Source: Flavobacteriaceae bacterium (lineage in GTDB: Bacteria > Bacteroidota > Bacteroidia > Flavobacteriales > Weeksellaceae). Taken from it: a stretch of 32,448 nucleotides of DNA. Positions 1 through 32,448 of this stretch are shown here, piece after piece. Made by a program: the position numbers and the translations under genes. The notes under the pieces were generated by a model. That model was not told the DNA's origin and did no database searches. It saw nothing but the letters and a program-made list of their open reading frames with translations. How positions within the stretch are numbered: position 1 is the first letter of the stretch; each line of letters opens with the position of its first letter. The stretch is taken from the NCBI GenBank assembly GCA_012522185.1, contig JAAYKY010000015.1, positions 1 to 32,448 of the forward strand. The letters are read 5' to 3'.

Positions 1-114
1 CAACTCTAAATCAGATAGTTTTGGGGTAATCGGCTTAAAATAGAAATTATCAGAATCTGATATTTTGCTTAATTCTTCTAAAATTAATTTGTAACTTGCT
101 TCTAGGTTGCTCAT
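1..114 (-). CDS. Probable IS982-family transposase, N-terminal fragment (runs off left edge)
   Basis: An open frame runs leftward from an ATG at 114-112 to the window edge, giving 38 residues that begin MSNLEASYKLILEEL and end with KPITPKLSDLEL. The helical start followed by a P-K-L-S-D-x-E-L motif resembles the N-terminus of IS982-type DDE transposases of Bacteroidota, where this motif precedes a T/S-AEY segment; that is recalled family knowledge, not a search result. The DDE catalytic core would lie outside the window, so neither family nor integrity can be proved. On the minus strand, a sequence starting ACCCGTAGTGCA (about 195-184) could be the element terminus, but the matching end is not visible. 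It could instead be an unrelated hypothetical gene. Confidence 0.45.
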   Translation of the reverse strand, partial: MSNLEASYKLILEELSKISDSDNFYFKPITPKLSDLEL

Positions 115-212
115 AATTGTATTTAATTGTCAGTCAATACAATATACTAATTTTTAGTGATTTGGGCAACCTTTCTTATAATGCACTACGGGTAATTTGA
201 AACTAGTTTAAA

Positions 213-245
213 AGCCCTAACAGGGTTTAAAACCCTGTTAGGGCT
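213..245. repeat. 33-bp perfect palindromic repeat, copy 1
   Basis: The arm AGCCCTAACAGGGTTT is followed by a single A and then its exact reverse complement, so the 16-bp arms match perfectly. The same arms occur again at 4904-4936 with C at the centre. Two identical intergenic copies suggest a dispersed REP-like element rather than a terminator specific to one gene. No T-run follows on either strand. Confidence 0.85.
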
Positions 246-383
246 GAGCCTCATCACAAAACTTTTCGCTGTTCATACGAATTTTAAGAAGCTCTATTTC
301 CTTCCTAACAGAAGAAGTCAAAGCGCAAACTCCCTAAATTTATTATCCAACTCATTTCTGCCAAACTGTCACAAATCTATCCG

Positions 384-399
384 TTGGCAATGTTTTTGA
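384..399 (+). promoter_or_regulatory. Candidate sigma54-type -24/-12 promoter for grpE-dnaJ
   Basis: TTGGCAATGTTTTTGA has GG at 386-387, exactly ten bases, then GA at 398-399. The sigma54 consensus is GG-N10-GC inside TGGCAC-N5-TTGC, so the -24 half is good and the -12 half has A in place of C. A start near 410 would leave a leader of about 16 nt before the grpE ATG. Just upstream, TGCCAAACTGTCA (359-371) contains two TGYCA half-sites in direct orientation and may bind a regulator. No CIRCE operator is seen. This is a motif match only. Confidence 0.35.
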
Positions 400-426
400 A
401 ATTAAAAGCAAAAATCAGAGCTAAAA

Positions 427-978
427 ATGTCAGAAAACAATACAAAAGAGGAATTGAATGAAGAGATTTCCGCTGTCAACGAATCTGCGGAAATCAATGA
501 AAATGAAACCAATACAGACGAAAAGCTTTCAGAAATCGATTCACTGAAACAAGAGCTTCAGAAAGAAAAAGAACAGTTTTTACGACTCTTCGCAGAATTT
601 GACAATTACAAAAAGCGCACGGCAAAAGAAAGAATCGAAATTTTTAAAACAGCCAATGCAGAAACCATCACTGCCCTTTTGCCGGTTTTGGACGATTTTG
701 AACGAGCTATTCTACAAATTGAAAAAGCAGATGACAATGAATTGCTGAAAGGAGTCCAACTCATTCAAAATAAACTCATTGAAACCTTGAGAGGAAAAGG
801 CCTGAAAGCACTTGAAATCAAATCAGGCGATGAATTCAACACCGATGAAATGGATGCCGTGACCCAAATCGAAGCCCCTTCCGAAGATTTGAAAGGAAAA
901 GTAGTCGATGTGGTAGAAACTGGCTATACGTTAAACGAAAAGGTAATCCGATACGCCAAAGTAGTTACAGGAAAATAA
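427..978 (+). CDS. grpE: Nucleotide exchange factor GrpE
   Basis: GrpE dimerises and releases ADP from DnaK, restarting the Hsp70 cycle in the cytoplasm. The 183-aa product has an acidic, low-complexity N-terminus (about residues 1-35) and a long coiled-coil helix with EQFLRLFAEFDNYKKRT, the usual GrpE signature. A four-helix dimer region with LPVLDDFERAI follows, and a C-terminal beta domain contains a GYTLNEKVIRYAKVVT-type ending. Length is normal for the family. The first ATG is used. It lies 57 bp ahead of dnaJ on the same strand, forming a typical Bacteroidota grpE-dnaJ operon. A sigma54-like promoter lies immediately upstream; no HrcA-type operator is visible. Confidence 0.96.
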   Translation: MSENNTKEELNEEISAVNESAEINENETNTDEKLSEIDSLKQELQKEKEQFLRLFAEFDNYKKRTAKERIEIFKTANAETITALLPVLDDFERAILQIEKADDNELLKGVQLIQNKLIETLRGKGLKALEIKSGDEFNTDEMDAVTQIEAPSEDLKGKVVDVVETGYTLNEKVIRYAKVVTGK

Positions 979-1035
979 GGCGGATCGGCAAAGAAATAAA
1001 AAAGTGCCGAAAGGGTGCTTTACACATGAAATACA

Positions 1036-2157
1036 ATGGCAAAAAGAGATTATTACGAAATATTGGAAATTTCCAAATCGGCAAGCCCCGAGGAAATCAA
1101 AAAAGCTTACCGCAAACAGGCGATAAAATTTCACCCTGACAAAAATCCGGGTGACAAAGAAGCCGAAGAAAAGTTCAAAGAAGCGGCCGAAGCCTATGAA
1201 GTATTGAGCGATCCGCAGAAAAAAGCGCGGTATGACCAATACGGTCATGCAGGTGTAGGCGGTGCCGGCGGATTTGGCGGTGGTGGCGGAATGAACATGG
1301 AAGATATCTTCTCTCATTTCGGCGATATTTTTGGAGGACATTTTGGAGGCGGATTTGGCGGTGGATTTGGACAGCAAAGAGGTCCTCGTCGAATGAAAGG
1401 TTCCGATTTGCGCATTCGCGTAAAATTGAACCTCGAAGAAATGATGAATGGAACCACCAAAAAAGTCAAAGTCAAACGCTTTAAACAAGCGCAGGGCGTT
1501 ACATTCAAAACCTGTCCGACTTGCGGCGGATCTGGCTATCAGACCAAAGTGACAAATACTTTCCTGGGTCAAATGCAAACCACCGTTCCTTGTGGCAGTT
1601 GCTCGGGCGTTGGGAAAGTAGGCGACCACATCCCGCCGGGTGCCAATAACCAAGGGCTGAACAAAGTAGAAGAAACAGTTGATATTAAAATTCCGGCCGG
1701 AGTCCGAGAAGGAATCCAATTGCAAGTCGCTGGAAAAGGAAATGATGCACCTTTTGACGGAGTTCCCGGTGATTTACTTGTGGTCATCGACGAAGAACAA
1801 CACGAAGAACTGAAAAGAGACGGAAACAACCTTCATTACGATTTATACATCTCTATTCCTGAGGCCATTTTGGGCACTTCAAAAGAGATTCCGACCGTAA
1901 ACAATCGGGTTCGTATCAAAATCGATAAAGGAACACAATCCGGAAAGGTTTTGCGACTGAAAGGCCAAGGACTTCCAAGCCTAAATAGCTACGGAAATGG
2001 AGATTTATTTGTCCATATCAATGTGTGGACGCCCGATAAATTATCGAAAGAACAGGAAGCCTATTTCGAAAAAATGAAAGATGACGAGAATTTTTCTCCA
2101 CATCCGGGCAAAAATGAAAAGTCCTTTTTTGACAGAGTGAAAGAAATGTTTAACTAA
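1036..2157 (+). CDS. dnaJ: Molecular chaperone DnaJ (Hsp40), reduced zinc region
   Basis: DnaJ delivers unfolded clients to DnaK and stimulates its ATPase. The 373-aa protein has a J domain (1-70) with the essential HPD at 33-35, a Gly/Phe-rich linker (about 72-116), a cysteine region and two C-terminal substrate-binding beta domains. The usual four CxxCxGxG motifs are reduced to two: C160/C163 (CPTCGGSG) and C186/C189 (CGSCSGVG). Their spacing matches motifs 2 and 3 of standard DnaJ, the pair that forms zinc centre II, so centre I (motifs 1 and 4) appears to be absent. I recall similar reduction in Chryseobacterium-type DnaJ, which would make it a lineage trait. The terminator at 2203-2226 ends the operon. 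Confidence 0.96.
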
Positions 2158-2202
2158 TGCTTTCCTACCTTTCAAAGACAGAGAAAAATTAAGATATATG
2201 AT

Positions 2203-2226
2203 AACCCTGAAGTTTTTCGGGGTTTT
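2203..2226 (+). terminator. Rho-independent terminator after dnaJ
   Basis: AACCCTGAA, a GTTT loop and TTCGGGGTT form a 9-bp stem with one G-T wobble, followed by a short T-tract. It sits 45 bp after the dnaJ stop and before menB. Confidence 0.7.
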
Positions 2227-2273
2227 CTGTTTCTATCAATTATCATTGGCTATTTTTACAAAAATTTCAAAAA

Positions 2274-3107
2274 ATGGAGAAAATCAATTGGCAAACAATA
2301 AAGGAATACGAGGATATAACTTTTAAAAAATCAGAGGGTGTTGCAAGAATTGCTTTCAATCGTCCCGAAGTTCGAAACGCATTTCGTCCGAAAACCGTTT
2401 TTGAACTGCTCGATGCGTTTACCATCGCAGAAGAAGACCGAAGCATCGGTGTGATTTTACTGACCGGCGAAGGACCTTCTCCCAAAGACGGTGGATGGGC
2501 ATTTTGTTCCGGTGGCGATCAAAGAGTGCGCGGAAAAAAAGGTTACGAAGGAAGCGATAAAGTCGGAAGACTCAACATTTTGGAAGTACAGCGACTGATT
2601 CGTTTTTCAACAAAAGTGGTCATTGCCGTGGTAAACGGTTGGGCTGTGGGTGGCGGACATTCGCTGCATGTGGTTTGCGATATGACGATTGCGTCCAAAG
2701 AACATGCGATTTTCAAACAAACCGATGCCGACGTGGCAAGTTTTGACGGCGGATTTGGATCGGCTTATCTGGCAAGACAAGTCGGACAAAAACGGGCAAG
2801 AGAAATTTTCTTTTTAGGAGCAAATTATTCGGCACAAGAAGCTTTTGAAATGGGAATGGTCAACAAAGTTGTTCCACATGATGAATTGGAACAAGTAGCT
2901 TTTGAATGGGCACAAGAAATTCTAACTAAATCTCCTACGGCGATTAAAATGTTAAAATTTGCTTTCAATTTAATCGATGATGGATTGGTCGGACAACAGG
3001 TTTTTGCCGGCGAAGCAACACGACTTGCCTACGGAACGGACGAAGCCGAAGAAGGAAGAAATGCATTTCTGGAAAAAAGAAAACGAAATTTTGATAAGTT
3101 TCGGTAG
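2274..3107 (+). CDS. menB: 1,4-dihydroxy-2-naphthoyl-CoA synthase MenB
   Basis: MenB cyclises o-succinylbenzoyl-CoA to 1,4-dihydroxy-2-naphthoyl-CoA in menaquinone synthesis. The 277-aa crotonase-fold protein shows [13 protein letters not shown] near the N-terminus, the oxyanion-hole segment [22 protein letters not shown], and the active-site stretch [20 protein letters not shown]. Asp151 occupies the position where bicarbonate-dependent type I enzymes such as E. coli have Gly. This matches the Mycobacterium-like type II class, which uses the side-chain carboxylate; Ser156 and Asp158 are also kept. The C-terminal [15 protein letters not shown] is typical. It stands alone between the dnaJ terminator and a toxin-antitoxin module; menA follows 1.9 kb later and menC/menE about 23 kb later. 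Confidence 0.96.
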
Positions 3108-3158
3108 AATTTGATGTTTTAATATTTCTGATAAATATATTTAGTTAATTCAAATCCT

Positions 3159-3166
3159 TAAATTTG
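3159..3166 (+). promoter_or_regulatory. Bacteroidota -7 element TAAATTTG before the antitoxin gene
   Basis: TAAATTTG fits the TAnnTTTG -7 consensus and ends 4 nt before the ATG at 3171, implying a leaderless or nearly leaderless transcript. No clear -33 TTG is present at the expected distance. Confidence 0.4.
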
Positions 3167-3170
3167 TGCT

Positions 3171-3380
3171 ATGGAATCCATTATCATTCATCCGAAAAGC
3201 AAAAAACAAAGGGAAGCGCTTCAAAACTTTTTAGAAGCCTTTAATATTCCTTTTGAACCCAGTCCTTACAATCCTGAATTTGTGGCTAAGATTAAAGAAT
3301 CTGAGCAGCAAATCAAAGATGGAAAAAGCACAAAAATTAAAACAAAAGAAGAATTAAAAGCTTTTTTAAATGCTTTATGA
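3171..3380 (+). CDS. DUF2683-type antitoxin of a YoeB-like module
   Basis: This 69-aa protein (MESIIIHPKSKKQ start) has a short beta strand, a helical middle and a YNPEFVAKIKESEQQI segment followed by a KIKTKEELKAFLNAL tail. Proteins of this shape are annotated DUF2683 in Bacteroidota and usually sit directly before a Txe/YoeB-family toxin. That is the case here: the toxin frame starts at 3370, overlapping this gene by 11 nt. By analogy it should bind and neutralise the toxin through its C-terminus and autoregulate the operon; no operator palindrome is obvious. Because the toxin frame is interrupted, this antitoxin may now be an orphan. Confidence 0.7.
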   Translation: MESIIIHPKSKKQREALQNFLEAFNIPFEPSPYNPEFVAKIKESEQQIKDGKSTKIKTKEELKAFLNAL

Positions 3381-3636
3381 GCTAGAATTTTCGGAACGGG
3401 CTAAAAGAGATTTGCTTTAATTGAAAAAAAGCGATATTTCTTCTTATAAAAAAGTTGCAAAATTACTCGAAGAATTACAGGAACATCCTACCACAGGAAC
3501 AGGAAAGCCCGAACAATTAAAGCATGAGCTCAGTGGAAAATGGTCTCGGAGAATCAACAAAAAAGATCGTTTGGTTTATCAGATTGATGAAGAACCCAAA
3601 ACAGTCCATATTCTTTCCGCTTTAGGGCATTACTAA
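3370..3636 (+). pseudogene. Txe/YoeB-family mRNA interferase, interrupted by in-frame TAA
   Basis: Read from the ATG at 3370, the frame gives MLYELEFSERAKRDLL, then TAA at 3418-3420, then [20 protein letters not shown] and onward in the same frame to the stop at 3634-3636. Together that is an 88-residue YoeB-like toxin of normal length. The downstream part keeps the family hallmarks: GKPEQLK (the conserved Glu), SGKWSRRI (Arg), RLVYQI and a C-terminal GHY. YoeB toxins cleave mRNA at the ribosomal A site. The stop removes the first beta strand and the start of helix 1 from anything translated downstream. A TTG directly after the stop (3421) could allow reinitiation of a 71-aa product. The overlap with the antitoxin gene is normal for these modules. 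A sequencing error cannot be excluded. Confidence 0.7.
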
Positions 3637-3648
3637 AGTTCAATCAAA

Positions 3649-4899
3649 ATGCAGGAAAACCCAGAAATTCCATCGGTTTGGAAAAACAAAGAATTTATTG
3701 CCTTTATTTTTCTCAGATTTTCACTGATTTTCGCTTTGTTCATTCAAAGTACATCTGTGGCTTTTGAAATATTTCGAATTACCCAAAAAGAAATTTACCT
3801 GGGATTAATCGGCTTATTTGAATTCGCACCGATTTTATTCACTGCTTTTTATGCCGGACAACTCGTGGACCGACTCGACAAACGAAAGGTCATCGTGCGA
3901 TCCATTGCTTCCTTTATGTTGGCTTCCTTCGTTCTGATGATTGTCAATTTCCCGGGCATTCAGGAAAAAGTTGGGACGACCGTTTACCTGGCGCTTTGCT
4001 ATTTTGCCTTCTTTATTTTGGGACTTACCCGAGCTTTCAGCGGACCGGCTCTTTTCTCGCTTTTGGCACAAGTCGTACGAAAAGAAAACTACGAAAAGGC
4101 AATCCCGCTGAGTTCATCGGCTTTTATGATTGGTTCGGTTCTTGGCCCTTTGGCCGGTGGAGTTATTTTAGCTGCTTTTGGAATCGAAGCCGCTGTGGGA
4201 ACTGCATTCGCTCTGATGTGCGTTTCCATGATTATGATTTTGAGAATTTCGCCCAAGCCCGTTCCTAAAGAAGACTTGATCGAGGGAGAAACTCCAATGC
4301 AAAGAATCAAAGTAGGATTTAAATTCATTCTGGCAACGCCGATAATTCTTGCCGTTTTGACGCTCGATATGTTTGCAGTTTTCTTTGGTGGAGCCGAATC
4401 CCTTTTGCCTGCCGTGGTAGAAAAAGTTCTAAATGCTGGTTCAGTCGAATTTGGATGGTTGCGATCGGCTCATGGCATCGGCTCATTGATTATGCTCTTT
4501 TTTCTCTCCTCTCTCCCACTTCTCAAAAGTCGAGTCGGACTCAAATTACTGGGAAGCGTAGCCATGTTTGGAGTTTGTATCATCATTTTTGGTTTGTCTC
4601 AAAACTTTTATCTCTCTTTTTTCGTATTGATGTTTGGCGGTGCATTCGATGCCGTTTCCATGGTCATTCGACAAAGTATTTTACAATTCAAAACACCCGA
4701 AAATCTCAAAGGAAGAGTGTCTTCGGTGAATAGTATTTTTGTGAGTAGCTCCAATGAATTAGGAGCCTTTTACAGCGGAGTGGCAGCAAGTTTAATCGGA
4801 TTAATCCCCGCCATCTTATTCGGCGGTTCCATGACGCTTATCACCGTAATTGTGATTGCTATTTCGATTAAAGCCATTCGCCGGGTTAAATTGGAATAA
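3649..4899 (+). CDS. MFS transporter (EntS/MFS_3-like efflux type)
   Basis: A 416-aa integral membrane protein with about 12 hydrophobic segments and cytoplasmic termini. After TM2 it carries GQLVDRLDKRKVI (about residues 65-77), a major-facilitator motif A. The central loop (about 200-225) separates the two six-helix halves. The general pattern, including the SGPALFSLLAQVV segment and the R-x-S-S-V-N-S near TM10-11, fits the MFS_3 group that includes enterobactin exporters and macrolide-type efflux proteins. The substrate cannot be deduced. It starts 12 bp after the toxin stop with no promoter visible between, so it may be transcribed with the toxin-antitoxin module. The palindrome at 4904-4936 starts 4 bp after its stop. 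Confidence 0.85.
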   Translation: MQENPEIPSVWKNKEFIAFIFLRFSLIFALFIQSTSVAFEIFRITQKEIYLGLIGLFEFAPILFTAFYAGQLVDRLDKRKVIVRSIASFMLASFVLMIVNFPGIQEKVGTTVYLALCYFAFFILGLTRAFSGPALFSLLAQVVRKENYEKAIPLSSSAFMIGSVLGPLAGGVILAAFGIEAAVGTAFALMCVSMIMILRISPKPVPKEDLIEGETPMQRIKVGFKFILATPIILAVLTLDMFAVFFGGAESLLPAVVEKVLNAGSVEFGWLRSAHGIGSLIMLFFLSSLPLLKSRVGLKLLGSVAMFGVCIIIFGLSQNFYLSFFVLMFGGAFDAVSMVIRQSILQFKTPENLKGRVSSVNSIFVSSSNELGAFYSGVAASLIGLIPAILFGGSMTLITVIVIAISIKAIRRVKLE

Positions 4900-4903
4900 A
4901 TTT

Positions 4904-4936
4904 AGCCCTAACAGGGTTTCAAACCCTGTTAGGGCT
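4904..4936. repeat. 33-bp perfect palindromic repeat, copy 2
   Basis: Same 16-bp arms as 213-245 with C at the centre. It starts 4 bp after the MFS stop and ends 11 bp before the menA -7 element, so it overlaps the expected -33 region of menA. It could act as a transcript-end hairpin for the MFS gene, although no T-run follows. Confidence 0.85.
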
Positions 4937-4947
4937 AAGGAAATATG

Positions 4948-4955
4948 TATCTTTG
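4948..4955 (+). promoter_or_regulatory. -7 element TATCTTTG before menA
   Basis: TATCTTTG fits TAnnTTTG and ends 6 nt before the menA ATG, so the mRNA leader would be absent or nearly so. The -33 position lies inside the palindrome and shows no TTG. Confidence 0.45.
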
Positions 4956-4961
4956 TAACCT

Positions 4962-5855
4962 ATGAAAAAATGGATTGCAGCCGCGCGACTTCGGACTTTA
5001 CCTTTGTCCATCAGCGGGATTATTCTGGGTTCACTCATTGCTTTGTCCGAAGAACATTGGAACTGGGTGATTTTTATTCTTGCGTTTTTAACAACTTTAT
5101 TTTTACAAGTATTATCGAATTACGCCAATGATTATGGCGATGGAATTCGTGGGACGGATGCGGAAAGAATCGGAGAAAAACGCGCCGTAGCTTCAGGAGA
5201 AATCTCAGCCAAACAAATGAAAAACGCGGTAGTGATTTTCAGTGTTTTATCGGCTATCACAGCCTTTCTTCTGATTTTCATTTCGTTTCGGGAGAATTTC
5301 GGTTGGGTTCTGCTGTTTATTTTCTTGACTTTTGCCTGTGTTTGGGCAGCGATTCGTTATACCGTGGGGAAAAGCGCTTACGGATATGCCGGAATGGGCG
5401 ATATTTTTGTGTTTATTTTCTTCGGAATTATTTCAGTTTGGGGAAGCTACACGCTTTACCAACATCAAACCTTTGAAATTTCGATCTTCTATCCAGCTGC
5501 GGCCATTGGCCTATTAAGTACAGCCGTTTTGAATTTAAATAATATGCGAGATATCGAAACTGATCGAAAAGCCGGAAAGTTGACTTTACCCCTTCGAATG
5601 GGTTTTGAAACAGCAAAAATTTATCAAACGATTTTACTTATTTTTCCTTTTATTTTAAGTAGTATTTATTTATTCGAAATTGGTAAGACGGAATGGTTCA
5701 GGTTTCTGTTTTTGGTGTTATTGATACCTGCAATTCTTTTGGTCAAAACAATTTTCAACACTTCCGAACCTCGTTTACTTGACAAAGAATTAAAGAAAGT
5801 GGCTTTGCTAACACTGGCTTTTTCCTTAATTTTAGGATTTGGTTTGATTTTTTAA
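4962..5855 (+). CDS. menA: 1,4-dihydroxy-2-naphthoate polyprenyltransferase MenA
   Basis: MenA joins the polyprenyl tail to DHNA with loss of CO2, giving demethylmenaquinone at the inner membrane. The 297-aa UbiA-family protein has about eight to nine membrane helices. The first prenyl-diphosphate/Mg site is NYANDYGDGIRGTD (N56, D57, D60, D66) and the second is NNMRDIETDRKAGK near residue 190. The N-terminal AARLRTLPLSISGIILGS is typical of MenA rather than of other UbiA enzymes. The start is fixed by the ATG just after the -7 element. An MBL-fold hydrolase follows after 28 bp on the same strand, probably in one operon. Confidence 0.93.
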   Translation: MKKWIAAARLRTLPLSISGIILGSLIALSEEHWNWVIFILAFLTTLFLQVLSNYANDYGDGIRGTDAERIGEKRAVASGEISAKQMKNAVVIFSVLSAITAFLLIFISFRENFGWVLLFIFLTFACVWAAIRYTVGKSAYGYAGMGDIFVFIFFGIISVWGSYTLYQHQTFEISIFYPAAAIGLLSTAVLNLNNMRDIETDRKAGKLTLPLRMGFETAKIYQTILLIFPFILSSIYLFEIGKTEWFRFLFLVLLIPAILLVKTIFNTSEPRLLDKELKKVALLTLAFSLILGFGLIF

Positions 5856-5883
5856 GCATTAGAATTAATTGAAAATTTGAAAA

Positions 5884-6564
5884 ATGAAAGTTACTTATTT
5901 AGGACATGCCAGTCTGGGAATTGAGGCAAACGGAAAACATATAATTGTAGACCCATTTATTTCGGCTAATGAATTAGCGAAGCATATAAATATTGATAGT
6001 TTAAAAGCGGATTATATTTTGCTTACGCATGCACATCAGGATCATGTTTTGGATGTGGAAGCCATTGCAGAAAAAACAGAAGCCATCATCGTTTGCAATG
6101 CCGAAATGTCATATTATTACGGCAACAAAGGTTTTAATGTTGTAGGAATGAATACGGGTGGAAAAGCCGAATTTGACGAAATTATGATTAAATCCACGAT
6201 TGCCTTTCATTCGAGTTCGTTCTCTGATGGCACTTACGGTGGAAATCCAAACGGATATATTTTGGAAGCAAACGGCAAACGAATTTACATCGCAGGCGAT
6301 ACTTCCCTGACTTATGAAATGAAATTGATCCCGGAAACCATCGGACAACTTGATTTGGCGATTTTCCCGGTGGGCGATCATTTCACAATGGGCTTTGAAG
6401 ACGCTTGCCTGGCGAGTGATTTTGTACAATGCAATCGGGTTTTGGGTTATCATTTCGACACTTTCCCACCCATAAAAATCGACCACGAAAAAGCCAAAGC
6501 ATTTTTTAAATCCAAAGGAAAAGAATTAATTCTACTCGAAATCGGAAATAGTTTAGCTATTTAA
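5884..6564 (+). CDS. Metal-dependent hydrolase, MBL fold (UPF0173 type)
   Basis: A 226-aa metallo-beta-lactamase-fold protein of the UPF0173/YtkL-like group. Metal-binding residues are visible in THAHQDH (H49, H51, D53, H54), in the GDTSL segment and in the C-terminal GYHFDTFPPI segment. The opening MKVTYLGHASLGIE is typical. The reaction catalysed by this group is unknown. The gene begins 28 bp after menA with no terminator between and is closed by the strong terminator at 6577-6599, so it shares menA expression. A role around menaquinone synthesis, for example thioester hydrolysis, is only an inference from position. The preceding AAAATTTG is a weak -7-like match. Confidence 0.85.
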   Translation: MKVTYLGHASLGIEANGKHIIVDPFISANELAKHINIDSLKADYILLTHAHQDHVLDVEAIAEKTEAIIVCNAEMSYYYGNKGFNVVGMNTGGKAEFDEIMIKSTIAFHSSSFSDGTYGGNPNGYILEANGKRIYIAGDTSLTYEMKLIPETIGQLDLAIFPVGDHFTMGFEDACLASDFVQCNRVLGYHFDTFPPIKIDHEKAKAFFKSKGKELILLEIGNSLAI

Positions 6565-6576
6565 TTAAAACAAAAG

Positions 6577-6599
6577 AGCCCGGAAATTCCGGGCTTTTT
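6577..6599. terminator. Bidirectional terminator between the MBL hydrolase and the M3 peptidase
   Basis: AGCCCGGAA, one A, TTCCGGGCT form a perfect 9-bp stem followed by TTTT on the plus strand. On the minus strand the stem is followed by CTTTTGTTTT. It lies between two convergent genes and probably serves both. Confidence 0.85.
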
Positions 6600-6616
6600 C
6601 ATACTATTAATTGGGA

Positions 6617-8746
6617 TTAATTAAATCCTTTGCTTTCCAAAATCGCTGAGACAGAAGGTTCACTTCCTCTGAATTCTTTGTACGCTTCTTTGTATTCCAA
6701 TGTATTTCCTTGGGAAAGAATCATATCTCGGTATCTTTGCCCCGCTTGACGATTAAGTCCCCCGTTTTCATCAAACCACTTCCCAGTGTCCAAGGCAAGC
6801 ATTTCTGTCCATAAATAGGCGTAATAACTCGCTGCGTATCCACCGCCAAAAACATGGTTGAAATAAGTAGCACGATAACGTGGCGGAACATTTTCCACCC
6901 AAAGATTATCTTCCATCAAGGACTCTCTTTCAAAATTATTTACATTGAATCCTTTCTCAATCATTCCTAATTTATGGAAATTAAAATCCATCACAGCTGC
7001 TGCCAATACTTCACCAAAAGCAAATCCTTGGTTGAACTGAGAAGCATTTTTAATTTTATCGATTAACTCTTGTGGAATTTGCTCACCGATTTCATAATGA
7101 ATAGCATAGTTTTTCAAAACTTCCGGATGCAAAACCCAATGTTCGTTGGCTTGAGAAGGCAATTCTACAAAATCTCTCGCCACGGCTGTACCTGAAAGCG
7201 ATGGATAGTTCTGATTGGCGAAAAATCCGTGAAGGGAATGTCCAAATTCATGGAACAAAGTTTCTACCTCGTCATAAGTCAATAGCGCAGGTTCACCCGG
7301 AGCTGGTTTGGTGTAATTACATACGTTGTAAATCACCGGTTTTTTATCCAACAAATGCGATTGATTCACAAAATTACTCATCCAAGCTCCTCCTCTCTTA
7401 CTTTCTCTTTTGAAAAAATCTCCGTAAAACAACCCAAGTGGCGTTCCGTCTTCTTCAAAAAGCTCATAAACCAAAACATCGGGATGATAAGTCGGGATGT
7501 CGGTTCTTTCTTTGAATGTAATTCCAAATAGTTTCGTGGCGGAATAGAAAACTCCTTTTTCCAATACATTTTTCAATTCGAAATAAGGCTTCAATTGACC
7601 TTCATCCAAATCGTATTTTTCTTTACGAACTTGTTCTGCATAATAGGTCCAGTCCCAAGGCTTCAATTCAAAATCATTTCCTTCGGATTGGATTTTGTTT
7701 TGAAGTACTTCCGCTTCTTTTGCGATGGCTTTCACCGTGGGTGGAATTAACTCTGCAAAGAAATCATCAACCGTTTCAGTGTTTTTCACCATCGTATCCT
7801 GCAAATTCCATGAAGCATAAGTCGGATATCCCAAAAGATTTGCTTTTTCGATTCGAAGTTTCACAATCTGATTAATGATATCCAAGGTGGAATAATTCCC
7901 ACCATCGGTTCGACTCCAAGCTTTATTGAATAAATTCTCACGTGTCTGTCGATTTTCCAGAGATTGTGTCAAAGGCTGTTGCGTCGTATTGTGAATAGGT
8001 ATTTTCCATTCTGATTTTCCTTCTACTTTTAGCGAATTGATTTCATTGGCTGTCAACCCTTTTAACATCGTCGTATCTCTTACAATGAACGCAGAATTAT
8101 TTCCGGCTTCCAACAAGGTTTGTCCAAATTCATTTTCAAGAGAAGCCAAATTAGCATTGATTTCCTTCAAAGTTTCTTTGTCTTCAGTCGATAAATTCGC
8201 TCCTGCTTTGATGAAATTCTGATACCTTACTTCAACTAATTTCAGATCTTCTCCTTCCAGTCCGAATTCTTCTCTTTGGTCATAAATAGTTTTAATTCGC
8301 TGAAAAAGATTTTCGTTTAAAAGAATAAAATCTCTGTGCGCGGCAAACTTTGGCGCCATTTCAGCTTGAAGTTCTTTCAGGTGATCGTTGGTATGAGCAC
8401 CTGTCAAAGCATAAAAAACTCTCGAAACTCGACTGAGAAGTTCATTTGCTTTTTCCATTTCCACCAAAGTGTTTTCAAATGTAGGTTCCTCGGGGTTGTT
8501 TGCAATTTGCTCTATGGCTTCACGCTCTACCTGAATGGCATAGTCCAAGGCAGGTCGGAAATGTTCATCCTTTATTTTACTAAAATCCGGTGCCGAATAA
8601 GGCAAACTGCTTTCCTGAACAAGGGGATTGTCTTTCATTTCTTCTGCTGTGTAAGTTTTCGTTGCGGATGAATCCGTTGTCTTGCTGTTACAATTCCATA
8701 AAGCAAAAACAACAAGGCCCATTAATGCGATTTGTTTCAATTTCAT
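6617..8746 (-). CDS. M3-family zinc metallopeptidase (Dcp/oligopeptidase A-like), lipoprotein
   Basis: A 709-aa peptidase of the M3 thimet-oligopeptidase family; such enzymes cut short peptides and Dcp removes C-terminal dipeptides. The zinc motif is H499-E-F-G-H503 within LFHEFGHSLHGFF, followed by the conserved ELPSQANEHWV segment. The end has the usual HVFGGGYAASYYAYLW stretch. The frame is open 39 codons further upstream, but I choose the ATG at 8746. It begins a lipoprotein signal peptide (MKLKQ, a hydrophobic core, then FALWNC with the lipobox Cys at residue 19), and a -7 element lies just upstream within the longer frame. Outer-membrane or periplasmic location is inferred. Length fits the family. 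Confidence 0.93.
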   Translation of the reverse strand: MKLKQIALMGLVVFALWNCNSKTTDSSATKTYTAEEMKDNPLVQESSLPYSAPDFSKIKDEHFRPALDYAIQVEREAIEQIANNPEEPTFENTLVEMEKANELLSRVSRVFYALTGAHTNDHLKELQAEMAPKFAAHRDFILLNENLFQRIKTIYDQREEFGLEGEDLKLVEVRYQNFIKAGANLSTEDKETLKEINANLASLENEFGQTLLEAGNNSAFIVRDTTMLKGLTANEINSLKVEGKSEWKIPIHNTTQQPLTQSLENRQTRENLFNKAWSRTDGGNYSTLDIINQIVKLRIEKANLLGYPTYASWNLQDTMVKNTETVDDFFAELIPPTVKAIAKEAEVLQNKIQSEGNDFELKPWDWTYYAEQVRKEKYDLDEGQLKPYFELKNVLEKGVFYSATKLFGITFKERTDIPTYHPDVLVYELFEEDGTPLGLFYGDFFKRESKRGGAWMSNFVNQSHLLDKKPVIYNVCNYTKPAPGEPALLTYDEVETLFHEFGHSLHGFFANQNYPSLSGTAVARDFVELPSQANEHWVLHPEVLKNYAIHYEIGEQIPQELIDKIKNASQFNQGFAFGEVLAAAVMDFNFHKLGMIEKGFNVNNFERESLMEDNLWVENVPPRYRATYFNHVFGGGYAASYYAYLWTEMLALDTGKWFDENGGLNRQAGQRYRDMILSQGNTLEYKEAYKEFRGSEPSVSAILESKGFN

Positions 8747-8775
8747 TTCGTTTACTTGTTTTTTTGTGGATTTTC

Positions 8776-8783
8776 CAAATTTA
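8776..8783 (-). promoter_or_regulatory. -7 element TAAATTTG upstream of the M3 peptidase
   Basis: On the minus strand TAAATTTG lies 29 nt before the chosen ATG at 8746. This supports that start over the upstream ATG at 8863, which lies before the element. No good -33 TTTG is seen. Confidence 0.4.
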
Positions 8784-8840
8784 GAAAAATAAAAGATGAA
8801 TATAAAGGAAGAAGAACGCAATTCCTTTGTACCCAAATAA

Positions 8841-8865
8841 AATTGCCGGATTAAATCCGGCAATT
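8841..8865 (-). terminator. Terminator after metG
   Basis: AATTGCCGGAT, TAA loop, ATCCGGCAATT form a perfect 11-bp stem 22 bp beyond the metG stop. On the minus strand it runs into TTTTATTTG. T-residues also follow on the plus strand. Confidence 0.8.
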
Positions 8866-8887
8866 TTTGTCTTATTTCAGTTTCAAT

Positions 8888-10924
8888 TTATCCAATATTC
8901 ACTCCGTTTTCCGTCTTTTCCTCCGGTGCTAAAAAAGTCAATTTACCATCCTCCTTGTCAGTCAGCAAAAGCATTCCCTGACTTTCAATGCCTCGGATTT
9001 TTCGCGGAGCTAAATTTACCAAAACTGTCACTTGTTTGCCGATGATTTCTTCTGGCGTGAAACTTTCTGCAATTCCTGAAACAATCGTACGAATATCAAT
9101 TCCGGTATCGACTTTCAGTTTCAACAATTTATCGGCTTTTTCTACTTTTTCCGCTTCCAGAATCGTCCCCACACGCATATCGTTTTTCATAAAATCATCG
9201 AATTGAATGGTTTCTCTCTGCGGTTCAGCATTTGGATTTGTCATATTGTTCAGGGTTTTATTTTGATTTAATTTATTAATTTGAAATTCAATGGCTTCGT
9301 CTTCTATTTTGGCAAAAACCAATTCCGAAGGATTCAACTGATGACCTGCTGGAATGATTTCGTTTGCATTTTCCAATTCGTTCCAATTCATCGGCGAAAT
9401 ATTCAACATTTTGAATAATTTTTCAGAAGTAAACGGTAGAAAAGGTTCGCCCAACTCTGCCAACATTCCGGCGATTTGAGCCGCTGCATACATGATTCCT
9501 TTAACTTCTTCCGGATTATCTTGTTTTTTCCAAGGTTCTTGAGATTGTAAAAACTGATTGCCCAATCGCGCCAGATTCATGTATTCCATAAGCGCATTTC
9601 GGAATTCAAACTTCTCCAGATGCGCACCGATTTTTTGGGCGAAATCTTTTAGTTGGTTTAATTCTTCGAATTCGATGGTTTTCTCGGGAATAATTCCATC
9701 GTAATATTTATGCGTCAAAACCATCACGCGGTTGATGAAATTCCCCAGAATTCCCACCAATTCCGAATTATTTTTGGTTTGGAAATCTTTCCAAGTGAAA
9801 TTATTGTCTTTGTTTTCAGGCAGATTCGCAGTCAAAACATAACGCAAAACATCTTGCTGACCCGGAAATTCTTCTAGATATTCGTGTCCCCAAACCGCCC
9901 AATTGCGTGAAGTTGAAATTTTATCGTCTTCCAGGTTCATGAATTCATTGGCCGGAACATTTTCAGGCAATATATAATCGCCATGGGCTTTAATCATCGC
10001 CGGGAAAATGATACAATGAAAAACAATGTTGTCTTTCCCAATGAAATGAATCAATTTCGTGTCGGGATTTTGCCAATAATCTTTCCAGTTTTTTCCGTTG
10101 GCTTCCGCCCATTCGATGGTTGAAGTGATATAACCAATCGGTGCATCAAACCAAACATAGAGCACTTTTCCTTCGGCTTCCGCCAAAGGAACTTTTACGC
10201 CCCAATTGAGGTCACGCGTCATAGCGCGAGGTTTCAAACCATCGTCAATCCAGGATTTAACTTGTCCGTAAACATTTGATTTCCAATCGTTTTTATGGCC
10301 ATCCAAAATCCATTCTTTCAGAAAGTCTTCGTATTCATTCAAAGGCAAATACCAATTTTTGGTTTCTTTCAGGATAGGCGTATTTCCGCTCAGAGCCGAA
10401 CGCGGATTGATCAGTTCGGTTGGACTCAAAGTAGAACCACAACTTTCACATTGGTCTCCGTATGCATTTGGATTTTGACATCTCGGACATTCGCCCACGA
10501 TGTATCGGTCGGCCAAAAATTCTTTGGCTTCTTCGTCGTAAAATTGCTCCGAAACTTCTTCTGTAAACTTTCCTTTTTTATACAAATTCAAAAAGAAATC
10601 CGAGGAAACTTCATGGTGTTTGGGATTGGAAGTGCGCGAATAATGGTCAAAAGAAACACCGAATTTCTCCAGGGTTTCCTTGATTAATTCGTGGTATTTA
10701 TCGACAATCGCCTGTGGGGTAGTATTTTCTTTTTTTGCCCGAATGGTAATCGGAATTCCATGTTCGTCCGAACCGCCGATAAATGCCACGTCCATTCCTT
10801 TTCGGCGCAAATATCTCGCATAAATATCGGAAGGAATGTAAACGCCCGCCAGATGCCCGATGTGAAGCGGTCCGTTGGCATAAGGAAGCGCAGCAGTCAG
10901 TGTATATCGATTCGGATTACTCAT
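8888..10924 (-). CDS. metG: Methionyl-tRNA synthetase
   Basis: MetRS charges tRNA-Met with methionine. The 678-aa protein has the class I HIGH motif at residues 21-24 (PLHIGHLAG), a zinc-knuckle insert with [18 protein letters not shown] (about 145-163), and the second signature as KISTS at 335-339 ([12 protein letters not shown]), a variant of KMSKS seen in many MetG1 enzymes. An anticodon-binding helical domain follows. From about residue 570 there is a C-terminal EMAP/Trbp111-type tRNA-binding domain with [20 protein letters not shown] and GIESQGMLL. Length is normal for the E. coli-type enzyme with this appended domain. A -7 element lies 22 bp before the ATG, and a terminator follows. Confidence 0.97.
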
Positions 10925-10946
10925 TTTGAATTAATTTTTTGGATTG

Positions 10947-10954
10947 CAAAGATA
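10947..10954 (-). promoter_or_regulatory. -7 element TATCTTTG upstream of metG
   Basis: On the minus strand TATCTTTG lies 22 nt before the metG ATG and fits TAnnTTTG. The -33 region is not recognisable. The plus-strand promoter for the divergent toxin-antitoxin pair is about 80 bp away. Confidence 0.4.
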
Positions 10955-11031
10955 AGAAGCGAAAAAAGAAGTTTGAAGGCGGAAGGAGGATTTATTTTGA
11001 ATTCGGTTCATTTCTGTATTCTCAATTTTCG

Positions 11032-11039
11032 TAAATTTG
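11032..11039 (+). promoter_or_regulatory. -7 element TAAATTTG before the second antitoxin gene
   Basis: TAAATTTG ends 4 nt before the ATG at 11044, the same arrangement as at 3159-3166. It implies a leaderless or very short-leader transcript. Confidence 0.4.
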
Positions 11040-11043
11040 AAGT

Positions 11044-11268
11044 ATGCAAAAGATCAAAGGCATAGAAATCGAGAAAAATTCGCAGGGCGAAGATGCATTT
11101 ATCCGGATTGATTTTCAGAAATTCGGCAAACAACTTCAGCCATTTCTGGAAGAAGTCGGTCTGCTGGAAGATGATTTTGAGAAAGAATGGGAAACTGCTT
11201 TGACGCTTGATGAAGCCAAAGAAAAATCAATTGAAAAAGTCAGATCCTGGTGGGAAAAAATGTCATAA
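11044..11268 (+). CDS. Small acidic antitoxin-like protein of a RelE/ParE-type pair
   Basis: A 74-aa protein with a predicted beta-rich start (KIKGIEIEKNSQGEDAFIRIDF) and a helical, acidic second half ending EKVRSWWEKMS. I do not recognise a named family with certainty. Size, acidity, position directly before a RelE/ParE-like gene and the 19-nt overlap with it all fit a type II antitoxin. The start is placed at the first ATG, 4 nt after a -7 element. The pair sits between metG (divergent) and a glycosyltransferase (convergent), a typical isolated insertion point for such modules. Confidence 0.6.
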   Translation: MQKIKGIEIEKNSQGEDAFIRIDFQKFGKQLQPFLEEVGLLEDDFEKEWETALTLDEAKEKSIEKVRSWWEKMS

Positions 11269-11573
11269 ATGTTCTTCCGTCCGTCATTGATTATTTAGAC
11301 GAGCTGATTATTAAACTTTATGAAAACGAATATTTTGGCTTTTTAGAAAGTGCTGAAACTTATGTTTCAAATATTTATGACTTCATTCCGGAATTAATTG
11401 AAAACCAGACGCATAAACAAGCTCCTGCCGAACTTAAAAAACACGGTCAATTTTATATTTCTTATTCGTCCAATAAAAGAACGAATTGGTATATTTTCTT
11501 CAATCGACGCGATAATCGTTTCCTGATTAAATACATTACCAATAACCATATGCCGGATGCGAAATTTCTATGA
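11250..11573 (+). CDS. RelE/ParE-superfamily toxin (probable)
   Basis: A 107-aa protein read from a GTG at 11250 inside the end of the antitoxin gene; no ATG lies near the expected start, so the exact first residue is uncertain. A helical N-terminal half (VIDYLDELIIKLYENEYFGF...) is followed by a beta-sheet half: KKHGQFYISYSSNKRTNWYIFFNRRDNRFLIKYITNNH. The pattern of a strand, basic residues, TNWYIFF, and a final NNHMPDA is typical of Bacteroidota proteins annotated as RelE/ParE-family toxins. Whether it cleaves mRNA or acts on gyrase cannot be told. Its stop is separated by a single base from the stop of the convergent glycosyltransferase. Confidence 0.65.
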   Translation: MGKNVINVLPSVIDYLDELIIKLYENEYFGFLESAETYVSNIYDFIPELIENQTHKQAPAELKKHGQFYISYSSNKRTNWYIFFNRRDNRFLIKYITNNHMPDAKFL

Positions 11574-11574
11574 A

Positions 11575-13188
11575 TTAATTTTTATTCACCTTAAATAAAA
11601 ACATCCTTTTTCTGTCCACATGGTTTTTGGTTCCGGGTTTCTCTTCATTATCGTCAAATTTCTCGATGAATTTGGCCGTAAAACCTAAATTTTTCAATTG
11701 ATTGATAATAGATTCTATGGGTTCATTGTCTGACGAAATCAGAAAAAAATCAGATTCTTTTGGATAAGTTTCCGGTTTGTCGGGATAAATTTCCGGAATA
11801 GTATTTCCGTATTTGAACATGATTTCTGGCGAATAAGCATCGAATCCGTATAATTTTAAGCCGGATGTTTCGATTTCTTCTTTTTTAGTCAAAATCGAAT
11901 GATGATGTGGATTGCTGTTAAACAATCCGTCAATCACCGGAATTCCAAAAAACATTGCCAAAGCCACAAAGACCACCGTTCCCAAAAAGGCATTTCTGAG
12001 GTTGAAATTTTTAAATACTTCTCTCATTAAATATATGCCGACAAGAATTCCGGAGACAGAAAAGAGAATGGCATAAATTCCCCATTCCACCTTGAAAATT
12101 GCAAACAAAATTACCGGAACAGCAATAGCAATTAGTCCTACGAGTCCAAATGAAAATTTCACCAGCATTTTCTCCCATTTTTTCCAATCTTGATTCTGCA
12201 TGAGGTAATAAAGATAGAATCCGGTGGTGGCAGCCAATGGAATCATTAAGGGGAAGAGATAACGCTCTTTTTTGGAAGGAATTAATGACAATAAAACAAA
12301 ACAAATCAGGGTCCACCAAAAGAAAAAACTATAGGATTTGGGTAGCTCGACTTTTCTTTTTACATAAGGAAAAGCCAATGAAATCAGAGCAAATACGGCC
12401 CAAACTCCCATTTGAACCGGAAAGCTGAAATAGCGCGAAAAAGGTTTTACTTCGCGGTTAGTCCTTGCGGTGGATTCTACTTCAAGCGTATGAATCAGGG
12501 TTTCTTTGTCAAAAAGAAATACGTAGCCATACCAGGAAAATCCTACAATTGCCGTCAGAATTCCCATCCATATCCAACCTGCCCATTTGATTTTCGGAAA
12601 TCCGTATGCAATCCAATAAGCAAGAAAAAAGGGTGCGGCAATCACATAAAATCCGGTGGGTCCTTTGCTGAGGATTGAAAGTCCGAGGAAGATTCCGGCC
12701 AATGTGAATTGGAGGAAATTATTTTTTTCGGATTGAAAAGTTCGGTAAAAAAAATAAACACCCATCAAGGTGAAACTGTAACAGAAAATATCCCAAGTGG
12801 CTCTTTTTCCAACAAATAAAACCAGATAAGTGGTAGTGAGAATCAGCCCGATTGTCAAAGCCAGATTTATGTTTTGGGTTTCTTTTTTGACAAATCGATA
12901 AAAAACCAAAATCAATCCTACACAAGCTAAAGCTGCTGGAAAACGCAATGCCCAAATCGAATTGGTTCCGAAGATAGCGCCCATTCCTGCACTGAGCCAG
13001 GTCGGAAGTGGCGGTTTCTGATAGCGCGGTTCGCCATTCATGGTAGTGAAAAGCCAGTTGCCGTCATCTACCATTTCGCGCGCCGTCACAAAATTTCTGG
13101 CTTCCATTATGTCCACAAACAGATAATTGAGGTGTAGCAGAAACATTGAGAAACAAAGGAACAACAAGAGATTGTAGTTAATTTTCAT
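11575..13188 (-). CDS. GT39-family (ArnT/PMT-like) membrane glycosyltransferase
   Basis: A 537-aa protein with about eleven to twelve membrane helices and a C-terminal extramembrane domain (about 420-537). The first outer loop has D26 and E29 in VDIMEARNFVTAREMV, then GNWLFTTMNGEPRYQKPPLPTW, the pattern of lipid-linked-sugar glycosyltransferases of family GT39/GT83 such as ArnT, where the Asp is catalytic. These enzymes move a sugar from polyprenyl phosphate onto lipid A, protein or other acceptors at the outer face of the inner membrane. Acceptor and sugar are unknown here. No polysaccharide genes are nearby. A -7 element lies 16 bp upstream. Confidence 0.87.
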   Translation of the reverse strand: MKINYNLLLFLCFSMFLLHLNYLFVDIMEARNFVTAREMVDDGNWLFTTMNGEPRYQKPPLPTWLSAGMGAIFGTNSIWALRFPAALACVGLILVFYRFVKKETQNINLALTIGLILTTTYLVLFVGKRATWDIFCYSFTLMGVYFFYRTFQSEKNNFLQFTLAGIFLGLSILSKGPTGFYVIAAPFFLAYWIAYGFPKIKWAGWIWMGILTAIVGFSWYGYVFLFDKETLIHTLEVESTARTNREVKPFSRYFSFPVQMGVWAVFALISLAFPYVKRKVELPKSYSFFFWWTLICFVLLSLIPSKKERYLFPLMIPLAATTGFYLYYLMQNQDWKKWEKMLVKFSFGLVGLIAIAVPVILFAIFKVEWGIYAILFSVSGILVGIYLMREVFKNFNLRNAFLGTVVFVALAMFFGIPVIDGLFNSNPHHHSILTKKEEIETSGLKLYGFDAYSPEIMFKYGNTIPEIYPDKPETYPKESDFFLISSDNEPIESIINQLKNLGFTAKFIEKFDDNEEKPGTKNHVDRKRMFLFKVNKN

Positions 13189-13204
13189 CCGAAATTTTAT
13201 TATT

Positions 13205-13212
13205 CAAATATA
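13205..13212 (-). promoter_or_regulatory. -7 element TATATTTG upstream of the GT39 gene
   Basis: On the minus strand TATATTTG ends 16 nt before the ATG at 13188 and fits TAnnTTTG. No clear -33 element is present. Confidence 0.4.
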
Positions 13213-13251
13213 ATCAATCGGGATTAAGAAATTTCTTTTTAAATTTAAAGA

Positions 13252-13371
13252 ATGAACGAAGAAGTGGAAAAGACGATTTCGGGATCGCTGGAAGGATTTC
13301 AGTGGATTCTTGCCGGCATACTTTTAGTTTTGATTTTGTATTTGATTCTTAAAAAAGCAAAGAAAAACTAA
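13252..13371 (+). CDS. 39-residue single-pass membrane peptide (hypothetical)
   Basis: This short frame starts with ATG and encodes MNEEVEKTISGSLEGFQW, then a hydrophobic stretch ILAGILLVLILYLIL, then a basic tail KKAKKN. The layout is an acidic N-terminus, one transmembrane helix and a positive C-terminus, so N-out/C-in by the positive-inside rule. A near -7 element (TAAATTTA, 13240-13247) lies 4 nt before the ATG, like other genes in the window. It lies divergent from the GT39 gene and upstream of the der leader. No family is recognised. The clean amphiphilic layout favours a real gene, but chance is possible. Confidence 0.5.
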   Translation: MNEEVEKTISGSLEGFQWILAGILLVLILYLILKKAKKN

Positions 13372-13445
13372 ACCGGAAATTTTTATGAATTTCTTTATTC
13401 TCAATCTGCACTCTTATTTTTTCTAATTTTCTAGTTTTGAAGTAG

Positions 13446-13453
13446 TACCTTTG
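13446..13453 (+). promoter_or_regulatory. -7 element TACCTTTG, probable der promoter
   Basis: TACCTTTG fits TAnnTTTG. A start near 13460 would give a leader of roughly 108 nt before the der ATG containing two structured elements, unusually long compared with other genes here. No convincing -33 TTG is seen. Confidence 0.4.
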
Positions 13454-13466
13454 CCAAAAAATTGGG

Positions 13467-13491
13467 CTTTTGAGAAATGGTTTCTCAAAAG
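13467..13491 (+). promoter_or_regulatory. Strong stem-loop in the der leader
   Basis: CTTTTGAGAAA, TGG, TTTCTCAAAAG form an 11-bp perfect stem with a 3-nt loop, starting about 14 nt after the -7 element. The flanking GGG and CCC could extend the stem with a bulge. No T-run follows on the plus strand, so it is not a simple terminator for that strand. It would form near the 5' end of the der mRNA and could stabilise it or affect early elongation. Confidence 0.55.
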
Positions 13492-13500
13492 TTACCCATT

Positions 13501-13556
13501 AATAATCACTCATCCTGAGCTCTTACCTGCCGTAGGCATGGTGTCTAAGGATTATT
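13501..13556. repeat. Imperfect intergenic palindrome in the der leader
   Basis: AATAATC at 13501-13507 pairs with GATTATT at 13550-13556. Inside is a second hairpin, ACCTGCC-GTA-GGCATGGT with one bulge. The CATCCTGAGC start and TCTAAGGAT end resemble dispersed palindromic repeats that I recall from flavobacterial genomes (CATCCTGAGC...CGAAGGATG); this copy looks degenerate. Only one copy is in the window. Confidence 0.4.
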
Positions 13557-13567
13557 AAACATTTTTT

Positions 13568-14875
13568 ATGGCAAATATTGTAGCAATTGTAGGCCGACCT
13601 AACGTCGGGAAATCCACATTATTTAACCGACTGGTTCAAAGACGTCAGGCAATCGTTGATGACGTTTCGGGCGTAACACGCGACCGTCACTACGGAAAAA
13701 GCGATTGGAATGGCAGTGAATTTACGGTGATTGATACCGGTGGATACATTGTGGGTTCAGATGATACGTTTGAAGTCGAAATCCGAAAACAGGTTGAACT
13801 TGCCATCGACGAAGCCAACGTCATTCTTTTTATGGTGGACAATCAGGTCGGATTGACAGACATGGACAAAGAGGTGGCGCAATTACTTCGTAAAAGTGAA
13901 AAGCCGGTTTTACTGGTTGTGAACAAGGTTGATACGAATAAAAATCTGGATGACAGCTACGAGTTCTATAATTTAGGCGTTGAGAGTTTCTTCACGATTT
14001 CTTCCCAAAGCGGAAGTGGAACCGGAGAACTTCTCGATGAAGTAATCAAACATTTTGACGAAACCGAACATAAAGATCCATTTGAAGGCTTACCAAGGGT
14101 TGCCATCGTAGGCCGTCCCAATGCCGGTAAATCCACCCTGACAAACGCCTTGCTTGGTGAAGAGCGGAACATAGTAACAGAAATTGCAGGTACAACCCGT
14201 GATTCCATTGAAACGCTTTACAATAAATTCGGACATGAATTTGTCCTGATTGATACCGCCGGAATGCGAAAAAAAGGAAAGGTCAGCGAAGACCTGGAGT
14301 TTTATTCGGTGATGCGAGCCGTTCGGGCTGTGGAAGAATGTGATGTTTGCGTTCTGATCATTGATGCGACAAGAGGAATCGAAGCTCAGGATCTCAACAT
14401 TCTCTTTCTTGCCGAACGAAACCGAAAAGGAATTGTCATTTTAGTAAACAAATGGGATTTGGTAGAAAAAGAAACCAATACCATAAAAAAATACGAAGCT
14501 GAAATCCGAAACAAAATCGCACCATTTACGGACGTTCCGATTCTTTTTGTTTCGGCTTTGACCAAACAACGCGTACACAAAACGATTGAAACCGTGATGC
14601 AAGTCAATGAAAACCGAAACCGAAGAGTCAAAACAAGTAAACTCAACGAATTGATGCTTCCCATTATTGAAATCACGCCACCACCGGCCATCAAAGGAAA
14701 ATATATCAAAATCAAATACGTTACCCAATTACCGACCCGTACGCCGCAATTTGCTTTTTTTGCCAATTTGCCGCAATATGTAAAGGAACCTTATAAACGA
14801 TTTATTGAAAACCAATTACGTGAAAATTTCGATTTCACAGGTGTGCCGATTGAAATTTATTTCCGACAAAAATAA
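13568..14875 (+). CDS. der: Ribosome-assembly GTPase Der (EngA)
   Basis: Der has two tandem GTPase domains and a KH-like C-terminal domain and acts in 50S subunit maturation. In the 435-aa protein, domain 1 shows GRPNVGKST (P-loop, near residue 8), a DTGG switch II and NKVD. Domain 2 begins near residue 175 with GRPNAGKST, then [10 protein letters not shown] and NKWD. The KH-like end carries the [19 protein letters not shown] and [10 protein letters not shown] segments. Length and order are standard. The ATG follows a structured leader of about 108 nt. A FAD-dependent oxidase follows after 22 bp on the same strand. Confidence 0.97.
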
Positions 14876-14897
14876 TTGAGTAAAACAAGATTAAATT

Positions 14898-16286
14898 TTG
14901 GAATACAAAGTTCTGACGGATGATGATTTGAAATTTTTCCGAAAAACAATCGGAGAAAAAAATGTGCTTACTTCCCAAATTGAAACCTATGCTTCGGACT
15001 CGACCGAAAGACTGAAATTCTTCCCGGAAGTTGTACTCAAACCCGATTCGACCGAAAAGGTTTCCAAAATTGTAGCGCATTGTTATCGTGAGTTGATTCC
15101 CATCACGCCACGCGGTGCCGGAACCGGGCTGACCGGAGGGTCGCTCGCCATCAAAGGAGGTGTTTTGATTTCACTTGAAAAACTAAACAAACTGATTGAA
15201 ATTGATAAAAAAAACTTTCAGGTAAAAGTAGAAGCAGGTGTCATCAATTATAAACTTCAAGAAGCCTTGGCTGAGAAAAATTTGTTTTACCCACCCGATC
15301 CAAGTAGCTGGCAAAGCTCGTTTATTGGTGGAAATATTTCGACCAATGCCGGCGGAATAAAAGCCGTGAAGTACGGTGTAACCTCTCATTATGTTTTGAA
15401 TTTGGAGGTAGTTTTACCCAACGGAGAAATCATCTGGACCGGAGCCAATACGTTAAAAAACAGCACAGGACTCAATCTTACCCAACTTTTCACCGGAAGC
15501 GAAGGGACTTTGGGCATCATTACAAAAGCGGTTTTAAAGGTTCTCCCCAAACACATTCAGGATGTCTCTTTATTGGTTCCTTTCCGAAATGCTTCGGAGG
15601 CCTGTGAAGCAGTTTCGGCTATTTTTCATGCCGGAATTCAACCGGCAGCTATGGAATTTATGGAAAAGAAAGCGATTGATGCAACGGTTGATTTCATGGG
15701 TGGCTCCTCTATTGAAATTGAAGAAGACACTGAAGCGCATTTATTGATTTCTCTGGATGAAAACATCGAAACCGAACTTAAAACTTGCGTAGATACGGTT
15801 TCTAATTTTAACATTGGAGAAATTCTTTTTGCCGAAAACCCAATCGAGAAGGAAAGAATCTGGCAAATCAGACGAAAAGTTTCGGAAGTTGTGAAACGAA
15901 ATGGATACACCATCGAAGAAGACACCGTTGTACCACGTGCCAATCTTTCTAAATTGGTGGAAAGAATGCATGAATTGGCCGATAAACATCGTTTCAAAGT
16001 GGTTTGTTATGGCCATGCCGGCGATGGAAATCTACATGTCAGAATCAATCATCCCCTCCATAAAAATTCCTACAATGTCCCTGAGATTCAATTCATTTTA
16101 AAAGAATTATTTGAAATTGTCAAAGACCTCGACGGAACGATTTCAGGCGAACATGGCATTGGGTTGATCCAAAAACCTTATTTGCCGGTGGTTTTCAGTC
16201 AAACAAATTTGGAGTTGCAAAAAACCATCAAAAAAGCAATTGACCCAAAAAACATCATGAATCCGGGAAAGATTTTTAAATTTTAA
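14898..16286 (+). CDS. FAD-binding oxidoreductase, GlcD/D-lactate dehydrogenase type
   Basis: A 462-aa flavoprotein of the VAO/GlcD family, which oxidises 2-hydroxy acids such as glycolate or D-lactate. The FAD-binding PCMH-type domain (about 45-225) contains TPRGAGTGLTGGSL and SSFIGGNISTNAGG. The C-terminal FAD-oxidase domain contains CYGHAGDGNLHVRINHP and ends with GTISGEHGIGLIQKPYL and KNIMNPGKIF. The substrate cannot be fixed from sequence. The start is a TTG at 14898: an in-frame stop lies two codons upstream and no ATG precedes the first conserved residues. The 22-bp spacing after der suggests co-transcription. No iron-sulfur GlcF partner is adjacent. Confidence 0.9.
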   Translation: MEYKVLTDDDLKFFRKTIGEKNVLTSQIETYASDSTERLKFFPEVVLKPDSTEKVSKIVAHCYRELIPITPRGAGTGLTGGSLAIKGGVLISLEKLNKLIEIDKKNFQVKVEAGVINYKLQEALAEKNLFYPPDPSSWQSSFIGGNISTNAGGIKAVKYGVTSHYVLNLEVVLPNGEIIWTGANTLKNSTGLNLTQLFTGSEGTLGIITKAVLKVLPKHIQDVSLLVPFRNASEACEAVSAIFHAGIQPAAMEFMEKKAIDATVDFMGGSSIEIEEDTEAHLLISLDENIETELKTCVDTVSNFNIGEILFAENPIEKERIWQIRRKVSEVVKRNGYTIEEDTVVPRANLSKLVERMHELADKHRFKVVCYGHAGDGNLHVRINHPLHKNSYNVPEIQFILKELFEIVKDLDGTISGEHGIGLIQKPYLPVVFSQTNLELQKTIKKAIDPKNIMNPGKIFKF

Positions 16287-16325
16287 CATTCGAAATCCTT
16301 AATTTTACGGATAAATCAATTCATA

Positions 16326-16904
16326 GTGCATTTCTTTTTTAATTTCAGCGAAGACATACCAGAAGAATTTCATTCCTCAGAAAACCATCAGCCCCATACC
16401 GAATGTTCAGTTTGTGGAAATGGTTTTGGCAAGGATCATTATTTCATCGAAAAAGCATTTCAAAAAACCTACGATAAAACCGAATTCCAATTAACATTTG
16501 AATATGCGGTTTGCGAAAGATGCAAAACGGATATGATGAAAAGTATTTCCAAAGAATCCATGCAAAACATTCAAGATTTTGCAATGAACATGGGTGCAAT
16601 GCCACGTCTGAAGAGTTCAGAAGAAGTTGAAATCGATATGGATTTCCTACTAAATCATTGCATTGCAAGTGGGAAGTCTTTGGATGATCTCGAGGAATAT
16701 CATTTGGTAGGAATTTTCAAGAACGATAAATTGGTGCAATTGCCCATGGTCTATGGAGAAAGTTTCATCGAAGAATATTCTGAACTTTTATCCGAAGAAA
16801 CCAAAGGTTTTTTTGATGATTTCTTTAACAACATCACCGTACTTCCACCTACACTTGCCAAAATTTTGGAAGATGAAAAACCCAGACGGCCGGTTTTGAT
16901 TTGA
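16326..16904 (+). CDS. Hypothetical protein with two CxxC pairs
   Basis: A 192-aa soluble protein of unrecognised family, read from a GTG at 16326; no ATG start is available before the first cysteine pair. Residues C27-x2-C30 (CSVCGNGFG) and C63-x2-C66 (CERCKTDM) are about 33 residues apart and could form one zinc-ribbon-like site. The rest is acidic and probably helical, with a conserved-looking PPTLAKILEDEKPRRPVLI end. It lies 39 bp after the GlcD-type gene and 43 bp before an SDR gene. I cannot assign a function. Confidence 0.75.
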   Translation: MHFFFNFSEDIPEEFHSSENHQPHTECSVCGNGFGKDHYFIEKAFQKTYDKTEFQLTFEYAVCERCKTDMMKSISKESMQNIQDFAMNMGAMPRLKSSEEVEIDMDFLLNHCIASGKSLDDLEEYHLVGIFKNDKLVQLPMVYGESFIEEYSELLSEETKGFFDDFFNNITVLPPTLAKILEDEKPRRPVLI

Positions 16905-16935
16905 TGATTGAATTTCGAGTTTCATATATAAAATC

Positions 16936-16943
16936 TATCTTCG
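16936..16943 (+). promoter_or_regulatory. -7-like element TATCTTCG before the SDR gene
   Basis: TATCTTCG differs from TAnnTTTG at one position and ends 4 nt before the ATG at 16948, repeating the very short leader pattern. Confidence 0.35.
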
Positions 16944-16947
16944 CAAA

Positions 16948-17952
16948 ATGGTTTATGTAACAGGTGCTACGGGACTAATCGGGAGTTATTTATTACTGGA
17001 GCTATCCAAACGTGGAAAGAAAATTCGAGCTCTAAAAAGAAAAACTTCCAATCTCAATTCGGTGAAAAATCTTTTCACTGCATTTGGCGCAAGCCAATTA
17101 TTCGACAAAATTGAGTGGGTAGAAGTCGATTTGTTGGACGTTATCAAACTTTCTAAATCCCTTGAAGGAATTGAAACCATTTACCATACAGCTGCTTCGG
17201 TAGGATTTGATGAAAGAAAGCGAAAAGAAATCCACGAAATTAATGTGACCGGAACGGAAAACCTGGTAAATATGGCCATTGATTCCGATGTCAAAAACAT
17301 AGTTTACCTAAGTTCGATTTCCGTTTTGGACAAAAACCCAAGCAACAAAATTATCTCAGAAAATTCAGGTTGGGATCCGCAGCAAATTCATTCGGAATAT
17401 GCCATTTCAAAAAAGAAAGGCGAAATGGCTGTGTGGCGAGGCTCTCAAGAAGGACTCAATGTGATTGTGCTCTATCCTTCCATCGTCATTGGAAGCTTGG
17501 ACGGAAGCCGTGCGAGTGAAAATATATTCAAACTTGCGCATCGTAAAAAAGCATTCGCTTCCAAAGGTATTACTGGCTATGTTGAAGTTCGTGACGTTGT
17601 GTTTTGCTTGGCTGAACTCGTAGAAAAAAAACACTTCAATCAGTCTTTCCTACTTAACTCTGAGGAAAAATCTTTTTTGGAAATTTTTGAGTTTCTTCGA
17701 AACCGATGGGGCTTAGGAAGCACAAAAGTTTTGACCAAAAGAAAATTAAAATTCATTAAAGCAATATCACAAATCAGCCGAATTTTTGGCAGTAGGTACA
17801 TAAGTCAGTCCAGTTACCTTGCGCTCATCCGCAAATCAAAATTTTCTAATCAGAAAATAAAAGATGCAATCGGAATTGAATTCCAATCTGTAGAAGAAGC
17901 CTTGATTTTTCATGGTGATCGTTATTTAAAAATGAAACAAAACACACAATAG
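16948..17952 (+). CDS. NAD(P)-dependent epimerase/dehydratase, extended SDR
   Basis: A 334-aa extended short-chain dehydrogenase. The N-terminal Rossmann motif TGATGLIGS (residues 5-13) is followed by basic RALKRKTSN, suggesting NADP preference. The catalytic pair is Y151-x3-K155 (YAISKKKGE), with Ser in the preceding YLSSISVLD strand. The overall pattern is closest to dihydroflavonol-4-reductase-like or NAD-dependent epimerase/dehydratase proteins of Bacteroidota; the substrate is unknown. The ATG lies 4 nt after a -7-like element. mvaD follows after 8 bp, so the two are likely co-transcribed. Confidence 0.85.
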   Translation: MVYVTGATGLIGSYLLLELSKRGKKIRALKRKTSNLNSVKNLFTAFGASQLFDKIEWVEVDLLDVIKLSKSLEGIETIYHTAASVGFDERKRKEIHEINVTGTENLVNMAIDSDVKNIVYLSSISVLDKNPSNKIISENSGWDPQQIHSEYAISKKKGEMAVWRGSQEGLNVIVLYPSIVIGSLDGSRASENIFKLAHRKKAFASKGITGYVEVRDVVFCLAELVEKKHFNQSFLLNSEEKSFLEIFEFLRNRWGLGSTKVLTKRKLKFIKAISQISRIFGSRYISQSSYLALIRKSKFSNQKIKDAIGIEFQSVEEALIFHGDRYLKMKQNTQ

Positions 17953-17960
17953 TTCTTTTC

Positions 17961-19016
17961 ATGGAAAGATTTAAATCAAAATTAAGTTCAATTTTCCCAA
18001 ATATTTCCGGGAGCGTTTCTGCCAAATGCCCGTCCAACATTGCCCTGATAAAATATTGGGGAAAACGGGAAGTACAAATTCCGATGAATCCTTCTTTAAG
18101 TTTCACTCTGAACGAAAGCAATACCCAAACGGAGCTTAGATTTTCCCCCCAAACTTCAGGAGAATTTCAAGTAAAGGTTTATCTCGACAATGAATTGAAA
18201 GAGGATTTCGCTCCAAAAATCATTACATTTTTTAAACGAATTGAAGAATTCATTCCTTTTTTGAGGAATTACGAATTTGAAATTCGAACTCATAATACAT
18301 TTCCTCACAGCAGTGGGATCGCTTCTTCGGCGTCGGGAATGGGTGCTTTGGCGCTTTGTCTTACCCAGTTAGAAAACCAATTGGGCGCTGAGATGACAGA
18401 AAACGAAGGATTGGTGAAATCATCTTTCCTAGCAAGATTGGGTTCGGGAAGTGCTTGTCGATCGATTTACCCGGGCATTACGGTTTGGGGCGAAACATCT
18501 GCAGTCGAGGGTAGTTCTGACTTGTATGCCGTTCCTTATCCGTATGAAATTCATGAGAGTTTCAGAAATTTCCGAGATCAAATTCTGTTGATTGATGAAG
18601 GCCAAAAAGAAGTTTCAAGTACAGTGGGACATCAACTCATGGAAGGGCATCCTTATGCGAAAAAAAGATTTGAATCCGCCGAAGAAAATCTAAATCGCTT
18701 GACTCCCATCTTAAAAGAAGGGAATCTAGATGAATTCGGAACCATCGTAGAGCACGAAGCACTCAGTTTGCATGCCATGATGATGACTTCTACGCCTTAT
18801 TATATATTAATGAAACCCAATACGCTTCAAGTAATTGAAAAAATTTGGGAGTTTAGAAAAGAAACAAGTTTACCTTTGTTTTTCACGCTGGATGCTGGAG
18901 CCAATGTTCATCTACTTTATCCACAAAAAAATGAAAAAGAGATAGAAACTCACATAGAAAAAGAGTTAAAATCTTACTGTAAACAAGGGAAAACTATAAA
19001 AGATTTTACATTTTAA
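17961..19016 (+). CDS. mvaD: Diphosphomevalonate decarboxylase
   Basis: This GHMP-kinase-fold enzyme phosphorylates and decarboxylates mevalonate diphosphate to isopentenyl diphosphate. The 351-aa protein has CPSNIALIKYWGKR near residues 23-37 (the family's substrate-binding segment), NPSLSFTL, the ATP-binding PHSSGIASSASGMGALA (about 115-131), SGSACRSIYPG and a late FTLDAGANVHLLYP segment with the catalytic-type Asp. Length is slightly above the usual 320-340. It indicates that the organism uses the mevalonate pathway, which feeds the MenA side chain among other products. No other mevalonate gene is in the window. Confidence 0.93.
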   Translation: MERFKSKLSSIFPNISGSVSAKCPSNIALIKYWGKREVQIPMNPSLSFTLNESNTQTELRFSPQTSGEFQVKVYLDNELKEDFAPKIITFFKRIEEFIPFLRNYEFEIRTHNTFPHSSGIASSASGMGALALCLTQLENQLGAEMTENEGLVKSSFLARLGSGSACRSIYPGITVWGETSAVEGSSDLYAVPYPYEIHESFRNFRDQILLIDEGQKEVSSTVGHQLMEGHPYAKKRFESAEENLNRLTPILKEGNLDEFGTIVEHEALSLHAMMMTSTPYYILMKPNTLQVIEKIWEFRKETSLPLFFTLDAGANVHLLYPQKNEKEIETHIEKELKSYCKQGKTIKDFTF

Positions 19017-19082
19017 CTTTATTATTCGAAAAATATTTTTAATTTCGGAGCTGTAATTAATATTAATTTAAAATTAACAACA

Positions 19083-19994
19083 ATGAAAAAACTTTCTTTT
19101 CTTTTAGCCGGATTGGCTTTTACAGTTGGCTTTGGTCAGGTTAATTATTTGCAAACTGCAAATACAGTAATTAGCTATCCTGCACCAGTGTCATCAGATG
19201 CAATTTGTAACTTCGGCTATCCTTCAGATGCCTATTACGCTGGAGGGGAGCTTGTTAGCTTCGCATCTGTAATTGAATTTACTGAAGGGGAAACATTTCA
19301 ACCAAGTGAAATGAATATCGCATTAGGAATATATGATGATTTATCTTATGATATGACTTCTGCTGAAATTGAAATTACAATTTTGAATGATGACTCTTCT
19401 ATGTTCCCTAGTACTGAAGCTATTTCCTCAGTTACTGTTTCACCTTCTGAAGCTACTTTTTTAGAGACGATTTCTTTGACAAGTGGCGCAGTAATTCACA
19501 TGTATCAAGTTAAACTTGATTTATCTGGAATGGACGCGGTTACTCCCGAACCAGGAGAAACTATGAAATGGATTAAAATTCACAAAGCTAATGACGATGG
19601 AGTCGCAATGGCGGTAAACTTTACTCTATCAGCAATAGGTGGACTGACATATTATTGGGATGACTTAATTGAAGATTGGAATGTATTTAATGCTTCAGAA
19701 CCAGACAATATTTCATTTACGTATGATTTAATTGGAGACTGTTCTGTGATGGGAATTTCTGAAATCGACTCTTCTTCAGTAGCAGTTTACCCTAATCCCG
19801 TAAAAGATATCTTAAATGTTTCTGCTAAAAATGCTGACGTAAAAGAGGTTCAAATCGTTAACATGAACGGACAAGTAGTTGCTTCTTCAAAAGCTGCTTC
19901 TGTAAACGTTTCAACTCTACCAAGTGGTGTTTACATCGTAAAAGTAGTAGATGCAAAAGGAAACGTAACTACTTCTAAAATCGTTAAAAAATAA
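19083..19994 (+). CDS. Small secreted protein with T9SS type A sorting domain
   Basis: A 303-aa exported protein. The signal peptide (MKKLSFLLAGLAFTVGFGQ) has a likely cleavage after GFG. A beta-rich central domain (about 20-225) ends with FTYDLIGDC, and the last 70 residues form a Por-secretion C-terminal domain: VAVYPNPVKDILNVS, VQIVNMNGQVV and LPSGVYIVKVVDAKGNVTTSKIVKK. Such domains direct export by the type IX secretion system with removal of the tail. The central domain resembles modules of the giant protein at 28479 (compare VYELIGTC and the YYWDDL/YWWNDL segment). No catalytic motif is seen. A leader of about 35 nt may follow a weak TAATTTCG element (19048-19055 region), and a strong terminator follows. 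Confidence 0.9.
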   Translation: MKKLSFLLAGLAFTVGFGQVNYLQTANTVISYPAPVSSDAICNFGYPSDAYYAGGELVSFASVIEFTEGETFQPSEMNIALGIYDDLSYDMTSAEIEITILNDDSSMFPSTEAISSVTVSPSEATFLETISLTSGAVIHMYQVKLDLSGMDAVTPEPGETMKWIKIHKANDDGVAMAVNFTLSAIGGLTYYWDDLIEDWNVFNASEPDNISFTYDLIGDCSVMGISEIDSSSVAVYPNPVKDILNVSAKNADVKEVQIVNMNGQVVASSKAASVNVSTLPSGVYIVKVVDAKGNVTTSKIVKK

Positions 19995-20017
19995 TTGAAT
20001 TTCAATTAAAAATTTTA

Positions 20018-20050
20018 AGCCATCTCGGTTCAACCGAGATGGCTTTTTTC
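20018..20050 (+). terminator. Strong terminator after the T9SS cargo gene
   Basis: AGCCATCTCGGTT and AACCGAGATGGCT form a 13-bp inverted repeat around one C, practically an 11-bp stem with a short loop, followed by a run of six T and more. It is the clearest intrinsic terminator in the window. Confidence 0.9.
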
Positions 20051-20192
20051 TTTTTTATACATTTATTCAATAAATTAGAATCCTCTTATTCAAAAGAATA
20101 ATTTAATTTAAACTTAACTAAGAATAGCTTTAATTTAACCCCAACTGAATTTCCTCAAACCCTAAACCTTCTACCCTTTACTTAGAAGAATC

Positions 20193-21122
20193 TTATCTAA
20201 GCCTCCTTGTCTTCGCATAATGAATAGCCGCATTCAGCTCAAAACCAATCATAATTAATAAGACGTTGATATAAACAAATATCATCATAATCATCACCAA
20301 TCCAACCGATCCGTACAGCAAATCATAATAGTTGAATTTCTTGATGTAATACTGAAATCCCATCAAAGTAACGAAGAATAAAACCGTAGCCATCAAAGCA
20401 CCTGGCGCAACGTTGCGAAACCTTTGTTTCACATTTGTACCATAATAATACAACATCACAAGCGAAGTAAAATAAAACAATGTGGCCGATGCGAAATTTA
20501 GTACCTGAACCAAAGTCGGCACCTCCAACAAAGCACCATAATCCTCAATATACCGCAACATAAAATGTGTATAATAGGTCAAAATCAATTGTGCGATGAT
20601 AAATACGACGAAAAATAAAGTCAGAATGATAGAAATAAATCGGTTGTGAATACCCTTCCTCCGTTTAGCGTATCCATAATGCGAAGCATTGAAACCATTG
20701 ATCATAACCGTAATCCCGTTTGACGAAAGTAAAATCGTCAGGATGATAAACAAGGAACCGATGCTCCTCCCACCCTTTCCATCCGCTGTTTGAGAAACAT
20801 AACCGATGACCTCATTGGTAATTCTTTCAGGCAAAATCCGTGGAATGAATTCCGAAAATAACAAAGTCTGAATTTCCTGGTAAAGCGGTGCATATGGCAA
20901 AACACTGAACAAAAACAAAAGAAACGGAAAAACACTGAAAAAGAAAGCCCAGGAAACCGCTCCCACACGCAAAGCGAAAATCCGGTTGGAAATTCCTTTC
21001 ATCAAATAACCAATCAAAGTATAAAGAGAAGTATTGTTCAGCGACTTAAATTTAATTCGCTTCCCTACCTTTACAAAAAGATTATCATTGGATATTTTTT
21101 TCAACTTTGATCGAATCGCCAT
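20193..21122 (-). CDS. YihY/BrkB-family inner-membrane protein
   Basis: A 309-aa polytopic membrane protein with about six helices. The pattern IFALRVGAVSWAFFFSVFPFLLFLFSVLP after a basic cytoplasmic N-terminus, NGITVMINGFNASHY in the middle and GSVGLVMIMMIFVYINVLLIMIGFELNAAI near the end is characteristic of the YihY/UPF0761 family, formerly misnamed RNase BN. No enzymatic activity is established for the family. It is divergent from rlmH with only 29 bp between start codons, so the promoters overlap. No terminator is obvious downstream. Confidence 0.9.
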   Translation of the reverse strand: MAIRSKLKKISNDNLFVKVGKRIKFKSLNNTSLYTLIGYLMKGISNRIFALRVGAVSWAFFFSVFPFLLFLFSVLPYAPLYQEIQTLLFSEFIPRILPERITNEVIGYVSQTADGKGGRSIGSLFIILTILLSSNGITVMINGFNASHYGYAKRRKGIHNRFISIILTLFFVVFIIAQLILTYYTHFMLRYIEDYGALLEVPTLVQVLNFASATLFYFTSLVMLYYYGTNVKQRFRNVAPGALMATVLFFVTLMGFQYYIKKFNYYDLLYGSVGLVMIMMIFVYINVLLIMIGFELNAAIHYAKTRRLR

Positions 21123-21129
21123 AATTTTG
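21122..21129 (+). promoter_or_regulatory. -7 element TAATTTTG upstream of rlmH
   Basis: TAATTTTG fits TAnnTTTG and lies 22 nt before the rlmH ATG, inside the 29-bp gap to the divergent YihY gene. No -33 match is clear. Confidence 0.35.
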
Positions 21130-21151
21130 TTGTCAAATTGATAAATTCAAA

Positions 21152-21625
21152 ATGAATATTACCCTGATTTGCATTGGAAGAACCGATGAAAAACCATTGG
21201 AAGAACTGATCCAGAAATATGAAAAGAGACTTCCCTCCCATTGGAATTTCCAGCGAATGGAGATTCCCGACATCAAAAATCGGAAAAACCTTTCGGAATC
21301 ACAACAAAAAGAAAAAGAAGCCGAACTAATCTTCTCCAAATTAAACAATTCCGACTATGTAATTTTATTGGACGAAAAAGGAAAACAACTCAGTTCATCC
21401 GCTTTCGCCGGCGAATTGCAGTCGCTGATGAACCAATCCATAAAACAAATCGCATTTGTGATTGGAGGGCCTTATGGCTTTTCAGATGAAGTTTATAAAC
21501 GCGCCAACCGCAAACTTTCCCTCTCCGAAATGACCTTTACTCACCAAATGGTCCGATTGTTTTTAATCGAACAAATTTACCGTGCATTTGCTATCTTGCA
21601 GGGCAAACCTTATCATCATGAATGA
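21152..21625 (+). CDS. rlmH: 23S rRNA (pseudouridine1915-N3)-methyltransferase RlmH
   Basis: RlmH methylates pseudouridine 1915 in helix 69 of 23S rRNA within the assembled 70S ribosome. The 157-aa protein is the family's normal size. Hallmarks are the LLDEKGKQLSSSAFA segment, the SAM-binding knot loop FVIGGPYGFSDEV and the C-terminal trefoil-knot segment LSLSEMTFTHQMVRLFLIEQIYRA ending in PYHHE. It is the first gene of a tightly packed five-gene run; its stop overlaps the start of the next gene by 8 nt. Confidence 0.97.
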   Translation: MNITLICIGRTDEKPLEELIQKYEKRLPSHWNFQRMEIPDIKNRKNLSESQQKEKEAELIFSKLNNSDYVILLDEKGKQLSSSAFAGELQSLMNQSIKQIAFVIGGPYGFSDEVYKRANRKLSLSEMTFTHQMVRLFLIEQIYRAFAILQGKPYHHE

Positions 21626-22466
21626 CCAGTTAAAGGAAGAGGAATTCGGAACAGAACCACAGACTTCGCAGTTTAAAATTTCCATTTTAAAATCCATAGT
21701 CGCAGCTTTTATTGTCGCGGTTTGCCTTCAGCTCATATCTTCGGTAATCAATATCCCGGCTTATTTCAGAGAGGAATTCTATCATATTACTTTACCGCTT
21801 TCCTTTTTGGTCGGCGGCGTACTGGCGGTATTCATTCTGATCCCTTATGTAAAAACAACTTGGAAAGCTATCTTGGCGCACATCTGGCAGCCGGCGAGCA
21901 TCGGTGTTTTATTCCTCAGCACGCTTTTTTACATTTTCATGTTGCCCTTTGCGGAATTTCTAACTTCCTTGATTCCCACCGAAGGAATTCCCTGGCTGGA
22001 AGAATTTTACAAACAAATCATTCAAGCATTTGAAATGATGCTCGATTACAAAATCGCCGGATTTATCACGGTTTGTATTTTGGCGCCCATTCTCGAAGAA
22101 ATTTTGTTTCGGGGAATTATCCTTCGCGGATTGTTTCAACAAGGGGTTTCACCCATTATTGCCATCGCACTGAGTTCCTTATTATTTGGAATTGCACACA
22201 TGAACCCCTGGCAATTCCTAGGTGCAGGGCTTCTCGGAGCAGTATTCGGATTTGTTTATTATCGAACCAAAGCACTCTGGATTTGTATTTTTCTCCATGC
22301 ACTCAATAATACAGTTTCATTTATTTTTATGTTGCGGTATAAATCCATGGATGAAAATGTTACCAACCCAAATGATTATACTTCTGTGATGATTTCTTTT
22401 GCAATTGCCCTATTTTTGGGATGGAGTATTTATAAAATCACGAAAAATAAAGTCAAATGGAATTAA
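21618..22466 (+). CDS. CPBP-family intramembrane glutamic endopeptidase
   Basis: A 282-aa membrane protein with about seven to eight helices. The CPBP/Abi family motif EExxxR is seen in APILEEILFRGIILRG, and the second histidine-bearing motif in FGIAHMNPWQFLGAGLLG. The third histidine is in CIFLHALNNTVSF. These are the catalytic and metal-like residues of Rce1-type proteases. The substrate is unknown. The frame opens 12 codons earlier (21582) but I choose the ATG at 21618, which overlaps the rlmH end by 8 nt and begins a hydrophilic MNDQLKEEE. It overlaps rdgB by 10 nt, so translational coupling is likely on both sides. Confidence 0.9.
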   Translation: MNDQLKEEEFGTEPQTSQFKISILKSIVAAFIVAVCLQLISSVINIPAYFREEFYHITLPLSFLVGGVLAVFILIPYVKTTWKAILAHIWQPASIGVLFLSTLFYIFMLPFAEFLTSLIPTEGIPWLEEFYKQIIQAFEMMLDYKIAGFITVCILAPILEEILFRGIILRGLFQQGVSPIIAIALSSLLFGIAHMNPWQFLGAGLLGAVFGFVYYRTKALWICIFLHALNNTVSFIFMLRYKSMDENVTNPNDYTSVMISFAIALFLGWSIYKITKNKVKWN

Positions 22467-23029
22467 TTTTTGCTTCGCATAACGAAAATAAAGTCAAAGA
22501 AATACGTTCGGTTCTTCCCGATTCAATTCAGCTTTTATCCTTAAATGACATTGGTTTTCACCAAGAAATCGAAGAAACGGGAAGTACGCTGGAAGAAAAC
22601 TCCAAAATAAAAGCCGAAACCATTTACAAAGAAACCGGGAAAAATGTTTTTGCTGATGATTCAGGACTTTTTGTGGAAGCGCTCAACGGAGATCCGGGTG
22701 TTTTTTCATCGCGTTATGCCGGAACCGGAAATTCAGAAGACAACATTAAAAAATTATTGAATGAATTAAATTCAAAAGAGATTCGAAAAGCTTATTTCCA
22801 ATCGGTTTTTTGTATAATTATCGACGGAGAAATTCATTATGTAAGCGGAGAAGTTCACGGAGAAATCATAAACGAACCCAGAGGAAATCAGGGTTTTGGA
22901 TACGATCCAATTTTTGTCGCGGACGGACACGAAAAAACCTTTGGTGAACTAGATCCTGCGCAAAAAAATCAAATCAGTCACAGGTTCAAAGCGGTACAGA
23001 AATTGATTAACTTTATCGGAAATTTATAG
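22457..23029 (+). CDS. rdgB: dITP/XTP pyrophosphatase (RdgB/HAM1 family)
   Basis: This housecleaning enzyme hydrolyses non-canonical purine triphosphates to monophosphates, keeping inosine and xanthosine out of DNA. The 190-aa protein has the nucleotide-binding ASHNENKVKEI at the start, the acidic metal site FADDSGLFVEAL, the GDPGVFSSRYAG segment, GFGYDPIFV and the SHRFKAVQKL end. Length is normal. The ATG lies inside the end of the CPBP gene, and the stop is 2 bp before the rnz start. Confidence 0.96.
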   Translation: MELIFASHNENKVKEIRSVLPDSIQLLSLNDIGFHQEIEETGSTLEENSKIKAETIYKETGKNVFADDSGLFVEALNGDPGVFSSRYAGTGNSEDNIKKLLNELNSKEIRKAYFQSVFCIIIDGEIHYVSGEVHGEIINEPRGNQGFGYDPIFVADGHEKTFGELDPAQKNQISHRFKAVQKLINFIGNL

Positions 23030-23031
23030 CA

Positions 23032-23973
23032 TTGTCTTTGAAACTTACCATACTGGGATTTAACTCGGCCATACCTAAGAAAAAATCGGCACCAACCGCT
23101 CAGCTTCTCGAAATCGCCGGGCGTAATTTCCTGATTGATTGTGGCGAAGGAACCCAGGTGCAACTTCGAAAAGCTAAAGCCAAATTCTCCAAAATCCATC
23201 ATATTTTCATTTCGCATCTACACGGTGATCACGTTTTCGGATTGGTCGGACTCATCAGTACTTTACAACTTTTGGGCAAGGAAACGCCTTTGTATATATT
23301 CGGGCCGAAAGGAATTCAGGATTTCATTATGAACCAACTGAAACATACGCAGGCGAGATGTACTTTTGACATTGTATTTAAAGAACTGGAAAGCAAAGAA
23401 AGCGTTAAGGTTTTTGAAGACGATAAAGTGGAGGTTTTTACCATTCCGCTGGATCATAGAATTTACACCAATGGCTATTTGTTCCGTGAAAAAACAAAAC
23501 CCAGAAAACTGAATATTCAGGCCGTTGGGAATTATCCGGAAATTGAAATTTGTGACTATGAAAACCTGAAACGCGGACGTGATTTTGAATTATCTAATGG
23601 AGAAATTATTCCCAACGAAGCTCTCACCCTGGAGCCGGAAAAATCTTTCAGTTATGCATTCTGTTCCGATACGCGTTACAAGCCGGACATCGTCCCCATC
23701 ATAAAAGATGTGGATATTCTCTATCACGAAGCGACTTTTCTGAGTGATTTGCAGGAAATGGCGCAGTACACGGGACATTCCACCGCTCGCGAAGCCGCAA
23801 CCATCGCCCGTGATGCTAATGCCGGAAAACTCATTCTCGGACATTTTTCCAACCGATATAAAAATACGAACGTTTTGCTGGAAGAAGCCCAAAGCGTTTT
23901 TGAAAATACCATCATTCCCGTTCAGTTTGGGGTTTATGAGCCCGATCATGAAATTTTAAAGCTGAATTCCTGA
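23032..23973 (+). CDS. rnz: Ribonuclease Z
   Basis: RNase Z cleaves the 3' trailer of tRNA precursors. The 313-aa short-form enzyme has the MBL-fold zinc motif SHLHGDHVFGL, the CSDTRY segment with the bridging Asp, GHSTAREAATIAR near the C-terminus and the final histidine in LGHFSNRY. A TTG start at 23032 is used, giving LSLKLTILGFNS; no ATG lies before the conserved start, and an upstream rdgB stop is 2 bp away. The neighbour rlmH also acts on RNA. A DUF4153 gene follows after 19 bp. Confidence 0.95.
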   Translation: MSLKLTILGFNSAIPKKKSAPTAQLLEIAGRNFLIDCGEGTQVQLRKAKAKFSKIHHIFISHLHGDHVFGLVGLISTLQLLGKETPLYIFGPKGIQDFIMNQLKHTQARCTFDIVFKELESKESVKVFEDDKVEVFTIPLDHRIYTNGYLFREKTKPRKLNIQAVGNYPEIEICDYENLKRGRDFELSNGEIIPNEALTLEPEKSFSYAFCSDTRYKPDIVPIIKDVDILYHEATFLSDLQEMAQYTGHSTAREAATIARDANAGKLILGHFSNRYKNTNVLLEEAQSVFENTIIPVQFGVYEPDHEILKLNS

Positions 23974-23992
23974 TTCACTAAAAACTTAACAC

Positions 23993-25750
23993 ATGAAAAA
24001 CAAATTACACGAAATTCTTTTAAACGCAAAAGAAGCTATTTTCCGTTATCCGCTTGTTTTATTGATGTCCGCCATCATGTCGCTTGCGGCCGTTATGCTG
24101 ATTGAAGACTTTTTGGATGATAGTTTCATTCTCATCAAAATCATGATTGTTTCTTCCATCGGGATTTCGCTGATGTTTGCGCTGAAAATCTTTTCCCAAC
24201 GCCGGGAAATGAATTTCATACCGGAAATTTTAGGAATTTTATTTCTCGTCGGATTTTATTTCATTCTCCCAAAAAATGAGGACGATTTCACTGAATTTTA
24301 CGCCTTTTTACTGATTCCGGTTTGCATTCTTTCGCATTTACTGGTTTCTTTTGTGGCTTTTATGCGAAGAAAATATTTGGAAATAAATTTCTGGCAATAC
24401 AATAAAAATCTTTTTGTGAATTTCTTTCTCACATTGGTTTTTACCGGCGTACTGACCGGTGGCGTTTTACTTGCGGTACTGGCAGTCGACAATCTCTTCA
24501 ATGTAGGAATTAGAGATAACTTATATGGACAGATAGCTGTTTCACTTTTGATTTTTGGCAGCAGTTTTATCTTTTTACTTTTCAATGAAACCGGACTTGA
24601 TTTCCTGGAAAAAGAAGGGAAATATCCGGTGGTTTTAAAGTTTTTTACCCAATATGTTTTGATACCGCTTTTGTGTATTTATGTGGTCATTTTGTATTTT
24701 TATTCGGGGAAAATTCTGATCAATTGGGAACTTCCGCGCGGTTGGGTTTCCTATCTGGTTTTGGCTTATTCGATTGTTGGAATTCTGGCTTTGCTATTGG
24801 TTCATCCGCTGAAAGAAAACACTGACAAATCCTGGATACGGATATTTTCAAAACTATTTTATTTTACACTAATTCCGCTCATTTTTCTTTTGTTTATCGC
24901 GATTTTCACAAGGGTTTTGGAATATGGATACACCGAACCACGGTATTATGTTTTACTACTTGCACTTTGGCTTTCGACGGTAGTAGCTTATTTTATTTTT
25001 AGAAAAAATCCCACGATTAAATTCATTCCGATTTCGCTTTTTTGCTTCGGACTTTTCGCCTTGATTTTTCCTTATTTCAATGCGTTTTCGGTAGCAAAAA
25101 GAAGTCAGAAGAATGAATTGGAAAAAATTCTGAATGAAAACAATTTATTGGTCAATGGGAAAATTGATTTCACTCAGGAAGTTCCGGATACTGTTGCTTA
25201 TGAAATTGCCGATAAATTTGAGTTTCTGCATAAACGATTTGAAAAAGATTATGTTCATAATTATTTGAGCGAAGAAATGCAAAAAGATTTTCCAAACGCA
25301 TATTATTGGTCATTGCCTCAGAAGTTTAGCAAACGGATTTATACGAGAAAAATCCAGGCCGATAAATCCTATTTGAACTTGGTTTCTAAAACTTCGGAAT
25401 ATGATCTTCAAGGTTTTGACCGACTTGTCATTCTCCCTGACTACCAAGACACTCCGGTAGCAATCGATTCCGATAGTCTGCGGATGATTTTCAAAAATGG
25501 TGATAGTCCTGAATATAAATTGTTGTTGAACCAAAGTGACTCATTGAATTTTAAAGGGTTTCTGGAAGAGACATTTAAGAAATACGAGTCCGAGGAACCT
25601 TTTCAGGAAATTGATGAAATATCCTTTGAAGGAGATTTGGGCAAATATCGCATAAAGCTGATATTTAAATCAATAAACCGATCTCTTTACAATGAAAATC
25701 AAAGTAATTATTGGTACGAAAGACCGGTCATTTTGCTAAAAACGAAATAA
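23993..25750 (+). CDS. DUF4153 membrane protein
   Basis: A 585-aa protein with about ten to eleven membrane helices in the first 380 residues and a soluble C-terminal domain of about 200 residues. The opening LHEILLNAKEAIFRYPLVLLMS and the GGVLLAVLAVDNLFNV and ILINWELPRGWVSYLVL segments match DUF4153 proteins of Bacteroidota. Function is unknown. It is the last gene of the rlmH run. Its final 23 nt overlap the end of menE on the other strand, so no terminator separates the two convergent operons. Confidence 0.87.
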   Translation: MKNKLHEILLNAKEAIFRYPLVLLMSAIMSLAAVMLIEDFLDDSFILIKIMIVSSIGISLMFALKIFSQRREMNFIPEILGILFLVGFYFILPKNEDDFTEFYAFLLIPVCILSHLLVSFVAFMRRKYLEINFWQYNKNLFVNFFLTLVFTGVLTGGVLLAVLAVDNLFNVGIRDNLYGQIAVSLLIFGSSFIFLLFNETGLDFLEKEGKYPVVLKFFTQYVLIPLLCIYVVILYFYSGKILINWELPRGWVSYLVLAYSIVGILALLLVHPLKENTDKSWIRIFSKLFYFTLIPLIFLLFIAIFTRVLEYGYTEPRYYVLLLALWLSTVVAYFIFRKNPTIKFIPISLFCFGLFALIFPYFNAFSVAKRSQKNELEKILNENNLLVNGKIDFTQEVPDTVAYEIADKFEFLHKRFEKDYVHNYLSEEMQKDFPNAYYWSLPQKFSKRIYTRKIQADKSYLNLVSKTSEYDLQGFDRLVILPDYQDTPVAIDSDSLRMIFKNGDSPEYKLLLNQSDSLNFKGFLEETFKKYESEEPFQEIDEISFEGDLGKYRIKLIFKSINRSLYNENQSNYWYERPVILLKTK

Positions 25751-26744
25751 TCTTTTCCCTGATTTTTTCTCTTTGCAATTTTCCACTTTCGGTACGTGGG
25801 AATTTATCGAGAAAATAAATTGCCTTGGGTTTTTCAAATTTCTCCAAAGTTGAGGGCGGAAGCATTTCCAGCAATTCGGAATAATCGTTTTTTTGGCCTT
25901 CCACAATCAGAATTAACTTTTGACCTAAAGTTTCATCGGGAAGGGAACTGATGACAAATTCCGTTTCGATAAAGGGTTTCAGTTTCTTTTCGATTTGTTC
26001 AGGAAAAAGTTTCACCCCCCCGGAATTGATGACATTATCGGCTCTTCCCAACCATTTGAACTGGTTTTTATCCTTAATTTCAATAATATCATTTGTGATG
26101 ATTTCCTCTTCAAAATAAGGCGTTTGAATAATCAGGCATTCCCTTTCATCCTGCCGGATTTCGATGCCTTTTAGAATGGTAAAAAATTCTTCTGAAATTT
26201 TCTTCAAACCAATGTGCGTAATGGTTTCGGTCATTCCATAGGATTCGAAACTTTGGGTCGGAATTTCAAGCAATCTTTTTCTCAAAGGTTCCGAAAGGGG
26301 CGCGCCACCGATCAGCAAAATTCGGATTTTGGATAATTCATCAAAAGAATTTTCTACCTGCATCGGGGTCATCGGAACAAAGTCGAGAGAGTCAGCAAAA
26401 TTCAAATCTATTTTCGATTTTGGTTCCACGCAATAGAGTTTGAGTTTCAATTCCATGGCTCGGACAATCATCATTTTCCCGGCGATAAAATTGACTGGCA
26501 TACAAAGCAAAGCGGTATCTCCGGGTTTCAGTCCAAAGAAATTTCCAGTCATTTGGGCGCTCATTTTCATCGAAGCTTTGGGAAGTTTAATTTCCTTTGG
26601 CGTCCCGGTGGAGCCGGAAGTTTTGCTTGGAACAAAAGGGGAAACGGAATTCCATTCTTCAAGAAAATCCAAGATGTTTTTTTGCCAAGGAATTGCTGAA
26701 TTTAATTCATCAAATATTTGTTTTGAAAAATCTAATAGTTTCAT
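25728..26744 (-). CDS. menE: O-succinylbenzoate-CoA ligase MenE (short form)
   Basis: MenE adenylates o-succinylbenzoate and forms its CoA thioester. The 338-aa acyl-adenylate enzyme shows the P-loop SKTSGSTGTPKEI (about 40-52), the YGMTE motif, the hinge-region WLGRADNVINSGGVKLFPE and the C-terminal catalytic Lys in PRTESGKLQREK. It is about 100-150 residues shorter than E. coli or Bacillus MenE because the N-terminal subdomain is reduced; I recall this short form as usual in Bacteroidota. Linkage to menC supports the assignment over other AMP-binding ligases. It overlaps the DUF1684 gene by 4 nt (ATGA), so translation is probably coupled. Confidence 0.92.
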   Translation of the reverse strand: MKLLDFSKQIFDELNSAIPWQKNILDFLEEWNSVSPFVPSKTSGSTGTPKEIKLPKASMKMSAQMTGNFFGLKPGDTALLCMPVNFIAGKMMIVRAMELKLKLYCVEPKSKIDLNFADSLDFVPMTPMQVENSFDELSKIRILLIGGAPLSEPLRKRLLEIPTQSFESYGMTETITHIGLKKISEEFFTILKGIEIRQDERECLIIQTPYFEEEIITNDIIEIKDKNQFKWLGRADNVINSGGVKLFPEQIEKKLKPFIETEFVISSLPDETLGQKLILIVEGQKNDYSELLEMLPPSTLEKFEKPKAIYFLDKFPRTESGKLQREKIREKIISFLAK

Positions 26745-27334
26745 TCTAAATAGCTTACTCCGGCTTTGATTTCGGTTTCGAGATAATTATTGGCCGGCGG
26801 AATCGGACAATTATAATATTTGCTGTAAGCGCAATAAGGATTATAGGCTTTATTGAAGTCAATTCTCAATTTATTGGATTGAATATCAGTGATTTCAAAA
26901 TCTAAATAACGTCCGCCACCGTAAGATGTATCTCCATTAGTTTCATCCATAAACGGCAGAAACAAGGAATTTTCATAGCCTTCAATCGGCGGATCGGACT
27001 GATAAATAGTCAGTTCATGGAAACTTCCATTGAGTTTAAAATTTAATTTTCCGTATTCTTTGTAATGTTTAATTTTCTGAGCCGAAGTGGGAAAAGGAAT
27101 GGTTTTTCCGTTTTCAATCGGAGTAAAATCGGCATTTACAATGTATTTTTTATCAATCGGGAAAAATTGAATTCCTTGGAATGAGTCTTTTTCATCTTCT
27201 TTCAACGGAGTAGTTTCCGGATTTTCCCATTCGTTTTTGAGATTGGTTTGGTAAGTATTTATTTCGTCGAGGTTATAGCCGGCGCAGGAAATAAAAAGTG
27301 GGACAATCAGTAAATAAATAATAATTCGGGGCAT
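26741..27334 (-). CDS. DUF1684 lipoprotein
   Basis: A 197-aa protein with a lipoprotein signal: MPRIIIYLLIVPLFISC, with the lipobox Cys at residue 17. The body has QGIQFFPIDKKYIVNADF, then SAQKIKHYKEYGKLNF and the characteristic YGGGRYLDFE ... DFNKAYNPYCAYSKYYNCPIPP segment of DUF1684 proteins, where aromatic and Cys residues are conserved. The biochemical function is unknown. It lies between menC and menE, overlapping menE by 4 nt and 9 bp after menC, so it belongs to that operon. A direct role in menaquinone synthesis is not implied by the family. Confidence 0.88.
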   Translation of the reverse strand: MPRIIIYLLIVPLFISCAGYNLDEINTYQTNLKNEWENPETTPLKEDEKDSFQGIQFFPIDKKYIVNADFTPIENGKTIPFPTSAQKIKHYKEYGKLNFKLNGSFHELTIYQSDPPIEGYENSLFLPFMDETNGDTSYGGGRYLDFEITDIQSNKLRIDFNKAYNPYCAYSKYYNCPIPPANNYLETEIKAGVSYLE

Positions 27335-27343
27335 GGTTCAAAT

Positions 27344-28372
27344 TTAAACAAAAAACAAACGGTCTTCGATGACTTTTAGTCTCGAAGGAAAATTATTTTC
27401 AAAGAGTCCGCCCGTTCCAAGTCCTTGCGGCAAAGGATTTCCAAGCGTATAGGTCCATTGTGCTATGGCATTTAGCCCGATATTACTTTCCAATGCCGAT
27501 GTAATCCACCAGCCGGAATTCTGTGTTTCTGCGATTTCAATCCATTCTTCGCTGCCTTTCCAGCCGCCCACTAAACTTGGTTTGAGAATGATGTATTGGG
27601 GTTGGATGGTTTGCAGGAGTTTCGATTTTTCTTCCCTTTGGATTACGCCAATTAGTTCTTCGTCCAAAGCAATGGGCGTAGGCGTTTCGGCGCAAAGTTG
27701 CGCCATTTCATGAATTTGACCGGCTTTAATTGGTTGCTCGATGGAATGAATTCCCAATTCTGCCAACTGTTTTAAAACGGTTTGAGCTTCTTGAACACTA
27801 AAAGCTCCGTTTGCGTCCACGCGAATTTCCATATCGGAAATCGAAAATTCTTTTCGAAGTTCTTTGAGAATAGCATGTTCTTCATCCCATTTTACGCCTA
27901 TTTTCAATTTGATACAGCGGAAATTCTGATTGATTTTCTCTCGAATTTGTTGTTTCATAAAATCGGGAGATCCCATCCAGATCAGTCCGTTGATGGGAAT
28001 TCCGGTTTTGCCTTCGGTGAATTTCGAGGGGAATAAAACGGGAGTTAGACTGTCTTCTAGTTTTTGTTGATTATAATTTTCATTTGCTTTCAGAACTTGT
28101 TCCAATCCAAACTGGATGGATGGAAATTCACGAAGTTCGTCCCACCAGTCGGGGTTATTGAAGTCAAAATTTTCGCAAATTGATTTCAACTTTTCTTCAT
28201 AGTCCGGACGGTCATCAAAACTCAAACCCCGAAACAATCCAGTTTCGCCAAAGAAAATATTGGAATGGGAATGAAGTTGTATCAAAAAAGTTTCTTTTTC
28301 GATTAAAGTTCCACGTGAAGTACCGACTGGTCTTTTAAAAATAAGTTGAAAAGGTTTGAAATTAAATACCAT
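27344..28372 (-). CDS. menC: O-succinylbenzoate synthase MenC
   Basis: MenC dehydrates SHCHC to o-succinylbenzoate. The 342-aa enolase-superfamily protein has the catalytic acid/base Lys pair in KLKIG (K155, K157), the metal ligands in VDANGAF (D186), IEQP (E212) and ALDE (D237), and the opposite-face Lys in LKPS (K264). The SALESNIGLNAIAQW and GLGTGGLFENNF segments are MenC-like and distinguish it from dipeptide epimerases and muconate cycloisomerases. The ATG at 28372 is the only good start. It leads the menC-DUF1684-menE operon. A TATAAT-like sequence lies about 10 nt upstream, but no clear Bacteroidota -7 element. Confidence 0.94.
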   Translation of the reverse strand: MVFNFKPFQLIFKRPVGTSRGTLIEKETFLIQLHSHSNIFFGETGLFRGLSFDDRPDYEEKLKSICENFDFNNPDWWDELREFPSIQFGLEQVLKANENYNQQKLEDSLTPVLFPSKFTEGKTGIPINGLIWMGSPDFMKQQIREKINQNFRCIKLKIGVKWDEEHAILKELRKEFSISDMEIRVDANGAFSVQEAQTVLKQLAELGIHSIEQPIKAGQIHEMAQLCAETPTPIALDEELIGVIQREEKSKLLQTIQPQYIILKPSLVGGWKGSEEWIEIAETQNSGWWITSALESNIGLNAIAQWTYTLGNPLPQGLGTGGLFENNFPSRLKVIEDRLFFV

Positions 28373-28478
28373 ACAAAAAGAATTATAGATGAATCTCTTG
28401 ATTTTATTTTAAAATTTTGTTAAGGATTCAAAACAAATTTATAAATTAGTGCGAACTATTAATTAACATTAAAAAATT

Positions 28479-31400
28479 ATGAGGAAAATTTATTTTTGCT
28501 CGTTGATGTGCTTTTTGGCGCTTTTTTTTGTTCAAAGTTGGTCCTCGACCGCCTTTGGGCAGATTTCGCTAACAACCGATCAACAGCTTGAGGCTGAAAG
28601 AGCCCTAATGGAAAGCAATAATCCTGTAAATTTCACAAACCCTTTTGGGTTAGATGGAGTTTCGGACGCTGCTTGTGAGAATGCATTACCCATTACGTCG
28701 GGTAATATTGTGAACGAACCGCTTGTATGTGGAACGGAAGATTTATTAAATGCTACAAATGTTACCGTGTTTTGCTCATCGTTGGGTACATTCGGCCCTA
28801 ATTATTCATCAGGCATCGAGGCTACCTATACTTATACTCCTAGTGAGGATGGTAGCGTAACGATTACTGTTAATAACCAATCTTGGGCTGCTATCATGGT
28901 GTATGAAGGCTGTCCTACAGAAGGCAATTGTGTAGCCGCCGAGCGTTCATCTGGCACTACCCGAACAGTAACATTTGATGCTACTGAGGGTGTTGAATAT
29001 TTTATTTGGATTGACAGTTGGGCTCCTCCAGCTAGCCCTTGTTCTGATGGAGGTCTTATGACATTCTCTGGACCGGAACCAATGGGTGAAACCGAACCAA
29101 GTGACTTGGAGTGTTATACTTTGAATCACCCTATCTTAAACAATTTCAATGGTACATACTTCAAATGGGATGAGGGATTGGTTAGTGATAACACAACTAT
29201 AACAGGATGGCACTTTAATCCTTATGGAAGTACAACTCTAAGCTTCTACTTCAGTACGGGTAGTGGAGCTGTTTCTTCTCCTTCGGGGGGAACCTCATGG
29301 CTTGTCCTAGGTCCTGGAGATGTTGTTGGGCCTGATTCTAATTACGGTGGATCGATTGGTCAAGCTGTTAATTGGCAAAGTGGTGCGGACGGCTATCTTG
29401 GAATAAGATTCCCTTGTGATGCTCCTGGAGGAACTTGTTATGGATATGTTCATATGACAACTACAAGTGGAGGAGGATACCCCGCGACTGTTATTGATTA
29501 TTGCTACGACCCAAGCGGAGAAGCAGTTACAATCCCAGGCGATATAGGAGAGCCTGAGCCAAGTGAAGAATGCTCTCAAGGAATCGCTTCTGTTTCTACC
29601 CTTCCAAATGCATATGGAATTGACAGTAGTGAAGACTATAGAGTTGCAGATGACTTTGTAGTGGGTGCAGGAGGATTTATCATGAACAAAATTACAATTG
29701 ATGTTAATAACCAAGCTGTTCCATCGAACGCAGTGATTAACATTCGAGCAAATAATGCGGGTGCACCAGGTACAATTTTACATACGGTAACAGGAGCTCC
29801 CGATAGTTCAGAAGTAGTTGGATCTGCTTATGGTGATCCTATTCACCATTTGACATTCAACCTTGATACACCTATTGAACTGGATGAAGGAATCTATTGG
29901 ATCGAACCTACTATGTCAGGTGATGACTATGTATGGCTTGCGCTTGTTGATTATCAGTCCAGCCATGGAGCCAATATGCAACTCTCAAACAATTCGGGAG
30001 CAACTTGGCTGGCAGACGGTGACTATAGTATGATTTTCACTGTATCTGGAACTTGTGGTGAAGACGGTGGAGAAGATCCATGTAGTGCTGTTGACGTTCC
30101 TTATTTGGAAGACTTTGAATTAGCAGTGGTTCCTGGTATGCCAGAGTGTACTACCACTGAAAATATTGGAAGTGGAAACGACTGGACTACTGCAACAGCA
30201 ACCACAGGAAACTATGGATTTACAGGTACTTTCCTAAGATACAGTTGGCATAACACAGAAGATGCAGACACTTGGTTCTATACAAAAGGAATCAACCTTA
30301 CTGCAGGAACTACTTATGAAATCTCTTATAAGTACGGTGGAACGGGAACTACTTTCGTAGAAAGCATGAAAGTTGCATATGGAACTTCAGCAGAAAGTAC
30401 GGCGATGACCACGACCTTGGCAGATCATCCAACGATTACCAATAATACGCCGCTTATCAATACAGTAGAATTCACTCCAGATGCAGATGGTGTGTATTAC
30501 TTTGGTTTCAACGCTTATTCTGAATTCAATAAATTCTATCTACATGTAGATGATATCCAAATCCAAGAAGTTGATGGATCCACAGAACCTGGAGATGAGA
30601 TTGATTGTGAGGACGGACCGGGAATTGTCAAACTCGATGATGGAATAATTGATAATGGATTCAGTGGAAACCCTGCATCTGTATCTGAAGTAGTATTTGT
30701 TGAGAAATTCACACCTACATCTTATCCAGTAACTGTTGAGAGTGTTTGTGCTGCTTTTGCAATGCAATCAGGAGCAACGCCTTCTATGGATTATGAGATT
30801 GTGGTTTATGACGATGATGGAACCGAAGGTGAACCAGGAACGGAAATCGGTACTATGACAGGTTTAACCGCCAACGACATTCCTGTTTACTCAGGAGGTA
30901 GTCAGGCTGTATGGCAATCTGCCGATACTTCTTCCGAAAACTGGCAAATCACAGAAGGAAGTGTTTACGTTGGAGTGAAATTCTCCCCTTCCACACTCAA
31001 TCATTATATCGCTGCAGATCAATCCACTACAACTCCAGTAGGTCAAGCCTATTGGTGGAATGACCTAGACGAAGCCTGGACATCTGTTGCAATTACGTGG
31101 CCAACTTATCGCGCACTTATGATTCGACCTGCTTTCTCAGAAGGAACTCCAGTAGAAGAAGAAGATTTACTAATTGTGGACTTAACAGTTCCAAATCAAG
31201 TAACAATTACCGCTACAGATGCTACTTCGGTTGCGACTGTAAGTGGATCTACAACCACTGGATTCTATTTTGAAGATTTATTATCAAATGCCGGAACTCA
31301 GGCCATCGGAACTACCACTTATGAGGGAACTCCGACTTTGACTGCTGCTTCAGTGCCTACAGATAATAGCCCTTCCCTATACCGAGGTGGATCAAGTGCC

Positions 31401-32448
31401 GACCCAGGAATGAATATTTACAGCTATTCCGGCACATCGACCACTACCTTTACAGAAGGTGAACAAGCCTTTACTGGAGAAGCTACTTGGAATATTTCAG
31501 AAGCGCTTTACAATGCCTTGATAACGGCACCAGAAAGTGGAAATCTACATTTCCCTGCCGATGATATATCTGATGTTGGAAATACAGCTACATTAATTGG
31601 AACCTACCGAGTAATTCTACCAGATGGTTCAGGAGAACCTGGATATGATTGTTCTCAATCCGTCGCTTCCAATAACATGGAAAACGGAGGATTCATTGGC
31701 GGAGATACCAACCAGCGTTTGGCAATTGATATCAATGTAAATACTGAATCTACATTTGCAATTGATCAAATCAAATTGAATCTAATTCAAGACGCTGCTC
31801 CAACCTACATCAATATTATTATTCGTGAAGATGTAGCCGGCATACCAGGTGATGCACTTCATACTTTCAATAATGTTAGTATCATCGATAGTGAATTTGT
31901 AGGATCCAACTTTGGTTTTGACTTCTATACCCATACCTTGGATATCTCAGCTGAGGACTTGGTACTGGAAGGAGGTGCAACCGGAGCTAAATTCTGGATG
32001 GAAGTAGAATCCGATGCTGATGGATGGGAATCTACAACTGCTGCTGTAACCGGATCAGCGGGTGCGTTTTTCAATAACAATACAGGAGGTGTTTGGATGA
32101 TTGGAACTTCTGAATACGTATATGAGCTTATCGGAACTTGTACAGGGGAAGAGGAAGAACCTGGAGAAGGTTGTTTCGTAACCGGAACTTTCGATCAGTG
32201 GCCTTCCACGACTTATGTACCTTCTTGTTTAGGAGTACCTGAGGCAATCACAACTGCTGGATGGGCAGGAGAATTCTCTAAAGTTCAAGTAACTGCAGGA
32301 GTAGAATACACCTTCTCAAGTTCTGTTCCAACTGACTTTATCACTATTGCAGATGAAACGCAAGAAATCGCTTTCATAACCGGTACTGGTTCTGTAACAT
32401 GGACTTCTCCAGTGGATCAAGTAATTCGTTTCTATGTACATAAAGATG
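28479..32448 (+). CDS. Giant modular secreted protein, T9SS-type (truncated at right edge)
   Basis: The frame opens at ATG 28479 and stays open for 1323 codons to the window end. The signal peptide is hydrophobic with a cleavage after STAFG-Q (residue 27). Modules separated by acidic Glu/Pro/Gly linkers follow: a Cys-containing domain (28660-29040); a beta domain (29100-29525); a CSQG...VSGTC module (29571-30054); a choice-of-anchor/cleaved-adhesin-like domain starting VPYLEDFE (about 30085-30580); further beta domains (30600-31620); a second CSQS...ELIGTC module (31648-32142); and a C...WAGEFSKVQVTAGVEYTFSSS module running off the end. This composition is typical of T9SS-exported adhesins of gliding or surface-colonising Bacteroidota; the expected C-terminal sorting domain lies outside. 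Function is otherwise unknown. Minus-strand frames here are shadows. Confidence 0.88.
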   Translation, partial: MRKIYFCSLMCFLALFFVQSWSSTAFGQISLTTDQQLEAERALMESNNPVNFTNPFGLDGVSDAACENALPITSGNIVNEPLVCGTEDLLNATNVTVFCSSLGTFGPNYSSGIEATYTYTPSEDGSVTITVNNQSWAAIMVYEGCPTEGNCVAAERSSGTTRTVTFDATEGVEYFIWIDSWAPPASPCSDGGLMTFSGPEPMGETEPSDLECYTLNHPILNNFNGTYFKWDEGLVSDNTTITGWHFNPYGSTTLSFYFSTGSGAVSSPSGGTSWLVLGPGDVVGPDSNYGGSIGQAVNWQSGADGYLGIRFPCDAPGGTCYGYVHMTTTSGGGYPATVIDYCYDPSGEAVTIPGDIGEPEPSEECSQGIASVSTLPNAYGIDSSEDYRVADDFVVGAGGFIMNKITIDVNNQAVPSNAVINIRANNAGAPGTILHTVTGAPDSSEVVGSAYGDPIHHLTFNLDTPIELDEGIYWIEPTMSGDDYVWLALVDYQSSHGANMQLSNNSGATWLADGDYSMIFTVSGTCGEDGGEDPCSAVDVPYLEDFELAVVPGMPECTTTENIGSGNDWTTATATTGNYGFTGTFLRYSWHNTEDADTWFYTKGINLTAGTTYEISYKYGGTGTTFVESMKVAYGTSAESTAMTTTLADHPTITNNTPLINTVEFTPDADGVYYFGFNAYSEFNKFYLHVDDIQIQEVDGSTEPGDEIDCEDGPGIVKLDDGIIDNGFSGNPASVSEVVFVEKFTPTSYPVTVESVCAAFAMQSGATPSMDYEIVVYDDDGTEGEPGTEIGTMTGLTANDIPVYSGGSQAVWQSADTSSENWQITEGSVYVGVKFSPSTLNHYIAADQSTTTPVGQAYWWNDLDEAWTSVAITWPTYRALMIRPAFSEGTPVEEEDLLIVDLTVPNQVTITATDATSVATVSGSTTTGFYFEDLLSNAGTQAIGTTTYEGTPTLTAASVPTDNSPSLYRGGSSADPGMNIYSYSGTSTTTFTEGEQAFTGEATWNISEALYNALITAPESGNLHFPADDISDVGNTATLIGTYRVILPDGSGEPGYDCSQSVASNNMENGGFIGGDTNQRLAIDINVNTESTFAIDQIKLNLIQDAAPTYINIIIREDVAGIPGDALHTFNNVSIIDSEFVGSNFGFDFYTHTLDISAEDLVLEGGATGAKFWMEVESDADGWESTTAAVTGSAGAFFNNNTGGVWMIGTSEYVYELIGTCTGEEEEPGEGCFVTGTFDQWPSTTYVPSCLGVPEAITTAGWAGEFSKVQVTAGVEYTFSSSVPTDFITIADETQEIAFITGTGSVTWTSPVDQVIRFYVHKD

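What the first reader, a model, noticed from the sequence alone, without database searches (positions are those of the whole stretch)
3370..3636. YoeB-type toxin carrying an in-frame stop beside an intact antitoxin
The sequence shows MLYELEFSERAKRDLL, TAA, LKKSD... all in one frame, with the C-terminal catalytic-type residues (GKPE, SRR, GHY) intact. Everything except codon 17 looks like a functional Txe/YoeB toxin. Either the toxin was recently inactivated and the antitoxin is now an orphan, or a 71-aa form is made from the TTG directly after the stop, or the stop is read through, or this is a base-call error. The recent-looking single lesion is notable.
Basis: partly seen in the sequence, partly recalled or inferred. 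Interest (0 to 1): 0.5.

Follow-up and report, generated by a model that had tools for sequence, protein, structure and literature searches.

The report
Recently broken YoeB toxin, intact antitoxin
A small bacterial self-poisoning gene has been switched off by one premature stop signal while its antidote gene is still whole, which is an ordinary and already described way for such gene pairs to decay.

Summary
A Txe/YoeB toxin frame (3370-3636, +) has an in-frame TAA at codon 17 (3418-3420). It overlaps by 11 nt an unbroken 69-aa DUF2683 gene (3171-3380), the presumed antitoxin. Each is the only copy found in its genome.

Best reading: a real, recent nonsense mutation that killed the toxin. The frame keeps 19 of 19 columns that are conserved in at least 80% of 120 relatives. 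The stop sits at a variable position inside helix 1 of the read-through model, so a 71-aa restart product would lack strand 1 and half of helix 1.

It is not special. Of 50 DUF2683-YoeB modules surveyed in the bacterial family, window included, 9 have a broken toxin beside an unbroken antitoxin, 1 has both broken, and none seen has only the antitoxin broken. Reviews describe TA decay by nonsense mutation (PMC7167474, PMC2654758; passages read). A base-call error cannot be excluded without reads. Readthrough is unlikely: TAA ends 16 of 25 window ORFs. One loose end: in-frame stops of other YoeB genes fall near the same place more often than expected (post hoc).

The parts
3171..3380 (+). Unbroken 69-aa DUF2683 gene, presumed antitoxin
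   Evidence: ORF; PF10884 E 8.7e-24, residues 1-63 on profile 1-65 of 66; only copy found in the genome. Antitoxin role inferred: 47 of the 53 best family rows have a YoeB match within 3 kb downstream.
3370..3636 (+). Txe/YoeB toxin frame, interrupted at codon 17
   Evidence: Translation; profile match across the stop 1-80 of 80.
3418..3420 (+). In-frame TAA, the lesion
   Evidence: reality of the base not testable without reads.
3421..3636 (+). Remaining open frame of 71 aa with a TTG directly after the stop
   Evidence: hits TIGR02116 on its own, E 2.1e-20.
3159..3166 (+). TAAATTTG, resembling the Bacteroidota -7 promoter box (TAnnTTTG, recalled), 4 nt before the DUF2683 ATG
   Evidence: the pattern is not enriched in the window (43 found, 35.6 expected), so weak.
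2274..3107 (+). menB, left neighbour, part of the insertion-site comparison
   Evidence: TIGR01929 E 3.2e-121, full profile.
3649..4899 (+). MFS transporter gene, right neighbour, 12 nt after the toxin stop
   Evidence: NF007792 E 2e-44, below its cut-off.

Best explanation
This is a chromosomal type II toxin-antitoxin module of the DUF2683-YoeB kind, sitting between menB and an MFS gene, whose toxin has recently been killed by one nonsense mutation. Shown: the anatomy, the family matches, a single lesion, the retained conserved residues, the single copy, and the absence of the module from this site in the four sister genomes that could be compared. Inferred: when intact, the YoeB protein would cut mRNA at the ribosome and be held by the DUF2683 protein, as in known YoeB pairs. 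Translation now stops after 16 residues, so no working toxin is made, and the antitoxin gene is left without a partner.
For: Frame open and YoeB-like on both sides of the stop. 19 of 19 columns conserved in at least 80% of 120 relatives are kept; relatives keep 94.5% on average. Stop inside helix 1 of a confident read-through model that matches YoeB structures. No second YoeB or DUF2683 copy. Module absent from the menB-MFS site in G001, G003, G004 and G005. Toxin-first breakage is recurrent in the family: 9 of 50 modules toxin only, 1 both, 0 antitoxin only. Nine of 10 other window genes scanned match their best families over nearly their full length, so the contig does not look error-ridden.
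Against: The perfect conservation fits a base-call error equally well. No reads and no second strain of the species were available. The same-place clustering of stops in other YoeB genes (5 of 11 in codons 17-24) is not explained by random loss, though it was noticed after the fact.
Confidence: 0.75

Rival explanations
1. Base-call or assembly error: the strain has an unbroken toxin.
For: One lesion only, all conserved residues kept; draft assembly of 63 contigs; no reads available.
Against: Nine of 10 other genes scanned are unbroken over nearly their full profile; comparable toxin lesions occur in cultured strains too (L054, L049); the genome is rated 99.63% complete, 0.18% contaminated.
Confidence: 0.13
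2. A 71-aa protein made by restart at the TTG directly after the stop is the working product.
For: The TTG abuts the stop and the remainder keeps the catalytic residues. In-frame stops of other YoeB genes cluster near here: 5 of 11 in codons 17-24 (post hoc).
Against: The product lacks strand 1 and residues 9-17 of helix 1; its model is less confident (mean pLDDT 86.1 against 93.2), though such models are weak tests of truncation. Other stops have no start codon close behind: the first ATG/GTG/TTG lies 16 codons on in L208, 6 in L209, 31 in L213 and 5 in L049, and none lies within the 28 and 30 codons examined in L068 and L025.
Confidence: 0.06
3. The stop is read through.
For: The frame continues without loss.
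Against: TAA ends 16 of 25 ORFs that I picked in the window. The position is variable in relatives (K 35, Y 24, R 13, F 12, A 9 of 120). None of the 11 in-frame stops placed in other genes lies at codon 17. Suppressor tRNAs elsewhere in the genome were not searched for; the window has no tRNA.
Confidence: 0.02

Closest known systems
YefM-YoeB of Escherichia coli (PDB 2a6q, 2a6r)
   Same: Toxin family, fold of the read-through model (2a6r chain C, Foldseek E 7.4e-10, TM 0.88), aligned catalytic Glu and His.
   Different: Here the toxin is interrupted and the upstream partner is DUF2683; it matched no PDB chain convincingly (best E 0.11).
Decaying chromosomal TA loci of E. coli: ccdO157, and the hok-sok copies of K-12 (passages of PMC2654758; PMC7167474)
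   Same: Chromosomal TA locus that is losing function; the reviews name deletions, insertion sequences, point and nonsense mutations.
   Different: Other toxin families and another phylum; the primary paper on ccdO157 was not read.
Unbroken DUF2683-YoeB modules in the same bacterial family (for example L167, L168, L170-L172)
   Same: Gene order, near-abutting or overlapping genes, toxin family.
   Different: Toxin frame unbroken; other genomes and sites.

Membership tests
Txe/YoeB toxin family (TIGR02116, PF06769) | Sequence match over the curated cut-off | tested here: met
   72.7 bits against 51.8; 67.6 against 27.
Txe/YoeB toxin family (TIGR02116, PF06769) | Catalytic Glu and C-terminal His | tested here: met
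   E48 and H87 align with E46 and H83; both columns over 96% conserved in 120 relatives.
Txe/YoeB toxin family (TIGR02116, PF06769) | Complete reading frame of about 84-95 codons | tested here: not met
   TAA at codon 17 of 88. It is a broken member.
Txe/YoeB toxin family (TIGR02116, PF06769) | Ribosome-dependent mRNA cleavage | not testable with these tools
   Needs a bench assay.
Type II toxin-antitoxin module | Small antitoxin gene directly upstream, overlapping or abutting the toxin gene | tested here: met
   3171-3380 overlaps 3370 by 11 nt; the association recurs in 47 of 53 best DUF2683 rows.
Type II toxin-antitoxin module | Antitoxin protein neutralises the toxin | not testable with these tools
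   DUF2683 gave one paper in the library, with one mention unrelated to TA.
Decaying chromosomal TA module | Inactivating lesion, with both genes still recognisable | tested here: met
   One stop in the toxin, antitoxin unbroken.
Decaying chromosomal TA module | Lesion present in the living strain, not an artefact | not testable with these tools
   No reads; one genome per species held.

The most novel reading that the evidence does not exclude
The toxin was lost but the DUF2683 antitoxin is kept for a purpose. As first gene of a transcript that may now run into the MFS transporter 12 nt downstream of the dead toxin, it could have become a repressor of that operon, or it could protect against incoming YoeB-bearing plasmids (anti-addiction).
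Probability: 0.07. Interest if true: 0.4.

Novelty: new member of a known kind. Interest (0 to 1): 0.13.

Why it matters
On its own, little: one more decaying chromosomal toxin-antitoxin pair. The by-product is a small count in one bacterial family in which DUF2683-YoeB modules break in the toxin first (9 toxin only, 1 both, 0 antitoxin only of 50, window included). That fits the expected order of decay and supports naming DUF2683 as a YoeB antitoxin family. The clustering of stops in helix 1 of unrelated YoeB genes would be worth a proper count.

Tried and rejected
A compensating second copy: none found, one YoeB and one DUF2683 match in the genome. A viral contig as source: 43 stretches matched a pattern, none was confirmed. 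Sigma-70-type promoter and terminator scan of 3050-3750: 0 and 0 sites, which says little for Bacteroidota. tRNAs in the window: none. A conserved restart form: rejected after listing start codons behind the stops. Literature: DUF2683 gave 1 paper; some searches gave TA decay and orphan antitoxins as known subjects; two searches gave nothing on this pair in their listings. These are the only searches made on whether DUF2683-YoeB is in print.

Counting caveats. One search lists 150 rows and says more are not listed. From I kept by hand the 53 best rows (down to E 2.0e-8; the row G300:C12 at 2.1e-8 and all weaker rows were dropped, many of them partial matches to short frames without a YoeB partner). 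Of the 53, 47 have a listed YoeB match within 3 kb, 3 more have toxin remains by tblastn, and 3 (G347, two of G008) have no recognisable toxin and were left out of the 50; G347's antitoxin row carries a stop. Because the set was seeded by antitoxin matches it favours unbroken antitoxins. N-termini were read by eye. One module (G011, L169) has ATA where relatives start with ATG and was counted as unbroken. The 138 distinct relatives include loci fetched because they looked broken, so its 16 lesions are not a rate; 122 were classed intact by a crude rule and 120 of them entered the alignment. The clustering of stops was noticed after the fact, region and set included. In my first, returned draft I had compared pLDDT 57 with 89 for the C-terminal end; the 57 belongs to the last residue alone, the ten before it average 82, and the claim was dropped.

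Full report
The observation. At 3370-3636 (+) the window reads 16 codons, a TAA at 3418-3420, and 71 further open codons. The part after the stop is recognised by itself as Txe/YoeB (TIGR02116 E 2.1e-20, Pfam YoeB_toxin E 9.9e-19), and the match continues upstream of the stop when it is read through (profile 1-80 of 80). The gene before it (3171-3380, 69 aa) is an unbroken DUF2683 protein (E 8.7e-24) that overlaps the toxin start by 11 nt. One YoeB and one DUF2683 match were found in the 2.55 Mb genome. Two genomes of its family share contig lengths with records of Halpernia frigidisoli (1079781) and Cruoricaptor ignavus (471175), and the NCBI taxonomy places Halpernia in Weeksellaceae.

The site. 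In the genus, 5 of 6 genomes, own included, match the menB-MFS region. G003 and G005 have about 61 nt between menB and the MFS gene (counted by eye). G001 and G004 have one other gene there. The window has 541 nt with the module. G002 gave no match. So among the four sister genomes that could be compared, none has the module at this site. G001 has a DUF2683-YoeB pair elsewhere with an unbroken toxin, 55% identical to the window's.

How fresh the lesion is. In an alignment with 120 relatives the window keeps 19 of 19 columns conserved in at least 80%; the relatives, each left out in turn, keep 94.5% on average. Nothing but the stop sets the frame apart from a working toxin. The stop falls at a variable position (K in 35, Y in 24, R in 13, F in 12, A in 9 of 120). 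This fits a recent event and equally a base-call error.

Restart or readthrough. The frame read through (TAA as a residue, table 6) folds with high confidence (mean pLDDT 93.2), with strand 1 at 4-7 and helix 1 at 9-21. Its best PDB match is a YoeB chain (2a6r, E 7.4e-10). The 71-aa form lacks strand 1 and half of helix 1 and is modelled with less confidence (mean pLDDT 86.1). This is only a hint, since such models are weak tests of truncation. Of 138 distinct relatives, 122 have the frame open to within 4 codons of the place of 3370; the other 16 are classed as lesioned. TAA ends 16 of 25 window ORFs that I picked. Both readings are unlikely, not excluded.

How common this is. In 320 genomes of the family, 93 have a YoeB match at E up to 1e-5. 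Of the 150 listed rows 8 carry a stop, the window included. On inspection G015, G320, G139 and the window have a single stop in an otherwise open frame; G038, G358 and G315 also have a frameshift; G290 is a fragment. Of the 80 loci of a separate collection 5 carry an in-frame stop, two of them cultured strains (L054 Pedobacter insulae, L049 Dyadobacter jejuensis).

Which gene breaks first. Starting from the 53 best DUF2683 matches (cut by hand), 50 have a YoeB gene or remnant beside them. Nine of these 50 have a broken toxin and an unbroken antitoxin: the window; G321 (interrupted by about 1.4 kb of other sequence); G322, G034, G139, G122 and G326 (frameshifts); G315 (stop and frameshift); G306 (in-frame stop). 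One (G331) has both broken. Forty show no lesion, and none seen has only the antitoxin broken. Seeding by antitoxin matches favours unbroken antitoxins. The direction agrees with the idea that the toxin must go first.

A loose end. In window numbering the in-frame stops in otherwise open YoeB frames lie at 17 (window), about 19 (G015), about 21 (G320), about 24 (G139), 24 (L068), 31 (L049), 35 (L025), 58 (G306), 64 (L054), 71 (L031) and 5 (G331): 5 of 11 in codons 17-24 (the positions of G015, G320 and G139 were counted by eye). Those codons hold 9.4% of the one-step chances for a stop in 29 relatives, which gives a nominal probability of 0.002. Region and set were chosen after the fact, so this is a lead and no more. 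The frameshifts of G034 and G038 also lie at about codons 15-20. No common restart codon follows these stops, which speaks against a conserved short form.

Against the literature. Two reviews, of which I read passages only, state that chromosomal TA systems decay, by deletion and nonsense mutation (PMC7167474), or by insertion sequences, point mutation and rearrangement (PMC2654758). The finding is one more case. DUF2683 appears in one paper of the held library, in a passage not about toxins; its role as YoeB antitoxin rests here on gene association.

Verdict. A real, well-observed feature; most likely an ordinary, recent loss of a toxin. Interest is low.

Noticed in passing
window 3108-3648 and loci L124-L127: The menB-MFS junction is a variable site in the genus: short and empty in G003 and G005, one other gene in G001 and G004, the TA module in the window. 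A TAATTTTG in the empty sites and TAAATTTG at 3159 suggest that the module sits just behind the old MFS promoter.
   Followed up: partly
L213, L208, L209, L068, window 3418-3420: In-frame stops in otherwise open YoeB frames fall in codons 17-24 in 5 of 11 cases; noticed after the fact and unexplained.
   Followed up: partly
L157 (G321): The toxin of a DUF2683-YoeB module is split by about 1.4 kb of other sequence whose nature was not identified; the antitoxin is unbroken.
   Followed up: no
genus g20 genomes (for example G111, G230, G225): Many genomes have a 61-67-codon frame that matches only about the first 37 positions of DUF2683, without a listed YoeB match beside it; possibly a separate solo family.
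   Followed up: no
window 19083-19994: Protein with a C-terminal secretion-sorting domain (Por_Secre_tail, E 1.2e-15), typical of type IX secretion (recalled).
   Followed up: no
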